Assembly: GCF_004025585.1 (NCBI RefSeq)
Contig: NZ_QTZO01000006.1
Span: 170,617 to 234,616 of the forward strand
DNA: 64,000 nucleotides
Direction of reading: 5' to 3'
Origin: Pseudodesulfovibrio sp. S3
GTDB lineage: Bacteria; Desulfobacterota; Desulfovibrionia; Desulfovibrionales; Desulfovibrionaceae
Below the pieces are notes generated by a model. It had not been told where the DNA came from. It made no database searches and saw only the letters and a program-made list of their open reading frames with translations. Of this stretch, positions 1-64,000 are shown in pieces (position 1 is the first letter of the stretch; each line of letters starts with the position of its first letter). The position numbers were made by a program, and so were the translations under genes.

Positions 1-1
1 T

Positions 2-1573
2 TTCCTGCTGGCCCCTCATGCCCCGACCCTGCGTTATCTTCCCTTGTCGGATTCCGTGGCCCAGTACCTGTTCCGATGGACCGTCAATGTGGCCAGGGTC
101 ATGGCCGTGGGCCTGCTCGTGGTAACGCTGCTTCGGTTCGAAGGCGGCAGTGAGGCTATGACGCTGCTTGTCACCACGGCATTCGGTTTCATCGTGGCCT
201 TCATGCTCGTTCTGTTGGCCTTGTGGAACCAGAGGGTGGTGGCAGAGAGCATCCGTCGAAACAATGCCCCTGACAGTCTCCTGTATCAACTGGCCGGTGC
301 CTGGCATGTGGGTGCCATCGTCTATGTATTCTTTTTTTGGATTTTCTGGGTCTTCGCCCTGATGATTTTCGGGGGCAAAGCCATGCTCCCGGGCGTCTTG
401 ACCCTGCTTGTGGTCCCTGCCTATTTCCTCGTCGATTGGGCCACCCAACGGCTGGTCCGTTTTGCCGTGGAGATGGCTGATATGGAGGTGCCGCTGGATG
501 AGGTCGAAGACCATAAGCCCGGAACCCTGCATATCACCAAATTCGAGAATTTCCTGTCCAGGGGGTTTCGGGTTCTTGTCTTCGCGGCCTCGTTCTTTTT
601 CCTGTTCCGCGTGTGGGGCATGGATCTGACCGTGGGCCGGGAGGTGGTCAGGGCGGGCATAAACATCCTGATAGTGCTTATTCTGGCCTATATCTTTTGG
701 GTATCAGTCAGCGGGTATATCGAACGCAAGCTCAAGCAGAAGGGGGACGAGGCCGGCGGCGAATCCGGAGAAGGAGACGGCGGCGGGCCTGGAGGAGATC
801 GTTTTTCAACGTTGTTGCAGTTGGTGAAGAAGTTCATCTTCGCGTCCATAGCCGTGGTTGCCGTGCTCATCATTCTTTCCTCCATGGGTGTGGACATCGG
901 CCCGCTCATCGCAGGTGCGTCCGTTTTCGGTATTGCCATTGGTTTCGGCGCGCAGACCCTGGTCAAGGACATCATCTCAGGCATCTTCTTCCTGACCGAC
1001 GATGCCTTCCGGGTGGGGGATTATATTGAGACGGCAGGCGCCATGGGCACGGTCGAGGAAATTTCCGTGCGTTCATTGAAGCTCCGCCATCATCTGGGAT
1101 TTTTGTACACCATCCCGTTCGGGTCAATGAAGATGGTCAAGAACAACACCCGCGACTGGGCGGTCATGAAACTCCAGTACCTTGTGCCGTTTGATACGGA
1201 TATTCATCAGGTCAAGAAGATCATCAAGAAAATCAACAAGGAAGTGCGGGCGGTCCCGGAATTGAACGAATTCATGCTCTCCGACATCAAGAGCCAGGGC
1301 GTCAAGGCCATGGAGGAATACGGCATGCGTATGCGCGTCAAGTTCATGACCAAGCCCGGCGGCCAGTTCACCCTGCGCAAGTTGGTCCTGGCAAAGATGC
1401 GCAAGTATTTTGCCGAGGCGGGCATCGAGTTTGCCAAGCCGCGTGTTTCGGTGCACATCCCGGACAGGGAGCATCTGACGGGCGAGGAAGAGGTGCTCGC
1501 GGCAGCGGCAGCCTCTCAGGCTGTGAACAAGGAGGCTGCTGCGAAAAAGAAGAAAGACGGCCATAGTCTGTAG
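2..1573 (+). CDS. MscS-family mechanosensitive ion channel (5' end outside window)
   Basis: This inner-membrane channel opens under membrane tension and releases solutes during hypo-osmotic shock. The frame is open to the first bases of the window, so the N-terminus is missing; the TTG at 44 is unlikely to be the real start. The visible 523 residues contain about seven hydrophobic segments, a Gly/Glu/Asp-rich linker (about nt 745-805), and then the MscS core. The core has the pore helix and the hallmark stretch GFGAQTLVKDIISG followed by DDAFRVGDYIE and the beta domain. It is longer than E. coli MscS (286 aa) because of extra N-terminal membrane helices, as in the YnaI/YbdG-like group. The C-terminus is an Ala/Lys tail that is probably cytoplasmic. 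The next gene is co-directional 176 bp downstream. Confidence 0.9.
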   Translation, partial: FLLAPHAPTLRYLPLSDSVAQYLFRWTVNVARVMAVGLLVVTLLRFEGGSEAMTLLVTTAFGFIVAFMLVLLALWNQRVVAESIRRNNAPDSLLYQLAGAWHVGAIVYVFFFWIFWVFALMIFGGKAMLPGVLTLLVVPAYFLVDWATQRLVRFAVEMADMEVPLDEVEDHKPGTLHITKFENFLSRGFRVLVFAASFFFLFRVWGMDLTVGREVVRAGINILIVLILAYIFWVSVSGYIERKLKQKGDEAGGESGEGDGGGPGGDRFSTLLQLVKKFIFASIAVVAVLIILSSMGVDIGPLIAGASVFGIAIGFGAQTLVKDIISGIFFLTDDAFRVGDYIETAGAMGTVEEISVRSLKLRHHLGFLYTIPFGSMKMVKNNTRDWAVMKLQYLVPFDTDIHQVKKIIKKINKEVRAVPELNEFMLSDIKSQGVKAMEEYGMRMRVKFMTKPGGQFTLRKLVLAKMRKYFAEAGIEFAKPRVSVHIPDREHLTGEEEVLAAAAASQAVNKEAAAKKKKDGHSL

Positions 1574-1711
1574 GCAGGGTTTGCCAAGGATCGGTGCTCA
1601 ATGCGAAGTGTGGACGGGTTTTGTGCTGTCGAATTCGATTTGATGCGGTGATCTCCACCACCCTGGCGTTCTTTCCTTGTTCCTTGTACCGCTTTCAGGT
1701 TAGGTTTCCTC

Positions 1712-1753
1712 ATGGCTGACCAATCACTTTCGCACCAGGAGCATTCCCTTTGA
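1712..1753 (+). CDS. possible 13-codon upstream ORF overlapping the start of the acyl-CoA synthetase
   Basis: An ATG at 1712 opens 13 codons (MADQSLSHQEHSL) that end in TGA at 1751-1753. This stop overlaps the TTG start of the next gene at 1750 as TTGA. The Shine-Dalgarno of the downstream gene (AGGAG, near 1737) lies inside this ORF. Such an arrangement can couple translation of a weak TTG start to the upstream reading. The ORF's own ribosome-binding site is weak, so it may not be translated. Confidence 0.25.
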   Translation: MADQSLSHQEHSL

Positions 1754-3864
1754 CCGCCAAGGCCAATCTGCACGCTTTTTTCTATCCCGATACCGTAGCC
1801 GTCATCGGCGCGTCCGCTTCACCCGGCAAGGTGGGGCATACGGTCGTCACCAACATGCTTGCGGCCGGATACACCGGCAAGCTGCTGCCCGTGAACCCCA
1901 AGGGCGGCGTGATCGAAGGGCTTCCCGTGATCACGGACATCAGTGATCTGCCGCGTGGCCTGGATCTGGCTGTCGTCTCAGTGCCGCCCCAGTTCGTGAT
2001 CCCGTCCCTCAAGGCCTTGGGGGAGAACGGAACCAGGGCGGCCATCGTCATCACTGCCGGTTTCAAGGAAGTGGGCAAGGAAGGGCACGACCTGGAGCAG
2101 CAGATCATCGCCTTGTGCGAGCGGTTCAACATCGCGTTGCTCGGTCCCAACTGCCTTGGGATGATGAACACCTCTGTCGGGGTCAACGCCTCCTTTGCCG
2201 CGGGCCATCCCAACCCCGGTTCCATAGCCTTTTTTTCGCAGTCAGGGGCGCTGTGCGTGGCCATTCTGGACTGGGCTATGGGTGCGAATATCGGGTTTTC
2301 CAAGTTCATCTCCCTGGGCAACAAGGCCGTCCTGGATGAGGCGGACATGCTTGAGTATCTGAATAATGACGAGAGCACCAAGGTCATCCTCGGCTACATC
2401 GAGAACGTGGAGCACGGTGAGAATTTCCTGAAACAGGCACGCAAGACCAGCCTCAACAAGCCCGTGATCATGATCAAGGCAGGCACCACGGCAGCGGGTG
2501 CCAAGGCCGCTTCGTCCCATACAGGAGCCATTGCCGGGTCGGACCAGAGCTACACCGCAGCCTTTCACAAGTCCGGGGTCATCCGTGTCGGGGATGTGGC
2601 TACGCTTTTCAATCTGGCGCAGGCCTTTTCCAGTCAGCCCCTGCCCAAGGGGCCGAATCTGGCCGTGGTCACCAACTCGGGCGGGCCGGGCATCCTGACC
2701 GCGGATGCGGCGGACCGTTCCTGCCTGACCATGGCCGAGCTGTCCCAGAAGACCATCCAGAAGCTCCAGGAATTTCTTCCCAGCTACGCCGCTTTCTATA
2801 ATCCGGTGGACATTGTCGGAGACGCTGATGCCAAGCGGTACCGTCAGGCTCTGGACGTGGTCGGCGAAGACCCCATGGTCCACTCCATCCTGGTCCTGCT
2901 CACGCCCACGGCTTCGGTGGAGATCGAGAAGACCGCCGAGGCCGTCATTCGAACGGCTCAAAAGTGCGGTAAACCGGTCTTTGCCTGCTTCATGGGCAAG
3001 ACCCGTGTGGCCGTGGCCAGAAAGAAGCTCATGGAAGCGGGCATCCCGTGTTACGCCTTCCCGGAACCTGCCGTGCATTCCATTGAGGCCATGTATGAAT
3101 ACTACCTCTGGAAGCATCGGGCGGAGCCGCAGTACGCATTGGTCGAAGGGGACCGGGATCTGGTCCGCGAAGTGATCAACGAGCACGTTCGTCGCAACCA
3201 GCCGGAGATCGTGGAATTCGAGGCTCAGCAGGTACTCAAGGCATATGGACTGCCTACGCCCAAAACAATGCTTGCCCGGTCTTCTGACGAGGCTGTGGCC
3301 GCTGCGGAGGACATCGGTTATCCCGTGGTGCTCAAGATCGCCTCGCCTGATATATCCCACAAGTCCGATGTTGGCGGGGTCATGGTGAACCTGAAAAATG
3401 CCATGGAGGTCATGAACGCGTTCAAGGAGATCACGGCCAAGGCCCAGCGGTTGCGCCGGGACGCCTATATCACGGGGTGTCTGGTTCAGGAAATGGCACC
3501 TCCCGGAGTCAAGGAAGTGATCATCGGGTTCAAGCGGGACGAGCAGTTCGGTCCCATGCTCATGTTTGGCCTGGGCGGAATTTACGTGGAGATCATGAAG
3601 GATATTTCCTTCAAGCTGGCTCCCCTGTCACGGCAGGATGCCTTTGAGATCGTGCGCGAGATAAAATCCTACATGCTGCTCAAGGGCCTCAGGGGCGAAC
3701 AGCCTGCGAATTTCGTCGCCTTGGAGGAGATAATTCTGGTCATGTCCAGGTTTGCCCTGGATTTCCCCGAAGTATGGGAGGCGGAGTTCAATCCGGTCCT
3801 GGTGAATCACGAGCGGGCCATGGTGGCGGACGTTCGCATGACACTGCATCTCAAGGACAGTTAA
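1750..3864 (+). CDS. acetate--CoA ligase (ADP-forming) family, fused alpha-beta subunits
   Basis: This enzyme interconverts acyl-CoA + ADP + Pi and acid + CoA + ATP, and in an anaerobe it would conserve energy from acetyl-CoA or another acyl-CoA. The 704 residues are the usual length of the fused form. The N-terminus is a CoA-binding Rossmann domain (VAVIGASASPGKVG). The phosphorylatable His region follows (KAASSHTGAIAGSD). The C-terminal ATP-grasp half contains LKIASPDISHKSDVGGV with the second catalytic His. The start is TTG preceded by AGGAG; no better in-frame ATG is seen. A 13-codon ORF overlaps the start. Protein lysine acetyltransferases of the Pat type share this fold but carry an extra GNAT domain, which is absent. 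The exact acyl substrate cannot be read from sequence. Confidence 0.9.
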   Translation: MTAKANLHAFFYPDTVAVIGASASPGKVGHTVVTNMLAAGYTGKLLPVNPKGGVIEGLPVITDISDLPRGLDLAVVSVPPQFVIPSLKALGENGTRAAIVITAGFKEVGKEGHDLEQQIIALCERFNIALLGPNCLGMMNTSVGVNASFAAGHPNPGSIAFFSQSGALCVAILDWAMGANIGFSKFISLGNKAVLDEADMLEYLNNDESTKVILGYIENVEHGENFLKQARKTSLNKPVIMIKAGTTAAGAKAASSHTGAIAGSDQSYTAAFHKSGVIRVGDVATLFNLAQAFSSQPLPKGPNLAVVTNSGGPGILTADAADRSCLTMAELSQKTIQKLQEFLPSYAAFYNPVDIVGDADAKRYRQALDVVGEDPMVHSILVLLTPTASVEIEKTAEAVIRTAQKCGKPVFACFMGKTRVAVARKKLMEAGIPCYAFPEPAVHSIEAMYEYYLWKHRAEPQYALVEGDRDLVREVINEHVRRNQPEIVEFEAQQVLKAYGLPTPKTMLARSSDEAVAAAEDIGYPVVLKIASPDISHKSDVGGVMVNLKNAMEVMNAFKEITAKAQRLRRDAYITGCLVQEMAPPGVKEVIIGFKRDEQFGPMLMFGLGGIYVEIMKDISFKLAPLSRQDAFEIVREIKSYMLLKGLRGEQPANFVALEEIILVMSRFALDFPEVWEAEFNPVLVNHERAMVADVRMTLHLKDS

Positions 3865-3904
3865 GGCGCTTTTCGGCCTGCAATGCCGTGACTGCGGCGA
3901 GCCG

Positions 3905-4102
3905 TTATTTTTTTCTGATCTCCGTGACGCTTTCCCCTCCGATGCCCCAATTGTCGGTGTCCACCTCGTCGATGATGACGAAGGTGGTCTTGGGGTTTTT
4001 GCCGAGCACATTGGCGAGCAGGTCTGTCACACCCTTGATGAGCTGTTCCTTCTGCTCCTTGGTGGCGCCTTCTTTGGTGATGCGTATATTGACGTATGGC
4101 AT
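3905..4102 (-). CDS. 4-oxalocrotonate tautomerase family protein
   Basis: This is a 65-residue small tautomerase. The start at 4102 is chosen because it gives MPYVNI, leaving Pro as residue 1 after Met removal, the catalytic base of the family. AGGAG also lies 6-7 bases upstream; an upstream in-frame ATG would bury the proline. The family signature continues with an amphipathic helix (KEQKEQLIKGVTDLL) and a WGIGG tail. It begins 14 bp after the sensor kinase stop and is probably cotranscribed with it. The physiological substrate is unknown for most such paralogues. Confidence 0.9.
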   Translation of the reverse strand: MPYVNIRITKEGATKEQKEQLIKGVTDLLANVLGKNPKTTFVIIDEVDTDNWGIGGESVTEIRKK

Positions 4103-4116
4103 GTGGTTCTCCTGAA

Positions 4117-5538
4117 TCATGTTCGGGGTTGAATCGGAAGGTTCACCGTGATCGTGGTACCGTTATCGTCCGACGAATCCATGGAGATATCGCCGCCCAT
4201 CACCTTGACCATGAGCCGAGCGGAATACGTGCCCAGCCCGGTGCCGGTGCGTTTCCCGGCCGAGGCGAACTTCTCGAAAAAGGTGTCTCGGATAGACTCG
4301 GGAACAGGGCGCGGATTGTGAATGGATATGGTGAAATTCCCGTTTGCGGTCATTGCGATGGAGATGCGTTCGTCCTTGTCCGAGGCTTCGAGGGCGTTTT
4401 TTATCAGATTGGACAGGATGGCGTAACACAGGGTCTCCTCCGCCGCGATGATCAAGGTGTCTTTTCGTTTTAACAGATTGCCGGACAGGGTGGCGCGCAT
4501 GGACACCCCCATGTCCAGGGCAAGGCCGGACAGGTCGGCCAACACCCGGCGGCATACGGCCAGGATGTCCAGTTCCTTGGGGTCGTATTGGTAACGGCCG
4601 GTCTCCATCTTGTAGAGGTCCAGGCTGCGGTTGATCAGGTCCATGCCGGTATTCACCGCTTCCCGCATGTGATAGAGCATGTCCATTTGATCCTGGTCCA
4701 GCTTGGTATAGTTTTCCAGGTAGGTAATGCCGTTGAGCGCCCCCAGAAGCGGCGTCTTGATGTCGTGCCGGGTGATCTGTTCCACATCGGTCCGTATGGC
4801 TTGGGCCTGCTGCTGGGCCAGTGCCCGAGAGCTTTCCATGTACAACAGAAGCAGTACGATGCCCACCAGGCAGGTGCATATCAGGATGATCCCGTAGGTG
4901 GCATAGGTGTTGAAGCGGTCCAGTTGTTGTTTTGGGCCGGTCACGTCGAATACGATTTCGAATGCCCCAAGGTATGTGTCGTCCCGCATGAGCGGGACGT
5001 AAGCGTAAACAGCGGATGTGGTCGCGGTTTCGCCTTGGGGGGAAAGACTTTCGTTCTCGACGAGCCTGGAATACATGTGTCCCTTGGCCATAAGGTCCGT
5101 AAGCGCAGGGTCTGTGTCGAGAGTGTTGAGATCATCCGGGTTGGTCGCATAAAGGGTGAACCCTTCCGGGGACAACACCTTGACCTCAAGTAGGCCGAAA
5201 TTCACCTCCAATCGATAGATATCTGCCAGGAAGTGCTTCGTATTGAGCACATCGTGCGTCAGCTTGGTGTTCGTTATGGAAGCGGGAAGAGTGTGCATGG
5301 CCAGTTGGCGAGCGAAATCTTCAAAAGTGCCGACCATGATTTTCGTGTATGCGGGATAGATGACGGTGGCGTTTATGACCGGCAGGGCTAGTGTGCAGGT
5401 TACGGCCAGCAAGAGAATGCCGAGCAGGGGATAGCTGTGCTTCATCCTGCAGGCGCGGACGAGTTGGAACGTCGTCAACCGGCAGAGGAATCTGTGCAGG
5501 GCGGATTCGGAGCGGTTGTCGCGTTCATGTTCGGACAT
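4117..5538 (-). CDS. membrane sensor histidine kinase
   Basis: This is a two-component sensor of 473 aa. TM1 is at about residues 36-57 and TM2 at about 214-233; they bracket a periplasmic sensing domain of about 155 residues. A phosphoacceptor His lies at about 258 in RHDIKTPLLGALNG, followed by an HATPase domain with the N box (LSNLIKNALEAS) and a glycine-rich lid (GTGLGTYSARL). The protein ends with the ATPase domain, so any partner response regulator is encoded elsewhere. The H box is of the HDIKTP type rather than the usual HELRTP. It follows the agmatinase-family gene by 119 bp and precedes the small tautomerase. The signal is unknown. Confidence 0.88.
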   Translation of the reverse strand: MSEHERDNRSESALHRFLCRLTTFQLVRACRMKHSYPLLGILLLAVTCTLALPVINATVIYPAYTKIMVGTFEDFARQLAMHTLPASITNTKLTHDVLNTKHFLADIYRLEVNFGLLEVKVLSPEGFTLYATNPDDLNTLDTDPALTDLMAKGHMYSRLVENESLSPQGETATTSAVYAYVPLMRDDTYLGAFEIVFDVTGPKQQLDRFNTYATYGIILICTCLVGIVLLLLYMESSRALAQQQAQAIRTDVEQITRHDIKTPLLGALNGITYLENYTKLDQDQMDMLYHMREAVNTGMDLINRSLDLYKMETGRYQYDPKELDILAVCRRVLADLSGLALDMGVSMRATLSGNLLKRKDTLIIAAEETLCYAILSNLIKNALEASDKDERISIAMTANGNFTISIHNPRPVPESIRDTFFEKFASAGKRTGTGLGTYSARLMVKVMGGDISMDSSDDNGTTITVNLPIQPRT

Positions 5539-5657
5539 AACTGCTTTCCTTCGCAGGCTGGTGTAGTGGTATATGCTTGCAACTCTATATCAGACAGGAA
5601 AAAACAGAGAAGTCCATTAGAATGTTATGGCGGTTCTTGTCGGAATCACGGCGGAAA

Positions 5658-6452
5658 TCAGGCGGAGAGCACCATCCCGGCGATTTCCCGCAGGAGCTTG
5701 GCGGCAGTCATGGCCGTGGTCGAGTTCAGGTCGCGGTCAGGGTTGAGTTCCACAATGTCCGCACCGATGATGGGTCCGTCAACTGCCTGGATGATGTCCA
5801 GGAGTTCACGGGTGGTCAAGCCGCCCGGTTCATGGTGGGAGACCCCTGGGGCAAAGGCCGGGTCCAGGGCGTCCAGGTCCACCGTGACGTAGACAGGGCC
5901 GTCAAAGGAAAGTCTCGGCCACCTGGCTCTGTCTTTCATCTCCAGCCACTCGATGCCGAACTTTGCTTGTTGTTCGCGTTGATGACCTGACGCAGTGCGG
6001 ATGCCCACCGACACCAGCCGGGTGCACAACCCTTCCTCCATGATGCGCGAGAACGGACAGGCGTGGGAATGCGGATTCCCTTCGAACTCGTGGTAGCAGT
6101 CCGGGTGGGCGTCGAAGTGCAGGATGGAGAAATCGCCCAAGGACCGCTTCATGCCGCGGACCAGGGGATAGGTCACGGAGTGGTCACCGCCGAGGAAGAT
6201 GGGCGTGGCATGGCCTGCGCCCGCTGCTGCTGCGGCCTCCTCTATGACGGCAAAGGCACTGTCCGCATCCTTCAGGTCAAGGGTTCCCCCATGGTCGAGG
6301 ACGTTCGAGAGATCATGTCCGGTCTCGGTCCAGAGGTTGGCCGAATCGCAATGCAGGGCCTCGACCACGCTGTACGGCCCCTTGGCGGGGCCGCGCAGGT
6401 AGGAGGAGTTGTGATCCAGGGGAACGCCGATCAGCTTGATGCGTTCGGACAT
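5658..6452 (-). CDS. agmatinase / arginase family ureohydrolase
   Basis: This is a binuclear manganese hydrolase of 264 aa. The metal-ligand motifs are present in order: GGDHSVTYP, FDAHPDCYHE and VTVDLDALDPAF. The family cleaves guanidino groups; agmatinase (agmatine to putrescine + urea) is the commonest role for a bacterial protein of this length. Arginase, guanidinobutyrase or a guanidine-type hydrolase cannot be excluded. It starts 6 bp after the hslU stop, so it is probably the last gene of the macrodomain-hslV-hslU transcript. Confidence 0.85.
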   Translation of the reverse strand: MSERIKLIGVPLDHNSSYLRGPAKGPYSVVEALHCDSANLWTETGHDLSNVLDHGGTLDLKDADSAFAVIEEAAAAAGAGHATPIFLGGDHSVTYPLVRGMKRSLGDFSILHFDAHPDCYHEFEGNPHSHACPFSRIMEEGLCTRLVSVGIRTASGHQREQQAKFGIEWLEMKDRARWPRLSFDGPVYVTVDLDALDPAFAPGVSHHEPGGLTTRELLDIIQAVDGPIIGADIVELNPDRDLNSTTAMTAAKLLREIAGMVLSA

Positions 6453-6458
6453 GGTCTT

Positions 6459-7838
6459 CTAGAGGATGTATCGGGACAGGTCGCGGTCTTCCACCACATC
6501 CCCGAGTTGTTCTTTCACGTAATCACGGTCGATGACGATCTTCTGTCCGGACTTGTCAGGGGCTTCGAAGGAGAGGGTGGCCAGAATCTTCTCCATGATG
6601 GTGTAGAGCCTGCGCGCGCCGATGTTTTCGGTTTCCTCGTTGATCTTTTCGGCCATGGCCGAAATTTCTTCCAGGGCCTCCTTGGTGTAGTCGATGGCCA
6701 CGCCCTCGGTTTCCAGCAGGGCCTTGTACTGCACGGTGAGCGCGTTTTTCGGTTCGGTCAGGATACGGTAGAATTCTTCCTTGTGCAGGGAGGCAAGCTC
6801 CTCGCGCAGGGGAAAACGGCCCTGGAGTTCCGGGATCAGGTCGGACGGCTTGGCAAAGTGAAACGCCCCGGCCGCGATGAACAGGATATGATCGGTCTTG
6901 ACCATGCCGTACTTGGTGTTGACCACGCTGCCTTCAACGATGGGCAAAAGGTCGCGCTGCACGCCTTCGCGTGAAACGTCCGCCCCGCCCGACTGATCAT
7001 GGCGCGAGGCGATCTTGTCCATTTCGTCCACGAACAGGATGCCCTGCTGCTCCACACGTTCACGGGCCAGTTCGTTGACCGCGTCCGGGTCGATGAGCTT
7101 GTCGGCTTCTTCGTCGATAAGCGTCTGAAAGGCGTCCTTTATCTTCATTTTGCGGGCCTTGCGCTTGCCCGGAAACATGTTGGAAAAGGCGCTTTGCAGG
7201 CTGGAACCCATTTCTTCCATGCCGGGAATGGCCATGATTTCGACGGAAGCACCGCTCTGCACCGTGACCTCCATCTCCACTTCACGGCTATCGAGCTGGC
7301 CCGAGCGGAACATCTGACGGAATTTCTCGCGGGTGGCGTCATCCTTGGGCGGCTCCACCTTTTCCACTTCACCGGTCTGTCCACCGGAAAAATAGCCCAT
7401 GGGGCCGGACTGCTGGGGCTTTTTGCCGGGCAGGAGCAAGTCCAACAGCCGTTCTTCTGCGTTCTTCTCAGCCTTGATGCGGACCTTTTCGGTTTCTTCC
7501 TTGCGGACCATGCTCACGCCGATCTCCATGAGGTCGCGGATCATGGACTCCACGTCGCGGCCCACATAACCGACCTCGGTGAACTTGGTGGCCTCCACCT
7601 TGAAGAACGGGCAGTTGGTCAGCCGGGCCAGCCGCCGGGCGATTTCGGTCTTGCCCACGCCTGTGGGGCCCATGAGGATGATGTTCTTGGGCGCGATCTC
7701 ATCCCGCAGTTCCGGGTCGATCTGCTGCCGCCGCCAGCGGTTGCGCATGGCGATGGCCACCATGCGTTTGGCGGCCTCCTGGCCGATGATGTATTTGTCG
7801 AGTTCGGAAACGATTTCTCTGGGTGTCAAATTGCTCAT
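6459..7838 (-). CDS. hslU: HslU, ATPase subunit of the HslUV protease
   Basis: This AAA+ unfoldase docks on HslV and feeds it substrates. The start at 7838 gives [20 protein letters not shown], the conserved N-terminus, with GGAGG nine bases upstream. A longer reading would translate an intergenic repeat. It has Walker A (GPTGVGKTE), an I-domain insertion in the middle, Walker B ([11 protein letters not shown]) and the conserved C-terminal RYIL tail that inserts into HslV. The length of 459 aa is close to the family norm. It lies 255 bp after hslV, a gap that holds two palindromic elements. Confidence 0.97.
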
Positions 7839-7845
7839 TTTGTGT

Positions 7846-7903
7846 GCCTCCGGCGGCTTAAGAACCTTTTGGAAAAGGTTCTTAAGAATCTCCAAAACTT
7901 TTT
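7846..7903. repeat. REP-like palindromic element, copy 1 (hslV-hslU gap)
   Basis: This 58-base element reads on the plus strand as GCCTCCGGCGGC, then a perfect 13-bp inverted repeat (7858-7885, centre GG), then a conserved AATCTCCAAAACTTTTT tail. A near-identical element lies between trpB and trpA in the other orientation (37852-37909). The two differ by paired, compensatory changes in the stem. On the minus strand the GCCGCCGGAGGC end supplies the Shine-Dalgarno of hslU. Confidence 0.75.
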
Positions 7904-8046
7904 ATTACCACGCCTTTCGGCGTGGAAGACGTTTCTATTTCTAATGGTGCGTTCATTGATGACGCGCACTCCACGCCGCACTCAGAACCCATGCTCTTCA
8001 TATTCCTTCCAGGCGGCGCGGTCCCAAAAAGATTGGAAGGGAGAGC

Positions 8047-8082
8047 GCGCGAGGGAAACTGTTTAAAAAGTTTCCCTCGCGC
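8047..8082. repeat. palindrome downstream of hslV
   Basis: A perfect 14-bp inverted repeat (GCGCGAGGGAAACT and its complement) with an 8-base A/T-rich loop lies 12 bp after the hslV stop. On the minus strand it is followed within about 20 bases by CCAATCTTTTTGGG, resembling the tail of the REP-like family. It could form a 3' mRNA hairpin of hslV, but it lacks a run of U directly after the stem, so it is not a classical terminator. Confidence 0.6.
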
Positions 8083-8093
8083 ATCTTCAAATA

Positions 8094-8633
8094 TTACTTG
8101 CTCTGTGATTCCAAGGTGATGTGGTTGTTGGTGTAGACGCAGATGTCGGCGGCTATTTCCATGGCCTTGCGCGCGATTTCCTCGGCCGAAAGGTCGGTGT
8201 TCTGTTGCAGGGCGCGGGCAGCGGCCAGGGCATAGGAGCCGCCGGAGCCGATGGCGGCCACGCCGTCGTCCGGCTCGATCACGTCGCCGGTGCCGGAGAT
8301 GATCAGGATGTGTTCGCCGTCGGCGGCCAGGAGCATGGCTTCGAGCTTGCGCAGGTATTTGTCCGTGCGCCAGTCCTTTGCCAATTCCACGGCGGCCCGG
8401 AGCAGGTTGCCGGAGTATGTTTCCAGCTTGGTCTCGAACCGTTCGGAAAGGGTGAATGCATCGGCCGTGGCCCCGGCAAAGCCGATGGTGACCTTGTCCT
8501 TGTATATGCGCCGCACCTTGCGGGCGGTGTGTTTCATGGCAACGGTCTGCCCAAAGGTAACCTGGCCGTCTCCGGCCACGGCAGTACCCTTGTCGTCCTT
8601 GACCGCAATAATGGTAGTTCCTCTGATTTCCAC
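8094..8633 (-). CDS. hslV: HslV, peptidase subunit of the HslUV protease
   Basis: This is the threonine peptidase core of the bacterial proteasome-like HslUV complex, 179 aa. The start is GTG at 8633 with AAGGAG seven bases upstream; an upstream in-frame ATG would overlap the macrodomain gene. The N-terminus reads V(M)[10 protein letters not shown], so removal of five residues after Gly5 would expose the catalytic Thr. The GDGQVTFG and [12 protein letters not shown] motifs are typical. It lies 10 bp after the macrodomain gene stop and upstream of hslU. Confidence 0.96.
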
Positions 8634-8643
8634 GATATTCTCC

Positions 8644-9189
8644 TTACAGAATTTCACAGGCAATGGCGGACCATGTCTCGAAGACGGCATCTCCGTGCAG
8701 GACCATGGTCGCTTCCCTGACCAGCCCCGCCTCGAGTCCTGTTTTCAGTGCAGTAAGCGCAATATGTGCCGCATCTTCAACCGGGTAGCCGTAGATGCCG
8801 CAGGATATGGCCGGGAAGGCCACGGTTTCGATGTTGTGTTTGCGGGCCAGCCGCAGGCTGTTGGTGTAGGCGTTTTCGAGCAGTACGGGTTCGTTGTTGC
8901 TGCCGCCGCGCCATATGGGACCGACTGTGTGGATGATATGTCGGGCAGGCAGGTTGAAGCCTCCGGTGATGACGGCTTCTCCCGGCGGCAGGGAACCGAT
9001 GTTCAGGATAATCGCCCGGCAGGCTTCCTGGAGGTCCTTGACCCCAGCGGCGCGGTGAATGGCACCGTCCACGCCACCTCCTCCGGCCAGCCTGGAGTTG
9101 GCCGCATTGACAATGGCGTCCACGTCCAAAGCGGTGATGTCGCCCTGGCGGACGGTGAGCCGTCCCCGGCCTGTGTTCCATGTTTGCAT
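8644..9189 (-). CDS. macrodomain protein (O-acetyl-ADP-ribose deacetylase type)
   Basis: This 181-aa single macrodomain protein contains the ADP-ribose-binding signature [22 protein letters not shown], quoted here only in part as [18 protein letters not shown]. It also has the phosphate-binding loop ISCGIYGYP. Family members (YmdB/MacroD type) hydrolyse O-acetyl-ADP-ribose or remove mono-ADP-ribose from proteins. It is the first gene of a minus-strand unit with hslV, hslU and the agmatinase-family gene. It is divergent from the receiver-kinase gene across about 100 bp that should hold both promoters. Confidence 0.92.
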
Positions 9190-9290
9190 GACAATTCGAA
9201 AGGTAATTCCTCCTGGCCGTTTGGCAAGAGGAGGTGTTCATTCAATGGAAATTCTTTCAGTAAGGCATTGTTCGTGTTAGAGTCACGGAT

Positions 9291-10484
9291 ATGGCGAAGT
9301 CAGAAACCATCCTCATCGTGGACGATCAGTCCGAAAACATCACTTTGCTTGTGGATGTGCTGCAGGAATCGTATTCCCTGCAGGTTGCCAAGAACGGGGC
9401 AACGGCCCTTGAGCGTGCAAGGGGGGAAACGCAGCCGGACATTATCCTGCTCGACGTCATGATGCCCGACATGGACGGCTATGAGGTCTGCCGCCGATTG
9501 AAGGCTGATCCCGCAACCTGGGGCATCCCGGTCATTTTCATCACTGCCCTGACCGATCCTGATGACGAGGCTTGGGGCTTCAAGCTCGGTGCCTCGGATT
9601 ACATCACCAAGCCCATTAGTCCGCCAGTGGTCCAGGCTCGGGTGCGAGCTCATTTGCAACTCAAGCGTTCGAAGGAACTGCTTGAAAGCCAGAATGAGGC
9701 CCTGGAAGTGCGGGTCAGGGAACGGACAGCCGAGGTGGTTCAGATTCAGAAGGAGCGGGTCGAGAGCCTCAACCATTTTGCCAATGCCCTGGCGCATCAG
9801 ATTCGTAATCCGGTCATGTCCATTGGCGGCATGGCCGGGCTTTTGGTGAAGAAGGCCCCGGAGGACAGCCCGTTGATTGAGTACGCAATGGCGGTCCGTG
9901 AAGGCGGCCTGCGTCTGGAAAGTCTGGTCAAGGTTGTCAGCGACTACGTGTCCTTGTCGGCGCATGGCATTCAGGCCATCTCTGTCAACAATCTCATGAC
10001 CCAGGCCTTGATCAAGGTCCGTGAATTTTCCGAGGCCTTGGGGCATGATCTGCAATGCTCGTTGGAACTCGAAAATGCCATGATCGGCGTGGATGTCCGC
10101 ATCGTGGTCCTGGCCATTGTCGAAATAGCCGTCAATGCCATGGAGTTCAGCCAGGGTGACGCCACGGAACTGACTATTCAGGGCGGTATCGGGCATTTCA
10201 GGGATGCATTGTTGACGGAGCATCCCCGGACCAGCAGTCATTGGTACGGGATGCACATAAGCGATGCAGGACCGGGTATTTCCAGGGAGGTCCTTCCCTA
10301 TGTGACCGATCCGTTCTTCACGACCAAGGCGCAGGGCGTGGGCATGGGGTTGACCAAGGTCAAGCGCATCATTTGCGATGAACACGGCGGGATGATGCTG
10401 ATCAAGTCGCCGTCGTTGGTCGGGCAGGCAGGCGAGAACGGCGGGGGCGGTACTTCGATCATCTTTGATCTGCCCCTGGCCTAG
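9291..10484 (+). CDS. response-regulator receiver / histidine kinase hybrid
   Basis: This is a soluble 397-aa signalling protein with the receiver first and the kinase second. The receiver spans about residues 5-122, with acidic DD at 11-12, phospho-acceptor D55 (LLDVMMPDMDG) and K107 (YITKP). A coiled coil at about 125-160 leads to a DHp helix with H169 in AHQIRNPVMS, then an HATPase domain with DAGPGIS and GVGMGLTKVKRI. This order is common in Desulfovibrio, where the receiver gates the attached kinase. There are no membrane segments. Its last four bases overlap the convergent ClC gene. Confidence 0.9.
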   Translation: MAKSETILIVDDQSENITLLVDVLQESYSLQVAKNGATALERARGETQPDIILLDVMMPDMDGYEVCRRLKADPATWGIPVIFITALTDPDDEAWGFKLGASDYITKPISPPVVQARVRAHLQLKRSKELLESQNEALEVRVRERTAEVVQIQKERVESLNHFANALAHQIRNPVMSIGGMAGLLVKKAPEDSPLIEYAMAVREGGLRLESLVKVVSDYVSLSAHGIQAISVNNLMTQALIKVREFSEALGHDLQCSLELENAMIGVDVRIVVLAIVEIAVNAMEFSQGDATELTIQGGIGHFRDALLTEHPRTSSHWYGMHISDAGPGISREVLPYVTDPFFTTKAQGVGMGLTKVKRIICDEHGGMMLIKSPSLVGQAGENGGGGTSIIFDLPLA

Positions 10485-12346
10485 TCGACTATCTCGGCGG
10501 CTCCCTTCACTTCGGCAATGGCCTCGGCATAAGCCTGGAAGACGTCATCGCGGTTGATCAATCCGATGATGTCCGAGGTGTTGGTCTGGGCCACCACCGG
10601 AATCTGCCCGTAATCCGTGTTCACGAACCGGAGCAGCGCCTGGTAGAGATCGTAGTCGGGGCGCACGTAGACGGGCCGTGACATGAGATCTTTCACCACC
10701 ACCAGGTCGTGCAGATCCTCCTCGAACATCCAGTTTCGCACATTGTGGATGGAGACCATGCCGACATACCAACCGTCCGATGACCGTCGGACCGGGAAGT
10801 AGAGTTGGTTTGAATTGGCGATGATGTCGGTCAAGGCCTTGAGCGTGGTCCCTTCCTCAAGCACGATGACATCGCCCGGATTATAGAAGTCCGAGACATG
10901 CATCTGTTCCAGGATATTGATGGTGGCATCCTCGGCATGGGCCGGGGAATCGAATTTGTTTTCTGCCTGGTGCTCGTAGAGCGAATAGTTGCGTCCGAGC
11001 ACGATGCAAAGGGCCGAGGCGAGCATGAGCGGTGCCAGCAGTCCGTAGCCCTGGGTCAGTTCGGTCACCATGATCAGAGGGCCGATGGGGGCGTTGGCAA
11101 CTCCGGCAAAGAAGGCGGCCATGCCCACCAGAATGTAGGCGCCGGGCTGGGTGACGATATCCGGGAAGAACTTGTGGCCGAGTTTGCCCACCAGGCCGCC
11201 GGACATGCCGCCCACGAACAGGGCTGGTGCGAACATGCCGCCGGACATGCCCGAACCGATGGTGATGGAGGTGGCTACGGTCTTGCCTATGATTATGTAG
11301 CACATGCCCAGTGCCGGGATCTGGCCGAGGATGGCCAGCTCCAGCCATCCGTATCCGCCGGAAAGGATACCGCCTGTGATCAGGCCGTCGGTGGCGGTGT
11401 AGGGATAGGCGATGCCGAGCAGGCCCATGGCCAGACCGCCTGCGCCCATTGACCAGATGATGCCGATCTTCTCCCGGAGCGGGAAGAAAATGCTGTATTT
11501 TATGTAATAGAAAGTCTTGATGTACATCCAGCCAACGGCGGCGCAGACAAAGGCGAGCAGTGCGTAGAAGATCAGTTCGCGCGGGTCGTGGAAGGTGAAA
11601 CGGGGGATGCCGAAGATCGGTTCGGTGCCGTAGAAAAACGTGAATATGGAGTAGGAGACCACCGAACTCATGACCGATGGCAGGATCGCCTCTGCTTCGA
11701 AGTCTTCGCGGTAAATCACCTCCACGGCGGTCAGTGCACCGCCCAGAGGAGCTCGGAAGATGGCTCCCAGGCCACCGGCTGCACCGGCGAGCAGGAGCAT
11801 GCGCCGTTCCTTGGCTGACAGATCGAACAGTTTTGCCAGCCAGACGCCTGCGCCTGCGCCCATTTGCGTGATCGGGCCTTCGCGTCCGGCAGAGCCGCCC
11901 GAGGCAATGGTCAGCACGGAGCACAAGCCCTTGATGATGGCTACCCGCGCCTTGATGATGCCGCCATGGTTATGGAAGGCGTTGATGGTCGCGTCGGTTC
12001 CGTCGGTCCCGCCGTTCATGGTCTCTGGAATGAACGTTTTTACGAGCCAGCCGGTGAGTAAGGCTGTGCCCGTGGTGCAGATGGGGATGACCCAGGGACG
12101 GTATGCCCCGACCGGACCTTCGAAGATGCCTTCGCCTGCCGGGTCCGGGGACACGATGCCTGCCAGGTGGTGCTGGATGAAGAACTTGCCGAATTCGACC
12201 AACCAGAAAAAGGCAACGGCCACCAGACCGGAAAGGATGCCGACCAGGACGCCGATGACCAGCCATCTGAACGAGGTCACCGTCCGATAGGATTTGACGA
12301 AATCCTTCCAGTAATTGATCAGTTGGACGAAGATGCGTAAAGACAT
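10481..12346 (-). CDS. ClC-family chloride channel/transporter with CBS pair
   Basis: This is a polytopic membrane protein of 621 aa. The ClC core has GREGPITQMGAG with the gating Glu and GMFAPALFVGG. The first Cl-coordinating motif (GSGIP in E. coli) is replaced by NGGTDGTDATI, as in a bacterial subgroup. The C-terminus from about residue 470 is a cytoplasmic CBS pair that likely senses adenine nucleotides. It starts 3 bp after the ribF stop and may be cotranscribed with it. Whether it is a channel or an H+/Cl- exchanger cannot be settled here. Confidence 0.92.
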   Translation of the reverse strand: MSLRIFVQLINYWKDFVKSYRTVTSFRWLVIGVLVGILSGLVAVAFFWLVEFGKFFIQHHLAGIVSPDPAGEGIFEGPVGAYRPWVIPICTTGTALLTGWLVKTFIPETMNGGTDGTDATINAFHNHGGIIKARVAIIKGLCSVLTIASGGSAGREGPITQMGAGAGVWLAKLFDLSAKERRMLLLAGAAGGLGAIFRAPLGGALTAVEVIYREDFEAEAILPSVMSSVVSYSIFTFFYGTEPIFGIPRFTFHDPRELIFYALLAFVCAAVGWMYIKTFYYIKYSIFFPLREKIGIIWSMGAGGLAMGLLGIAYPYTATDGLITGGILSGGYGWLELAILGQIPALGMCYIIIGKTVATSITIGSGMSGGMFAPALFVGGMSGGLVGKLGHKFFPDIVTQPGAYILVGMAAFFAGVANAPIGPLIMVTELTQGYGLLAPLMLASALCIVLGRNYSLYEHQAENKFDSPAHAEDATINILEQMHVSDFYNPGDVIVLEEGTTLKALTDIIANSNQLYFPVRRSSDGWYVGMVSIHNVRNWMFEEDLHDLVVVKDLMSRPVYVRPDYDLYQALLRFVNTDYGQIPVVAQTNTSDIIGLINRDDVFQAYAEAIAEVKGAAEIVD

Positions 12347-12349
12347 GGG

Positions 12350-13333
12350 TTATCCGTTGACCGGGCGTCTGGCGAAATCGGGTCGGGTCATTTTTATGGC
12401 CGCCTCGGGCTGGGACAGGATCTGACGGCCCAGTTCCACATCCTTGGCAATGCGGGCTTTGAGTTCATCTATCCCGTTGAATTTTTTTTCGTCGCGGATG
12501 CGCTGGACAAAATGGACTCGTATGTCCGATCCGTAGATATCCTCGTTGAAGTCGAGGAGATGCGCTTCCACGGAAAGGGCGTCATTGCCGAATGTCGGGT
12601 TCTTGCCGATGTTGGCCACGCCTTGATGCACTTTCCCGGCCAACTCCACCCAAATAGCGTAGACGCCGTTTTTGGGGAAAAGTTCGTCCACCAGTTTGAT
12701 GTTGGCGGTGGGAAAACCGAGCAGTTTACCCCCTCGATTCATGCCGTACACGACTTCCCCCTTGATCTGGTAGAATCGTCCGAGCAGGGGACGAGCCGCC
12801 CAAACTTTGCCCGCCTGTACCAGATCGCGGATGCGGGTGGAGCTGACAATGGCGTTGTCGATGGATACCGGATCGAGCCGGTCCACGGTGAAGCCGTGCT
12901 TGCGGCCCAGTTCTGTCAGGGTGGAGAAGTTGCCGGCCCGGCCCTTTCCCAGGTGGTAGTCGTACCCGATGATCATCTCGCGCATGTTCAGGCCGTCGAG
13001 GAGATATCGCTGCACGAATTCCTCGGGTGTGAGCCTGGCCATGTCCATGGTGAATTCCAGAAGCAGGCAGACCTGGGGGCCGTATTGGGATATGAGTTCT
13101 ATCTTCTGTTCGGTCAGGGTGATGAAGGGCGGGTTCCGGTCGCTGCGCAGGACTTGCAGGGGGTGGGGGTCAAAGGTGACGACCACGCTGGTCAGGCCGC
13201 GGGCCTTGGCGCATTCGCAGGTGCTCTCGATCAGCTTCTGGTGGCCCTTGTGAACACCGTCGAAGTTGCCGATGGTCACGCATGACCCGGTAATTACGTC
13301 TTCGATTTCCTCTATGGTCCGTGCGACGATCAT
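12350..13333 (-). CDS. ribF: bifunctional riboflavin kinase / FAD synthetase
   Basis: RibF converts riboflavin to FMN and then to FAD in the cytoplasm. The N-terminal nucleotidyltransferase half has TIGNFDGVHKGHQKLI with the HxGH motif. The C-terminal flavokinase half has RGGKLLGFPTANI. The start at 13333 (MIVARTIEEI) is chosen because AGGGA lies upstream; the longer in-frame start has no visible ribosome-binding site. The length of 327 aa is typical. It is followed closely by the ClC gene, and no FMN riboswitch is seen in the 60 bp upstream. Confidence 0.93.
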   Translation of the reverse strand: MIVARTIEEIEDVITGSCVTIGNFDGVHKGHQKLIESTCECAKARGLTSVVVTFDPHPLQVLRSDRNPPFITLTEQKIELISQYGPQVCLLLEFTMDMARLTPEEFVQRYLLDGLNMREMIIGYDYHLGKGRAGNFSTLTELGRKHGFTVDRLDPVSIDNAIVSSTRIRDLVQAGKVWAARPLLGRFYQIKGEVVYGMNRGGKLLGFPTANIKLVDELFPKNGVYAIWVELAGKVHQGVANIGKNPTFGNDALSVEAHLLDFNEDIYGSDIRVHFVQRIRDEKKFNGIDELKARIAKDVELGRQILSQPEAAIKMTRPDFARRPVNG

Positions 13334-13400
13334 GTTGATTGGTGTCCCTGTTTGAAAAAAAAGCAAACTACGTCAAAAAGGCCGGGTGTACAAGGGGCGG

Positions 13401-14837
13401 TTATCCCTTCAGTTTGGTGCGCTCTTTGATGAGTTCTTCCAGCTCCTTGAGCTGTTCCTTTTGGGTTTCGGTCGTGGCCAGCGCCTGTGCTTTCTGGAGG
13501 TGCTGATTGGCCTTGCGCATGTCCATGGAATAGACCCCGGCGTAGGCCAGGTGCAGGTTGCCGCTGAACTCGTCCCCGGACGCGCCCAGAATCATGCCGA
13601 GGTGGTGGTGCACTTCCCAGTCCTCGGGGACGAGGTCGTTCACCTTGCGCATGTTGCGGATGGCCTGATCGGTTTGTCCGGCCTCGGCTTGCAGCCGTGC
13701 CAGGTAGAAAAGCGCCATGGAGTCGCGCTTGTCCATGATGACCGCCTTTTGCAACAGGCGGGCCGCCTGGTCGGATTGGCCGTTCTTGAAGTAGAAAATA
13801 CCTGCTTCGCGGACGACGAGCGGATCTTCGCCGTCAAGGCTGAGAGCCTTTTCAAAGGCCTGCTCCGCTTCGTCCATCTTTTTCAGCCTGGCAAGGGTGA
13901 TGCCGCGCCCCGCATAATCCATGGGGGTATATTCGCTTTGTGCCTTGTCGTCCCAATAGGCAAGGGCCGTGGCGGCAGGGGACATCTTGGAACGGACCAG
14001 AACCTGGACGCGGTACAGCTTGGTGTTGTCGTCCTTCCGGTTGAGGAATTCCGCTGGCATTCGCGCTATGCGGTCGTTGAGATAGGTGATTCGATCTGCG
14101 GTTCCGGGGTGGGTGGACAGGTAGCTCGGCATTTGGGAGCTGTTGTCGAACCACTTGTTTTTCATCATGATTTCAAAAGTACGAGGCATCCCGGTAGGGT
14201 TGTATCCCGCCTGGACCATGGAGTTGAGCCCCACATGGTCGGCTTCACGCTCGTCTTCCTGGGAATAGTGCAGCATGGCGGCCGTGCCTGCGCCCATGGA
14301 ACCCATCATGATGGCCTGTCCTGCCTTGGCGCCGTCACTCCCCCCGGTGGCCACGCCAAGGAGCAGACCGGCCAGCATGCCGGCAGTGGAGAGCATGGTC
14401 ACTTTCTTCTGCTTCTCGATGCGGTTGACCACATGGCGCTGGGAGACGTGTGCAAGTTCGTGGGCGATGACTCCGGCCAGTTGGGATTCCGTCTCCACTT
14501 CCTGAATCAGTCCAGTGAAAATGTAGATGAAACCGCCGGGGATGGCGAACGCGTTGAGCAGCGGGTTGGCAATGACCGCACTGGTAACCTTGAACGGCAT
14601 GGGCCGTTTCCCGGTCACGACACGGGCCACCACTTCGGCCACATAATCGGTGATATAGGTGTCGCCTACCATGGACATCTGGCTGCGGATGGTCTGGTCG
14701 AATTCCCGTCCCATCTTGTTTTCGTCGCGCAGGGTCAGTTTGTCTCCCAGCAGGTCGGCCTGGGCCGTGAGGGCAGGGCAGATGACCAGGAGCATGGCCG
14801 CCAGGAAAGCGGGAAGTATGGTGAGCAGGTGTTTCAT
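13401..14837 (-). CDS. periplasmic M48 metallopeptidase with TPR repeats (BepA-like)
   Basis: This exported zinc protease is 478 aa with a signal peptide at residues 1-26 (cleavage after AQA). The zinc motif HELAH is at 126-130, with a downstream EREAD glutamate. A C-terminal half of tetratricopeptide helices spans about 280-470. This architecture matches BepA/YfgC, which surveys outer-membrane protein assembly such as LptD and BAM substrates. That role is inferred from architecture. It stands alone, about 130 bp from the rho gene. Confidence 0.9.
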   Translation of the reverse strand: MKHLLTILPAFLAAMLLVICPALTAQADLLGDKLTLRDENKMGREFDQTIRSQMSMVGDTYITDYVAEVVARVVTGKRPMPFKVTSAVIANPLLNAFAIPGGFIYIFTGLIQEVETESQLAGVIAHELAHVSQRHVVNRIEKQKKVTMLSTAGMLAGLLLGVATGGSDGAKAGQAIMMGSMGAGTAAMLHYSQEDEREADHVGLNSMVQAGYNPTGMPRTFEIMMKNKWFDNSSQMPSYLSTHPGTADRITYLNDRIARMPAEFLNRKDDNTKLYRVQVLVRSKMSPAATALAYWDDKAQSEYTPMDYAGRGITLARLKKMDEAEQAFEKALSLDGEDPLVVREAGIFYFKNGQSDQAARLLQKAVIMDKRDSMALFYLARLQAEAGQTDQAIRNMRKVNDLVPEDWEVHHHLGMILGASGDEFSGNLHLAYAGVYSMDMRKANQHLQKAQALATTETQKEQLKELEELIKERTKLKG

Positions 14838-14965
14838 CGAATGTTTCCGTTTTGTTGGTTCCCATTGTAATCATTTGGAGGGGCTTGGCAACCCCGTTCA
14901 AGGGAACGCGCAAAAAAGGGCGCTGCCCCGAAAGACCGCGCCCTGCTGTCGTTTTGGCAACCTGT

Positions 14966-16372
<1,407 letters not shown>

Positions 16373-16670
16373 AATGGGAAATTGTTGTTGAGGTTTTCGG
16401 GGTGTATGATGGGAATTGTGTTGTGTGGGACAGGCTGTGATCTTGGTCTACGCCCGGCGGAACGGGCGGTTTCGTGGAAGGTGCTGACGAACCGGGGCGG
16501 AAGATCGGTTCGCATGCGAGGTAAGGAAAAGCATACCTTTCATTGAAGTTGTGCTCACAGCCTCGGGGCATCTATAATAAAAACAAAATGGGAGTGGGAT
16601 GAGTATAATCAAGCCGCGATGCGGCGACAAAAGGGGAGTTACCTTAAACCGGAGGTCTTGACAAGCCCTG
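16373..16670 (-). other. rho leader region
   Basis: The 298 bp between carD and rho hold no supported gene. On the minus strand the region is the 5' side of rho and includes an A/T-rich stretch just before its start. I see no strong terminator hairpin with a U-run after carD and no conserved RNA family. Any transcript from carD into rho would carry this as a long leader. Confidence 0.4.
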
Positions 16671-17186
16671 CTAGTCTTTTTTCTCTTGCGCAGCGATGAC
16701 ATCCGCGAATATCTCGTTGATGCCCGCCTTGATGGAGTCCTGTTCGCGGTCCAGAGAGTACGCCAGTTCCATGGACACGAGCCCCATGGCCTGCTCGAGC
16801 AGGCGGCGTTCTCCAAAGGAAAGCTCCTTGTCCTTGCCGATCAGGAACAGTTCTTTGAGTACGTAGGCCACATCGGAAAGATCGCCGCTTTTCAGTTTCT
16901 CGGAATATTCGCGGTAGCGGCGGTTCCAGTTCTGGCCGGTATAGCCGGTGAAGCCGGTCCGGTCATTGAGGGATTCGAAAATGTCCTGGCCGATGCGTTT
17001 GCTGCATACCTGGCGAAGCCCCACGTTTACGGCGTTTGCGACCGGAACCATCAAAGTTACATTGTTGCTCAAGATGCGGACTATGTAAAAATCGGCCCTG
17101 ACTCCGCCGATTTCCTGGGACTCAACGCGTTCGACGCGTCCTACTCCCTGGGAGGGATACACAACCAACTCATTGACCTTGAACAC
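16671..17186 (-). CDS. carD: CarD-family RNA polymerase-binding transcription factor
   Basis: CarD proteins bind the RNA polymerase beta subunit and stabilise open promoter complexes, notably at rRNA promoters. The N-terminal Tudor-like RID domain is recognisable (FKVNELVVYPSQGVGRVERVE). The C-terminal helical DNA-binding domain has an exposed Trp in the NWNRRYREY region. The length of 171 aa is typical. It is in the same direction as pth upstream and rho downstream. In Desulfovibrionales this conserved neighbourhood links translation quality control (pth) with transcription factors. Confidence 0.93.
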   Translation of the reverse strand: MFKVNELVVYPSQGVGRVERVESQEIGGVRADFYIVRILSNNVTLMVPVANAVNVGLRQVCSKRIGQDIFESLNDRTGFTGYTGQNWNRRYREYSEKLKSGDLSDVAYVLKELFLIGKDKELSFGERRLLEQAMGLVSMELAYSLDREQDSIKAGINEIFADVIAAQEKKD

Positions 17187-17267
17187 TTGGACCTCAGTTA
17201 TTGAAAATCTTGCTTTTTACAAGCGACAGAAGGACATCATACCGAAAAGAGGATGAAGAGTCCACGA

Positions 17268-17885
17268 TTACTCCGCCTCATCTTCAGGGAGGCAAAAGGA
17301 GTTGACGTGCTGCTGGGCAAATCCCGCTCCACGGCGGAAAAAGATGTCCAGCCCCTTGGTTGCGTGTTGGATTATTTCGGGCAGAACCGCGACACCTTTA
17401 TCATCGAACGGTTCCAGGACCCAGTCGCTGATCACCTTGTATTGATCCTGGGGGCGACCCACGCCAAGTCGCAGGCGGTGAAAATTCGGGGTGCCGAGTC
17501 TTTCCTGGATCGACTCAAGCCCGTTGTGGCCGTTGTTGCCGCCGCCCATCTTGAATTTCATGCGGCCGATCGGAAGGTCCAGTTCATCATGGACCACGAC
17601 GATTTCGTCCGGTTGCACACCGTGTCGGCCGCAAATCTTGGAAACCGCCTTGCCGCTCAGGTTCATGTAGGTCATCGGTTTGACCAGCAACCTGTATGCT
17701 CCGGCGAACTTGCACCGCCACAATTCATAGTCGCCCGATTCGTCGAATTTTTCCAACCGCATGGATTTACGCTCTGCGGCCAGGCTCACCAGGTGGTCCA
17801 CAAGCATGAATCCGATATTGTGACGCGTGTTTTCGTACTTGCTGCCGGGGTTGCCGAGTCCCACTATGACGCCTTTGCAGTCCAT
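17268..17885 (-). CDS. pth: peptidyl-tRNA hydrolase
   Basis: Pth releases peptides from prematurely dropped peptidyl-tRNA. The N-terminus has GVIVGLGNPGSKYENTRHNIG with the catalytic His. The conserved segments YMNLSGKAV, VVHDELDLPIG and NGHNGLESI follow. The length of 205 aa is standard. It lies downstream of rplY across a strong terminator, so it may have its own promoter in the 130 bp gap. Confidence 0.97.
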   Translation of the reverse strand: MDCKGVIVGLGNPGSKYENTRHNIGFMLVDHLVSLAAERKSMRLEKFDESGDYELWRCKFAGAYRLLVKPMTYMNLSGKAVSKICGRHGVQPDEIVVVHDELDLPIGRMKFKMGGGNNGHNGLESIQERLGTPNFHRLRLGVGRPQDQYKVISDWVLEPFDDKGVAVLPEIIQHATKGLDIFFRRGAGFAQQHVNSFCLPEDEAE

Positions 17886-17957
17886 TGTATCATCCGCAGT
17901 TGAGCGTTGTTGCCACAGGTTTCCGAGAGCAGTCTATCAGCCTCTTTGACTGGAGGC

Positions 17958-17991
17958 AAAAAAATCCCGGAGCGCGACGCCGCGCTCCGGG
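17958..17991 (-). terminator. rho-independent terminator after rplY
   Basis: A perfect 11-bp GC stem (CCCGGAGCGCG and its complement, loop of 4) at 17966-17991 is followed on the minus strand by ATTTTTTTG. It lies 27 bp after the rplY stop and upstream of pth. Confidence 0.9.
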
Positions 17992-18017
17992 AAGTCATGT
18001 CATTGTGTGTTTCGAGA

Positions 18018-18662
18018 TTACTCGGATTCGGCCTCGCCGATAACTTCCACTTCGGCGGTCTCGCCTTCCTCGCCGTCACCTTCCTCGTCTTCCTCTTCGC
18101 GCATGGCGGCTATGGCCAGGACGGCGTAGTTGTCATCGAAGACCGGGGTCACACCTTCTGGGAACTTCACGTCCTCAATGTGGATGGAGTCCATGATGTC
18201 CAGTTCGGTGATGTCGATGATGATGGATTCCGGGATGTCCATGGGCTTACACACGACCTCGATGGTGTCGCGGTACTGCTCGAGCTGGCCGCCCAGCTTG
18301 ACGCCCTTGGAATCTCCGACGATTTCGAAGTGAACCGCGACTTTGAGTTCCTTGGTCAGGTCAACGCCGAAGAAGTCCACGTGCTCCGGGAAGCCCTTGA
18401 CCGGCTCGTTGCGAACGCGCCACAGCAGCGCAGGCATGGTCTCGGTCTTGCCGGATTTGTCCAGGACCAGTTCAAAGACCTGGGAGTTGCCGACGGCGGC
18501 GTAAATTTTCTGCAGGGGAATCATCTTCACCTGGACAGGGATGTTGGTGCCCTTGGCATCGTAGTAGATGCCGGGAACCATGCCGGTCATACGAAGACGG
18601 CGGTTGGGGCCCTTGCCCAGCTGGGTGCGTTCCTGAACATTGAGTTTCAGCAGTTCTGCCAT
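18018..18662 (-). CDS. rplY: 50S ribosomal protein L25 / Ctc family
   Basis: This 5S rRNA-binding ribosomal protein of 214 aa is the long Ctc form: an N-terminal L25 domain, a beta-rich TL5-like domain, and an acidic C-terminal tail. The start at 18662 (MAELLKLNVQERTQLGKG) has AAGGAG upstream. An upstream in-frame GTG/ATG reading is not needed. It follows prs by 120 bp, the usual prs-rplY-pth order, and is followed by a strong terminator. Confidence 0.95.
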   Translation of the reverse strand: MAELLKLNVQERTQLGKGPNRRLRMTGMVPGIYYDAKGTNIPVQVKMIPLQKIYAAVGNSQVFELVLDKSGKTETMPALLWRVRNEPVKGFPEHVDFFGVDLTKELKVAVHFEIVGDSKGVKLGGQLEQYRDTIEVVCKPMDIPESIIIDITELDIMDSIHIEDVKFPEGVTPVFDDNYAVLAIAAMREEEDEEGDGEEGETAEVEVIGEAESE

Positions 18663-18736
18663 AATAGTTTCTCCTTTTACGCCCTGGCCGTCCACTATGG
18701 ACGGACGCTCGCGCTTTAAATAGTTTTGGTTGCAGG

Positions 18737-18760
18737 GGCGTATTGCTTGGCAATCACGCC
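18737..18760 (-). other. hairpin between prs and rplY
   Basis: A short imperfect inverted repeat (GGCGTATTGC against GCAATCACGCC, loop TTG) lies 22 bp after the prs stop on the minus strand. It has no U-run, so it may only modulate the transcript between prs and rplY. No function can be assigned. Confidence 0.3.
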
Positions 18761-18782
18761 TTACGACAACCTTTCGACAGGA

Positions 18783-19718
18783 TTATACAAACAGTACGGA
18801 CACGGACGATTCCGTGTGTACGTTGTTGATGGCTTTGGCCAGCAGCGAGGCCACAGAGCGTTGCTTGATCTTGGAGCAGGCAGTCTTGTCGCCCAGCGGG
18901 ATGGTGTCGGTGACGACCACCTCGGAAAAAGCGGATTCTTCCAGCCGCTGGATGGCCGGACCGGAAAGGACCGGGTGCGTGGCGCATGCCAGCACTTCCT
19001 TGGCGCCGTTTTCCATGATCACGTTGGCGGCGGCGCACATGGTGCCCGCAGTGTCGATCATGTCGTCGATGACCACGGCTACCTTGTCCTTGACGTCACC
19101 GATAATATGCATGGCCTTGGCCTGGTTCGGGGCGTCGCGGCGCTTGTCGACGATGGCCAGGGTGGCTCCCAGCCGTTTGGCATAGGCGCGGGCACGTTCC
19201 ACACCGCCTGCATCCGGCGAAATGATGACAAAGTCGTCGTCGCGGTCGCGCAGATGTTCGAGCAGGGCGGGCGCTGCGAACAGGTTGTCCACAGGACAGT
19301 TGAAGAAACCCTGGATCTGGCCTGCATGCAGGTCGATGGTCACGAGGCGCTGCATGCCTGCGGTGGAGAGCAGGTCTGCCACCAGCTTGGCGGAGATGGG
19401 CGCACGGGGAACAACCTTGCGATCCTGGCGGGCATAGCCGAAATAGGGAACCACGGCTGTTACTCGTGAGGCACTGGCGCGCTTGAGGGCGTCCAGCATC
19501 AGGCACAGTTCCATGAGGTGGAAATTCACCGGGGAGCAGGTGGGCTGAACCACGAATACGTCGTCGCCGCGAACGTTTTCACCGATTTCGATGCGAATCT
19601 CACCATCGGAAAAGCGTTCACGCAGGACCGGGGAGGCCTTGGTGCCCAGGTGCTCACAAATGGCATCGGCCAGTTTCGGACTTGCAGACCCACTGATGAT
19701 CTTCAGTTCACCGTGCAT
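18783..19718 (-). CDS. prs: ribose-phosphate pyrophosphokinase (PRPP synthetase)
   Basis: This enzyme makes PRPP from ribose 5-phosphate and ATP for nucleotide, histidine and tryptophan synthesis. The 311 aa include the class I signatures: the flexible loop [14 protein letters not shown], the pyrophosphate/metal site [11 protein letters not shown] and the PRPP loop [12 protein letters not shown]. It lies directly after tRNA-Gln and before rplY in the same direction. Confidence 0.97.
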
Positions 19719-19748
19719 GACTACCTCATCTATTTCGTTATAAAAAAG

Positions 19749-19823
19749 TGGCTGGGGCGGGAGGATTCGAACCCCCGAATGTCAGGACCAAAACCTGATG
19801 TCTTACCACTTGACGACGCCCCA
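19749..19823 (-). tRNA. tRNA-Gln (anticodon TTG)
   Basis: The minus strand folds as a 75-nt cloverleaf with acceptor TGGGGCG/CGCCCCA, discriminator G and an encoded CCA. The anticodon loop is TTTTGGT, giving UUG, and the T arm is GGGGG-TTCGAAT-CCTCC. The U1-A72 pair is typical of glutamine tRNA. It sits in the ispE-prs gap, 30 bp upstream of prs, and is probably processed from a shared transcript. Confidence 0.96.
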
Positions 19824-19861
19824 ACGAAATTTGCTGATACGCGGTCGATTGCGGGGTTGCT

Positions 19862-19918
19862 GCGCGGAAATCAGACCTTGCGTATTGATATACGAGGCGG
19901 TCCTGATTTCCGCTTGCG
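19862..19918 (-). other. long imperfect hairpin between ispE and tRNA-Gln
   Basis: The 240-bp gap between ispE and the tRNA contains an extended hairpin. The outer arms GCGGAAATCAG (19864-19874) and CTGATTTCCGC (19903-19913) enclose an inner CGTAT-TGAT-ATACG stem at 19881-19894. No U-run follows, so it is not a standard terminator. It may be a processing site, a small structured RNA or a REP-type element. Confidence 0.45.
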
Positions 19919-20063
19919 CCCTGCACTCGACCACTTCCCGGCACATTTCGTCTACTCCCCTTATCCGGGGCGCCTTTTCGGCTGTCTGCCTTGCAGACTG
20001 CCATCTTCGGCGGAGCGAATGTCGTGCCGGGTGGTCTCGTGCTGACCGTTACCTGGTGGAGGG

Positions 20064-20930
20064 CTATTTGCAGTCCACCGTATAAATTTCAATCCCTTTA
20101 TTCTCCAGGGCCCGAGCTGCGGACGCAGACGAACCCCTGTCTCGGAACAGGCCGAACAGGGAGGCTCCGGAGCCGCTCATGGCGGCGATTTCTGCCCCGT
20201 GTTCAAGGAGTATTTCCTTGATTTCCCGAAGTATTGCGTGCTTCTCGAAGACGACCGGCTCGAAGTCGTTCGTCATGTCCGGGGGCGAAACGGGAGATGG
20301 ATTCTTAGTACCCAACTTCGGGGATGTCAAGGATTCATGGGCCTTGGGGGAGCCATTTTTTTCGTCCCATGCCTTGAAGGCCCAGGCTGTGTCCACATGG
20401 ATGTCCGGGCAGGCCAGGATCAGGGTCATGCCGGACAAGTCGATGGCGGCCGGGACGAGTTTTTCCCCAATGCCTTCGGCCCAGGCCGGGCCGTCCATGA
20501 GGAAGAAGGGGACATCTGCGCCCAGGGATGCGGCCAGGGCGATCATGTCATTGTGAGAGAGCGCCTTGTCCCCGGCCTCGGAGTTGAGCCATTTGAGCAG
20601 GGTTGCGGCGTCGGAACTGCCGCCTCCGAGCCCGCCGCCCATGGGGATGCGTTTCGTCAGGGTGACGAATATGCCGGGTTTGAATCCTGAGACCTCGCCA
20701 AACCGTTTCCATGCCTTGTACAGGAGATTGGAGGTTGTTTCCAGCTCAGGCCTTTCCGGGCAGCGGATGAAGAAGTGTTCATCAACCCCCGGCTCTATCT
20801 TGATTATGTCGCACGGCATGGGGATCAAGTGGAACAGGGTCCGCAGTTCGTGATATCCGTCGGACCTGATCCCGAGGATTTCCAGGTGCAGATTGATCTT
20901 GGCCGGGGCTGTGAGCGTGGCTGATTCCAT
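20064..20930 (-). CDS. ispE: 4-diphosphocytidyl-2-C-methyl-D-erythritol kinase
   Basis: IspE is the ATP-dependent kinase of the MEP isoprenoid pathway. It has the GHMP-kinase motifs: an N-terminal APAKINLHLEI and the ATP loop PMGGGLGGGSSDAATLL. The C-terminal MSGSGASLFGLF is also present. The start at 20930 (MESATLTAPAKIN) fits the family; a TTG five codons earlier is possible. The length is about 288 aa. The terminator of the upstream protease gene ends only 13 bp before this start, so either the promoter overlaps that gene's end or expression depends on read-through. Confidence 0.94.
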   Translation of the reverse strand: MESATLTAPAKINLHLEILGIRSDGYHELRTLFHLIPMPCDIIKIEPGVDEHFFIRCPERPELETTSNLLYKAWKRFGEVSGFKPGIFVTLTKRIPMGGGLGGGSSDAATLLKWLNSEAGDKALSHNDMIALAASLGADVPFFLMDGPAWAEGIGEKLVPAAIDLSGMTLILACPDIHVDTAWAFKAWDEKNGSPKAHESLTSPKLGTKNPSPVSPPDMTNDFEPVVFEKHAILREIKEILLEHGAEIAAMSGSGASLFGLFRDRGSSASAARALENKGIEIYTVDCK

Positions 20931-20943
20931 GGGGTTCCATACC

Positions 20944-20972
20944 AAAAAAAGGGGGCTCCGTCAGGAGCCCCC
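20944..20972 (-). terminator. rho-independent terminator after the DegP-type protease
   Basis: A 9-bp GC stem (GGGGGCTCC and its complement, loop of 4) is followed on the minus strand by seven T. It begins 8 bp after the protease stop and ends just upstream of the ispE start. Confidence 0.92.
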
Positions 20973-20980
20973 GGTGAATG

Positions 20981-22393
20981 CTAATCCAGCGGCAGGGCGA
21001 CGAAACTGCTCTGTCCCTGTCTCTTTATGAGGAGCATGACGGCACCGCGTTCCTTGTCGCGTTTGATAACGCTTTCAAGGTCGGATACGGAGTTTACGTC
21101 CTTCTGGTTCGCCTGGAGGACCACGTCGCCCTGGCGAATGCCTTCTTCGCCGGCAGCGGTGTTCGGGTCCACGTTGACCACGAGCAATCCTTGGGTCTTG
21201 TCCAGTCCGAGTGCCTTGGCCTCTCGGTCATTGATTGGCTTGAGTGCCATGCCCAGCACGGTTGCGGCCTGGCCCTTGTCCTCGGAGTTGGGAGCCATGA
21301 CGGCCATGGCCTTCTCGGTGCGCTGGCCCAGAGTCACGGTTTTGGTGACCACTTTACCATTGCTCCACAAGCCGAGGCGGACCTTGTCGCCCGGAGCCAG
21401 TCCGGCGATTTTCTTCAGCAGGTCGTTGTTGTCTTCGACCTTCTGGCCGTTGACTTCGAGGATGACATCACCCTGCTTGACCCCGCCCTTGTCGGCAGGG
21501 GCATCCTTGCCCACCGAAGCCACCAGGGCACCGGCGGGTTCTGCCAGACCGAGGGCCTTGGCCTGGGTCTCGGTGACCTGCTGGATGGTTACGCCGAGCC
21601 AGCCGCGCTGCACGGATTTCCCTGCTTTGAGCTGGCTGATGATCTTGGAGGCCTGGGTGCTGGGAATGGCAAAGCCGATGTTTTCTGCAGCCGCGTTGAT
21701 GGCCGTGTTGATTCCGATGACTTCCCCGCGCATGTTCAGCAGCGGGCCGCCCGAGTTGCCGGGGTTGATGGAGGCATCGGTCTGGAGAAAGTTGTCGAAC
21801 GGTCCGGCGCCGATGATTCGGTGCTTGGCCGAGATGATGCCTGCGGTGACCGTGTTGTCCAGGCCAAAGGGATTGCCTATGGCCAGGACCCATTCACCAA
21901 CCTGAATGGCGTCGGAATCGCCGAGAGTCAGTGTCGCCAGGGAGTGGTCGGCCTTGATCTTGATGACGGCCAAATCGGTTTCACGGTCGGCGCCCACCAC
22001 TTCGGCAACATATTCCCTCTTGTCGTCCTGGAACCGGACGCTCACCTTGTCCGCGCCGTTGATGACGTGGTTGTTGGTGACGATCAGCCCGTCGGACGAG
22101 ATGACGAAACCGGAGCCCTGGCCGAGCTGCTTGCGAGGTTGCCCCTGCTGCTGGCCGAAGAACTGGTCGAATTGTTCGAAAAATTCCCTGAAAGGATGTC
22201 CCTCTGGAATCTGCTGACGGAATTGCGGTCCAGGGTTTCCCTGAGTGGTTTTTTCCGTGGAAATGAAGACCACCGCTTTACCGGCCTTGGCGGCCAGTTC
22301 CGTGAACACCGGCAGGCCGTTGGCCTGTGCAACAAGCGGCGCAGTCAGCGCCAGAGCGAGGATCAGAGTGAATATTCTAGCCTTGCGAATCAT
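20981..22393 (-). CDS. periplasmic serine protease/chaperone, DegP/HtrA family
   Basis: This is a trypsin-like protease with two PDZ domains that degrades or refolds damaged envelope proteins. The start at 22393 gives a clear signal peptide (MIRKARIFTLILALALTA...AQA) with GGAGG eight bases upstream. The catalytic triad is visible: His in TNNHVINGAD, Asp in ETDLAVIKI, Ser in NPGNSGGPLLN. PDZ1 and PDZ2 fill the C-terminal half. The length of 470 aa matches DegP/DegQ. A Gln-rich linker (FFGQQQGQPRKQLGQG) corresponds to the LA loop. It is divergent from the Ni-SOD gene. Confidence 0.95.
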   Translation of the reverse strand: MIRKARIFTLILALALTAPLVAQANGLPVFTELAAKAGKAVVFISTEKTTQGNPGPQFRQQIPEGHPFREFFEQFDQFFGQQQGQPRKQLGQGSGFVISSDGLIVTNNHVINGADKVSVRFQDDKREYVAEVVGADRETDLAVIKIKADHSLATLTLGDSDAIQVGEWVLAIGNPFGLDNTVTAGIISAKHRIIGAGPFDNFLQTDASINPGNSGGPLLNMRGEVIGINTAINAAAENIGFAIPSTQASKIISQLKAGKSVQRGWLGVTIQQVTETQAKALGLAEPAGALVASVGKDAPADKGGVKQGDVILEVNGQKVEDNNDLLKKIAGLAPGDKVRLGLWSNGKVVTKTVTLGQRTEKAMAVMAPNSEDKGQAATVLGMALKPINDREAKALGLDKTQGLLVVNVDPNTAAGEEGIRQGDVVLQANQKDVNSVSDLESVIKRDKERGAVMLLIKRQGQSSFVALPLD

Positions 22394-22571
22394 AATAAAG
22401 CCTCCATGCAGGATGCGGAAAACAGGATCGTGGTTTGTGGCCGCGTCTTTCAATATAGCCCTTTTTTTCGGCTTGTAAATAGTGTGACTGTTTTTGCACA
22501 TGATAAAGAATTCAGGATACGGAATTGACGTATGCCCCTCTCGGTTTCACCGCCGTGTCTTCCGCAAGGAA

Positions 22572-22600
22572 CTTTCAATTCGAGTCAAAGTGTATATAGT
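22572..22600 (+). promoter_or_regulatory. candidate promoter of the Ni-SOD gene
   Basis: TATAGT (22595-22600), within TGTATATAGT, is a good -10 box. A weak -35 (CTTTCA at 22572-22577) sits 17 bp upstream. It lies about 50 bp before the chosen start. No Nur or Fur operator could be recognised by eye. Confidence 0.45.
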
Positions 22601-22652
22601 AATCACTACTGCGGGTGAGTGTGCCCGTTCATCAAAGCAAAGGAGACTTGAA

Positions 22653-23111
22653 ATGCGCAGTCTGAAAATGTCCTGGTTTTTGCTGGCCGTATTCGTGGTA
22701 ATGTCGGCGATGCCCCGGTTGGCCGCCGCCCATTGTCAGATCCCCTGTGGTATATATGATGACAATGCCCGCGTAGCGGCGATGCTGGAGGATGTGGAGA
22801 CGATTAAAAAATCCATCACTATGATCAATGAATTGGCTGACAAGACGGATGTGCAGTCCAGGCAGCAATTTGTCCGCTGGGTGATGAACAAGGAAAATCA
22901 TGCGCAAAAGCTCATTGCAACCACAGCCGATTATTTCCTTACCCAGCGGATCAAGCCCGCGCAGGAGGATTATGTCGAGCGCCTGAAAAAGCATCACGCC
23001 GTCATCCTGAACGCCATGAAGGCAAAGCAGGGTGCCGACATGAAAACGGCTGCCGAATTGGAGGAGAGCGTGAAGGCCTTGCTGGAGTATTACCCGGAAC
23101 ATAAGCACTAA
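22653..23111 (+). CDS. sodN: nickel superoxide dismutase, exported form
   Basis: Ni-SOD dismutates superoxide with a nickel ion held by an N-terminal hook. The diagnostic hook HCxxPCGxY is present as HCQIPCGIY. The start at 22653 has AAGGAG upstream and gives a 26-residue Sec-type signal (MRSLKMSWFLLAVFVVMSAM...AAA) that ends exactly before His27. Signal cleavage would therefore generate His1 of the hook. In Streptomyces and cyanobacteria this residue is freed from a propeptide by SodX; no sodX is next to this gene. The mature part is about 126 aa, mostly helical, close to the known 117-aa enzyme. Periplasmic location is inferred. Confidence 0.92.
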   Translation: MRSLKMSWFLLAVFVVMSAMPRLAAAHCQIPCGIYDDNARVAAMLEDVETIKKSITMINELADKTDVQSRQQFVRWVMNKENHAQKLIATTADYFLTQRIKPAQEDYVERLKKHHAVILNAMKAKQGADMKTAAELEESVKALLEYYPEHKH

Positions 23112-23191
23112 ATGCTTTTTGCGAGGAACGAAAGGCTTGCCTTTTACCAAACGGTCGGCTAGGAAAAATCCCCCTGCTTGTGCCGGGAAGT

Positions 23192-23268
23192 GCCCCCGTA
23201 GCTCAGGTGGATAGAGCACAGGATTCCTAATCCTGGTGCCACGTGTTCGAATCGCGTCGGGGGCACCA
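23192..23268 (+). tRNA. tRNA-Arg (anticodon CCT)
   Basis: This is a 77-nt cloverleaf with acceptor GCCCCCG/CGGGGGC, discriminator A and encoded CCA. The anticodon loop is TTCCTAA, giving CCU, and the T loop is TTCGAAT. It is followed within 10 bp by a rho-independent terminator. It is a single-gene transcript or the last part of the sodN transcript. Confidence 0.96.
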
Positions 23269-23278
23269 TGGAAATCAA

Positions 23279-23307
23279 GGGCTTGGCAAAACTGCCAAGC
23301 CCTTTTT
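23279..23307 (+). terminator. rho-independent terminator after tRNA-Arg
   Basis: A 9-bp stem (GGGCTTGGC and its complement, loop of 6) is followed by five T. Confidence 0.92.
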
Positions 23308-23379
23308 CATGCAGGTGCTGTTTGGGGGCGATGCCGGCGGAAGCTCCCTGGCGCCCGGTTGCGTGCAACGCCCGGCCGA

Positions 23380-23745
23380 TCAACCCCATATCTTTGCCGG
23401 CATGTAGGGGTGAGTCCCTTCGATGACTTCAATGCCCGCCTTGGCCTGTATCTTCGGCACCAACTCTTTATAGTAATGGCAGTTGTCGGCCAGGCACGGG
23501 CCGATGTGGATCTTGGTGGGCTGTTCTTCCAGGGGCAGGTTCCATAGTTTGACTTGGGCCAATCTGGGAACGATGCTCGCCCCCGGACAGCCACCGCAAT
23601 TCAGGATGCCCATGATTTGTGCCTCTACGTCCTTGTATCGTTCAAAGTACCCCTCGCGTCGGTTGAAGGCCACCAAACAGCGGGAACAGCCTATGCATAC
23701 GTCGTCCATGGTGTTTCGGCATCCGATGATCAGAATTTTTTCCAC
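23380..23745 (-). CDS. CGGC-domain (Cys-rich) protein
   Basis: This 121-aa small soluble protein carries the name-giving CGGC motif (LNCGGCPGASIV). An N-terminal CIGCSRC cluster and further Cys/His (GPCLADNCHYY) could bind a metal or an Fe-S cluster. The start is GTG with GGAGG six bases upstream. CGGC proteins are common in anaerobes and have no established function. It stands alone, convergent with the tRNA-Arg gene. Confidence 0.85.
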   Translation of the reverse strand: MEKILIIGCRNTMDDVCIGCSRCLVAFNRREGYFERYKDVEAQIMGILNCGGCPGASIVPRLAQVKLWNLPLEEQPTKIHIGPCLADNCHYYKELVPKIQAKAGIEVIEGTHPYMPAKIWG

Positions 23746-24086
23746 TTGAACCTCCAGATTGTAGTTTCTCTGTATCTTTGGTCCATTTGAACAAATGCGT
23801 CAATATTCATACTTTGCAAGGAATGAATTGCGCGCAGTGCGTGAAAGAAACGGTTCCGGTTGTTCGGATTTCGGCAGAAACTGTAAAGGGGAAGCCAGAT
23901 GTTTTTCGGATGAATGCCCTGAACCCCGATTGAATTACGGCGGGGTGTTTGTCTGATCTGAAAGGGCGATGCCCACTGTTTGGTGTCAAGGGCGCACGCC
24001 TGCGGCGGGATGTGTCGGTTTCCATTCGTTGGGAAGAGTCAGCCCGGGGGCTTTTGTCTGCGCTTTGCTTTGGGGAGGTCTGCGGA
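23746..24086. other. intergenic region with one weak hairpin
   Basis: These 341 bp lie between the CGGC gene start and the stop of the PAS kinase gene. They must hold the CGGC promoter on the minus strand. A small inverted repeat (ACCCCG against CGGGGT, near 23921-23945) could end the kinase transcript but has no U-run. Nothing else is recognised. Confidence 0.35.
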
Positions 24087-27035
24087 TCAGGAGCACATGG
24101 GGTCGGTTCCCGGCACGGTCGGGAGGGAGAAGGAAAACGTACTGCCCTGGCCCAGGGTCGACTCCACCCAGATGAAACCGCCGTAGTGCTCGACTATTTC
24201 CTTGCATATGGCCAGTCCGAGTCCCGTTCCTTTTTCCTCGGCGCGAATGGTGTCACCCCGTCTGGATTTGTGAAATTTTTCAAAAATATAGTTCACTTCC
24301 TCAGGAGGGACGCCCGAGCCTGTGTCTTCGACGGACACGGTCAGGGTGTCGCCCTTGTCCTTCAACGAGACCGTTACCGCCCCTTCCTTGGTGAACTTGT
24401 ATGCGTTGTTCAGCAGGTTGATCAGCACTTGCTGGATCTTGTCCGGGTCGGCATGGATCAGGCTCGTGTTTTCCGGCAGGTCGGTTATCAATTTAACGTC
24501 GGTGTTGGAGGAAAATCCGCCGAAGGCGGCGGTCGTGGCCTTGATTATCACCTCGCAAGGGTTGAGGAAGTGGTCGTTCCAGGTGGCCTTGCCGGATTCG
24601 ATGCGGTTGATGTCGAGGAAGTCGTTGATGAGCCGGGTCAACCGTTCTCCCTCGGCTTCGATGATCTCCAGATTGCTTTTGATGCGTTGTCCCTTCCCGT
24701 GCAGTACGTCTTCCTTTGCCAGCGGCTGGAAATGGCGGACAAAGTCCCTGATGCACAGCTTGGCGAACCCTCGAATGGAGGTCAGAGGCGTACGCAGTTC
24801 ATGGGAGACTGACGAGACCATGGCTGATTTTATTTCATCCAGTCGCAGGAGGCGTTTGTTCGCATCCTCCAGTTCCAGTTTCTGCCTGCTGAGTTCGGCT
24901 GTACGCTTGTCGACCTTGGATTCCAATTCCTCATTGAGCCGGGTCAGGGCTTCCTCGATTTTCTTGCGTTCGATGGCCATGGCCACTTGCTCGGACACTG
25001 CGGTCATGAAAGAGATGGCTTCGCCGGAATACTGGTGCGGATCGTCGTAATCCTGTACGGCCATGGCACCGACTACCGTTTCCCCCAGTTTGAGTGGAAC
25101 CCCGAGCCAGACTGCCGGCGGTGTGCCGATCACGCCGATTTTTGCCATCAGCTCTTCGCCGTCTGGATCGGCCATGGAGAAGAACAGGGGAGCTCCGGTG
25201 CGGAAAACGTGAATGGAAAGGCTGCGTTGTTTTGGGTCGCTGATATTCGGGATGTCGTAATAGTCATCCTTCTCGTCCTGAAAATAGACGAAACGCAACA
25301 TGTCGTCTTCTTCATCCAGCATGGCGATGAAAAAGTTCTTGGCCTGGATGACTTCACCAATGATGGAGTGGATGGTCTGGTAGAGATCCTTGAGGTCCCG
25401 GGTGGTGCTTATGGCCTTGGATATGTTGTACAATGCATGGGTCGTTCGCTCATTGAGCTTGCGGGCGGTGATGTCATGGAGGAATGCTTCGTAGTAGTCG
25501 ATGCCGGTTTTTTCGTTGTGGGCCAAGCGGATATTGCCGCATACCCACACCTTTGCGCCGTCCTTGCGCTTGTAGAGAATCTCGTAGTTGCGAAGCTCCC
25601 TTTCCAAGTGGATTCGTTTCTGGAATATGAGACGGTCCTCCGGGTTCGCCCAGATGTCGTTTGTGCTGCATTCGATACTGTCGATCAGGTCCTTGGGGGA
25701 GTCATATCCCAGGATGTCGGCCAGGGCCGTGTTGGCCGTGAGGATTTTCCCGTCCAAGCTGCATTGGTAGATGCCGCTGGTGGCCTGTTCCACCATGGTT
25801 CGGAAGCGTTCCTCGCTTTCGCGCAGGGCCTGTTCCGTCTCCATTCGTTGGGTGATGTCCGTATGTGTACCGGACATCCGCAAGACTTTGCCGGTTTCAT
25901 CCTTGGAACTGCCACCGCGCCCGAGAATCCAGCGAACCGTGCCGTCCTTGTGGATCTGGCGGAACTCCACCTGGAACTGATCCACCTTGCCCTCGACACA
26001 TTGCATATTGGCCTTCACGACCCGGTCCATGTCCTCAGGATGAACGCTGTTCAGCCAGGAGTCGGCGTGATTGGGGAATTCCGCCTCGGTGTACCCGAGA
26101 ATTTCCCTGTACCGCGGCGAATAGTACACGGCGTTGGTGATCAGATTCCAGTCCCAGAGGCCGTCATTGGCCCCTCGGGAAACCAACTTGTACCGTTCTT
26201 CGCTTTCAAGCAAGGCACGCAGGGTTTCGTCCCTTTCCGTGACATCGATGAGGGAACAAACGCGGTCTTTGGTGCCGGGGATAATGCGGACAAAGACGTG
26301 GACCCGCTTGTGTTCATTGCTTCGGGCAAGGAAGGTGAATTCATAGTTGTTCGGGGCTGCTTGACCGTTTCGGGTGCGGTTGGCGTGATACGCCATCATC
26401 CGATGAAGCTCTTCCGGGTCCACGAAATCCGTCCATTTCATCTTTCCCTGAATTTCGGCCGGAGTATAGCCTGACAAGTGTGCAAACTGCGAGTTGCAGC
26501 TTTGAATGATCCTGTTGTCGTCGATGAGGACCATGGCGGTCCCGGTGTTTTCGAACAGCGTGCGGTAATGGTTTTCGCTGGTGCGCAGCGCGTCTTCTGC
26601 CGCCTTGATTCCGGATATGTCGAGAAGGATGCCCCGGATACCGGTAACTTGACCGTTTTCGATGATGCGTTCAGCGTAGACCTTGACGGGGAAGGTGGAT
26701 CCGTCCCTTCTTTGAGCCGTGTAAGTCTGTTGTTGCAGGGGGTCGCCAGCGAGCGTCTTGGCCATGTTGGACTGAACGCGCTCTAAGTCATCCTGGTGGA
26801 TTACATCGGAAAGGGCCAACCCCCTGTATATGTCTTCCTTGGTGTAGCCGTAATTATTCAGAGCAAAGTCATTGGCGTAGAGCAGCTTTCCCCGGATGTC
26901 GATTTCAAAGACGAATTGGGGGAGCTTGTCGGCGATCCGGGCATACTTACCGTCTAACGCCTCAGCAAGCTTCGAGCGGAGTGCTTCGAGTTCTTCAATC
27001 AACTCGGCCTTGGTTTTCTCTGTGTTCTTCTTCAT
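24087..27035 (-). CDS. multi-PAS/GAF sensor histidine kinase
   Basis: This is a soluble 982-aa sensor kinase. An N-terminal coiled coil (KTKAELIEELEALRSKLAEAL) is followed by about four PAS/PAC modules (to about residue 540) and a GAF domain (about 545-690). A second coiled coil leads to a DHp helix with H745 in SHELRTPLTSIRG, then an HATPase domain (NLLNNAYKF, GTGLGLAICKEI). There is no membrane segment and no receiver. The start at 27035 (MKKNTEKTK) is chosen for AGGA upstream. PAS ligands (haem, flavin, redox) cannot be read from sequence. It is downstream of the helicase gene but separated by about 165 bp. Confidence 0.9.
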   Translation of the reverse strand: MKKNTEKTKAELIEELEALRSKLAEALDGKYARIADKLPQFVFEIDIRGKLLYANDFALNNYGYTKEDIYRGLALSDVIHQDDLERVQSNMAKTLAGDPLQQQTYTAQRRDGSTFPVKVYAERIIENGQVTGIRGILLDISGIKAAEDALRTSENHYRTLFENTGTAMVLIDDNRIIQSCNSQFAHLSGYTPAEIQGKMKWTDFVDPEELHRMMAYHANRTRNGQAAPNNYEFTFLARSNEHKRVHVFVRIIPGTKDRVCSLIDVTERDETLRALLESEERYKLVSRGANDGLWDWNLITNAVYYSPRYREILGYTEAEFPNHADSWLNSVHPEDMDRVVKANMQCVEGKVDQFQVEFRQIHKDGTVRWILGRGGSSKDETGKVLRMSGTHTDITQRMETEQALRESEERFRTMVEQATSGIYQCSLDGKILTANTALADILGYDSPKDLIDSIECSTNDIWANPEDRLIFQKRIHLERELRNYEILYKRKDGAKVWVCGNIRLAHNEKTGIDYYEAFLHDITARKLNERTTHALYNISKAISTTRDLKDLYQTIHSIIGEVIQAKNFFIAMLDEEDDMLRFVYFQDEKDDYYDIPNISDPKQRSLSIHVFRTGAPLFFSMADPDGEELMAKIGVIGTPPAVWLGVPLKLGETVVGAMAVQDYDDPHQYSGEAISFMTAVSEQVAMAIERKKIEEALTRLNEELESKVDKRTAELSRQKLELEDANKRLLRLDEIKSAMVSSVSHELRTPLTSIRGFAKLCIRDFVRHFQPLAKEDVLHGKGQRIKSNLEIIEAEGERLTRLINDFLDINRIESGKATWNDHFLNPCEVIIKATTAAFGGFSSNTDVKLITDLPENTSLIHADPDKIQQVLINLLNNAYKFTKEGAVTVSLKDKGDTLTVSVEDTGSGVPPEEVNYIFEKFHKSRRGDTIRAEEKGTGLGLAICKEIVEHYGGFIWVESTLGQGSTFSFSLPTVPGTDPMCS

Positions 27036-27200
27036 GGAATTTCCTGCTCCGTGTAGACTAAAACCTATCAAATCCGTCACGGAATAGGCAATGATTATGA
27101 ACGCCTTTGAGTCCCTTCCGGGAAGCGGACGTTGCGGGCAGCCACACGAAAAACCTGACCGCGACAGGTATTGTCTTGGTCAGGTCAGGTGGATGCGATG

Positions 27201-28868
27201 CTATTGGTCGCGTTTCGGCTTGTAGTGCTGTTTGTATGGGCGTTTTCCCGGAGGACGCTGGCCCCCCTTCTTGTGGAAATTGCGGTTTGGCGGCTTGCTG
27301 TTGCCTTCTCCCCGCGTGATGAGCAGCTGGTCTTCCTGGCTGTTGACCGCGTTCATGATTTTTTCGGCCTCATGGCCTGGCGTGGTGAACGTGGTTCGGT
27401 TGCCCTGTATGCGCACATGCTGGATGGACCAGGGTTTGACGCGCGCGGCGGCCGAAACGAAGTCGACGAATTTCTTGGGCGTCAAGCCGTCGGCGCGCCC
27501 CAGAGCACAGACAAGGTCTGCCCGTCCATGGCCGGACGAGCCGGCTGGGCCGACGGTGTCGATGTTGCGGTAGCTGGACTCGATCAGTTCATCGCCGAAG
27601 GTGTTCTTGAGCAGGGCTGCAACCACCTGTACGGGCGGGTTGTTGTCCAGCAGTTCCTGGGCCATGGAGAGGTAGGCTGTGTGGTCTTCGCTTTCCATGA
27701 TCGCATCGAGTTCCGACACCACTTTGCTCTTTTTTGAGTAGATGACGTCCTGAATGCGCGGCAGGGCTTCTTTCTTGATATCGATTCCCGAGCTCTTGGA
27801 GATGTACATCAGGCGCCGGAATTCGTTGGGCGTGATCAGGGTGATGGCCACGCCCTGCTTGCCTGCACGGCCGGTGCGACCGGTGCGATGGACGAAAGTC
27901 TGCGGGTCTTGGGGCAGGGCGAAATTGACCACGTGGGTCAGGTCCGGCACGTCGATGCCGCGTGCGGCCACGTCCGTGGCAACGAGGATGGTTGCCTTGC
28001 GTTTGCGGAAACTGTTCAGGATCTTTTCGCGCTGGGTCTGGTTGAGATCCCCGTGGATTGGTTCGGATGGATAGCCGCGCTGGTTGAGCCGGGAGGCCAC
28101 CAAATCCGCATCGGCGCGGGTGCGGGTGAAGACCAGTCCGTAAAAGTCGGCCTGGGAGTCGATGACCCTGCACAGGGCTTCGAATCGATCCGAATCCGCC
28201 ATTTCGTGGAAAATATGCTTTGTCAGCGGTGTGTCGGATTTTTCCGATTTCACGGACACCACTTCGTAATCTCCCATGAACTCCTTGGCGATACGCATGA
28301 CTTCGTGGGGCATGGTGGCTGAAAACAGGAGCGTCCGGCGGTCTTCATTGGCCGAGGCCAGGATTTCCCGGACGTCGTCCACGAAACCCATGTTGCACAT
28401 CTCGTCCGCCTCATCCAGGATGAAGAAGTCGAGTTTGTCGATGCGCAGCGTGCCGCGCTTGAGGTGGTCCATGATGCGTCCCGGCGTCCCCACGACCACG
28501 TCCACACCCTGTTTGAGCGCCTTGAGCTGCATGTGGATGGCCTGGCCGCCGTAGATGGGCAGCACGCGGATGCGTTTTTTGCCTTTGAGTGAATCGATTT
28601 CCTCGGCCACCTGGATGGCGAGTTCGCGGGTGGGGGTCAGGATGAGGGACTGGACGCACCGGGCCCTTTCCCTGGCCGCCTCGAGGACGGGCAGGCCAAA
28701 GGCTGCGGTTTTGCCTGTGCCGGTCTGTGCCTGCCCTACGATGTCCACCGTACCGCTGAGCAACATGGGGATGGTCAGCGTCTGGATGGGGGTTGGGGCG
28801 GTGAATCCTTTGGATTCCAGGGCGGCCAGCATTTCTTCCGACAGCCCCAGTTCCTTGAAACTGGTCAT
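27201..28868 (-). CDS. deaD: DEAD-box ATP-dependent RNA helicase (DeaD/CsdA-like)
   Basis: This RNA helicase of 555 aa unwinds structured RNA in ribosome assembly and mRNA decay, often at low temperature. The motifs are complete: the Q motif (GFTAPTPIQ), AQTGTGKTAAF, PTRELAIQ, DEAD, SAT and HRTGRTGRAG. The C-terminus has a DbpA-like RNA-binding domain (about 460-530) and a basic Lys/Arg/Pro tail. It lies 190 bp after infA in the same direction, next to an RRM protein, forming an RNA-remodelling group. Confidence 0.95.
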   Translation of the reverse strand: MTSFKELGLSEEMLAALESKGFTAPTPIQTLTIPMLLSGTVDIVGQAQTGTGKTAAFGLPVLEAARERARCVQSLILTPTRELAIQVAEEIDSLKGKKRIRVLPIYGGQAIHMQLKALKQGVDVVVGTPGRIMDHLKRGTLRIDKLDFFILDEADEMCNMGFVDDVREILASANEDRRTLLFSATMPHEVMRIAKEFMGDYEVVSVKSEKSDTPLTKHIFHEMADSDRFEALCRVIDSQADFYGLVFTRTRADADLVASRLNQRGYPSEPIHGDLNQTQREKILNSFRKRKATILVATDVAARGIDVPDLTHVVNFALPQDPQTFVHRTGRTGRAGKQGVAITLITPNEFRRLMYISKSSGIDIKKEALPRIQDVIYSKKSKVVSELDAIMESEDHTAYLSMAQELLDNNPPVQVVAALLKNTFGDELIESSYRNIDTVGPAGSSGHGRADLVCALGRADGLTPKKFVDFVSAAARVKPWSIQHVRIQGNRTTFTTPGHEAEKIMNAVNSQEDQLLITRGEGNSKPPNRNFHKKGGQRPPGKRPYKQHYKPKRDQ

Positions 28869-28992
28869 AAATGAATTCCTTTGGAAAAAAGTGAGTTGAC
28901 CCTATGCTCATGAACAATAGCACAGAGTCACGCAAACGCACAGATGCGTCTGCGCAAAAATACGGTGTTGGAGAATGGAGGGTGGAGGTCTG

Positions 28993-29058
28993 AGGAAAGG
29001 GGAGAGGGAGCCTTCTTCAAAAGATTCCTTCTCCTCTTCCCTCAGCCGCCTGCGGCTC
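28993..29058. repeat. degenerate REP-like palindrome after infA
   Basis: Directly after the infA stop the minus strand reads GCCGCAGGCGGC, then an imperfect hairpin with outer arms CTGAGG/CCTCAG and centre ATCTTTTGAAGA. The layout (a GGCGGC head, then a hairpin centred on CTTTTGAA) resembles the clearer copies in the trp and hsl regions. It lies in the 190-bp infA-deaD gap. Confidence 0.5.
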
Positions 29059-29277
29059 TTATCTCGGGCGGAAGGTGATGCGTCCGCGGGTGAGGTCGTA
29101 AGGAGAGAGTTCCACGGTAACGGTGTCGCCGGGCATGACACGGATGCGAAATTTGCGCATTTTACCGGAAATGTGAGCGAGTACGTTGTGTCCGTTCTCG
29201 AGTTCTACGCGGAACATGGCGTTGGGCAGCGCTTCCTCAACGGTGCCCTGAACGACGATTCCTTCTTCTTTGGCCAT
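29059..29277 (-). CDS. infA: translation initiation factor IF-1
   Basis: IF-1 is an S1/OB-fold protein that occupies the ribosomal A site during initiation. The 72 aa are the canonical length, with [20 protein letters not shown] at the start and [14 protein letters not shown] ending ([16 protein letters not shown]). AAAGGAT lies upstream. It is followed by the helicase gene and preceded by the RRM protein, whose terminator lies in the infA leader. Confidence 0.97.
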
Positions 29278-29312
29278 ATACTGTTATCCTTTTGTTGTAA
29301 GGCGACGGGAAA

Positions 29313-29338
29313 AGCCCGCCCTCGGGGCAGGGCGGGCT
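29313..29338 (-). terminator. terminator after the RRM protein
   Basis: A 10-bp GC stem (AGCCCGCCCT and its complement, loop of 6) is followed on the minus strand by TTTT. It lies between the RRM gene stop and the infA start, so read-through or a separate promoter must supply infA. Confidence 0.8.
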
Positions 29339-29371
29339 AGGGATATCTTTAGTTGACGTGGAGAGCGATGT

Positions 29372-29635
29372 TTACCAGCGCGGACGCTCGGGGCGAGGGC
29401 GGGCTTCGTTGACCTTGAGATTGCGGCCACCGAAGTCGGAACCGTCCAGGCTCTCGATGGCTTCGAGTGCGCCCTGGTCTTCCATTTCAACAAATCCGAA
29501 GCCGCGCGGGCGGCCCGTTTCGCGATCGTTGATCAATTTGACGGAGATGACTTCTCCAAATGCTTCAAACGCAGCGCGTATATCCTCTTCCGTGGCACTC
29601 CAGGGCAGGTTGCCCACATAAATGTTCTTAGCCAT
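29372..29635 (-). CDS. RRM-type RNA-binding protein
   Basis: This single RRM of 87 aa has RNP2 (IYVGNL) and RNP1 (RGFGFVEM) and a short Arg/Pro tail. Such small Gly/Arg-tailed RRM proteins occur in cyanobacteria and Desulfovibrio and are often cold-inducible RNA chaperones; that role is inferred here. A long upstream gap (about 240 bp) precedes it. The neighbouring infA and DEAD-box helicase genes fit a cold/RNA-structure theme. Confidence 0.93.
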   Translation of the reverse strand: MAKNIYVGNLPWSATEEDIRAAFEAFGEVISVKLINDRETGRPRGFGFVEMEDQGALEAIESLDGSDFGGRNLKVNEARPRPERPRW

Positions 29636-29874
29636 TACGTACTAAACTCCAAAAAAAAGTAATGAATAAAAAAGGCGAATTCGCCCGGTGAAACAAAGTC
29701 GAGGAAATGCAAAGCACGTAAGCCTTTCAGAACTCAAGTCATTTCACCCTTCGTCGGCACAGTCCGGCCTTGACCGGGAGCATCCCCGTAGATGCCACCG
29801 ACTACTGTAGTAGAGGGCCTTACGTGGGGATGCGATATCCGTCAAGCAAAAAATGGCTTAAGCAGGAATATGTC
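29636..29874 (-). other. long leader of the RRM gene with inverted repeats
   Basis: This 239-bp gap lies between the small unknown gene and the RRM gene. It contains the palindrome GGCGAATTCGCC near 29676-29689 and an interrupted repeat with arms GCATCCCC (from about 29779) and GGGGATGC (to about 29833). The latter sits 40 bp after the stop of the unknown gene. The region can serve as a terminator for that gene and as a structured leader for the RRM gene. Confidence 0.4.
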
Positions 29875-30174
29875 CTATATTGCGAACTTCATATTGCTGA
29901 AGAATTCCTGTGGATCGTAGAGGCCCGGATTGTCGGCGGATACGGTCTCCATGGCCTTGAAAAATTCGTCCCAGCCCGAGACTTCGGTCACCTTTTTCTT
30001 GTCTATGAAAATCTTGAAAATTGTCCCCCGCGGGCATTTGGTCAGGTTGATTTCCAGAGTGCCCGCGTCGGTCATTTCGGTCCAGAAGGCGGACCAGGCA
30101 GTCCGGTCTCCTTCGGTCTTCTTGAATTTTTCGAAGTATGCCTCGAAAATGCGTTCGATATCAGCTCGTTCCAT
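29875..30174 (-). CDS. small conserved-looking protein of unknown function
   Basis: This is a 99-aa acidic/aromatic soluble protein that I do not recognise. The start at 30174 (MERADIERIF) has AAGGAT upstream, and this ribosome-binding site overlaps the last codons of the sialidase-like gene, so the two are translationally linked. It has many Lys, Asp, Phe and Trp residues, no membrane segment and one Cys. It is the last gene of a three-gene unit with the phenylacetate-CoA ligase and the BNR protein. Confidence 0.7.
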   Translation of the reverse strand: MERADIERIFEAYFEKFKKTEGDRTAWSAFWTEMTDAGTLEINLTKCPRGTIFKIFIDKKKVTEVSGWDEFFKAMETVSADNPGLYDPQEFFSNMKFAI

Positions 30175-30178
30175 GTTC

Positions 30179-31723
30179 TTATCCTTGTCTGAAGTCGTCC
30201 AGGGTAAACCATGTCCCGGCCACGAAGGCGCTGAGAAGCGCTTCGTAGTCCGCAGCAAGGGCATCGCCGTGGTGATAGGCGCAGAAGAATTTTCCGTCAT
30301 CGAGTTCGGTCCAACCGGAGTACCCGAAATCCGGGGCCGCTGCATGTCGGGCGTTGCGCAGTTCCAGGATATGGTCCTGAACCCATTGATCGGGCAGCCC
30401 GTCCCCGGCGTTCCAATTCCATGCATACTCCCGGCGGTAGGCCGGTTCAATGATATTCAGGGATACGCGCCGCCAGGTGCAGTCGGCCATGTTGTCCTCA
30501 AAGGGATAGGGCGCACCGAACATGACGGGCCTGGTCTCGGCGTGATCCGCTGGCACGTTGATTTCGGTGCACAACTCGTTGTTGACATGCAGCATGACCT
30601 TTCCGGCAGCATATTCGAGCCGGATGGTGTTGAATCGGCCGGGGGGAAGGGGGACGGGTTGACCGTCTTCCACGTCCGGGACCATGCGGTCGGGATAGAG
30701 CCGCCACCATGTTCCGAGTCGCAGTCCGCAACCGTTCTTGTCTGCCGCGTCCACCCTGATCTCGGCTTCGAGCCGGGCCGTTGCCGTACGCGGGTCGGTC
30801 ATGGGGCGCAGGGCATAGCGGACCACGGACAGCTTGCCCGCTTCGTTGCTGACGTGCATTCCTTCCGGTGTGAAAATCGGGTTGGCCGGATCAACGGCCC
30901 GGCCGTGTACCCGGAAGCCGGACATGAGCTCGTCCGCTGTGCCGAGCCAGGCGCAGGTGCCCCAGTCCGGCCCCACGTTGCGGTAAGTGACGAGCAGCCG
31001 CCCGTCCGAGATCTGTCCCATGGTCGGTCGGTGGCCCATGAGCGGGGTCGGGACCGGATCGGACCATGATGCGCCGTCATCTTCGCTGATGCACAGGTAC
31101 ATGGGTTCGAAGACGAAGCTGTTTTCGCGCATCAAGGCCAGGATGCGGCCGTCGGGCAGCCGGGTCATGGATGCTTCGCAGAGCACCAGGTTGCGATGGG
31201 CGGCCAGGACCGAAATCTGTTCCCAGGTGTGTCCCTGGTCCGCGGACCGAAAAACTATCTGTTCGGTGGGGGGCTGACGGATGGCCGGGTGTTCTTCCTG
31301 TCCCACATGCTTATGCCCGGTGGTCAACCACACGTTGTTGCCGAGGTTCATGATCCGGTCGTGCATGTCGTGGGTCAGGCCGGTTGCCGGAAAAGGGTTC
31401 CAGGTGTCACCGTTGTTCCGGCTCGTGTGGAAAATGCGCGAACTGTCCGAAATGAGCAGGGACGCGTTGCCAAAGCGGTGCAGGCGAGGGCTGTGACTCC
31501 TGGGCGAATCAGGGTAGATGATCCGTGACCATGTGTGCCCGTTGTCCTCGCTGATCTTCACGACCAGGACGCGACGGGTGGGCCGGACGTGTTTGTCCGC
31601 TTCGTTGTAGATCACGATCAGGCGGCCGTCTCGGGCACGGATGACATCCGGGAAGGCAAGGTAATGGCCTTCGCGTCGATCGATGACGACGTGGCGATCC
31701 GGGTGGTCTGACAGGCTGGGCAT
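30179..31723 (-). CDS. BNR/Asp-box sialidase-fold protein
   Basis: This six-bladed-propeller-type protein has 514 aa. Four Asp boxes fit SxDxGxTW: SEDNGHTW (58-65), SRNNGDTW (101-108), SADQGHTW (160-167) and SEDDGASW (213-220). The C-terminal third has a lectin-like beta-rich appearance (about 300-420). No signal peptide is seen, so it looks cytoplasmic, which is unusual for exo-sialidases. Bacterial members include sialidases and many uncharacterised glycosidase-like proteins. It lies 11 bp after the phenylacetate-CoA ligase gene. Family confidence is high, but substrate is unknown. Confidence 0.8.
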   Translation of the reverse strand: MPSLSDHPDRHVVIDRREGHYLAFPDVIRARDGRLIVIYNEADKHVRPTRRVLVVKISEDNGHTWSRIIYPDSPRSHSPRLHRFGNASLLISDSSRIFHTSRNNGDTWNPFPATGLTHDMHDRIMNLGNNVWLTTGHKHVGQEEHPAIRQPPTEQIVFRSADQGHTWEQISVLAAHRNLVLCEASMTRLPDGRILALMRENSFVFEPMYLCISEDDGASWSDPVPTPLMGHRPTMGQISDGRLLVTYRNVGPDWGTCAWLGTADELMSGFRVHGRAVDPANPIFTPEGMHVSNEAGKLSVVRYALRPMTDPRTATARLEAEIRVDAADKNGCGLRLGTWWRLYPDRMVPDVEDGQPVPLPPGRFNTIRLEYAAGKVMLHVNNELCTEINVPADHAETRPVMFGAPYPFEDNMADCTWRRVSLNIIEPAYRREYAWNWNAGDGLPDQWVQDHILELRNARHAAAPDFGYSGWTELDDGKFFCAYHHGDALAADYEALLSAFVAGTWFTLDDFRQG

Positions 31724-31734
31724 GGGACCTCTGG

Positions 31735-33024
31735 TTACTCTTCCCCGCGTGAATCTTCCACGCGCTTGGTCTTGGCAAAGCTGCGCGGAAGTTCTCCGGG
31801 GCCGAGAATCTTGACCTCGCTGCGGACCAAGATGTGTTTGCGGATTTCATTGGAAAGCGCCTTGCAAAGGTCGTCGCTGCACCCGGTTGCGGCGTCCGGG
31901 GTGCGTTCCACCTGCACGGCCATGTGGTCCAGGCCGTCCTTGCGGGTCAGGAAAATCTTGTATTCGGCGGACAAATCGCCGAAACCTTCCAACACGGAGC
32001 CTATCTGGCCCGGGTAGATGTTCACGCCCCGGAAAATGAACATGTCGTCGGAGCGGCCCATGATCTTGTCCATGCGCGGCATGGCCACCCCACAGGCGCA
32101 CCGGCCAGGAATGAGCCGGGTCAGATCGTGGGTGCGGTAACGGATGAGCGGCGACGCCTCCTTCTTGAGAGAGGTGACCACCATTTCGCCCACCTCGCCG
32201 GGGGCAACCGGCTCCAGGGTCTCGGGGTCGAGGATTTCCAGGATGTACATGTCGGCCCAGTAGTGGATGCCGTCGTGGGCCTGGCATTCGAGCCCGGTGC
32301 CGGGACCGTAGAGTTCGGTCATGCCGACGATGTCGAAACTGTCCTCCAGGCCCAGCGCCTCCTCGAATTGGCGGCGCATCTTGGGGGTGTGCGTCTCGGC
32401 CCCGAAGATGGCTTTCTTGAGATTGATCTGGTCGAACAGGCCCTGTTTCTGCACTTCCTCACCCATGAGCAGGGCCATGGAGGCGGTGGAACACAGGCAG
32501 GTGGCCTTGAGGTCGGTCAGCATCTGGAGTTGGATTTCCAACAGGCCGGGCCCCACGGGCAGGGCCATGGCCCCGAACCGTTCGCAGCCCAGTTGAAAAC
32601 CTGCGCCAGCGGTCCACAGTCCGTAGCCCACGCAGATCTGGACCCTGTCTTCCCTGGTCAGTCCGGCCAGCTCGTAACAGCGGGCGAACATGTCTTTCCA
32701 GGTGTCGATGTCGTTCTGGGTATAGGCAAGAATCTTGCGCTTGCCGGTGGTGCCGCTGGAACCGTGGATTCGGACCACTTCGCTTTCAGCCACGGCGAGC
32801 AGCGGCAGAGGGTAGCCGGACTTGAGGTCGTCCGCCGTGGTGAACGGGAGCTTGCGTATGTCGTCGAGGGTCTTGATGTCGCCGGGTTCCACGCCCGTTT
32901 CCTTCAAACGCGCTTGGTAGAAAGGGCTGTTGGCGTAAGCGTGGCGTGTGGTCCACTGCAAACCGGCAAGCTGTATGTCGGCGATCTGTTCCTCTGTCAA
33001 ATGCGGAATGAAACGGTGGTCCAT
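31735..33024 (-). CDS. paaK: phenylacetate--CoA ligase family enzyme
   Basis: This adenylate-forming ligase makes aryl-CoA from phenylacetate (or indoleacetate), ATP and CoA. The 429 aa match PaaK. The adenylation loop IHGSSGTTGKRKI is clear. The other conserved blocks (ELYGPGTGLECQAH, RTHDLTRLIPGRCACG, GRSDDMFIFRGVNIYP) follow. The start at 33024 is preceded by GGGAG. In sulfate reducers PaaK often works with indolepyruvate oxidoreductases in aromatic amino-acid catabolism; no such gene is nearby. It heads a unit with the BNR protein and a small unknown. Confidence 0.93.
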   Translation of the reverse strand: MDHRFIPHLTEEQIADIQLAGLQWTTRHAYANSPFYQARLKETGVEPGDIKTLDDIRKLPFTTADDLKSGYPLPLLAVAESEVVRIHGSSGTTGKRKILAYTQNDIDTWKDMFARCYELAGLTREDRVQICVGYGLWTAGAGFQLGCERFGAMALPVGPGLLEIQLQMLTDLKATCLCSTASMALLMGEEVQKQGLFDQINLKKAIFGAETHTPKMRRQFEEALGLEDSFDIVGMTELYGPGTGLECQAHDGIHYWADMYILEILDPETLEPVAPGEVGEMVVTSLKKEASPLIRYRTHDLTRLIPGRCACGVAMPRMDKIMGRSDDMFIFRGVNIYPGQIGSVLEGFGDLSAEYKIFLTRKDGLDHMAVQVERTPDAATGCSDDLCKALSNEIRKHILVRSEVKILGPGELPRSFAKTKRVEDSRGEE

Positions 33025-33160
33025 GCCAGGCTCCCTTGATGCGTGTGACGGTGCGCTCCTCCCTTGTGCCGGGAGTTGAAATCCGGTAGCGTTCCGGGTG
33101 CTGCGCTCAGCGGTATTCATGCAGCAAAAGTGACGAATCTTCAAGCCCCAAGGGTATTTT

Positions 33161-33943
33161 ATGGATTTCCTTCCCACCTGGGCCTTTTATCTCGCCGCTG
33201 CCGTGGTCGGCCTTGAAATTGGTGGTTTTGCCACCATTTTCATTCAGCGTTGGATCGACGAACAGCCCATTTGCAAGCCGGGCCGCTCCATTTGCCCGTC
33301 CTGCAGAGAGGGGCTGGGGTGGCGCGATACCATCCCCGTGGTCAGCTATCTGTGGCTCAGGGGGCGATGCCGCCATTGCGGGGTGTCCATCGGTCCCCAG
33401 TACATGCTGACGGAACTCTCCTGCCTGGCCTGGTCGCTGGCCGTGGCCCATGCCTATGGTCCTTCAGCCGAATGGGCCGTCTATCTGGTTTTGGGTGCCA
33501 TGCTCATTACGGGCAGTTTCATCGATTTTGAGACTTTTCTCCTGCCGGACCGCATCACCCTGGGCGGCACCGGTCTGGCTCTGGCCGCCAGTTTCGTGCT
33601 TTCCGAAGGGCCGGGCTGGCAGGACGCTGTTCTGGGCGCTTCGGCGGGAGCCGGGCTGTTCTGGGTGTTGCAGCAGGCCTACAGGTTGTGGCGCAAGGAA
33701 GAGGGACTTGGTACCGGCGATGTCAAGCTCATGGCCATGATAGGGGCCATGACCGGGCTGGCCGGGTTGCCCCTGACCATTCTGGTAGGCTCGGTGACCG
33801 GGGGCGTGGGCAGTGTGTATTACGCGATCAGGCCGGGAAAAGGCGGTATTCGCGGAAGAATTCCCTACGGTCCTTTCCTGAGCCTCGGCTGTATGATCTA
33901 CCTGCTCCACGGCCCGGAGATCATGCGCTGGTGGAATTCCTAG
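33161..33943 (+). CDS. pilD: type IV prepilin peptidase / methyltransferase (A24 family)
   Basis: This inner-membrane aspartic protease cleaves and N-methylates prepilins and pseudopilins. Of its 260 aa, the N-terminal cytoplasmic loop carries two Cys pairs (C45/C48 and C70/C73). The catalytic aspartates are D122 (SFIDFETFLLPD) and D187 (GTGDVKLM). About seven hydrophobic helices are visible. It is divergent from paaK and followed by a bidirectional terminator. No pilin genes lie nearby. Confidence 0.95.
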   Translation: MDFLPTWAFYLAAAVVGLEIGGFATIFIQRWIDEQPICKPGRSICPSCREGLGWRDTIPVVSYLWLRGRCRHCGVSIGPQYMLTELSCLAWSLAVAHAYGPSAEWAVYLVLGAMLITGSFIDFETFLLPDRITLGGTGLALAASFVLSEGPGWQDAVLGASAGAGLFWVLQQAYRLWRKEEGLGTGDVKLMAMIGAMTGLAGLPLTILVGSVTGGVGSVYYAIRPGKGGIRGRIPYGPFLSLGCMIYLLHGPEIMRWWNS

Positions 33944-33977
33944 GCCCTGCCTTTGGCCTTTCTTCTCTCTCCGCAGG

Positions 33978-34007
33978 AAAAAACCGCCCGCTGATGCGGA
34001 CGGTTTT
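33978..34007. terminator. bidirectional terminator between pilD and the BON lipoprotein
   Basis: The arms AAAACCG and CGGTTTT with an inner CCGC/GCGG stem form a hairpin with T-runs on both strands. It lies between two convergent genes. Confidence 0.8.
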
Positions 34008-34041
34008 CTCAGGAGAACGGCTTTGGTCCGTGGTGGAGGGG

Positions 34042-34845
34042 TCACCTTCCCCGATCAGGGTTGGTGACAGCCAGGATCGACTGTGTGGGCTGTGCCGGTT
34101 CGGCTTGGACCTTGGGCCGTAGGGTTTGCTTGCGTGGCTTCTTCTTGGGCTCCGGTGGAATATCCGGCGGCGGCTCCGGCGCAGGGGGCAGTCCGGCTGT
34201 CATGATGTGCGGCTCCGGTCCGCTGTATTCCTGGTGGTAGAGATAGGATATGACGCGGTTGATGCCGTCCATGCCCAGGGCATGGGCCATGATCCGATCG
34301 CGTTCATCCTTTTCCGCGATAACACCGAGCAGGATGATGTCGCCCTGGACAATCTCCACCTCAATGGGCGTACTGACCACCTCGAAATCCGCCAAAAGTT
34401 GGGTTTTCAGTTCCGTGTACCGAGCCTGTTCCCCAAAGAAATCCTGTTCCTCGGTCCCGTCCCGCAGATAGAGACGGCTGATCACGGCCTGTTTGCCTTC
34501 CACCCTGTCCATACATTCGTAGATGGTTCGCAACTGCTCCTGGGAATCGTATTCGCCTACCAGGTAGAGCTTGCCGAAGTAGCAGTGCGTGGTGATCTGA
34601 TCCGCCTGGATGTCCTTGTTCTTGTAGAGTTCCGCCTGGGCGTGTCCGGCGATGATGGCATCCAGCATCTGCTGTTCCGTGGAGCGTTCGTCCATGGCTG
34701 TTTCATATACGGATTGCCCGCCGCCTATGAGCGAGGATATGTACGCAGGCGCACCGGGGATGAGTCCGATGCCGAACGGCACCGCGGCACACCCCGGTAG
34801 AAGGAAGATGATGAGACCGACCAGTGCGAGCTTGAATTTGAACAT
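34042..34845 (-). CDS. BON-domain lipoprotein
   Basis: This predicted lipoprotein of 267 aa has the lipobox LLPGC with Cys19 after a short hydrophobic signal (start at 34845, with GAGGAAGG upstream). Two BON-like repeats (about 75-135 and 150-225) resemble DolP/YraP/OsmY, which bind phospholipid or assist outer-membrane assembly. The C-terminus is a Pro/Lys-rich tail (PEPPPDIPPEPKKKPRK) that could cross the cell wall. It is a single gene. Confidence 0.85.
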   Translation of the reverse strand: MFKFKLALVGLIIFLLPGCAAVPFGIGLIPGAPAYISSLIGGGQSVYETAMDERSTEQQMLDAIIAGHAQAELYKNKDIQADQITTHCYFGKLYLVGEYDSQEQLRTIYECMDRVEGKQAVISRLYLRDGTEEQDFFGEQARYTELKTQLLADFEVVSTPIEVEIVQGDIILLGVIAEKDERDRIMAHALGMDGINRVISYLYHQEYSGPEPHIMTAGLPPAPEPPPDIPPEPKKKPRKQTLRPKVQAEPAQPTQSILAVTNPDRGR

Positions 34846-35078
34846 GCGCCTTCCTCTGTTTGGTTGAGGTCCAGGCCCCACCCGTGGTTGGAGAAAAGCA
34901 AGAAGCCTGCCAGGAACGGGGCAATCGCAGGAGAGAAAGCGCAGCCGTTGGCCTGCAAGGGTTTTGCAATGTCAGGATTTCATTGAAGAAGGATGGCGTG
35001 ATCCAAAAAAAATGGAAACAGGGGGCCGGGAGCGGGAGGCGAGTCTATTTTTTATGGATTTTCAACAAAGAATGGAGG

Positions 35079-36674
35079 TCAATACCTGCCGAGTCCTCTC
35101 TGCGGCCAGTATCCGGTGAATCCCTTGCAGAGGATGATGGTGAATTTTCTGCCGGAACCTTCCCTGAAGGAGGACTCGTAGAAGATGGGTTCACTGACGG
35201 ATTCGAACATCTTGCTCAGGTCGGGAACGGGATTGGGCTGGAACCGTTTGCGTACCATGACGGCGTCCCATCCGATTTTGTCAGCAGCCGGGCTGGGCCA
35301 GAGGTCGTACTGGTTCATGCGCCGCGGTTCCGTCCAGGAGCAATAGGTGATCGGCTGCCCCGGAAGGTAGAAGGCCAGCTCTGAAGTGAAGCCGTAATTG
35401 TCGGACATGGCAAAGACTTTCGCCGGGTTGTCGAACTCGGTTCGCATGAGTTCGTCCACTTTCAGGCCCAGATTGGACCACCCCTTGAGGCGGTGGGTGG
35501 GATTCAGGTCGTCCGGCACGGGGGCGAGCGGTGAAGCAAAGATGATTCCGGTCATGATCAGGGCGAGAGTGGCCAGGATGACTTTGCCGCGCGGCTTGCG
35601 CGTGGGGGCTTCCCACCATTGCTTGAGGGCCATACCGCCGAGCAGGGCGCCGCCCATGAAGGCGGCGGCGGTCCAGTTGGCTTCCACTTTCGACACCAGC
35701 GCCTTGAACGTGAGGATGCCCCACAGGGGCCAGAAAAAGAGCATGGACAGGAGGTCGCGCCGGTATACGGCGTCGAACCGGCCTATGGGGCCGAGCCAGG
35801 ATTTTTTCCAGGCGGTTCGGGTGCCCGCCATGATGGCCAGGAACCACCAGGGGGCCAGGAGGCCGATCTGTGCGCCGAGCATCTCGAAAAATGGACCGAT
35901 GCGTAACGACAGGGCCTTGCTGTTGCCCACGCCCGTGGAAAGTTTGGCTACATGCTTGTAGGCAACCCAGTCATTGTCGATGTTCCAGGCCACGATGGGG
36001 GCCAGGCCGATGATGGAGCCGATGAGCGAGGCCAGCAGAAAACGCCACCAGAACCGGGGCGGCAACTGCCCGCGAAAGTGCAATATCAGTGCGTATACGA
36101 GACCCAGCCCCAGAAAGGCGAGCATCATGTACTTGGCCAGGGTGCCCATTGCCACGCACACGGCCAATATGACGAAAGGCCAGTCGGACGGCGTGTAATC
36201 AGGTTCATTGCGGGTGGCCGCAGCCAGGGCGAAAAAGGCCACGGTCCAGCAGAAAATGAGCGGGTTGTCCGTGGTGGCCAGGATGCCAAGCCCGTTCAGC
36301 AGCGGCATGGTGGCGGCCACGAACAGCACGAAGATCGCCAGCCGGTACTCCCGCCAGACGCGAGACACGCCCACATACAGCGCGGCCTGGATGCCGGTCA
36401 TGCCCAGTATCGATCCGAAGCGCACGCCCAGTTCGGTGTTGCCGAAGATCTGGGTCCACGCGGCGATCATCCAGGCAATGAGCGGTCCCTTGGAATAATA
36501 AGATAATTGCGGCCGCCGAATCCAATCCCAATACTGCGCCTCGTCCTGCACCAGATTCAACTGGCCCGAAGCCACGAACCAGTAGCGCACGGCAAAAGAG
36601 GCAGCAATAAGCAGCAGCGCCAACAGGTCCAGCCGGGGAGAATATCTGTCTTGGGGTGAAGTCATAACCGGCAT
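35079..36674 (-). CDS. GT39/ArnT-like membrane glycosyltransferase
   Basis: This polytopic inner-membrane protein of about 531 aa has at least ten hydrophobic helices and an acidic LVQDEAQYW motif in the first periplasmic loop, as in PMT_2-family enzymes. It also has YYSKGPLIAWM. These enzymes move sugars from polyprenyl-phosphate donors to lipid A, protein or polysaccharide; the acceptor is unknown. The start is uncertain: Met at 36674 or 36665 gives a sensible N-terminus, but neither has a good ribosome-binding site. TATTATACT sits just before the first, so a leaderless message is possible. The C-terminal domain is hydrophilic. Confidence 0.8.
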   Translation of the reverse strand: MPVMTSPQDRYSPRLDLLALLLIAASFAVRYWFVASGQLNLVQDEAQYWDWIRRPQLSYYSKGPLIAWMIAAWTQIFGNTELGVRFGSILGMTGIQAALYVGVSRVWREYRLAIFVLFVAATMPLLNGLGILATTDNPLIFCWTVAFFALAAATRNEPDYTPSDWPFVILAVCVAMGTLAKYMMLAFLGLGLVYALILHFRGQLPPRFWWRFLLASLIGSIIGLAPIVAWNIDNDWVAYKHVAKLSTGVGNSKALSLRIGPFFEMLGAQIGLLAPWWFLAIMAGTRTAWKKSWLGPIGRFDAVYRRDLLSMLFFWPLWGILTFKALVSKVEANWTAAAFMGGALLGGMALKQWWEAPTRKPRGKVILATLALIMTGIIFASPLAPVPDDLNPTHRLKGWSNLGLKVDELMRTEFDNPAKVFAMSDNYGFTSELAFYLPGQPITYCSWTEPRRMNQYDLWPSPAADKIGWDAVMVRKRFQPNPVPDLSKMFESVSEPIFYESSFREGSGRKFTIILCKGFTGYWPQRGLGRY

Positions 36675-36741
36675 GAAGTATAATATTCGGGGAGGAGTGG
36701 CAAGAAGAAGGGAGGGGGGCGGCTTCCGATAGCGGCGCATC

Positions 36742-36821
36742 TGCACATTTTTCGGGCTTTGCCCAATCCTCACCGTAGCCAGGCTACGCCTCCGGTTGGG
36801 CTGCGCCCGAGAAAATGCACA
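36742..36821. repeat. 80-bp nested palindrome
   Basis: Three nested pairs of arms share one centre. The outer arms are TGCACATTTTTCGGGC and GCCCGAGAAAATGCACA. Next come CCCAA (36762-36766) and TTGGG (36796-36800). The innermost arms are the perfect CGTAGCC-A-GGCTACG (36774-36788). The structure would cruciform or fold as a single long hairpin with small bulges. It resembles REP/BIME-type extragenic elements. Confidence 0.6.
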
Positions 36822-36993
36822 GCTGCACCACTCTCGAAAGCCTCATCGCGTTATCGGACTGCTTCGTCAGCAAGACATCGGGGAAGAGAGCCGCTGTTGG
36901 GTGCGTGGCGCACCCAAGGCGCTCCATTTTTTGGGGGAAAGAGGGTCGGAGATTACCCCGCCGAAGGCGGCAACAAGAAGTTTAGAAGGGGGA

Positions 36994-37035
36994 GGCCAGA
37001 GGGGGAACCTCTTTCAAGAGGTTCCCCCTCTGGCC
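36994..37035. repeat. REP-like palindrome after trpA, copy 3
   Basis: A perfect 20-bp inverted repeat (arms 36994-37013 and 37016-37035, 2-base centre) begins 13 bp after the trpA stop on the minus strand, preceded by CTCCGACGGCC. Its core GAACCTCTTGAAAGAGGTTC and flanks align with the trpB-trpA element. It may form the 3' hairpin of the trp message, though a U-run is lacking. Confidence 0.7.
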
Positions 37036-37048
37036 GTCGGAGACGTTT

Positions 37049-37810
37049 TTATTTCCAGGGTTCCATGAAGGAGTCGCTGGATTTGCCGGATTGGATGTGG
37101 GTGATGAGTGCGGAGCCGAACACGGCGGCGTCCATGAGTCCTTCGAATTCCTTGAGCTGGTCCGGGTGCTTGATGCCGAAACCGAGGGCGATGGGAATGT
37201 CGAAGACTTCCTTGGCTTCCGCGAGTTTTTCTTTGATCCGGGCGGGCAGGGATTCGCGCTGGCCGGTGGTGCCGAGCACGGACACGAAGTAGCAGAAGCC
37301 CTGTGCGCCTTGAGCGTAGAGTTTCATGCGTTCCCTGGTGGTGTTCAGGCCGACCAGGGGCACCAGGGAGATGCCGTGCGGGGTGAGGGCGTCCTTGACG
37401 AACTGGGATTCCTCGTGGGGCATGTCCGCGATGATCAGGCCGGAGACCCCGGCAGCTTCGCAGTCGGCGGCGAACGTGTCCAGCCCGTACTGGTAGACCG
37501 GGTTCAGGTAGCCCATGAGCAGCAGGGCTGCCTTGAACTGGCCTTTGCGTTTCTTGAGTTCCGTGAGAATCCACTCAAGGTTGATGCCGTCCTCAAGGCA
37601 TTTGAGGGACGCCTTTTCCACTACCGGGCCGTCGGCCACGGGGTCGGAGAAGGGCATGCCGATCTCGATGACGGATGCGCCTGCGGCGTCCAGTTCGGCC
37701 AGCTCCTTCCAGAACTGCTCCCGGTTCGGAAAACCGGCAGGCAGGAATGGAATGAGGCCGACTTTCCCCTGTTTATTCGCTTCTTCTATCTTTATTTGCA
37801 TTGGGTTCAT
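37049..37810 (-). CDS. trpA: tryptophan synthase alpha chain
   Basis: TrpA cleaves indole-3-glycerol phosphate to indole, which is channelled to TrpB. It is a 253-aa TIM barrel with catalytic Glu in VIEIGMPFSDP and Asp in PVADGPV. The start at 37810 has AAGGGG upstream. It is the last gene of the aromatic operon and is followed by a perfect palindrome. It is separated from trpB by 104 bp holding a REP-like element. Confidence 0.96.
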   Translation of the reverse strand: MNPMQIKIEEANKQGKVGLIPFLPAGFPNREQFWKELAELDAAGASVIEIGMPFSDPVADGPVVEKASLKCLEDGINLEWILTELKKRKGQFKAALLLMGYLNPVYQYGLDTFAADCEAAGVSGLIIADMPHEESQFVKDALTPHGISLVPLVGLNTTRERMKLYAQGAQGFCYFVSVLGTTGQRESLPARIKEKLAEAKEVFDIPIALGFGIKHPDQLKEFEGLMDAAVFGSALITHIQSGKSSDSFMEPWK

Positions 37811-37851
37811 TAGGTACCCCTTTTATTGTCGTTGACGTCGCAACGCGCGCC

Positions 37852-37909
37852 AAAAAGTTTTGGAGATTCCAAAGAACCTTTTTCAAAAGGTTCTTTGGCC
37901 GCCGGAGGC
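37852..37909. repeat. REP-like palindromic element, copy 2 (trpB-trpA gap)
   Basis: Read on the minus strand this is GCCTCCGGCGGC, a 14-bp perfect inverted repeat (37869-37898, centre of 2), then GAATCTCCAAAACTTTTT. It starts 5 bp after the trpB stop. It matches the hslU element at nearly every base; the stem differences (TT/AA there, CA/TG here) preserve pairing. Confidence 0.8.
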
Positions 37910-37914
37910 ATCCT

Positions 37915-39078
37915 CTATAAAATCTGATCGAGTATGCCGAGGTCCTTGTCGCCGCGTCCTGACAGGCAGACGAGCACGGACTTGCCCTTGAGCGCGTCCC
38001 TGTTCTCGATGGCATAGGCCACGGCATGGGAGGATTCCAGGGCCGGGATGATGCCTTCGCGCCGGGACAGTACCTTGAAGGCGTTGATGGCCTGGCTGTC
38101 ATTGATGGTCACGTAGGTGCCGCGTCCGGTTGCATGCAGGTGAGCGTGCTCCGGACCCACGCCGGGGTAGTCCAGGCCGGGAGCCACGGAGTGCGAGGGC
38201 ATGATCTGGCCGTCTTCGGTCTGGAGCAGCTTGCTCAGGGTGCCGTGCAGTATGCCGTCGGTGCCGTGGTCGAGCGGGGCGGAGCTGTCACAGCCCGGTT
38301 CGCCCGTTCCGGCGGCTTCCACGCCCACGAGTTTGACGGACGTATCCGGGATGAAATTGTGGAACATGCCGATGGCGTTGGACCCGCCGCCCACGCAGGC
38401 CACGACCACGTCGGGCAGTGCGCCTTCATTGCGGTCCATGAACTGCTGGCGCGCCTCCTTGGAGATGATCTGCTGGAACTGGCGGACCAGGGTCGGGAAG
38501 GGGTGCGGTCCGGCAGCGGTACCGAAACAGTAATGGGTGTTCTCCTGGTCGGAGAGCCAGCGCCGGAGCGCCTCGTTGATGGCGTCCTTGAGGGTCTTGG
38601 TGCCGGATTCCACGGACACGATCTCCGCGCCCATGAGCCGCATGCGGTTGACGTTGGGGGCCTGGCGCACGATGTCGGTGGCGCCCATGTAGATGACCGC
38701 CTTCATGTCGAGCATGGCGGCGGCGACCGTGGTGGCCACGCCGTGCATACCCGCGCCGGTTTCTGCCAGGAGCACGTCCTTGCCCATCATCTTGGCGAGC
38801 AGCCCCTGTCCCAGGGTGTTGTTGATCTTGTGCGCGCCCGAATGATTCAGATCTTCGCGCTTGAGCCACAGGTCCAGGCCGAGGTCCTTGGACAGGTTGG
38901 GGCAGTATGTGATGGCCGAGGGACGGCCCACGTTTTCCTTGAGCATATTGGTGAAGCGCGTCTGAAACTCCTCGGTGGGGAGGATGGATTCCATGGCCTC
39001 TTCAAGTTCGATCAGGGGCGGCATGAGCAGTTCGGGGATGAACTGGCCGCCGAAGTCGCCGAAATAACCTTTTTTCAT
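37915..39078 (-). CDS. trpB: tryptophan synthase beta chain
   Basis: This PLP enzyme condenses indole with serine to tryptophan. It has 387 aa. The PLP lysine region is LNHSGAHKINNTLGQ, the phosphate-binding loop is CVGGGSNAIG and the active-site glutamate follows ETGAGMHGV. AAGGAC is the ribosome-binding site. It lies 9 bp after trpF. It is a canonical TrpB1-type protein. Confidence 0.97.
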   Translation of the reverse strand: MKKGYFGDFGGQFIPELLMPPLIELEEAMESILPTEEFQTRFTNMLKENVGRPSAITYCPNLSKDLGLDLWLKREDLNHSGAHKINNTLGQGLLAKMMGKDVLLAETGAGMHGVATTVAAAMLDMKAVIYMGATDIVRQAPNVNRMRLMGAEIVSVESGTKTLKDAINEALRRWLSDQENTHYCFGTAAGPHPFPTLVRQFQQIISKEARQQFMDRNEGALPDVVVACVGGGSNAIGMFHNFIPDTSVKLVGVEAAGTGEPGCDSSAPLDHGTDGILHGTLSKLLQTEDGQIMPSHSVAPGLDYPGVGPEHAHLHATGRGTYVTINDSQAINAFKVLSRREGIIPALESSHAVAYAIENRDALKGKSVLVCLSGRGDKDLGILDQIL

Positions 39079-39087
39079 GATGCGTCC

Positions 39088-39714
39088 TTATTCCATTTCC
39101 GCGAGAATCTTGAACACTTCCCGCAGCTTTGTTTCGTCCTTGATGCCCGGTGCGGCCTCCACCCCGGAGTTGATATCCAGGCCGGGGGGATTAACTGCCA
39201 GGGCAGTCCGTATGTTGTCCGGCCCTAAGCCGCCTGCCAAGAACCAAGGTGTTTGTATTTCAATATCTTGGAGGATGCTGAAATCAATGGTCTTGCCTGT
39301 GCCGCCCTGGCCTTTGCCCCCTGCGTCAAGCAGGAAGTGGCCGCAGACCTCGGAGTAGTTGTCCAGGTCGCGGGACAGTGCCTGGGGCGAGTTGTAGGTG
39401 TCGGGCCAGAAGGCACGAATGACCCGGTCGGGGCCGATCTGCCAGCAGTAGTTCACGTCCTGGCCGCCGTGCAGTTGGGCCGCGTGCAGTCCGCACCGGT
39501 CCATTATTCCCATGACCTCGTCCGCGGTCTGGTCCACGAACACGCCGACCTTGGTGACCTTGCCGGTCTTGACCGAGGCCACGAAGTCGGGGTCCGCGTT
39601 GCGCGGGCTTTTGGAGTGGAAGATGAAACCGAGCAGATCCACGCCGAGATCGACGCAGAGCCTGACGTCTTCCATGCGGGTCATGCCGCAGACTTTGACC
39701 AGGGGGCGTGGCAT
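39088..39714 (-). CDS. trpF: phosphoribosylanthranilate isomerase
   Basis: This is a TIM-barrel Amadori isomerase of 208 aa. KVCGMTRMED carries the catalytic Cys and LLDAGGKGQGGTGKTIDF the Asp/phosphate loop. The ATG directly follows the trpC stop codon (TAGATG), so translation is coupled. Confidence 0.95.
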   Translation of the reverse strand: MPRPLVKVCGMTRMEDVRLCVDLGVDLLGFIFHSKSPRNADPDFVASVKTGKVTKVGVFVDQTADEVMGIMDRCGLHAAQLHGGQDVNYCWQIGPDRVIRAFWPDTYNSPQALSRDLDNYSEVCGHFLLDAGGKGQGGTGKTIDFSILQDIEIQTPWFLAGGLGPDNIRTALAVNPPGLDINSGVEAAPGIKDETKLREVFKILAEME

Positions 39715-40485
39715 CTACATTGCTCCGGTCAGTTCGGCCAGCTTGGCACCGGGATCTTCCGCTTCCATGAGGCAGGTGCCGATGAGCACGGCGTCGAATC
39801 CGAGCCCGGCCATCTCTTCCACCTGCGACCGCTGCGAGACGCCGCTGGCGCAGATCCACAATTCTTGGTCCTGCTTCTGTTTGACGAAACGGCGGCCTTG
39901 ATCCAGGGATATCTCAAGGGTGTCCAGGTCGCGGTTGTTCACCTGGATGATGTCTGCCCCGGCCTTGCGGGCCAGGTCCAGGTCATCCTGGTCAAAGATT
40001 TCCACCACCGGAGCCAGGCCGGACATGCGGCTGATTTCGATGAGCTGTTGCAGGTGGGTGGCGTCGTCGCACATGCGGGCGATGAGCAGCACGGCAGAGG
40101 CCGGGCTGCTTGCCGTCATGGCCACCTGGAGCGGATCGAAGATGAAGTCCTTGCGCAAAAGCGGGACACCGGGCTGGCTCATCATGAAGAGGAAGTCCGG
40201 GGTGCCGTGAAAGTACTTGTGTTCGGTCAGCACGGAAATGGCGGCAGCGCCGTTGGCAGCGTACATGTCAGCGAAATCAAGGGGGTTCAGGCTTTCGCGC
40301 AGGATGCCCTTGCTCGGGCTGGCCGGTTTGAATTCGGCAATGACGGCCCCTGGCCCCTTGGCCTTGACGGCATCTACAAACGAAGGGCGTTCTCCACGAT
40401 AGAGGGCGGGGATACGACCGTCTATGAAGTCCTTGCGCAGGGAATCTATTTCGAGCTGTTTCGCTTCTCTGAATTTATCCAACAT
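39715..40485 (-). CDS. trpC: indole-3-glycerol phosphate synthase
   Basis: This TIM-barrel enzyme of 256 aa closes the indole ring. Key segments are VIAEFKPASPSKG (catalytic Glu and Lys), LLRKDFIFDPLQ and IQVNNRDLDTLE. It is monofunctional, not fused to TrpF. The start overlaps the end of trpD by 11 bp. Confidence 0.96.
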   Translation of the reverse strand: MLDKFREAKQLEIDSLRKDFIDGRIPALYRGERPSFVDAVKAKGPGAVIAEFKPASPSKGILRESLNPLDFADMYAANGAAAISVLTEHKYFHGTPDFLFMMSQPGVPLLRKDFIFDPLQVAMTASSPASAVLLIARMCDDATHLQQLIEISRMSGLAPVVEIFDQDDLDLARKAGADIIQVNNRDLDTLEISLDQGRRFVKQKQDQELWICASGVSQRSQVEEMAGLGFDAVLIGTCLMEAEDPGAKLAELTGAM

Positions 40486-41482
40486 AGGGAATTCCTTTGG
40501 TAAGTCCTGTGTTTACCACGTCGCGGGCCATGTCGGCGCAATCCGCCATGCACCCCTTGCCTAAAAGATGGAGGCACCCTGCCAGGTTCAGGGCCGCCAT
40601 GTCCATCATGGCCCTGGGGCCTTTTCCGGCCAGGATATCCTTCAGTTTGGCCACGGCATCGTCCTTGCCGGAAACCATCACGTCCTTGGGGTCGTGCTTG
40701 GCGAAACCGAGCAGCTCGCCGTTGACGGTGGTCTTTTCCATGATTCCGTCCCGGATCACGTAGCCCCGGTTCACGCCCCAGGTGGTCAGTTCATCGAAGC
40801 CTCCGGCTCCCGCAAAGATCAAGGCGCGTTTCACGCCGGTCAGGAGCAGGGTTTCTCCCATCAGTTCCAGCTTGGTGGGGTCTCCCACGCCCATAAGTTG
40901 GTGGGAGGGTCGGGCCGGGTTGAGCAGGGGGCCCATGAAGTTGAACAGTGTTCGGATGCCGAGTTGCTGGCGCACGGGCATGACATGTTTGAAGGCGGGG
41001 TGATAGGCAGGCGCGAAGAGAAAGGCGAAGTTGTACCGTGCCAGTCCGGCGGCTGCTTCATCGGGCGTCTGGTTCAGGGGAATGCCTAGCGCTTCCAGGG
41101 CATCGGCAGAGCCGCAGGAGGAGGACAGGGCGCGGTTGCCGTGCTTGGCGACGGTGTATCCCATGTCCGCCAGGAACAGGGAGACTGCCGTGGAGTTGTT
41201 GAAGGAGCACTGGCCGTCGCCGCCCGTACCGCAGGTGTCCACTACCGGCTCACTGCGGTTGCCGTCAAAGCCGGGAATCTTGTTGGCATGGGCCAGGCCT
41301 GCCCGCACGCCTGCCGCCAGGTCCGTGGAGTCCTCACCCTTGGCGCGCAGTCCCATGAGGAAGGCGCCGGTCTGGGCCTCGGTCATGTCACCGTCCATGA
41401 GCTTGGTGAACATGAAGTCCGCCTGTTCGTCGCTCAGCGGCTGTCTCTGGGCCAGCAATTCGAGTATTTCGGAAATGGTCAT
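40475..41482 (-). CDS. trpD: anthranilate phosphoribosyltransferase
   Basis: The enzyme transfers phosphoribose from PRPP to anthranilate. It has 335 aa. The glycine-rich PRPP loop DTCGTGGDGQCSFN, the KHGNRALSSSCGSAD stretch and the metal site are intact. Its start overlaps trpG by 4 bp and its end overlaps trpC by 11 bp. Confidence 0.96.
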   Translation of the reverse strand: MTISEILELLAQRQPLSDEQADFMFTKLMDGDMTEAQTGAFLMGLRAKGEDSTDLAAGVRAGLAHANKIPGFDGNRSEPVVDTCGTGGDGQCSFNNSTAVSLFLADMGYTVAKHGNRALSSSCGSADALEALGIPLNQTPDEAAAGLARYNFAFLFAPAYHPAFKHVMPVRQQLGIRTLFNFMGPLLNPARPSHQLMGVGDPTKLELMGETLLLTGVKRALIFAGAGGFDELTTWGVNRGYVIRDGIMEKTTVNGELLGFAKHDPKDVMVSGKDDAVAKLKDILAGKGPRAMMDMAALNLAGCLHLLGKGCMADCADMARDVVNTGLTKGIPYVG

Positions 41483-42060
41483 GATATGTATCCTTTCAGG
41501 TTCAGGAAGTTCTGGAGGAGCTTGGGGCCGTCCGGGGTGAGGATGGATTCCGGGTGGAACTGGACTCCGTGCCAGGGGCGGTCCCTGTACTGGAGCCCCA
41601 TGATTTCGCCCCGCCGGGTCCGGGCCGTGACCTCGATCCTGTCGGCGGCCTTTTCGGCCGGGACAATGAGCGAATGGTAGCGGCAGACCGTGAACGGCGA
41701 AGGCAGCCCATGGAATATGCCCTGGCCCTCGTGCACCACCTCGGAGGTCTTGCCGTGCATGATGCGTTCGGCGCGCTCCACGGGCGCTCCCGCAAAATGC
41801 CCCAGGGTCTGGTGGCCCAGGCAGACGCCGAGCACCGGAACTTCCTTGGGCAGCCGGGCCAGGAATTCCAGGCAGAAGCCCGCGTTCTGCGGGTTGCTCG
41901 GGCCGGGAGAGAGGCAGACCCGTTCCAGGGTGCCGCTTTCGGCCAGCTCCAGGACCTTTTCGCGGTCGTTGCGGATGACTACCGGGTCGGCACCGAGCTG
42001 TTGGAAGGCCTGCACCAGATTGAAGGTGAAGGAGTCGAAATTATCGATCAGCAAAAACAT
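41479..42060 (-). CDS. trpG: anthranilate synthase component II (glutamine amidotransferase)
   Basis: This class I amidotransferase of 193 aa supplies ammonia to TrpE. The nucleophile Cys lies in VLGVCLGHQTLG and the His-Glu pair in VQFHPESIL. PABA-synthase PabA is closely related, but the trp context decides. It overlaps trpE by 20 bp and trpD by 4 bp. Confidence 0.95.
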   Translation of the reverse strand: MFLLIDNFDSFTFNLVQAFQQLGADPVVIRNDREKVLELAESGTLERVCLSPGPSNPQNAGFCLEFLARLPKEVPVLGVCLGHQTLGHFAGAPVERAERIMHGKTSEVVHEGQGIFHGLPSPFTVCRYHSLIVPAEKAADRIEVTARTRRGEIMGLQYRDRPWHGVQFHPESILTPDGPKLLQNFLNLKGYIS

Positions 42061-43498
42061 CGGTGCCTCCCTTTCCTGTGATGACTTCGAGGATCACGCG
42101 GGCCTTGTTGTGGCATTCGTTCCATTCGGCTTCGGGATCGGAATCGTAGACGATTCCCGCGCCTGCCTGCCAATGGCACTGGCCGTCGCGAATCCACATG
42201 GACCGGATGGTGATGCCCGTGTCCAGGGAGACAACGCCGTTGTCCAGGCCCATCCAGCCGATGCAGCCGCCATAGGGACCACGGTCCTGAGGCTCCAGCT
42301 CGGCGATGATTTCCATGGCCCTGATCTTGGGTGCGCCGGACAGGGTTCCCGCCGGGAAGGTCGCCTGGAGCACGTCCACGCCGTCCAACCCGTCCTTGAG
42401 TTCGCCTTCCACATAGGAAGTGAGGTGCATGACGTGAGAGAACCGTTCGACGTTCATGAATTTTTCCACTGTGACCGTGCCGGGCTTGGATATGCGGCCC
42501 AGGTCGTTGCGGCCCAGGTCCACGAGCATGACGTGCTCGGCCCGCTCCTTGGGATCGGCCAGCAGTTCCTCTTCCAGGCGGATGTCTTCCTTTTCGGTTT
42601 CGCCCCTCCAGCGTGTACCGGCAATGGGGCGTACCTCAAGCTGTCCGGCGGCGGACCGGACCATCATCTCGGGCGAGGAGCCGAGCAGGGTGGTGCCGCA
42701 GGTCTTGCCCATGGACGGGCAGTCCGGGAATTTCATGTAGAACATGAACGGGGAGGGGTTGGCCTGCCTGAGGCGGCGGTAAATCTTGAATGGCTCATCC
42801 GGCAGCGGCACGGAGAAGTGGGTGGACAGGACCACCTGAATGCATTCGCCCTCTGCGATCAGTTCTTTGCATCGTTCCACACCGGCCATGTATTCTTCTT
42901 TTTCGGGATACACCTTGGGCTTCCCGACCTCGGGAGCGGTCAGGTCTGCGCCCCATTGGATGGGGGCGGGCATGGGCGTGGCTCCTTTGTCAAGGCTCAG
43001 GTAGCAGCATGAATGGCGCAGGTGGTCGAACAGTACCAACTGGCCGGGCAGGACCAGACATGCTTCGGCATTGGCCGGTTTGCACACCTCGGTCAGCTTG
43101 CGCTCGAACATGCCTGCCACACCGTAACCGAAATAGCCGTAGAGGCCTCGGGTCAGACCGGGCAGGCCGTCGCGGACATTGCCGCCTGTCGTCTCCTGTT
43201 TGATGGAGAGCATCTCCACGGCCTTTTTGATGCCGGGGAGGTAGTCCATGCCCTCCAGCTCCTTGAGCGGGGCCAGGCGGTCGTCGTTGACGTCCACCAC
43301 CAGCTTGCCGTCCACGGGATGGAGCATGAGCCGGTAGTCGAAGGCGATGAGGGAGTATCGGCCGAGGCGTCCGTCCACCTCTGCCGATTCCAGCAGGATG
43401 CCGGGTTGGTCGCCCACCAGGCCCATATAGAGGGAGATGGTCGTTTGCACGTCGGCAGGCATCCATTTGCCGTGCTGCGTGAGAATGATTTTTTCCAT
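42041..43498 (-). CDS. trpE: anthranilate synthase component I
   Basis: This chorismate-utilising enzyme of 485 aa makes anthranilate. The conserved C-terminal blocks are GGCIGWMG, PAGTLSGAPKIRAMEII and the metal-binding Glu in QAGAGIVYDSDPEAE. The Trp-feedback site region (LLESAEVDGRLGRYSLIA) is present. The start at 43498 has AAGGAT upstream; a GTG 20 codons earlier lies in the leader. It is the first structural trp gene and sits downstream of the tyrA-trpE attenuator. Confidence 0.96.
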   Translation of the reverse strand: MEKIILTQHGKWMPADVQTTISLYMGLVGDQPGILLESAEVDGRLGRYSLIAFDYRLMLHPVDGKLVVDVNDDRLAPLKELEGMDYLPGIKKAVEMLSIKQETTGGNVRDGLPGLTRGLYGYFGYGVAGMFERKLTEVCKPANAEACLVLPGQLVLFDHLRHSCCYLSLDKGATPMPAPIQWGADLTAPEVGKPKVYPEKEEYMAGVERCKELIAEGECIQVVLSTHFSVPLPDEPFKIYRRLRQANPSPFMFYMKFPDCPSMGKTCGTTLLGSSPEMMVRSAAGQLEVRPIAGTRWRGETEKEDIRLEEELLADPKERAEHVMLVDLGRNDLGRISKPGTVTVEKFMNVERFSHVMHLTSYVEGELKDGLDGVDVLQATFPAGTLSGAPKIRAMEIIAELEPQDRGPYGGCIGWMGLDNGVVSLDTGITIRSMWIRDGQCHWQAGAGIVYDSDPEAEWNECHNKARVILEVITGKGGTDVFADR

Positions 43499-43502
43499 GG
43501 TT

Positions 43503-43541
43503 CTATCCTTGGTGCGGCTTTTTGCGGCGACGAAATAGCAT
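43503..43541 (-). CDS. possible 12-codon ORF just before trpE
   Basis: ATG at 43541 opens 12 codons (MLFRRRKKPHQG) ending 4 bp before the trpE start. GGAG precedes it but only three bases away, and it has no aromatic codons. It may be a chance ORF; if translated it would pass ribosomes to trpE. Confidence 0.2.
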   Translation of the reverse strand: MLFRRRKKPHQG

Positions 43542-43669
43542 CGTCTCCAAAGCCTCACGTTTTTTTAGAGCTTTTAATGATAGGGGCGAGGGATGACCTG
43601 CCACCCTTTGATTTTCTTCCTGTTTTCAGATTTCTTTCACGTACCGTTCATGGTGTTTCTCCCTAAAAA

Positions 43670-43777
43670 TAATGAAACCGCACCCTTGGTCGGGGTGCGG
43701 CTTCGGTTACAAATGTAATCGTGTGCCCGGCAATGTGCCGCACCCCATTAATATGTTTCGTCGCTACGCCACCACCA
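43670..43777 (-). promoter_or_regulatory. predicted Trp attenuator using the 3' end of tyrA as its sensor
   Basis: On the minus strand, tyrA ends with three adjacent TGG codons (43769-43777), then six codons, then TAA (43750-43748). Segment 1, TGGGGTGCGGC (43747-43737), follows at once. Segment 2, GCCGCACCCCG (43701-43691), can pair with segment 1 over 11 bp. Alternatively it pairs, with its GAA flank, to segment 3, GGGTGCGGTTTC (43685-43674), over 12 bp with loop CGACCAA. The second pairing is followed by ATTATTTTT and is a terminator. A ribosome ending at the stop codon covers segment 1 and favours the terminator; one stalled at the Trp codons leaves segment 1 free and favours the antiterminator. 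Confidence 0.75.
43674..43704 (-). terminator. terminator hairpin between tyrA and trpE
   Basis: A 12-bp stem (core CCGCACCC and its complement) is followed by a T-rich tail ending about 10 bp after the stem. It lies inside an otherwise tightly packed operon, which argues for regulated rather than final termination. Confidence 0.85.
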
Positions 43778-44518
43778 CTGCGCCCGGTCGGCCAGCAGAT
43801 CGAGATCGCCGCCTGCGGCCAGGCTCAGATAGGACATGTATTTGCGGCTGACTTCCTGCATGTAGGGGTTGGCCTCGGAGATGACTTCGAACAATTCGGT
43901 ATCCTTGGTCAGCATCTTGGCCGCCGAGTCCAGCCTGCGCTGAAAGGACGGGGTCACGAAATTTTCAATGCCGTCAACGTCTCTGGCAGCGGCCAGATAC
44001 GCCACGGTGGTCGTGTAATTCAGCCCCTGTACGAAGGCCATTGCACGGTCGTGTTCCTGGGGTGTGGACGCGAAGCAGTGGTAACCGCAACGCTTGAACA
44101 GGGCTGCCACGGCAACTGCAGCATCCACATCGTCTTCATGGCCGGGCATGATCGCCACCTTGGGTTCGAAACCGTCCGGGATGACCGGACCGAAGAGCGG
44201 GTGGGTACCCACCACCGGGCCATCGTACCGGTCGAGCATGGCCTTGAGCGGGAGCACCTTCACGGAACCGACATCGCAGAGGATGGTCGGCGGGGTCAGG
44301 TGGGGCAGCATCCGATCCAGCACCGCATCCATTGCGGTCACCGGCACACTGAGCAGGAGCAGGTCGCAACCGTGCAGCGCTTCACGGACATCGTCATCCG
44401 TGAAGGGGCGGTTGAGCTGCGTCACCTTGAGGCCGAGTTGGGTAAAGTCTCTAGCGAAGAGCCCACCCATCTGGCCATTGGCACCCACGATGGTGATCTT
44501 GTATATTCCTGCTGACAT
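43748..44518 (-). CDS. tyrA: prephenate dehydrogenase
   Basis: This NAD(P)-dependent enzyme decarboxylates prephenate to 4-hydroxyphenylpyruvate for tyrosine synthesis. It has 256 aa with a Rossmann start KITIVGANGQMGGLFA, catalytic His region VGTHPLFGP and an all-helical C-terminal half. The start at 44518 (MSAGIYKI) fits the family, but its ribosome-binding site is weak; it lies 17 bp after aroA. The very C-terminus reads AQWWWRSDETY: three consecutive Trp (248-250) placed just before the stop, an unusual ending that appears to serve the downstream attenuator. Confidence 0.92.
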   Translation of the reverse strand: MSAGIYKITIVGANGQMGGLFARDFTQLGLKVTQLNRPFTDDDVREALHGCDLLLLSVPVTAMDAVLDRMLPHLTPPTILCDVGSVKVLPLKAMLDRYDGPVVGTHPLFGPVIPDGFEPKVAIMPGHEDDVDAAVAVAALFKRCGYHCFASTPQEHDRAMAFVQGLNYTTTVAYLAAARDVDGIENFVTPSFQRRLDSAAKMLTKDTELFEVISEANPYMQEVSRKYMSYLSLAAGGDLDLLADRAQWWWRSDETY

Positions 44519-44535
44519 GAGTCGATCCGTTCGAG

Positions 44536-45876
44536 TTATCCGGTGATCTTCTTCCATTCGTCAAAGAAGCCGGGGAATGATTTGCCGACGCATGCCGGAT
44601 TGTCAAGGGTGACCTTCAGCCCGCCCAGTTCGAACAGGGACATGGACATGGCCATGCGGTGGTCGCCGTAGGTGGTGAAATTGACCGGATGCCCCTTGGG
44701 CAGACGGCCCGGCCTGATGATCAGCGAATCGCTGGTGGTTTCGGTTTCGCACTGGGTGCGGGCCACTTCAGTGGCGCAGGCCGCCAGCCGGTCGGTCTCC
44801 TTGATGCGCAGATGGGCCACGTTCTCGATGGTTGTCGGCGTGGAGGCAAAGGCCGCCACCGCGCTCACGGTCGGCACCAGGTCCGGGCAGCGGCCCATGT
44901 CCACATGGACGCCCCTGAGCCTGCTCGGCTCCACCAGGATGCCGTCAAAGTTGACCTTGATGCTCGCGCCCATCTGGCTGAGTATGTCCATGATGGCCCG
45001 GTCGCCCTGAAGCGAGTCGGCGGCCAACCCCTTGATCAGCACAGGGCGTTTGCCCACGGCTCCGGCTGCCAGGAAGTAGCTGGCGTTGGACCAGTCGCCT
45101 TCCACCCGATAGTCGGTGTTCTCGTACCCGGTGGGCTGGACGATGAAGCGGATCTTGCCGGGGGTCACGTTCTTGACCGAACGCCAGGGCAGGGCTTTCC
45201 AGGTCCGGCCTTCCTTGACCTCGACGCTGAAGCCGGCCTTGAAATCTTCCATTATGCGCAGGGTCAGGGCCACGTAAGGCCAGGATACGGCCTTCCTGCC
45301 GGTCACGGTGATGGTGGTCTCATGTGCGGCAAGGGGGGCGCCCAGGAGCAGGCCGGAGAGGTATTGGCTGCTTTCTTCCAGGGTGATTTCCACGGTTTTC
45401 TTCGCGTAGCCCTTGCTGGTCATGACAAAGGGGAGGAACCCCTCTTTTGCTTCGAACGTAAATTTTGAGCCGAGTCCGGTCAGGGCGTTCACCAGTTCGG
45501 CCATGGGCCGTTCGTGCATTCTGGGTGCGCCGTGGATGCGAAAGGTTCCGTGCCCGGCAGCGGCCACGGCGGTCATGAGTCGGCAGGTGGTGCCGGATTC
45601 GTGCATGAACAGTTCATGGGGCGCTTCTTCCTTGTGCTTGCCGTCGGCATTGCCGCCCTTGGGGCCGTCTTCCATGCCCGTGACCACGAGCTTTCCGCCT
45701 GTTTCCTCGATCCTGGCACCGCAGGCCGTCAGGCAACCCCGTGTGCGGGTGATGTCGTCGGAGTCCAGCGCGGACGATATCTCGGACACGCCCTTTGCCA
45801 GCGCAGCAGCGATGAGCGTCCGATGGGACAGGGATTTGCTGGCCGGAGCGTTTATGATGATCGGGTCCTTGGACAT
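44536..45876 (-). CDS. aroA: 3-phosphoshikimate 1-carboxyvinyltransferase (EPSP synthase)
   Basis: The enzyme adds enolpyruvate from PEP to shikimate 3-phosphate. It has 446 aa. Substrate-binding motifs are visible: APASKSLSHRTLIAAALA, ESGTTCRLM (variant of the GN-GT loop), KETDRLAACATEVAR and YGDHRMAMSMSLF. The start at 45876 has AGGAGG and overlaps the pheA stop as TAATG. The frame stays open upstream, but that extension only reads pheA out of frame. Confidence 0.95.
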   Translation of the reverse strand: MSKDPIIINAPASKSLSHRTLIAAALAKGVSEISSALDSDDITRTRGCLTACGARIEETGGKLVVTGMEDGPKGGNADGKHKEEAPHELFMHESGTTCRLMTAVAAAGHGTFRIHGAPRMHERPMAELVNALTGLGSKFTFEAKEGFLPFVMTSKGYAKKTVEITLEESSQYLSGLLLGAPLAAHETTITVTGRKAVSWPYVALTLRIMEDFKAGFSVEVKEGRTWKALPWRSVKNVTPGKIRFIVQPTGYENTDYRVEGDWSNASYFLAAGAVGKRPVLIKGLAADSLQGDRAIMDILSQMGASIKVNFDGILVEPSRLRGVHVDMGRCPDLVPTVSAVAAFASTPTTIENVAHLRIKETDRLAACATEVARTQCETETTSDSLIIRPGRLPKGHPVNFTTYGDHRMAMSMSLFELGGLKVTLDNPACVGKSFPGFFDEWKKITG

Positions 45877-46976
45877 TACAGTTCCTCCTGGGTTGGGTAT
45901 GTTCCCAGGACGCGCAGGGTATGGCACTGGTCCCGGATGTCTTCGAGCACGTCCTGATAGCGTTCTCCGCCGAGGTCGCAGGCCAGGTCGGCGAAGAAGA
46001 CATATCTCCATTTCTCGCCTCTGAACGGGCGGGATTCGAGTTTTGTCATGTTGATGCCCTGGTGGGCCATGGTGGTGAGCACGCGGGCCAGCGCACCGGG
46101 CCGGTTGGGCAGGGTGAACAGGATGGAGGTCTTGTCGCGCTTGTCCTCCTGGGACGGGGCCGCGCCGATGATCAGGAACCGGGTCCAATTGTCGGGCAGA
46201 TCTTCGATGGATTGGGCCAGCACGTTCATGCCGTGCATGTCCGCCAGCTTGATGTGGCCGACCACGGCGGCCGCTTTTTTTCCGGCCACCACTTCGGCGG
46301 CCTCGGCCGTGGATTCCATGGGGATGGTCGGCACGTCACGCAGGTGGGTCCGCAGCCAGTCCCGGCATTGGCCCAGCGGTTGCGGGTGGGAGTAAATGAC
46401 CTCCACGTCCTCCACCTTTTCGGCATGGGAGATGAGGGAATGACTGATGCGGCTGAACACCTCGGCCTGGATGTAGACCTTGTACTTCATGAACAGGTCC
46501 ACCACCTGGCCCACGGTGCCCTCGATGGAATTCTCCAGCGGGATGACGCCCAGTTCGGCCCCTTCCTCGGCCACGGCCCGGAAGATGTCTTCGAAGTTGG
46601 ACTTGGGCGTGAGGGACGCGGCGGAACCCATATGCTCAATGGCTGCAAAGTAGGAGAACGTGCCCTCGGGACCGAGGTAGACCACGCGCTCGGGCCGTTG
46701 CAGATGGCGCGAGGAACTCATGATCTCCCGGTAGATGGTGCGCAGGTGTTTGTCCGGCAGGGGGCCGGGGCTGGAATCCGCTATCTTGTCCATGACCTCC
46801 TGCTCGCGGAAGGGCTTGTAGATGGCCTCATTCCTGGCCGCCTTGTACCGGCCCACACCGAGGCTCACCTCGGCGCGCTTATTGAGCAGGTCCACTATCT
46901 TCTTGTCGATGGCGTCGATGGATTCTCGCAGTTCGCCAAGGTCGGGTATATCGTTTTTGTCAGCTTTATCAGCCAT
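45876..46976 (-). CDS. pheA: bifunctional chorismate mutase / prephenate dehydratase
   Basis: This 366-aa protein makes phenylpyruvate from chorismate. The N-terminal AroQ chorismate mutase spans about 10-95 (ESIDAIDKKIVDLLNKRAEV). Prephenate dehydratase is at about 100-275 (GPEGTFSYFAA, ENSIEGTVGQ with the TRF motif in NWTRFLII). A C-terminal ACT domain with GALARVL and ESRP is the usual phenylalanine-binding feedback site. It lies between DHQ synthase II and aroA in the operon. Confidence 0.96.
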   Translation of the reverse strand: MADKADKNDIPDLGELRESIDAIDKKIVDLLNKRAEVSLGVGRYKAARNEAIYKPFREQEVMDKIADSSPGPLPDKHLRTIYREIMSSSRHLQRPERVVYLGPEGTFSYFAAIEHMGSAASLTPKSNFEDIFRAVAEEGAELGVIPLENSIEGTVGQVVDLFMKYKVYIQAEVFSRISHSLISHAEKVEDVEVIYSHPQPLGQCRDWLRTHLRDVPTIPMESTAEAAEVVAGKKAAAVVGHIKLADMHGMNVLAQSIEDLPDNWTRFLIIGAAPSQEDKRDKTSILFTLPNRPGALARVLTTMAHQGINMTKLESRPFRGEKWRYVFFADLACDLGGERYQDVLEDIRDQCHTLRVLGTYPTQEEL

Positions 46977-46996
46977 GACGCAACTCCAGTGAAGGA

Positions 46997-47980
46997 CTAG
47001 CCTTCCTTGATTTCTTCCTTGATGCGCATGCCGAAGTGGCGGCCTGCCTCGTCTGTCTTGACCATGATCCTGTCGCCCACCTGCAAGGTGACCACAGAGA
47101 CCGGTTCGCCCTTGTCGGAAACCACGCGGATGGTCTCGGCGTTTTGCAGGAAGACCTGGCCGGTCTTGGTGCCTTGGGAGGTCTTCACTTCCGCCGTGAT
47201 GAGCAGCATGGGGCGGACCTCCACCTTGACGCGGCCGACCGTGGCCAGGGAGGTGGTGCCGTCGGCCCCCACGATGAGCACGTCGGTCCCGGCTGCCAGC
47301 TCTTCAAGATAGGTGGTCTTGTCGCCGGGCATTTGGGCGTAGGCGTGAACCGCCCCCGCATTGACCCGGAAGGGGCGCGCGGCCACGTAAGGATTGGATT
47401 CGGTCTCTGCGTGTACCAGAAAGGAAAAGGCGCTGGAGTTGCCGATGAGCATGCCCTGGCCTTTTTTGAGCATGGATATGGTGTCCACGCAGACGCGGTG
47501 GCCCAGTCCTGCGGATTCTATGGCGGTGACGGTGGCGGTTTGGAGGTCCATGGTGCCCTGCGAGAGTTTGAGTTCGGATACGATCTGTTTCAGATCAGCC
47601 GCCCCTTCGGGCAGGACCACGATGGTGTCGCAGCCGCGCTCCAGGATACCGGCGGCCAGGATGGCCCGGTCCAGGTTTTCGCATTCCAGGGCCAGGTTGT
47701 CCACCTGGGCCAGGATGTTTTCCACCGGGATGATCTCCCACCCCTTTTTGAGGACCACGTTGTTGCCTGCCTGGATTCCCTTGACGGCCACGTCTTCGTC
47801 CGCCTTTTTGGTCAGTTCGACCACTGGCATGTCTTCGGGGGTGATGACGGTCACCCGGCCCAGGGCTTGCACTCCCTTGACCTGGTCCTTCTCGACCATG
47901 ACGGCGTCAACGCCGGATTCAAGGGCCAGGGTGATCAGGTTCTTGTCAAAGGGGACGGATTTGAAAATGACTTTTTTCAT
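46997..47980 (-). CDS. 3-dehydroquinate synthase II
   Basis: This is the archaeal-type enzyme (AroB', MJ1249 family) that converts 2-amino-3,7-dideoxy-D-threo-hept-6-ulosonate to 3-dehydroquinate by NAD-dependent oxidative deamination and cyclisation. It has 327 aa with characteristic internal stretches DTISMLKKGQGMLIGNSS and NAGAVHAYAQMPG. The start at 47980 (MKKVIFKSV) has GGAAG upstream. An ATG four codons earlier overlaps the aldolase stop as TAATG and would also be workable. It pairs with the ADTH synthase next door. Confidence 0.92.
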   Translation of the reverse strand: MKKVIFKSVPFDKNLITLALESGVDAVMVEKDQVKGVQALGRVTVITPEDMPVVELTKKADEDVAVKGIQAGNNVVLKKGWEIIPVENILAQVDNLALECENLDRAILAAGILERGCDTIVVLPEGAADLKQIVSELKLSQGTMDLQTATVTAIESAGLGHRVCVDTISMLKKGQGMLIGNSSAFSFLVHAETESNPYVAARPFRVNAGAVHAYAQMPGDKTTYLEELAAGTDVLIVGADGTTSLATVGRVKVEVRPMLLITAEVKTSQGTKTGQVFLQNAETIRVVSDKGEPVSVVTLQVGDRIMVKTDEAGRHFGMRIKEEIKEG

Positions 47981-47991
47981 TGCTGCTTCCA

Positions 47992-48789
47992 TTAACCGTT
48001 AAGATGCTTGAGAGCGGTTTCAACGGACTCGTCGCCATGGACGACCATGTTGAGAGCCTCCACCAGGCGGGTCGGGTTTTCATGTTGGAAAACGTTGCGT
48101 CCAACGGACAATCCAGCGCCGCCGGCTTCCAGGGAGTCCTGCACCATCTGAAGGAATGCTTCGGTGCTGTCAAGTTTCGGGCCACCGGCGATGACGACGG
48201 GGACACAGCAGGAGTCGCATACGTGGGTGAAGGATTTGATGTCGCCGGTGTAGTTGACCTTGACCACATCCGCGCCCAGTTCGGTACCCACACGAGCGCA
48301 GTGGGCCACGATTTCAGGGGCGTATTCGTTTTTTACCTTGGGGCCTCGGGCATAGACCATGGCCAGCAGGGGCATGCCCCAGTTGGCGGCGTCAGAGGAT
48401 ATTTTGCCGAAATCGTTCAACATGGCCGCTTCGGTCTCGTCGCCCAGGTTGCAGTGGATGGAGATGGCGTCCGCGCCGAGACGGATGGCGTCCTCGACGC
48501 TTGCCACCAGGGATTTGGCATTGGGGAACGGAGACAGGGTCGTGGAAGCGGACAGGTGGACGATGAGTCCGATGTCCTTGCCCTTGGCACGGTGGCCGCA
48601 ACGGACCAATCCCTTGTGCTCGATGACGGCGTTGGCTCCGCCTTCAACCACCTTGCCCACGGCCTGGCGCATGTCCACCAGTCCGTCTATGGGGCCGACG
48701 GTTACGCCGTGGTCCATGGGCACCACTATGGTGCGGCCGGTATTTCGGTTGAAAATTCGTTCCAGCCTGATTGCTTTTCCGATGTGCAT
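47992..48789 (-). CDS. 2-amino-3,7-dideoxy-D-threo-hept-6-ulosonate synthase (class I aldolase)
   Basis: This DhnA/FbaB-type class I aldolase of 265 aa, homologous to MJ0400, starts the alternative shikimate entry. It condenses a 6-deoxy-5-ketofructose 1-phosphate-type donor with aspartate semialdehyde. The Schiff-base lysine is in [11 protein letters not shown], and [15 protein letters not shown] is typical. It is the first structural gene of the aromatic operon, preceded by a leader peptide, a terminator and a good ribosome-binding site (AAAGGAG). A plain fructose-bisphosphate aldolase role is less likely given the neighbour. Confidence 0.92.
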
Positions 48790-48844
48790 GATCTTTCTCC
48801 TTTGAGGGGTTTTCCTCCAAGTGCCCGGGTATCAGCCGACGGAT

Positions 48845-48882
48845 AAAAAACAAGGGCCGCCGGCTTTCGCCCGCGGCCCTTG
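48845..48882 (-). terminator. attenuator terminator upstream of the aromatic operon
   Basis: On the minus strand CAAGGGCCGC pairs with GCGGCCCTTG (48873-48882 with 48851-48860), with a GGGCGAAAGCCG cap and TTTTTT after the stem. It lies between the leader peptide and the first gene. Confidence 0.92.
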
Positions 48883-48940
48883 AAGAAGTTCTTTTCAGCT
48901 TGTGTGATCCACCAACAGGTTACACAGCACCTCTTCCAAG
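48879..48940 (-). promoter_or_regulatory. predicted antiterminator pairing in the aromatic leader
   Basis: CTTGGAAGAG (48940-48931), inside the leader peptide's last codons, can pair with CTTCTTCAAG (48888-48879) over 10 positions with one mismatch and two G-U pairs. The second segment overlaps the first four bases of the terminator stem, so the two structures exclude each other. A ribosome stalled at the aromatic codons leaves CTTGGAAGAG free; one at the stop codon covers it. A competing GCTTG/CAAGC and TGTG/CACA pairing also exists in 48905-48944. Confidence 0.6.
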
Positions 48941-49015
48941 CCCGCGAGCGTGGTTATACCAATACCAAAAGTAAAAGTTGGAAAAGTATGCGTTGGAAAC
49001 TGTGGTGGCGTTCAT
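48920..49015 (-). CDS. aromatic amino-acid leader peptide (31 aa)
   Basis: ATG at 49015 opens 31 codons ending in TAA at 48922-48920. Residues 10-20 read YFSNFYFWYWY, so nine of eleven are Tyr (4), Phe (3) or Trp (2), a composition not expected by chance. The ORF ends 38 bp before a strong terminator and precedes the twelve-gene aro-phe-tyr-trp operon. It fits the leader peptides of the his, phe and trp operons of enteric bacteria but senses all three aromatic residues at once. No clear Shine-Dalgarno precedes it, which is its weakest point. Confidence 0.8.
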   Translation of the reverse strand: MNATTVSNAYFSNFYFWYWYNHARGLGRGAV

Positions 49016-49020
49016 AGACA

Positions 49021-49271
49021 CTATAGCTACATGCAGCAGGAAATTTAGTCAACAAAAAAATTTATCATTATTTTAGATAGATAGCGTGTTTATCCATAAT
49101 ATTTGCGACCGCCGGTCATTTTTGTGGTAGTTTTACAATTTTATACATTTTGACAATTTTGGTGTAAAAATCATACTTCAAAAATGTAATTTATTACAAA
49201 AATGAAAAAATTATGAACAATAAAAAACTACAATTGTATGTTTTTTACACTAATAGCAATGCAAACGCAGT
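49021..49271. other. A/T-rich divergent promoter region
   Basis: About 250 bp of strongly A/T-rich DNA separates the aromatic operon leader (minus) from amtB (plus). The composition contrasts with the G+C-rich genes on either side. It probably holds both promoters and regulator sites. The only small palindrome I see is GACC-GCC-GGTC near 49107-49117. No gene is present. Confidence 0.5.
49140..49168 (-). promoter_or_regulatory. candidate sigma-70 promoter of the aromatic operon
   Basis: On the minus strand TTTACA (49168-49163) and TATAAA (49145-49140) are separated by 17 bp, each matching consensus at five of six positions. The leader peptide would start about 117 bp downstream of the predicted start site. 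A second TTGACT near 49052 lies closer but lacks a well-spaced -10. Confidence 0.5.
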
Positions 49272-49287
49272 TTGGCACGACTCTTGA
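49272..49287 (+). promoter_or_regulatory. sigma-54 promoter of amtB
   Basis: TTGGCACG-ACT-CTTGAT matches the sigma-54 consensus TTGGCACG-N4-TTGCW except that the -12 GC is GA. The GG and GA are separated by the required 10 bases. It lies 50 bp upstream of the amtB start, consistent with NtrC-type nitrogen control. No NtrC site was recognised by eye. Confidence 0.75.
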
Positions 49288-49337
49288 TAGAGGGAGTGCA
49301 GGTTAGTAACGCATTCCATTCAAAGAGGAGTACTGAA

Positions 49338-50696
49338 ATGTTTTTGAGAAAGTCCCCGATCCATGTTTCCAAGAGGTTCGCCATGGGAGCGGCCGTATTG
49401 GTAGCAGCCCTGGCCCCCACCTTTGCCTATGCTGAAGAGGTGGAGTACCTGACGCAGTCCAATGCCAACATCCTTTGGACCCTGATTGCGGCCTGCCTGG
49501 TCATGATCATGCAGGCCGGTTTCGCCTGTGTTGAGGCTGGTTTTACCCGCGCCAAGTCTGCGGGCAACATCATGATGAAGAACTTCCTGGATTTTTCCGC
49601 GGGTTCCATCGTTTTCTTCCTGTTCGGTTTCGCCGTCATGTTCGGCCTGGATGCAGGCGGGTTCATCGGCACTTCCGGTTACGCCCTGTCCGGCGTTGGT
49701 GAAAGCGAGATGATGTGGACCTACACGTTCTGGTTCTTCCAGTCCGTGTTCGCCGCCACTGCGGCCACCATCGTTTCCGGCGGCATGGCCGAACGTACCA
49801 AATTCGGCAGCTACATCCTGGTGTCCATTGTGATCTCCGGCCTGATCTACCCCATCTCCGGCCATTGGGCCTGGGGCTCCCTGTGGTTGGGCGACGACGG
49901 TGCCGGTTGGCTCGAAGCCCTTGGTTTCTGCGACTTCGCCGGTTCCTCCGTTGTCCACTCCGTGGGTGGCTGGATCGCCCTGGCCGGTGCCCTGGTGCTC
50001 GGTCCCCGTATCGGCAAGTACACCGAAGACGGCAAGGCCAAGGCCATTCCCGGTCACAACATCCCCCTGGCTGGTCTGGGCGTGTTCATTCTCTGGTTCG
50101 GCTGGTTCGGCTTCAACCCCGGTTCCACCACCACTGCCGACAACACCATCGGCCTGATAGCCATGAACACCTCCCTGGCCGCTTGCGGCGGCGTGCTCGG
50201 CGCCATGGTCATATCCTGGTTCCGTTTCGGCAAGCCCGACATCTCCATGTCCATGAACGGCGCGCTGGCCGGACTGGTCGGTATCACCGCCCCCTGCGCC
50301 ACGGTCACTCCCGGTTCTTCCATCATCATTGGTCTTGTCGCCGGTGTGCTGGTGGTTCTGTCCATCGAATTCATCGACAAGGTTCTCAAGATTGATGATC
50401 CCGTCGGTGCTTCTTCAGTCCACGGTGTCTGCGGTGCCTGGGGAACCATTGCCTGCGGCCTGTTCAATACCGACGGCGGTTTGTTCTTCGGCGGCGGCAC
50501 GGCCCAGCTCGGCGTGCAGTTGCTCGGTGCGGGCGTCTTCTTCATATGGGCCTTCGGCGCCGGTTTCATCCTCATGTCCATAGTCAAGAGCATCTTCGGC
50601 CTCCGGGTTGAAAAGGAAGACGAGCTCAAGGGGCTTGATATCGCCGAACACGGCTCCGAGTCCTACAACGGCTTCCAGCTCTTCAGCAACGAGTAG
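49338..50696 (+). CDS. amtB: ammonium transporter
   Basis: This trimeric ammonium channel has 452 aa. The start at 49338 has AGAGGAG upstream and gives a cleavable signal peptide ([14 protein letters not shown]...AYA) before [10 protein letters not shown]. Eleven membrane helices are visible. The twin-His pore motifs are [13 protein letters not shown] and [11 protein letters not shown], and the Phe gate lies in [15 protein letters not shown]. It is followed by a PII gene 37 bp downstream, the widespread amtB-glnK arrangement in which PII blocks the channel. Confidence 0.96.
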
Positions 50697-50733
50697 TCGA
50701 AGCGTAACCAGATCATTAAAGGAGATAAAGAAA

Positions 50734-51066
50734 ATGAAGCTCATCATAGCATACATCAGGCCCGAAAAGCTCAACGACGTGAAGCAGGCCCTTTACGCCA
50801 AGGAGATCTACTCCCTGTCCGTGACCAATGTCCTCGGCTCGGGCCGTCAGAAAGGGTTTACCGAGACCTACCGCGGCGTGCAGATGGAAGTGAACCTGCT
50901 CAAGAAAGTCCGCCTCGAAATCGGCGTCAACGACGACTTTGAAGCCAAGGCCCTTGAGGCCATCCTGACCTCCGGGCAGACGGGTTCCGAGGGAGACGGC
51001 GTGATCTTCGTCTCCGACCTCAACAAGGCCCTGCGTATCAGGACCGGCGAAGACGGTATCCTCTAG
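50734..51066 (+). CDS. glnK: PII nitrogen regulatory protein lacking Tyr51
   Basis: This PII trimer protein of 110 aa binds ATP/ADP and 2-oxoglutarate and normally gates AmtB. The start has AAAGGAGAT upstream. The T-loop reads [17 protein letters not shown]: Tyr46 is present, but the uridylylation site Tyr51 is Met. The Walker-like TGxxGDG segment appears as [11 protein letters not shown]. The C-terminal RIRTGEDG is conserved. Covalent modification at position 51 is therefore impossible, so signalling must rely on effector binding alone. It is in an operon with amtB. Confidence 0.93.
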
Positions 51067-51092
51067 CATCGGATTGCGACAATCATATATGC

Positions 51093-51120
51093 CCGGGGCG
51101 GTGCTCTTGGACCGCCCCGG
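51093..51120 (+). terminator. GC-rich hairpin after the PII gene
   Basis: A perfect 10-bp stem CCGGGGCGGT/ACCGCCCCGG with an 8-base loop lies 26 bp after the PII stop. It is followed by CCTTATGT and not by a U-run, so it may terminate weakly or need Rho. Confidence 0.6.
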
Positions 51121-51167
51121 CCTTATGTGAAAGCCGCATGCACGGGAACCCGATCAGGACAGTCGTG

Positions 51168-52433
51168 ATGCAATCCAAAGGAATTACAGAGTTGACCCCC
51201 GTGCCGGATATACACGAGATTATTGCAAAACATTTTTTGGTTACCCACTTCCAGCCCCAGGTATCCCTCAAGCGGAAGGCCGTTGTCGGGTTGGAGGCGT
51301 TGAGTAGAGGATTCGACCCCGAAAGCGGAGAAATCATACCTCCAACCCTGCTGTTCGAGCAGGCCCGGGACAAGGCATCCCGGCTCGCCCTGGATCGGGC
51401 CTGCCGAACGAACGCTGCGGAATCATTCGCGGCCCTGCACCGAAAAGACAAGAGCCTGATGTTGTCCATGAATATCGACGCCTCCTGTATCAACGAGGAG
51501 ACGCGCGGCTCGAATCATCTGCTCAACCTGGTCGCCCGATGCGGCATCAGCCCCAGTAACGTGATCATCGAAATCATTGAATCCCGATGCGAGGACATGG
51601 ATGCGCTTTTGGCCTTCGTTGATTTCTATCGCAAGCACGATTTTCTTATAGCCCTTGACGATGTGGGGGCCGGGTTTTCCAATCTCGACCGCATTCCCAT
51701 GCTCAAGCCTGACGTCATCAAGCTTGATCGGACCCTTATCAGCGGAGTCAACGAACAGTTCCACAAGCTTGAAGTGGTGCGCAGTTTTGTTCAGATGTCC
51801 AACCGGTTGGGGTGCCTGGTTCTGGCCGAGGGCGTGGAGACCGCCGAAGAGGCTATGTGTTTGCTCGGCAACGGTGTAGATGTCTTTCAGGGATTTTATT
51901 TCGCCCGGCCCGCGCCCGGCCTGGACGCGGTGCCCGGCATGGCTTCCAAGGTGGATGCCCTGGCCGAGAGGCATCGGGAAAAGCGTACGCAGCAGATCGC
52001 CGACGACAAGCGCCTGTATTCCAGTTACGACCTGACGGTGCTGACCATGTGTCAGACCCTTGCCGAGACCCCGGCCAAAAACATCGACCTGGCCCTGGCA
52101 CGTTTCGTCGAAGCCAATGACAGCGTGGAGTGCCTTTACGTTCTGGACATGAAGGGCATGCAGACATCGGACACCCTGTGCAATCCTTTCCGGCTCAAGA
52201 CCAGCAAACGTTTTTTGTACGAGCCGGCCCACAACGGCGCGGACCACTCGCTGAAGGAGTATTTTCTACCCATCCAGGCAGGGCTGGAAAAGTTCACCAC
52301 CCGCCCCTACATATCCTTGGCCTCCGGCAACCTGTGCATCACCATCTCCCATGTGTTCTACCACAAGAGCAGCGGCAGGCACCGCATCCTGTGCGCGGAC
52401 CTGTGCCGGGACGATACGGGATACTGTGATTGA
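51168..52433 (+). CDS. EAL-domain c-di-GMP phosphodiesterase with YkuI-like C-terminus
   Basis: This is a soluble 421-aa protein. The EAL domain spans about 20-265 with the catalytic set intact: EAL at 43-45, the Asn of MNID, Glu of IEIIES, DD of DDVGAG, Lys of PDVIKLD, EGVE and the FQGF glutamine. The C-terminal 150 residues resemble the PAS/Cache-like domain of Bacillus YkuI and may bind a small ligand. AGGA lies upstream of 51168; a start at 51138 is possible but lacks a good site. There is no GGDEF domain. Confidence 0.88.
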   Translation: MQSKGITELTPVPDIHEIIAKHFLVTHFQPQVSLKRKAVVGLEALSRGFDPESGEIIPPTLLFEQARDKASRLALDRACRTNAAESFAALHRKDKSLMLSMNIDASCINEETRGSNHLLNLVARCGISPSNVIIEIIESRCEDMDALLAFVDFYRKHDFLIALDDVGAGFSNLDRIPMLKPDVIKLDRTLISGVNEQFHKLEVVRSFVQMSNRLGCLVLAEGVETAEEAMCLLGNGVDVFQGFYFARPAPGLDAVPGMASKVDALAERHREKRTQQIADDKRLYSSYDLTVLTMCQTLAETPAKNIDLALARFVEANDSVECLYVLDMKGMQTSDTLCNPFRLKTSKRFLYEPAHNGADHSLKEYFLPIQAGLEKFTTRPYISLASGNLCITISHVFYHKSSGRHRILCADLCRDDTGYCD

Positions 52434-52460
52434 TCTGAGGGGTGTGTTCAAGCGGCAATA

Positions 52461-52498
52461 AAAAGGCCCGGTACGACAGGTGTCGTACCGGGCCTTTT
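52461..52498. terminator. bidirectional terminator between the EAL gene and metK
   Basis: A perfect 18-bp inverted repeat with a 2-base centre has T-runs on both ends (AAAAGG...CCTTTT). It separates two convergent genes. Confidence 0.93.
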
Positions 52499-52520
52499 AC
52501 AGCGTTTTCTGCGGGTGGCG

Positions 52521-53690
<1,170 letters not shown>

Positions 53691-53727
53691 CAGACCCTCC
53701 TTAAGGGATGCTACTGTAATGAACTTC

Positions 53728-54105
53728 TTAGAAATCCGGATTGAGATCGCACTCGAGGATTTCGTCAATCGTGTTGTTTTTGCCTGCGACCACAACTCTT
53801 GGTTTGCGTGTCTTGGCCTCGTTTTCGTCCAACCACATGAAGGTGGCGATGATCACCCGCTGTCCCACTTCGCCCTTATGGGCGGCTGCGCCGTTCAGGC
53901 ATATCTCGCCCGGTGCGCCGGGAATGGCGTAAGTGGTGAGTCTTTCGCCGTTGTCTATGTTGTAGACGTCCACCTGTTCGTACGGCAGGATGCCCACCGT
54001 TTTCATCAGTTTGGTGTCAATGGACAGGCTGCCTCGGTACTCCAGGTTGGCGCAGGTTATGGCGGCACCGTGGATCTTGGCGCTCAAAAAGCATCTTTTG
54101 GCCAC
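53728..54105 (-). CDS. panD: aspartate 1-decarboxylase proenzyme
   Basis: PanD makes beta-alanine for pantothenate. It is a pyruvoyl enzyme of 125 aa; self-cleavage at Gly25-Ser26 (YRGSLSID) creates the cofactor. Conserved [12 protein letters not shown] and GAAAHKG follow. It starts 5 bp after the panC stop. Confidence 0.97.
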
Positions 54106-54110
54106 TAGGA

Positions 54111-54956
54111 TTACACCCCTATCAATATGTTGTCTATGAGCCGGGCCTTGCCAAGGCGTATTGCCACGGCAGTCAGCGCAGACTTCGTTATCGTTTTCAC
54201 CGGCTGAATGGAGTCCGGGTCCACGATCTCTATGTAATCCACTTTGCCCATGGGCAGGGTGGACGCATACTCGGTCTCAAGGAGCCGCTTCAAGGTCGCG
54301 CAGTCCCGTTCATCCGCGGCTTTTTCAGCCAAGAGCAGGAGCCCCTTGCGGATGGCCGGTGCCGCCGCCCTTTCGGTGGCCGTCAGGTAGGCGTTGCGTG
54401 AACTGAGGGCCAGCCCGTCGGCTTCACGGACAATGGGGTGGCCGATGAGCCGGATGGGTATGTTCAGGTCGCGGACCATGCGTCTGAGGATGGCAAACTG
54501 TTGCCAGTCCTTCTGGCCGAATACGGCCACGTCGGCCTGGGTGAGCATGAACAGCTTTGTCACCACCGTGCACACGCCCCGGAAGTGGATGGGCCGGGAA
54601 GCCCCGCAAAGGTGGGCGCCCAGTTCGGGCACTTCCACCCAGGTGGCGTGGTCCGGCGCGTACATGGCGTCCGGTCCTGGCGCAAAGAGCAGGTCGCTCC
54701 CGTGGGCTTCGGCTTTCCGGCAATCGCCCTCGAAATCGTTCGGATAGTTGGACAGGTCTTCGTTCTCGCCGAATTGTGTAGGGTTGACGAACAGGGTCGT
54801 GACCAGTCTGTCGCACTCAGGGCGTGCCTTGTCCAGGAGGGCCATGTGCCCTTCGTGAAGAAAGCCCATTGTCGGCACCAGGCCTATGGTCAGGCCCTGG
54901 TCTCGCCACTTCAGGCATTGCTGCTGTAATTCTTTGGGGTCGGTGATGATATGCAT
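54111..54956 (-). CDS. panC: pantothenate synthetase
   Basis: PanC joins pantoate and beta-alanine using ATP. It has 281 aa with VPTMGFLHEGHMALL (HxGH), FVNPTQFGENEDL and the KMSKS-like region LSSRNAYLT. The start at 54956 (MHIITDPKEL) is chosen by family length. The ribosome-binding site is modest (GAGA). It heads the panC-panD-metK unit. The upstream gap holds an interrupted repeat, GGAGTCAA (54999-55006) and TTGACTCC (55043-55050). Confidence 0.95.
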   Translation of the reverse strand: MHIITDPKELQQQCLKWRDQGLTIGLVPTMGFLHEGHMALLDKARPECDRLVTTLFVNPTQFGENEDLSNYPNDFEGDCRKAEAHGSDLLFAPGPDAMYAPDHATWVEVPELGAHLCGASRPIHFRGVCTVVTKLFMLTQADVAVFGQKDWQQFAILRRMVRDLNIPIRLIGHPIVREADGLALSSRNAYLTATERAAAPAIRKGLLLLAEKAADERDCATLKRLLETEYASTLPMGKVDYIEIVDPDSIQPVKTITKSALTAVAIRLGKARLIDNILIGV

Positions 54957-55076
54957 TTTGTGTCTCAATCTGGTGAACACCTGACAGATTTGAAAGGGGG
55001 AGTCAAACAAAATGTTTATATCTGGATGTATTGATATAGTTGTTGACTCCACCCGAATCAAGGTGAGCGGACAGCG

Positions 55077-55292
55077 CTATCCTTCTTCGTCCGGGACGAA
55101 CCGCAGCAGCTCTCCCGGTTGGCAGTCCAGCGTTCGACAAATGGCGTCCAGCGTGGAAAAGCGGATGGCCCTGGCCTTGCCTGTCTTGAGGATGGACAGG
55201 TTCTGTTGGGTTATTCCGATATCCTGCGCCAACTGTTTGGAACTGATTTTCCGCTGGGCAAGTACGACGTCAAGATCGATGATTATGGGCAT
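55077..55292 (-). CDS. small XRE-family HTH regulator
   Basis: This 71-aa single helix-turn-helix protein (MPIIIDLDVVLAQRKISSKQ, then QDIGITQQNLSILKTGKAR) resembles YozG. The start at 55292 has AAAGGAAG upstream. It follows the DUF2975 membrane protein by 13 bp; the two form a recurrent pair in which the membrane protein is thought to act with the regulator. Its target genes are unknown. Confidence 0.88.
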   Translation of the reverse strand: MPIIIDLDVVLAQRKISSKQLAQDIGITQQNLSILKTGKARAIRFSTLDAICRTLDCQPGELLRFVPDEEG

Positions 55293-55305
55293 GTCACTTC
55301 CTTTT

Positions 55306-55875
55306 CTAGACGGTAAGGTCGTCATTCTCACGCAGTTTGCGGCCCTCTTCCATGATCCAGCTCACGAGAATGATAATGGCGGCCGTTATGATCTTCTCCA
55401 GGTCATTCAGGTCAAGCGAGATTGACAGCAACCGTTCACCTGGTTGGTTGTGCATGGTCAGTACCCAACTCAACAGGAGTTGATAAATGGGCAATGTGAC
55501 AACACTGGCAACCATGGTCCAGCCCGTTCTGGATATATAGCTGACTGAGGATTGCGTGAAGACCTCTCCACGGGCGAAACAACCGAACAGACATATCAGC
55601 CACCAGGTGGCAATCATGCCGATGCCTACCGGGATCATGGTGACGGACAGTCCGAGGATACGGGCCTCCCAGGGGAGTGGAACGGTCAGGGCGAGCTCTC
55701 CGTCGGTCAACAGGTCGTCACCGAGAAACTGGAAGGTCATCCCGGACTGGGCGTCACCCATCAGGATTTCACCGCCGGACAACCAGATGAGGCCCACGAT
55801 CAGTGGACTGGCGATGAGAACGACGACAAGAATGGAACGGATAACTCTCGACAGGCTTTGAATACGATTTTTCAT
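55306..55875 (-). CDS. DUF2975 membrane protein
   Basis: This 189-aa protein has four predicted membrane helices (about 13-33, 75-98, 118-138 and 155-175) and is typical of the DUF2975 family. It is encoded just before a YozG-type HTH protein, the usual neighbour. Its function is not established; a membrane-linked control of the paired regulator is an inference. Confidence 0.82.
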   Translation of the reverse strand: MKNRIQSLSRVIRSILVVVLIASPLIVGLIWLSGGEILMGDAQSGMTFQFLGDDLLTDGELALTVPLPWEARILGLSVTMIPVGIGMIATWWLICLFGCFARGEVFTQSSVSYISRTGWTMVASVVTLPIYQLLLSWVLTMHNQPGERLLSISLDLNDLEKIITAAIIILVSWIMEEGRKLRENDDLTV

Positions 55876-56113
55876 GATTTACCTCCTTGGGTATGCAGCT
55901 TTTTGCAGTAGATATTTATTGTTTGTCAATAATTTTTTATTGGTAAGCGGTGTTTTTGAAGACGTTTACGTCGTGCCAGGGCTGCCGCCTGAACCCGTGA
56001 AGCGGCTTTGGCCCGGAACGGGGAAGGGGAATGATCCCGGATCACCCGGAAATACATGCCGAATCCGAACTTTGTGTTTGAGAAAAAAAGAGGGGCGTTG
56101 TACGCTCCCGTTC

Positions 56114-58534
56114 ATGAGGACAAATAAGGACATTTTTGCGGACGGGACCATTTCGCTCACTCCACAGGAGTTGATCGATTTCGAGCATACCATTAAGGAT
56201 TGCATTGGGGAATTTCTTCCCTTTACCTCATACAGTCTGTTTTTTCCGAGAGAGAAATACGCGGACATTCCCGATCCGGAATTCCGGGCAGAAGACCGCG
56301 AGTTGGTCCTGCCGCTGGTTTTCCAGGGGGAGATGCTCTGCTATTTCATCGCCAAGGGTGTCAGACTCAAGGCGCCGGCCACGGCACCGAAATACATCAT
56401 GGCCCTGGCCAGTTCCGTGCTGGAGAAGCTCGCCCTGTACAAGAGGGCGATCACCGATTCCCTGACCGGCCTCTATTCGCGCAACTTCTTTTTCAGTGAG
56501 TTGGAGCAGGCCATCGAGCAGGTGCAGGGATGTCTGGCCGCCGGGAGTTGTCGTGCCGGTGGCGACCCGCGCGAGCAGGACATGGCCTTTTCCGGTACGT
56601 TCGGAGTCCTTTTCCTTGATCTCGATACCTTTCAGCCTCTCAATGAACGATACGGCTACCTCAAAGGCGACGACATCCTCGGTGAGGTGGGGCGGCTGCT
56701 GAGCATGGTCTGTCCCAAGTATACCACTGTTTCCCGCTTCGCCAACGACAAGTTCGCCATCCTGGTACCGGATGCCAAGCCTCGGGCGTGTTTCCAGCTC
56801 TCCGAGGTCATCCGTTCGGGCGTCAGCAAGCTTTCCTTTGTGGACGAGATCACCAACGACACCATCACCATTACCGGCAGCCTCGGCTATGTCTGTTATC
56901 CTCAGGGGTTGGAAGGCGCCCAGTTCCGTCGCATGCCCTCGGAACAGGCGCGCATGATCGTGCGCAAGGCGCGCAAGGGCGTTGAAGTGGCCAAGGATCA
57001 GGGCCGCAACCGGGTGTTCGGTTATGCGGATATTTTGTCCAAGGGCGGGCGTGTGCTTGAAATTCTGCCCATGAACCGGATGGTCGTCTCCCTGGGCGAA
57101 GCCTCGGGAGCCAAGGTCGGCCAGCGGTTCCTGGTGCGTGCGCCCAAGTCCGGCGAGACCCCTGCATCCCCGGTGGCGGACGAAAGGTTTGCCGGTCAAC
57201 ACGCCATGTTCAAGGGAGAGGTGGTGCTGGTGGAGGTCCAGGACGACATTTCCTATGCCGAGGCACTGCATTTGGGCGACGCGGCTTGGGGCGTGTCTTC
57301 GGGTGACAGGCTCAGTCTCATCAAGGGAGAGGAAAGCCTCTTTTCGGAAGCACCGGAGGTACGGGACGATTCCATGCCGAGCACAGACGGCACTACGACG
57401 CTCTACCGATACAGCGAATTCGTGTCCTGGTTTTCCAAGGCAAGACTCAAGCCGGAATCCTTCGGCATGTCCCTTGTCCGCATCCTGGATCAGCCCGGCG
57501 AAGAGCTTGAAGGCTACCAGGAGAGCATGGATCAGATGGTCCGGAATGTGACCCGATTGGCGCGCGGCGTGTTCGGAGACGCGGTCACAGGAGGCCGTTT
57601 CGGACTCAACGGCATGATTTTCTTCACCGAAGGAATCGACCGCGAACAGCTCATGGAGCGCACCCTTGAGATGGAAAGGGTCGCTGCCGACACCCTGGGC
57701 ATCACACTGTCCATCGGTTCCTCACGCTACCCGTTCCTCAATTTCGATCGGGCCGACATGCTTGAAAACACTCGCAAGGCGCTGGAACACGCCCTGCTGC
57801 TGCCCGTACCGCGTGTGGCCGTGTTCGATTCCATCTCGCTGAATCTGTCCGCCGACCGTCGTTACATGGACGGTGACATCTACGGGGCCATCGAGGAGTT
57901 CAAGCTGGCCCTGCTCGACGACGAAAACAATCTTCTGGCCCGAAATTCCCTGGGCATATGCTATGCTCAGCTCGGCCGGTTCGAAGAGTCCCGGCACGAG
58001 TTCCAGAGTGTGGTCGACCTGGACAAGAAGGACGTGCTCGCCCTCTACAACCTGGGGTGGGCCAACCATCGCCTGGGTGATCTCAAGAGCGCGGAAAAGG
58101 CCTACCGCCAATGCCTCAAGGCCGAACCGGGCCACGTCTATTCCCTCATGCGCCTCGGCTCCATCGAGGAGAAGGCCAACCATCTCAAAAAGGCGACCAA
58201 CTTGTACAAAAAGGCTGCGGATCAGCCCGGCGGAGAACGCATGGTCCTCCGCCCCCTGGCCCGCGTTGCCTACAAGCAGGGCGATATCGAGGCCACCCGC
58301 GAGTACCTGCATCTCGCCCTGAACGCCGACCACAACGATCACCAGGCCATGCACATGCTGGCCAAGCTGTATCTCGATCAGGGCGAAGATCCGCAGATCG
58401 CCGAAGTTCTGGCTCGGCAATCCTCCGCGCTTTCGCCCGGCATCGACGCCTACTGGGATACGTTGGTTGAAGCCCTGGAAGCCCAGGGCAAGGCAGATGA
58501 GGCCGCCAAGGTCGCGGCACGGGCAGCCGGGTAA
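56114..58534 (+). CDS. degenerate double-GGDEF protein with TPR repeats
   Basis: This is an 806-aa soluble protein. The first diguanylate-cyclase-like domain starts at about residue 115 with canonical DSLTGLYSRNFF and DLDTFQPLNERYGYLKGDD. Its signature loop, however, is RFANDKFAIL (about 208) instead of GGDEF. A beta-rich linker (about 315-410) precedes a second, more divergent cyclase-like fold with GRFGLNGMIFF at about 493. TPR helices run from about 585 to the end. The catalytic motifs are lost twice, so an enzymatic role is unlikely; it may bind c-di-GMP or protein partners. The start at 56114 lacks a strong ribosome-binding site. Confidence 0.8.
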   Translation: MRTNKDIFADGTISLTPQELIDFEHTIKDCIGEFLPFTSYSLFFPREKYADIPDPEFRAEDRELVLPLVFQGEMLCYFIAKGVRLKAPATAPKYIMALASSVLEKLALYKRAITDSLTGLYSRNFFFSELEQAIEQVQGCLAAGSCRAGGDPREQDMAFSGTFGVLFLDLDTFQPLNERYGYLKGDDILGEVGRLLSMVCPKYTTVSRFANDKFAILVPDAKPRACFQLSEVIRSGVSKLSFVDEITNDTITITGSLGYVCYPQGLEGAQFRRMPSEQARMIVRKARKGVEVAKDQGRNRVFGYADILSKGGRVLEILPMNRMVVSLGEASGAKVGQRFLVRAPKSGETPASPVADERFAGQHAMFKGEVVLVEVQDDISYAEALHLGDAAWGVSSGDRLSLIKGEESLFSEAPEVRDDSMPSTDGTTTLYRYSEFVSWFSKARLKPESFGMSLVRILDQPGEELEGYQESMDQMVRNVTRLARGVFGDAVTGGRFGLNGMIFFTEGIDREQLMERTLEMERVAADTLGITLSIGSSRYPFLNFDRADMLENTRKALEHALLLPVPRVAVFDSISLNLSADRRYMDGDIYGAIEEFKLALLDDENNLLARNSLGICYAQLGRFEESRHEFQSVVDLDKKDVLALYNLGWANHRLGDLKSAEKAYRQCLKAEPGHVYSLMRLGSIEEKANHLKKATNLYKKAADQPGGERMVLRPLARVAYKQGDIEATREYLHLALNADHNDHQAMHMLAKLYLDQGEDPQIAEVLARQSSALSPGIDAYWDTLVEALEAQGKADEAAKVAARAAG

Positions 58535-58595
58535 GTTGCGTTGTGCCTCCGACGCCGGGGAAAGGGGGGCAGCTTGAGGCGGGATAATCCGTCCG

Positions 58596-59087
58596 TTATT
58601 TCTTCAGCTTGTCCAGCTCGTTCTGCAAGGACGTGATTTTCTGATTGGCCTCCCGGAGACGGATGGCTAAAACCTCTGCGAATACCCTGTACATGACCGC
58701 CTGGACGAAGATCTTGCTGGTCTCGCCAAGGGAGCCGATGGCGGTGTCGTCCAGGCTGATCACCAGCGACGCCCGGTCTGCCTTGATGGTTGCCGAGCGG
58801 GGGCTGCCGTCGATGATGCCCATCTCTCCGAATACGTCGCCCAGCCGTTGCAACTGGCCGACCTGCTTGTCTGCTACCAGGATCGAGAGTTTTCCGAAGA
58901 TGAGAAAGAATACCCGGTTGTCGCAGTCGCCTTGGTTGATGAGGGTTTCGCCCGCTTCGTATCGGCAGACGGACGCGGCTTTCATGACAGCGCGGATGTG
59001 ACTTTCGGGAAGATTGTCGAATGCGGGAACGTTTTTCAACCGCTCCAGGATATCTTTGTCGCTAAGGTCAAAAGGTATTTCTCGCAT
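58596..59087 (-). CDS. cyclic-nucleotide-binding (CAP_ED) domain protein
   Basis: This 163-aa single cNMP-binding beta-roll (FGKLSILVADKQVGQL, GDVFGEMGIIDGSPRSATIKA) is followed by a C-terminal helix (LREANQKITSLQNELDKLKK, a likely coiled coil). It lacks the HTH of Crp/Fnr regulators, so it probably acts by protein contact. The Arg of the PRSAT loop is present, so nucleotide binding is possible. It is downstream of the Ste24 protease gene. Confidence 0.87.
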   Translation of the reverse strand: MREIPFDLSDKDILERLKNVPAFDNLPESHIRAVMKAASVCRYEAGETLINQGDCDNRVFFLIFGKLSILVADKQVGQLQRLGDVFGEMGIIDGSPRSATIKADRASLVISLDDTAIGSLGETSKIFVQAVMYRVFAEVLAIRLREANQKITSLQNELDKLKK

Positions 59088-59156
59088 GGCATCTCACTGT
59101 GTTCAGGTTTTCAGCCCTTACAGAATATTGCCACAGTGATGGGGGAAAATCGATAC

Positions 59157-60386
59157 CTATTTTTGCAGTGCTCGGACTCTTTCCAGGACCGGGGGGTGGC
59201 CGTATTCCAGCCAGACGGTCAGGGGATGCGGGGTCAGGTTGGACAGGTTGCTGGCCGAGAGTTTCTTCAGGGCGGAGATCATGGTGTCCGCCCGGTCCGT
59301 GGTGTCCGCGGCAAAGGCATCCGCCTCGAATTCGTGCTTGCGTGATATCTTGTTGGAAATGACCGACAGGACCATGGAAAGCGGGGTGTAGAGCAGGGCG
59401 AAGAAGACCAGGCCCGCATACACGGACATGTGCTCCATGCCGAAGGCCGCGAACAATTCCTCGGAGTTCAGGAACAGTGACATGAGATAGAATACGGCGC
59501 CGGTCTTGAGTATGCCGGTGAACAGCCGCTTCTTGATATGCCACAGCTTGGCGTGTCCGACCTCGTGGGCCAGCACGGCCACGATTTCTTCGGTTGTCAT
59601 TTCCCGTATGAGCGTGTCGAACAGGGCGATGCGCCGCCGTTTGCCCATCCCCGTGAAAAAGGCGTTGCCCTTGGTGGACCGTTTGGAACCGTCCATGACG
59701 AAGATGCCGGAAAGTTCGAATCCGATCTTGCGGGCGTAGGCTTCCAGGGCCGTGCGCAGTTCACCTTCTTCCAATGGTGAGAAGGTGTTGAACAGCGGCA
59801 GAATCCAGGTGGGAGCCACATAGGTCAGGCACAGGGATACGGCTACGGCAAATCCCCAGCACAGGAGCCAGGCATAGGGTCCGGCCTTGTCCAGGAAGAA
59901 CAGGATTCCGGCCACCAGCGCGCCGCCGATGAGTGCGGTCAGGACAAGGCCCTTGAGCCGGTCCAGAACAAACGTGGTGAAGGTGGTGGTGTTGAACCCG
60001 AAGCGTTTTTCCAGAACAAAGGTGTGGTAGCTTTCGAAAGGCAGCCCCAGTAATCCGCTGATAGTCCCGATGGCGCCGATATAGATCAGGCCGCTTGCCA
60101 GCGGGCTCAACTCCAGGGAGCGGACCAGGGTGTCGAGCAGGTTGAAGCCGCCCGCCAGGATGACCAGGAGGGTGATGCCGGTATTGAAGGTGTCGGCAAC
60201 CGAGGTAAATTTCATGGATTCCCTGGTATACTCCTGGGAGCGGGCGTATCTCGCGGTATCGAAAACATCCTCAAGATCCCGAGGTGGTTCCGGCTGCATG
60301 GAGCGGGCGTTCAGGAATGCCGACAGTGCGCCGAGCAGCCAGGACGCGAGAAGGGAACCGATGACAACGACAAGATAGGTGTTCAA
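59157..60386 (-). CDS. Ste24-type M48 membrane metalloprotease
   Basis: This polytopic zinc protease of 409 aa belongs to the CAAX prenyl protease 1 family. The zinc motif HEVGH is at 274-278 with the third ligand Glu in EFEADAFAAD. About seven membrane helices line the chamber. The start TTG at 60386 has GGGAG six bases upstream; the frame stays open further but without a better start. Bacteria lack CAAX substrates, so it probably degrades membrane or misfolded proteins. It lies 69 bp upstream of the CAP_ED gene on the same strand. Confidence 0.9.
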   Translation of the reverse strand: MNTYLVVVIGSLLASWLLGALSAFLNARSMQPEPPRDLEDVFDTARYARSQEYTRESMKFTSVADTFNTGITLLVILAGGFNLLDTLVRSLELSPLASGLIYIGAIGTISGLLGLPFESYHTFVLEKRFGFNTTTFTTFVLDRLKGLVLTALIGGALVAGILFFLDKAGPYAWLLCWGFAVAVSLCLTYVAPTWILPLFNTFSPLEEGELRTALEAYARKIGFELSGIFVMDGSKRSTKGNAFFTGMGKRRRIALFDTLIREMTTEEIVAVLAHEVGHAKLWHIKKRLFTGILKTGAVFYLMSLFLNSEELFAAFGMEHMSVYAGLVFFALLYTPLSMVLSVISNKISRKHEFEADAFAADTTDRADTMISALKKLSASNLSNLTPHPLTVWLEYGHPPVLERVRALQK

Positions 60387-60587
60387 AAGAGACTCCCGGA
60401 TGGATGACAGGGCAGGACCGCAATGGATGGGTACGCTATCGGGTGGGGCCGTGCGCGTCAACCGGGGACGCCGGAATGTTGCTAGCTATTCGGAAAAGCG
60501 GGACAATCGTCCTCATACTTGCTAAAAATGAATGACTGTAGTAATTTGTCATGGACTTTTGGTATTTATTCAGATTCGGGAATCACT

Positions 60588-61451
60588 ATGTCAGCTAAGT
60601 TCAGATCCGCCAAGGACATCCGCGAAGATATCGCCCGCGCCCGCGCATACGCTAAAAAAAGCGATTATCTGCGGACGTTGAGTTGTTTGGCGAGCGCTAT
60701 CAAGGGGATGGTTTCCAGCCAGGTGTTCGGGGTGGAAAAGTTCGAGATTCAGGCCCACCTGGATGAGGCTCTGCGCGATCTCAACAAGATGAAGATGATC
60801 CGTAAGCTCTTCCCCGAAGGGCTCAAATACCAGAAGGGCAAGGAAAAGGCGTTTTATCAGACCCTCATGCGGCTGCACAAGAAGCTGGGCGAGGCAATGG
60901 AAAAGGCGCGGATAACCAAACTCCGCAAGCGGCTGGCCGTTCTGGACGACAATCTGATCAAGGCAGCCCAGCTGGTCAAGGCGGGCAACCAGCTTGAGGC
61001 CCGCAAGCTCTACAGCAAGATTGCCGAATATTTCCAGGATGTCGAGGGCATCAACTCCGACATCGGCAACCGGCTCGCCTCTTTCGGCATGTTCCCGGAA
61101 GCCGTTCCGTATCTGCAAAAAGCGCTGGAAATCCAGAATACCGACAGCCGAGCTCACAGTGCCCTGATCTTGAGTTACGAGGGCATGAAAGAAACCGGCC
61201 GCGCCATGGCCGCCATCAAGGACGCCATGCGCTGGCTTGGACCCAACGAGAGCCTGTACCTGCGGATGGCCAAGCTGCATCTCACGAAACGGGAATGGGG
61301 CGAGGTCTTCAACAACGCCAAGGCCGCCTATGACCGCAATCCCCTCAATGCCGAAGCCGCCAAGCTCATGAAACAGGCGGAACCCAAGATATTCAGTGCC
61401 GCCAAGGGCAAAAATGCTGCCCCCAAGAAGATCCACGACCTCAGCTTCTAG
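60588..61451 (+). CDS. TPR-repeat protein of unknown role
   Basis: This is a 287-aa soluble helical protein with a basic N-terminal half (RSAKDIREDIARARAYAKK, KYQKGKEKAFYQTLM) and TPR-like repeats from about residue 140. There is no signal peptide. The start at 60588 has a weak GGGA upstream. I do not recognise a specific family. It is divergent from the Ste24 gene. Confidence 0.75.
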   Translation: MSAKFRSAKDIREDIARARAYAKKSDYLRTLSCLASAIKGMVSSQVFGVEKFEIQAHLDEALRDLNKMKMIRKLFPEGLKYQKGKEKAFYQTLMRLHKKLGEAMEKARITKLRKRLAVLDDNLIKAAQLVKAGNQLEARKLYSKIAEYFQDVEGINSDIGNRLASFGMFPEAVPYLQKALEIQNTDSRAHSALILSYEGMKETGRAMAAIKDAMRWLGPNESLYLRMAKLHLTKREWGEVFNNAKAAYDRNPLNAEAAKLMKQAEPKIFSAAKGKNAAPKKIHDLSF

Positions 61452-61512
61452 GCAGGCCAGCGGTCTACCCGTGTCAGGCCTTGGATCGATCAGCCATTAT
61501 ACCGCAGGCAGT

Positions 61513-61541
61513 GCGGGGGAGCTTTTCCCGGAAGCCCCCCA
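61513..61541. other. GC hairpin between convergent genes
   Basis: GGGGG-A-GCTT and AAGC-CCCCC form a hairpin with one bulge. It lies between the TPR gene and the convergent NHL gene and could slow both transcripts; there is no U-run. Confidence 0.35.
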
Positions 61542-61565
61542 TGTGCGCGGGGTCGCCCCCTGGCG

Positions 61566-62027
61566 TCAATCGAGATCAGAACGTGCGATTCTGATGATCG
61601 AACCGTTGCCCATGGCGATGAACAGGTTGCCGTCCCGGTCCAGGCTCAGGCCTGTCACCGGGCTGCCGCAGGCGTGAACCCGGCTGACGGTTCCGTCCGG
61701 CAGGATAGCATGGATGGCCCCGGACTCCGTTCCCACGAACACAGTGCGCAGCCGATTCACGGCCAGCACTGTGGGCGTTCCTTCAATCCTGGCGTATTCC
61801 ATCGGCGTGCCGCCCGGCGGCACAATCAACACCTGACCGCAGCATTTTCCCACCATGTAGGCATTGCCCCGGTTGTCCATGACCAGACCTGTTGCATCAG
61901 GCAGGCCGGAGATGACCACGCTCGACTCCCCGCCCTGCTCGGCAAAGGATGTTGCCGGTCCGGCCGACAACGTCGTCAGGGTGATGAAGGCCAATAAACA
62001 CAAGCGACAAGAAAGTGTACCCTGCAT
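61566..62027 (-). CDS. exported NHL/beta-propeller-like protein
   Basis: This 153-aa protein has a signal peptide (MQGTLSCRLCLLAF...SFA). It carries about three NHL/SMP-30-like strands (GLVMDNRGNAYMVG, LAVNRLRTVFVGTES, GLSLDRDGNLFIAMG). It is short for a complete propeller (usually six blades), so it may oligomerise or be a remnant. It is divergent from a LysR regulator across 97 bp with a palindrome, so it is a plausible target of that regulator. Confidence 0.72.
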   Translation of the reverse strand: MQGTLSCRLCLLAFITLTTLSAGPATSFAEQGGESSVVISGLPDATGLVMDNRGNAYMVGKCCGQVLIVPPGGTPMEYARIEGTPTVLAVNRLRTVFVGTESGAIHAILPDGTVSRVHACGSPVTGLSLDRDGNLFIAMGNGSIIRIARSDLD

Positions 62028-62081
62028 ATCAATGTCTCCTTGTTTATGCAGACAGGGTAGAAACGGTTCATTGATATGTCC

Positions 62082-62113
62082 AATACATATTTACACGCGA
62101 ATCAATATGTATT
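62082..62113. promoter_or_regulatory. candidate LysR operator
   Basis: A perfect 9-bp inverted repeat AATACATAT (62082-62090) and ATATGTATT (62105-62113), spaced by 14 bp, lies in the divergent promoter region 12 bp before the LysR gene. It contains T-N11-A type spacing expected for LysR-family sites. Confidence 0.6.
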
Positions 62114-62124
62114 AACTCTGGATC

Positions 62125-63060
62125 ATGGAACTCAGACAACTCAGATATTTCATTGCCGTGGCAGAGGAACTCCATTTCGGTCGGGCGGCCGAACGGTGCC
62201 ATATTGCCCAGCCCCCGCTGTCGCAACAGATAAAGCGCCTTGAGGAGGAGCTTGGGGTCACGCTTTTCGAGCGGACCAGCCGCAAGGTGTCGCTCACCGA
62301 CGAAGGGCAGATGTTCCTGCAAGTGGCCCGTGACACCCTGTGCACCCTGGAAAGCGGTGTGGAAAAAATGCACATGATGGCTGAAGGACTCATCGGCAAA
62401 CTGCGCATCGGGTTCCTCAGTTCCGGCCTGCATACCGATTTTCTCAAAGGAGTTACCGCCTTTCGAAAGCGGTATCCCGGTATCCAGCTCGATATCCGCG
62501 AAATGCAGTCCTCGGACCAAAACCTTGCCCTGCGCGCAGGTGAACTCGACGTGGGCTTGTCCCATTATTGCTACGCTGACCACTACCATCTCGATTCGCG
62601 AACCTTTCTGGCCGATCGGTATTTTCTGGCCGTGCACGAAGATCATCCCCTGGCACAGAAAGGCCATGCCGAGTTCGCGGATATCGACAAGGAACCGTTC
62701 ATCATGTTCTCCCGCCAGCACTATCCCGATGCCTACGATCGGGCCATCGGACGCTACCACAAGTTCGGCGTCCAGCCCCGCATCGTCCAGGAAGCCAAGA
62801 CGCATCAGACCAAGCTTTCCCTCATAGCCGCCGGAATGGGCATCGGCTTCGTGCCCGATCGCATGCGGGCCGTCCTGCCCGATACCGTCCGAATGCTGCC
62901 CTTCGACTTCCAAGGCGAGGTGCACCGCACCCCCCTCAAGATCGTCTGGCGAAAGGGCGAACAGTCGCCGGCACTCAAATGCTTTCTCGAAGTCCTTGCC
63001 GATTATTGCCGGGACGAGGATTCCGAACCACAGCACCAGTCCAGTAAAATCGCAAAGTAG
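62125..63060 (+). CDS. LysR-family transcriptional regulator
   Basis: This 311-aa regulator has an N-terminal winged HTH (MELRQLRYFIAVAEELHFGR, PPLSQQIKRLEEELGVTLFER) and a periplasmic-binding-protein-like effector domain (about 90-295). The closest look is to the CatM/BenM/AlsR type. It is divergent from the NHL-like gene and probably controls it and itself through the shared palindrome. The effector is unknown. Confidence 0.93.
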   Translation: MELRQLRYFIAVAEELHFGRAAERCHIAQPPLSQQIKRLEEELGVTLFERTSRKVSLTDEGQMFLQVARDTLCTLESGVEKMHMMAEGLIGKLRIGFLSSGLHTDFLKGVTAFRKRYPGIQLDIREMQSSDQNLALRAGELDVGLSHYCYADHYHLDSRTFLADRYFLAVHEDHPLAQKGHAEFADIDKEPFIMFSRQHYPDAYDRAIGRYHKFGVQPRIVQEAKTHQTKLSLIAAGMGIGFVPDRMRAVLPDTVRMLPFDFQGEVHRTPLKIVWRKGEQSPALKCFLEVLADYCRDEDSEPQHQSSKIAK

Positions 63061-63095
63061 AAGGCTTCGGCCGACATCCCGGAATGGGCCACAGG

Positions 63096-63130
63096 AAAAG
63101 GGTTTCAGGCAAAAGCCTGAAACCCTTTTT
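63096..63130. terminator. bidirectional terminator after the LysR gene
   Basis: A perfect 15-bp stem (AAAAGGGTTTCAGGC and its complement, loop AAAA) is T-rich on both ends, between convergent genes. Confidence 0.93.
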
Positions 63131-63155
63131 ACACGTGTGCTGTGCGGCGTCGAAT

Positions 63156-63599
63156 CTAATTGGTCGGGACTTCGTTCTCCACGACGCGGTACTTCACCTT
63201 CAGGTCGTCGCATATGCGTTCAACAGCGACAAGCCCCCTGTTTCGTTGCTCTGCCTCATCGCCGGGGCTGACGCCGACCATGATCAACTGGGTGGTGTTG
63301 TCGTCGATTTCCACCAGCGTCATCTCGAACCACCAGGTCTCGTCCAGGGATTCGGCCCGCATGAAGTAGTGTGTTTCATTCAGCTCCTTCACCGTAAACC
63401 TTTTCCCGTCGCCTTCCTGGGCTATCTTCAGTGTCGAGGCGAAAATGTCTTTTGCACTTCTGGGAATCTCCGCTGTCACCGTGACATCGTCGCCGTCGGT
63501 GTTGGAGATGAGATAGACTACCAGCATCGCCGGACAGCCATAAATAACAGGAAGTGCCAGGAGCATCAGGCTGGCAATGATGGTTTTCATCTTGTTCAT
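63156..63599 (-). CDS. small predicted lipoprotein of unknown function
   Basis: This 147-aa protein has a start at 63599 (AAGGAG upstream), a hydrophobic signal and a lipobox-like VIYGC with Cys22. The mature part (TVTAEIPRSAKDIFASTLKI, QLIMVGVSP) is alpha/beta and resembles DUF3568-type lipoproteins, but I am not sure of the family. It is a single gene convergent with the LysR regulator. Confidence 0.7.
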   Translation of the reverse strand: MNKMKTIIASLMLLALPVIYGCPAMLVVYLISNTDGDDVTVTAEIPRSAKDIFASTLKIAQEGDGKRFTVKELNETHYFMRAESLDETWWFEMTLVEIDDNTTQLIMVGVSPGDEAEQRNRGLVAVERICDDLKVKYRVVENEVPTN

Positions 63600-64000
63600 G
63601 GAATCTCCTTCTTTCATCTGGGCGTTATGGGCTGATCAGCAATATCATGTAAGTACGTAAGTGTCATGCGAAGTTCAAACAGCATTGAGCACTGTCGCGA
63701 TTTTGTGAGCGTAATGTCGTCTCGACGGGCTCGCCGGTCTGCCGACAGCCTCCTTCGGAGAGAGCAGGGCGCTGCCCTGCACCCGCCCAAGGCCGGGGGC
63801 CTTGGGAATCCCATAGCTCGCTCCGCTCGAAGGTGCGCGGTGGCGTGGGGACGTGCCGTGGCTGCGCCAAGAAAAAGCTTCCGGGAAACGCACGGGCCTC
63901 GGCTGATACGCGCCCTTCGGGACGCTCTCTTGCCGAGGCCCGCACGTTTCCCGGAAGCGGTTGCCGACGCCGCCTGGCGGGGGTTGGGGGCTTTGGGAGA
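63600..64000. other. intergenic right end with a large inverted repeat
   Basis: No gene is supported in the last 400 bp. Open frames here are short, overlapping on both strands and G+C driven. The region contains a 25-bp paired inverted repeat at 63877-63958. Confidence 0.5.
63877..63958. repeat. large interrupted inverted repeat
   Basis: The arms GCTTCCGGGAAACG-CA-CGGGCCTCGGC (63877-63903) and its counterpart (63932-63958) pair over 14 + 11 bp with a symmetrical 2-base mismatch. A 28-base loop contains a smaller GCGCCC-TTC-GGGACGC-like hairpin. No reading frame explains it. Confidence 0.7.

What the first reader, a model, noticed from the sequence alone, without database searches (positions are those of the whole stretch)
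43670..43777. A Trp attenuator whose sensing codons are the last codons of tyrA
Seen: tyrA ends QWWWRSDETY-stop, with TGG TGG TGG at 43777-43769. One base after the stop begins TGGGGTGCGGC, which pairs over 11 bp with GCCGCACCCCG at 43701-43691. That same segment pairs over 12 bp with GGGTGCGGTTTC at 43685-43674 to make a terminator with a T-rich tail. Segments 1 and 3 are near-copies competing for segment 2. Known: trp operons of enteric bacteria use a short leader peptide with tandem Trp codons and exclusive hairpins. Inference: here a full metabolic enzyme gene replaces the leader peptide. With enough Trp the ribosome reaches the tyrA stop, hides segment 1 and the terminator forms; when it stalls at the Trp codons the antiterminator forms and trpEGDCFBA is transcribed. 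I know of no described case of a structural gene's C-terminus used this way.
Basis: partly seen in the sequence, partly recalled or inferred. Interest (0 to 1): 0.93.

Follow-up and report, generated by a model that had tools for sequence, protein, structure and literature searches.

The report
Enzyme tail as tryptophan sensor
In most of the Desulfovibrionales genomes examined here in which the tryptophan genes directly follow the tyrosine-enzyme gene tyrA, that gene ends in three or four tryptophan codons followed by RNA segments that can pair in two competing ways, so the end of a working enzyme gene likely doubles as the leader peptide that would switch the tryptophan genes on when tryptophan runs short.

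Summary
Confirmed and extended. In the window (a Pseudodesulfovibrio-type genome) TGG TGG TGG are the only Trp codons of tyrA, followed by the stop, segments 1, 2, 3 and a T-rich tail. Among 150 tyrA loci chosen from 308 tyrA-bearing genomes of the order, trpE follows tyrA in 112; 93 of these have a U-tailed terminator, and 92 of the 93 carry three or four tandem Trp codons. Segment 1 starts 10-18 nt after the last Trp codon (medians of 25 genera, SD 1.8) while its place relative to the tyrA stop floats (SD 7.2); it often lies inside tyrA. Native segment 1-2 pairing beats swapped pairing on average. Where trpE is not beside tyrA, 18 of 22 trpE loci carry a short leader ORF with WW or WWW and the same attenuator; in one MAG that leader is a remnant of tyrA's 3' end. 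The Trp response in vivo is untested. WWW without a terminator also occurs, so the tail may have a protein role too. Coupling a structural gene's end to an attenuator has a precedent (E. coli rph-pyrE, UTP). New variant of ribosome-mediated trp attenuation, probably ancestral to the order.

The parts
43748..44518 (-). tyrA (prephenate dehydrogenase family), the gene whose 3' end is the predicted leader
   Evidence: NCBIfam prephenate dehydrogenase models, best E 2.2e-33, all below their curated cut-offs; ORF
43769..43777 (-). three tandem Trp codons (TGG x3), the only Trp codons of tyrA
   Evidence: three or four tandem Trp codons in 92 of 93 terminator-bearing junctions
43748..43750 (-). tyrA stop codon TAA
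43737..43747 (-). segment 1 (antiterminator 5' arm)
   Evidence: pairs with segment 2, -25.6 kcal/mol; 95.1% of cells paired in 25 aligned loci of the genus
43691..43701 (-). segment 2, shared by antiterminator and terminator
43674..43685 (-). segment 3 (terminator 3' arm; its 5' arm is 43704-43693)
   Evidence: 12-bp helix with 96.3% of cells paired in 25 aligned loci of the genus
43664..43673 (-). T-rich tail of the terminator (ATTATTTTTA)
42041..43498 (-). trpE, first gene of the block predicted to be regulated
   Evidence: TIGR00564 E 2.4e-133, below its curated cut-off
37049..42060 (-). trpG, trpD, trpC, trpF, trpB, trpA downstream of trpE
   Evidence: NCBIfam models: trpG, trpD, trpB, trpA over a curated cut-off; trpC and trpF only below theirs
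43574..43651 (-). conserved 25-codon ORF with an in-frame TGA (43639-43637) between terminator and trpE; role unknown, found only in the window's genus
   Evidence: 23 sequences (22 distinct), TGA in 23 of 23, third codon positions most variable
48920..49015 (-). front leader ORF MNATTVSNAYFSNFYFWYWYNHARGLGRGAV of the aro-trp supraoperon
   Evidence: a similar ORF followed by a hairpin in 10 of 10 other genomes sampled
48845..48882 (-). terminator-like hairpin with T run that follows the front leader ORF

Best explanation
The 3' end of tyrA, with its three tandem Trp codons, likely serves as the leader peptide of a ribosome-mediated transcription attenuator that would raise transcription of the downstream trpEGDCFBA genes when charged tRNA-Trp is scarce. 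Shown by sequence and comparison: the codons, the three segments, their spacing, their changes in step between species, and their occurrence across the order. Inferred: when Trp is ample the ribosome runs to the tyrA stop and its body covers much of segment 1, so segment 2 pairs with segment 3 and RNA polymerase terminates at the T tail, about 80 nt past the stop. When Trp is scarce the ribosome stalls on the Trp codons; by recalled footprint sizes its leading edge would end about 10 nt past the last Trp codon, just short of segment 1, so segment 1 takes segment 2 and the polymerase reads on into trpE. The tail probably also has a protein role, since WW is kept in TyrA proteins without an attenuator.
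For: Terminator and at least three tandem Trp in 92 of 93 junctions, six families, against 9 of 19 trpE-adjacent loci without terminator (Fisher p 1.7e-8, not corrected for descent). Segment 1 to last Trp codon: genus medians 10-18 nt, SD 1.8 in 25 genera (single loci 8-22), against a mean SD of 13.8, minimum 8.9 of 300, in shuffles; segment 1 to stop: SD 7.2, genus medians -23 to +10. Native duplex mean -22.4 versus -17.5 kcal/mol when segments are swapped between genera, Wilcoxon p 1.6e-5 and 6.1e-5. Segment 1 takes up 57-95% of the terminator 5'-arm pairs, genus means, median 75%. Changes on both sides in both helices within the genus. Stop-to-hairpin distance at least 20 nt in 89 of 91, as stated for amino-acid attenuators in PMC4824070 (passages). 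Free leader ORFs with the same module in 18 of 22 trpE loci away from tyrA, and a tyrA-derived leader in L259. Full-length TyrA with the attenuator: no Trp outside the tail in 49 of 54; without: 9 of 36. No WW in the last 55 residues of the 25 best-scoring TyrA loci from outside the order.
Against: No expression data. WWW persists without a terminator in 9 of 19 other trpE-adjacent loci and where trpE is not adjacent. The tree-based test has only 5 supported independent pairs: on average 2.8 go the same way, 0.0 the other way, median p 0.25. 9 of 91 duplexes do not beat shuffles at 0.05. In some genera swapped partners pair as well as the native one: g27 (12 of 24 foreign segments 2), g13 (11 of 24 and 12 of 24), g34 (19 of 24 foreign segments 1), g49 (11 of 24), g58 (10 of 24). 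In 9 of 25 genera segment 1 takes up at most 62% of the terminator arm, so exclusion is partial there. The whole region folds only moderately better than shuffles. The Trp-free-body comparison is not corrected for descent.
Confidence: 0.87

Rival explanations
1. The junction holds a partial intrinsic terminator that only lowers trp expression relative to the aro genes; the Trp run is a TyrA protein feature and segment 1 is a chance near-repeat of segment 3.
For: WW or WWW is kept in TyrA proteins that have no terminator behind them; the Trp residues lie at the end of the last predicted helix, 239-251.
Against: Segment 1 keeps its distance to the Trp codons (SD 1.8 nt over 25 genera) while the stop codon moves; native duplexes beat swapped ones on average; free leader ORFs repeat the module without a TyrA body.
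Confidence: 0.06
2. Translation-coupled attenuation, but responding to general ribosome speed or presence (as in rph-pyrE) rather than to Trp.
For: A structural gene end plus an intercistronic terminator resembles rph-pyrE (passages of PMC2784333).
Against: Three or four tandem Trp codons at a fixed distance from segment 1; the genes behind make Trp; a separate leader with Phe, Tyr and Trp codons already precedes the aro part; in rph-pyrE moving the stop closer to the attenuator is thought to relieve it, whereas here the terminator lies at least 20 nt from the stop in 89 of 91.
Confidence: 0.06
3. A Trp-binding RNA, a T-box or a TRAP-like protein controls the terminator.
For: T-box and TRAP control of trp genes in other phyla (recalled; TRAP and T-box also appear in the papers listed).
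Against: Rfam 15 at gathering score finds only two tRNAs in the window; the conserved features are codons and segment pairing. TRAP itself was not searched for.
Confidence: 0.01

Closest known systems
trp operon attenuator of enteric bacteria (trpL; Rfam RF00513 Trp_leader)
   Same: tandem Trp codons, stop, competing hairpins, U-tailed terminator, trpE downstream
   Different: the leader is the end of a 256-aa enzyme gene; three segments rather than four in the core; segment 1 lies downstream of the Trp codons, often within tyrA; no Rfam match at gathering score
rph-pyrE attenuator of E. coli
   Same: the 3' end of a structural gene and the place of its stop codon govern an intercistronic attenuator (passages of PMC2784333)
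   Different: responds to pyrimidine (UTP) supply, without regulatory codons; a stop closer to the attenuator is thought to relieve it
Desulfovibrio vulgaris aro-trp supraoperon attenuator listed in PMC1173090 Table 7
   Same: same kind of supraoperon: aroA'-aroB'-aroQ-pheA-aroF-tyrA followed by the trp operon
   Different: the listed attenuator stands before aroA'; in the passages shown none is reported between tyrA and trp

Membership tests
Ribosome-mediated amino-acid attenuator (trp type) | tandem codons for the operon's product near the end of an ORF | tested here: met
   at least three tandem Trp in 92 of 93 junctions
Ribosome-mediated amino-acid attenuator (trp type) | alternative pairings that share a segment with a U-tailed terminator | tested here: met
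   partial overlap in 9 of 25 genera
Ribosome-mediated amino-acid attenuator (trp type) | terminator more than 20 nt from the leader stop | tested here: met
   at least 20 nt in 89 of 91; rule from PMC4824070 passages
Ribosome-mediated amino-acid attenuator (trp type) | pause or protector hairpin (1:2) that synchronises ribosome and polymerase | tested here: inconclusive
   a short GGC-loop-GCC pattern from segment 1 in 26 of 34 loci of the genus, absent in 8; not sought in other genera
Ribosome-mediated amino-acid attenuator (trp type) | Trp-dependent transcription read-through | not testable with these tools
   needs an experiment
Rfam RF00513 Trp_leader | covariance-model match over gathering score | tested here: not met
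   only two tRNA matches in the window
T-box | T-box covariance-model match over gathering score | tested here: not met
rph-pyrE type attenuation | control by UTP through polymerase pausing | not testable with these tools
   only the architecture was compared

The most novel reading that the evidence does not exclude
An enzyme gene is itself the amino-acid sensor of the next operon across a bacterial order, its body largely free of Trp and its tail loaded with it; and the stand-alone trp leader peptides of Desulfovibrio and relatives are amputated enzyme tails, with a surviving intermediate (L259: a 68-codon stretch of tyrA's 3' end kept as a leader). Leader peptides would thus be born from enzyme C-termini.
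Probability: 0.55. Interest if true: 0.9.

Novelty: new variant of a known kind. Interest (0 to 1): 0.83.

Why it matters
It would show that an attenuation leader need not be a throw-away peptide: a metabolic enzyme's own C-terminus can carry the sensing codons, which ties the sequence of one pathway's enzyme to the control of another pathway. The detached leaders and the L259 remnant would give a direct route by which leader peptides arise. It also means that surveys of regulatory RNA that look only between genes, or only at short ORFs, would miss this class.

Tried and rejected
Rejected: chance pairing (swap and shuffle controls); T-box or known trp leader; a promoter between the end of tyrA and the terminator: of the three promoter-like sites, one on this strand lies upstream of tyrA (44606-44577, 10 of 12; its transcripts would still cross the attenuator), one is a weak 9-of-12 site downstream of the terminator (43604-43577, inside the conserved TGA ORF), one is on the other strand. 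A selenocysteine reading of the TGA ORF was considered: no conserved structure follows the TGA (RNAalifold -1.33, 12.5% of column shuffles as good), and selB is over its cut-off in 34 of 36 genomes of the genus, with and without the ORF, so it does not discriminate. Two weak hits of that ORF outside the genus (L114, L115) were read and set aside as chance.

Sampling and dropped rows: 308 of 348 genomes had tyrA; I examined 150 loci (30 best, 60 chosen by hand over genera chosen), not all 308. The terminator script flagged 92; L079 was dropped as spurious, and L019 and L043, whose hairpins it missed, were added by eye, giving 93; energies and distances use 91. The alignment holds 25 of the 36 loci of the genus: nine were left out (those with segment 1 mainly inside tyrA, L009 and L019) and L023 and L024 as near-copies of L022. 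L009, L067 and L162 (contig ends) were left out of the tree (147 loci). The Trp count uses the 90 of 150 loci with at least 215 residues. Of 25 trpE matches, L278-L280 (partial or second matches) were not analysed; L256, L267, L270 and L271 did not show the module clearly and are the 4 misses of 22. The outgroup tails are the 25 best-scoring of 104 matching genomes outside the order.

Literature: of the searches that bear on a tyrA-encoded trp leader (open-licence PMC only; listings showed 20 of 171, 15 of 96, 15 of 15, 0, 15 of 21 and 10 of 52 papers) no listed title or abstract describes one. Passages, not whole papers, were seen of PMC1173090, PMC5343134, PMC3766115, PMC2784333, PMC4824070, PMC2965389 and PMC1183508. 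A review that I would have checked (PubMed id 18262465) is not held.

Full report
What is there. On the minus strand the window carries an aro-trp supraoperon: a 2-amino-3,7-dideoxy-D-threo-hept-6-ulosonate synthase gene, chorismate mutase/prephenate dehydratase, tyrA, then trpE, G, D, C, F, B, A (the two aro genes in between, at 47992-46997 and upstream of 44536, are read and named from memory). tyrA ends QWWWRSDETY-stop. The coordinates of the finding hold. The three Trp residues are the only Trp in the protein.

Survey of the order. TyrA was found in 308 of 348 genomes. In 150 loci examined, trpE lies next to tyrA in 112. Of these, 93 have a strong hairpin with a T-rich tail in the gap; 87 end with WWW, 5 with WWWW and 1 (L080) with WW. 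Of the remaining 19, ten have gaps under 40 nt or overlaps (WW in 7, WWW in 3) and nine have longer gaps without such a terminator (WW in 3, WWW in 6). The attenuator occurs in 25 genera of six families. Named loci show it in Pseudodesulfovibrio, Humidesulfovibrio, Halodesulfovibrio, Nitratidesulfovibrio, Desulfomicrobium, Desulfonatronum, Desulfonatronovibrio and Desulfonauticus; the four named Solidesulfovibrio loci, where tyrA and trpE overlap by 4 nt, have WW and no room for it.

Spacing. The strongest complement of the terminator 5' arm, sought anywhere between the last Trp codon and the hairpin, starts 10-18 nt after the last Trp codon in the medians of 25 genera (SD 1.8; single loci 8-22), but between 23 nt before and 10 nt after the first base of the stop codon (SD 7.2). 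In shuffled stretches the SD is 13.8 on average and never below 8.9 in 300 rounds. Thus the RNA segment is tied to the Trp codons and not to the end of the protein. L048 shows this: its tyrA stop comes only two codons after WWW, yet the segment stands 16 nt after the Trp codons, beyond the stop. By recalled footprint sizes, a ribosome stalled with the last Trp codon in its A site would end about 10 nt past that codon, just before segment 1; at the stop it would cover much of segment 1 in most genera, though in L048 it would reach only its start. This part is inference.

Pairing. Duplexes beat dinucleotide shuffles at p<=0.05 in 82 of 91 loci, at p<=0.01 in 57. With one locus per genus, native pairs average -22.4 kcal/mol and swapped pairs -17.5 (Wilcoxon p 1.6e-5 for foreign segment 2, 6.1e-5 for foreign segment 1). 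Not every genus shows it: in g27, g13, g34, g49 and g58 ten or more of 24 foreign partners do as well in at least one direction. Segment 1 takes up 57-95% of the terminator 5'-arm pairs (genus means, median 75%; at most 62% in nine genera). Within the genus, 25 aligned sequences keep 95.1% of antiterminator and 96.3% of terminator cells paired, with changes on both sides at 3 and 4 pairs (2 of 500 and 1 of 500 shuffles as high; partners slid by 1-3 columns drop to 31-50% paired); in L016 all three segments carry the matching change. The sequences are related, so these counts are not probabilities.

Natural experiment. In 30 genomes chosen because trpE was not found beside tyrA, a trpE match was found in 24. 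Of 22 loci analysed, 18 have a short ORF with two or three tandem Trp codons before trpE, followed by segment 1 (11-17 nt after the last Trp) and a terminator, for example MNSFSNTISNSFKGWWWRIQLRGGDVRA. Their tails resemble TyrA tails (WWWRSHTERGGVRPS in L082), by eye. In L259 (a MAG of the genus coded g46, whose tails match named Desulfomicrobium records) the leader is a 66-codon ORF inside a 68-codon stretch that is 63% identical to the C-terminus of that genome's full-length TyrA, which lies on another contig (L153). Read by eye, it stands behind an aromatic-rich front leader ORF and a terminator-like hairpin. This rests on one MAG. Outside the order, the 25 best-scoring TyrA loci have no WW in their last 55 residues, so the tail probably arose with the order; the direction (tail to leader) is inferred.

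Trp-poor body. Among full-length TyrA sequences, 49 of 54 with the attenuator have no Trp outside the tail, against 9 of 36 without (Fisher 1.3e-10); this is not corrected for descent, and two of those 9 (L009, L162) are contig-end cases that show the hairpin. On a FastTree tree of 147 loci the attenuator changes at least 11 times and the third Trp at least 12 times, but only 5 independent pairs are well supported and the test is not significant. In the predicted structure (mean pLDDT 89.5) the Trp run lies at the end of the last helix, 239-251, and the last residues are of low confidence, so a protein role for part of the tail is possible.

Two sensors in series. The supraoperon begins with a leader ORF rich in Phe, Tyr and Trp (MNATTVSNAYFSNFYFWYWYNHARGLGRGAV, 49015-48920) and a terminator-like hairpin; a similar ORF is present in 10 of 10 further genomes sampled from six genera. 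The likely logic: a general aromatic attenuator in front of the common and Tyr/Phe genes, and a Trp-specific one at the tyrA end for the trp genes. PMC1173090 (passages) lists an attenuator before aroA' for D. vulgaris; none at tyrA-trpE was seen in those passages.

Comparison. It works like the enteric trp attenuator and meets its testable features, but it does not match Rfam's Trp_leader at gathering score and its leader is an enzyme gene. rph-pyrE is the nearest precedent found for a structural gene in that role. Hence: new variant of a known kind.

Limits. No expression data; segment positions come from energy minimisation; the survey covers 150 of 308 genomes, chosen for breadth and not at random.

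Noticed in passing
window 43651-43574 (minus strand); L091-L113: A 25-codon ORF with a ribosome-site-like sequence between the terminator and trpE has an in-frame TGA as codon 5 in 23 of 23 sequences (23 of 36 genomes of the genus), yet the 20 codons after it vary mainly at third positions (0.35 against 0.11 and 0.08), as if translated through the TGA. No conserved structure after the TGA, no Pfam or NCBIfam match. Unexplained.
   Followed up: partly
window 49015-48845 (minus strand); L311-L320: Front leader ORF with an FYFWYWY-type run and a terminator-like hairpin before the aro genes, present in 10 of 10 other genomes sampled.
   Followed up: partly
L259 about 1187-1390: A 68-codon remnant of tyrA's 3' end kept as the trp leader, behind what looks like the front leader, with full tyrA on another contig: apparent loss of the aro genes from the supraoperon (one MAG).
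   Followed up: partly
L009, L011, L013, L015, L017: In these congeners the TGA ORF keeps its start (M-x-D-T-TGA-K) while the rest no longer resembles the conserved sequence (by eye).
   Followed up: no
L049, L053, L056, L057, L060, L069: trpE-adjacent tyrA with WWW but no U-tailed terminator found in the gap; whether another control works there is unknown.
   Followed up: no
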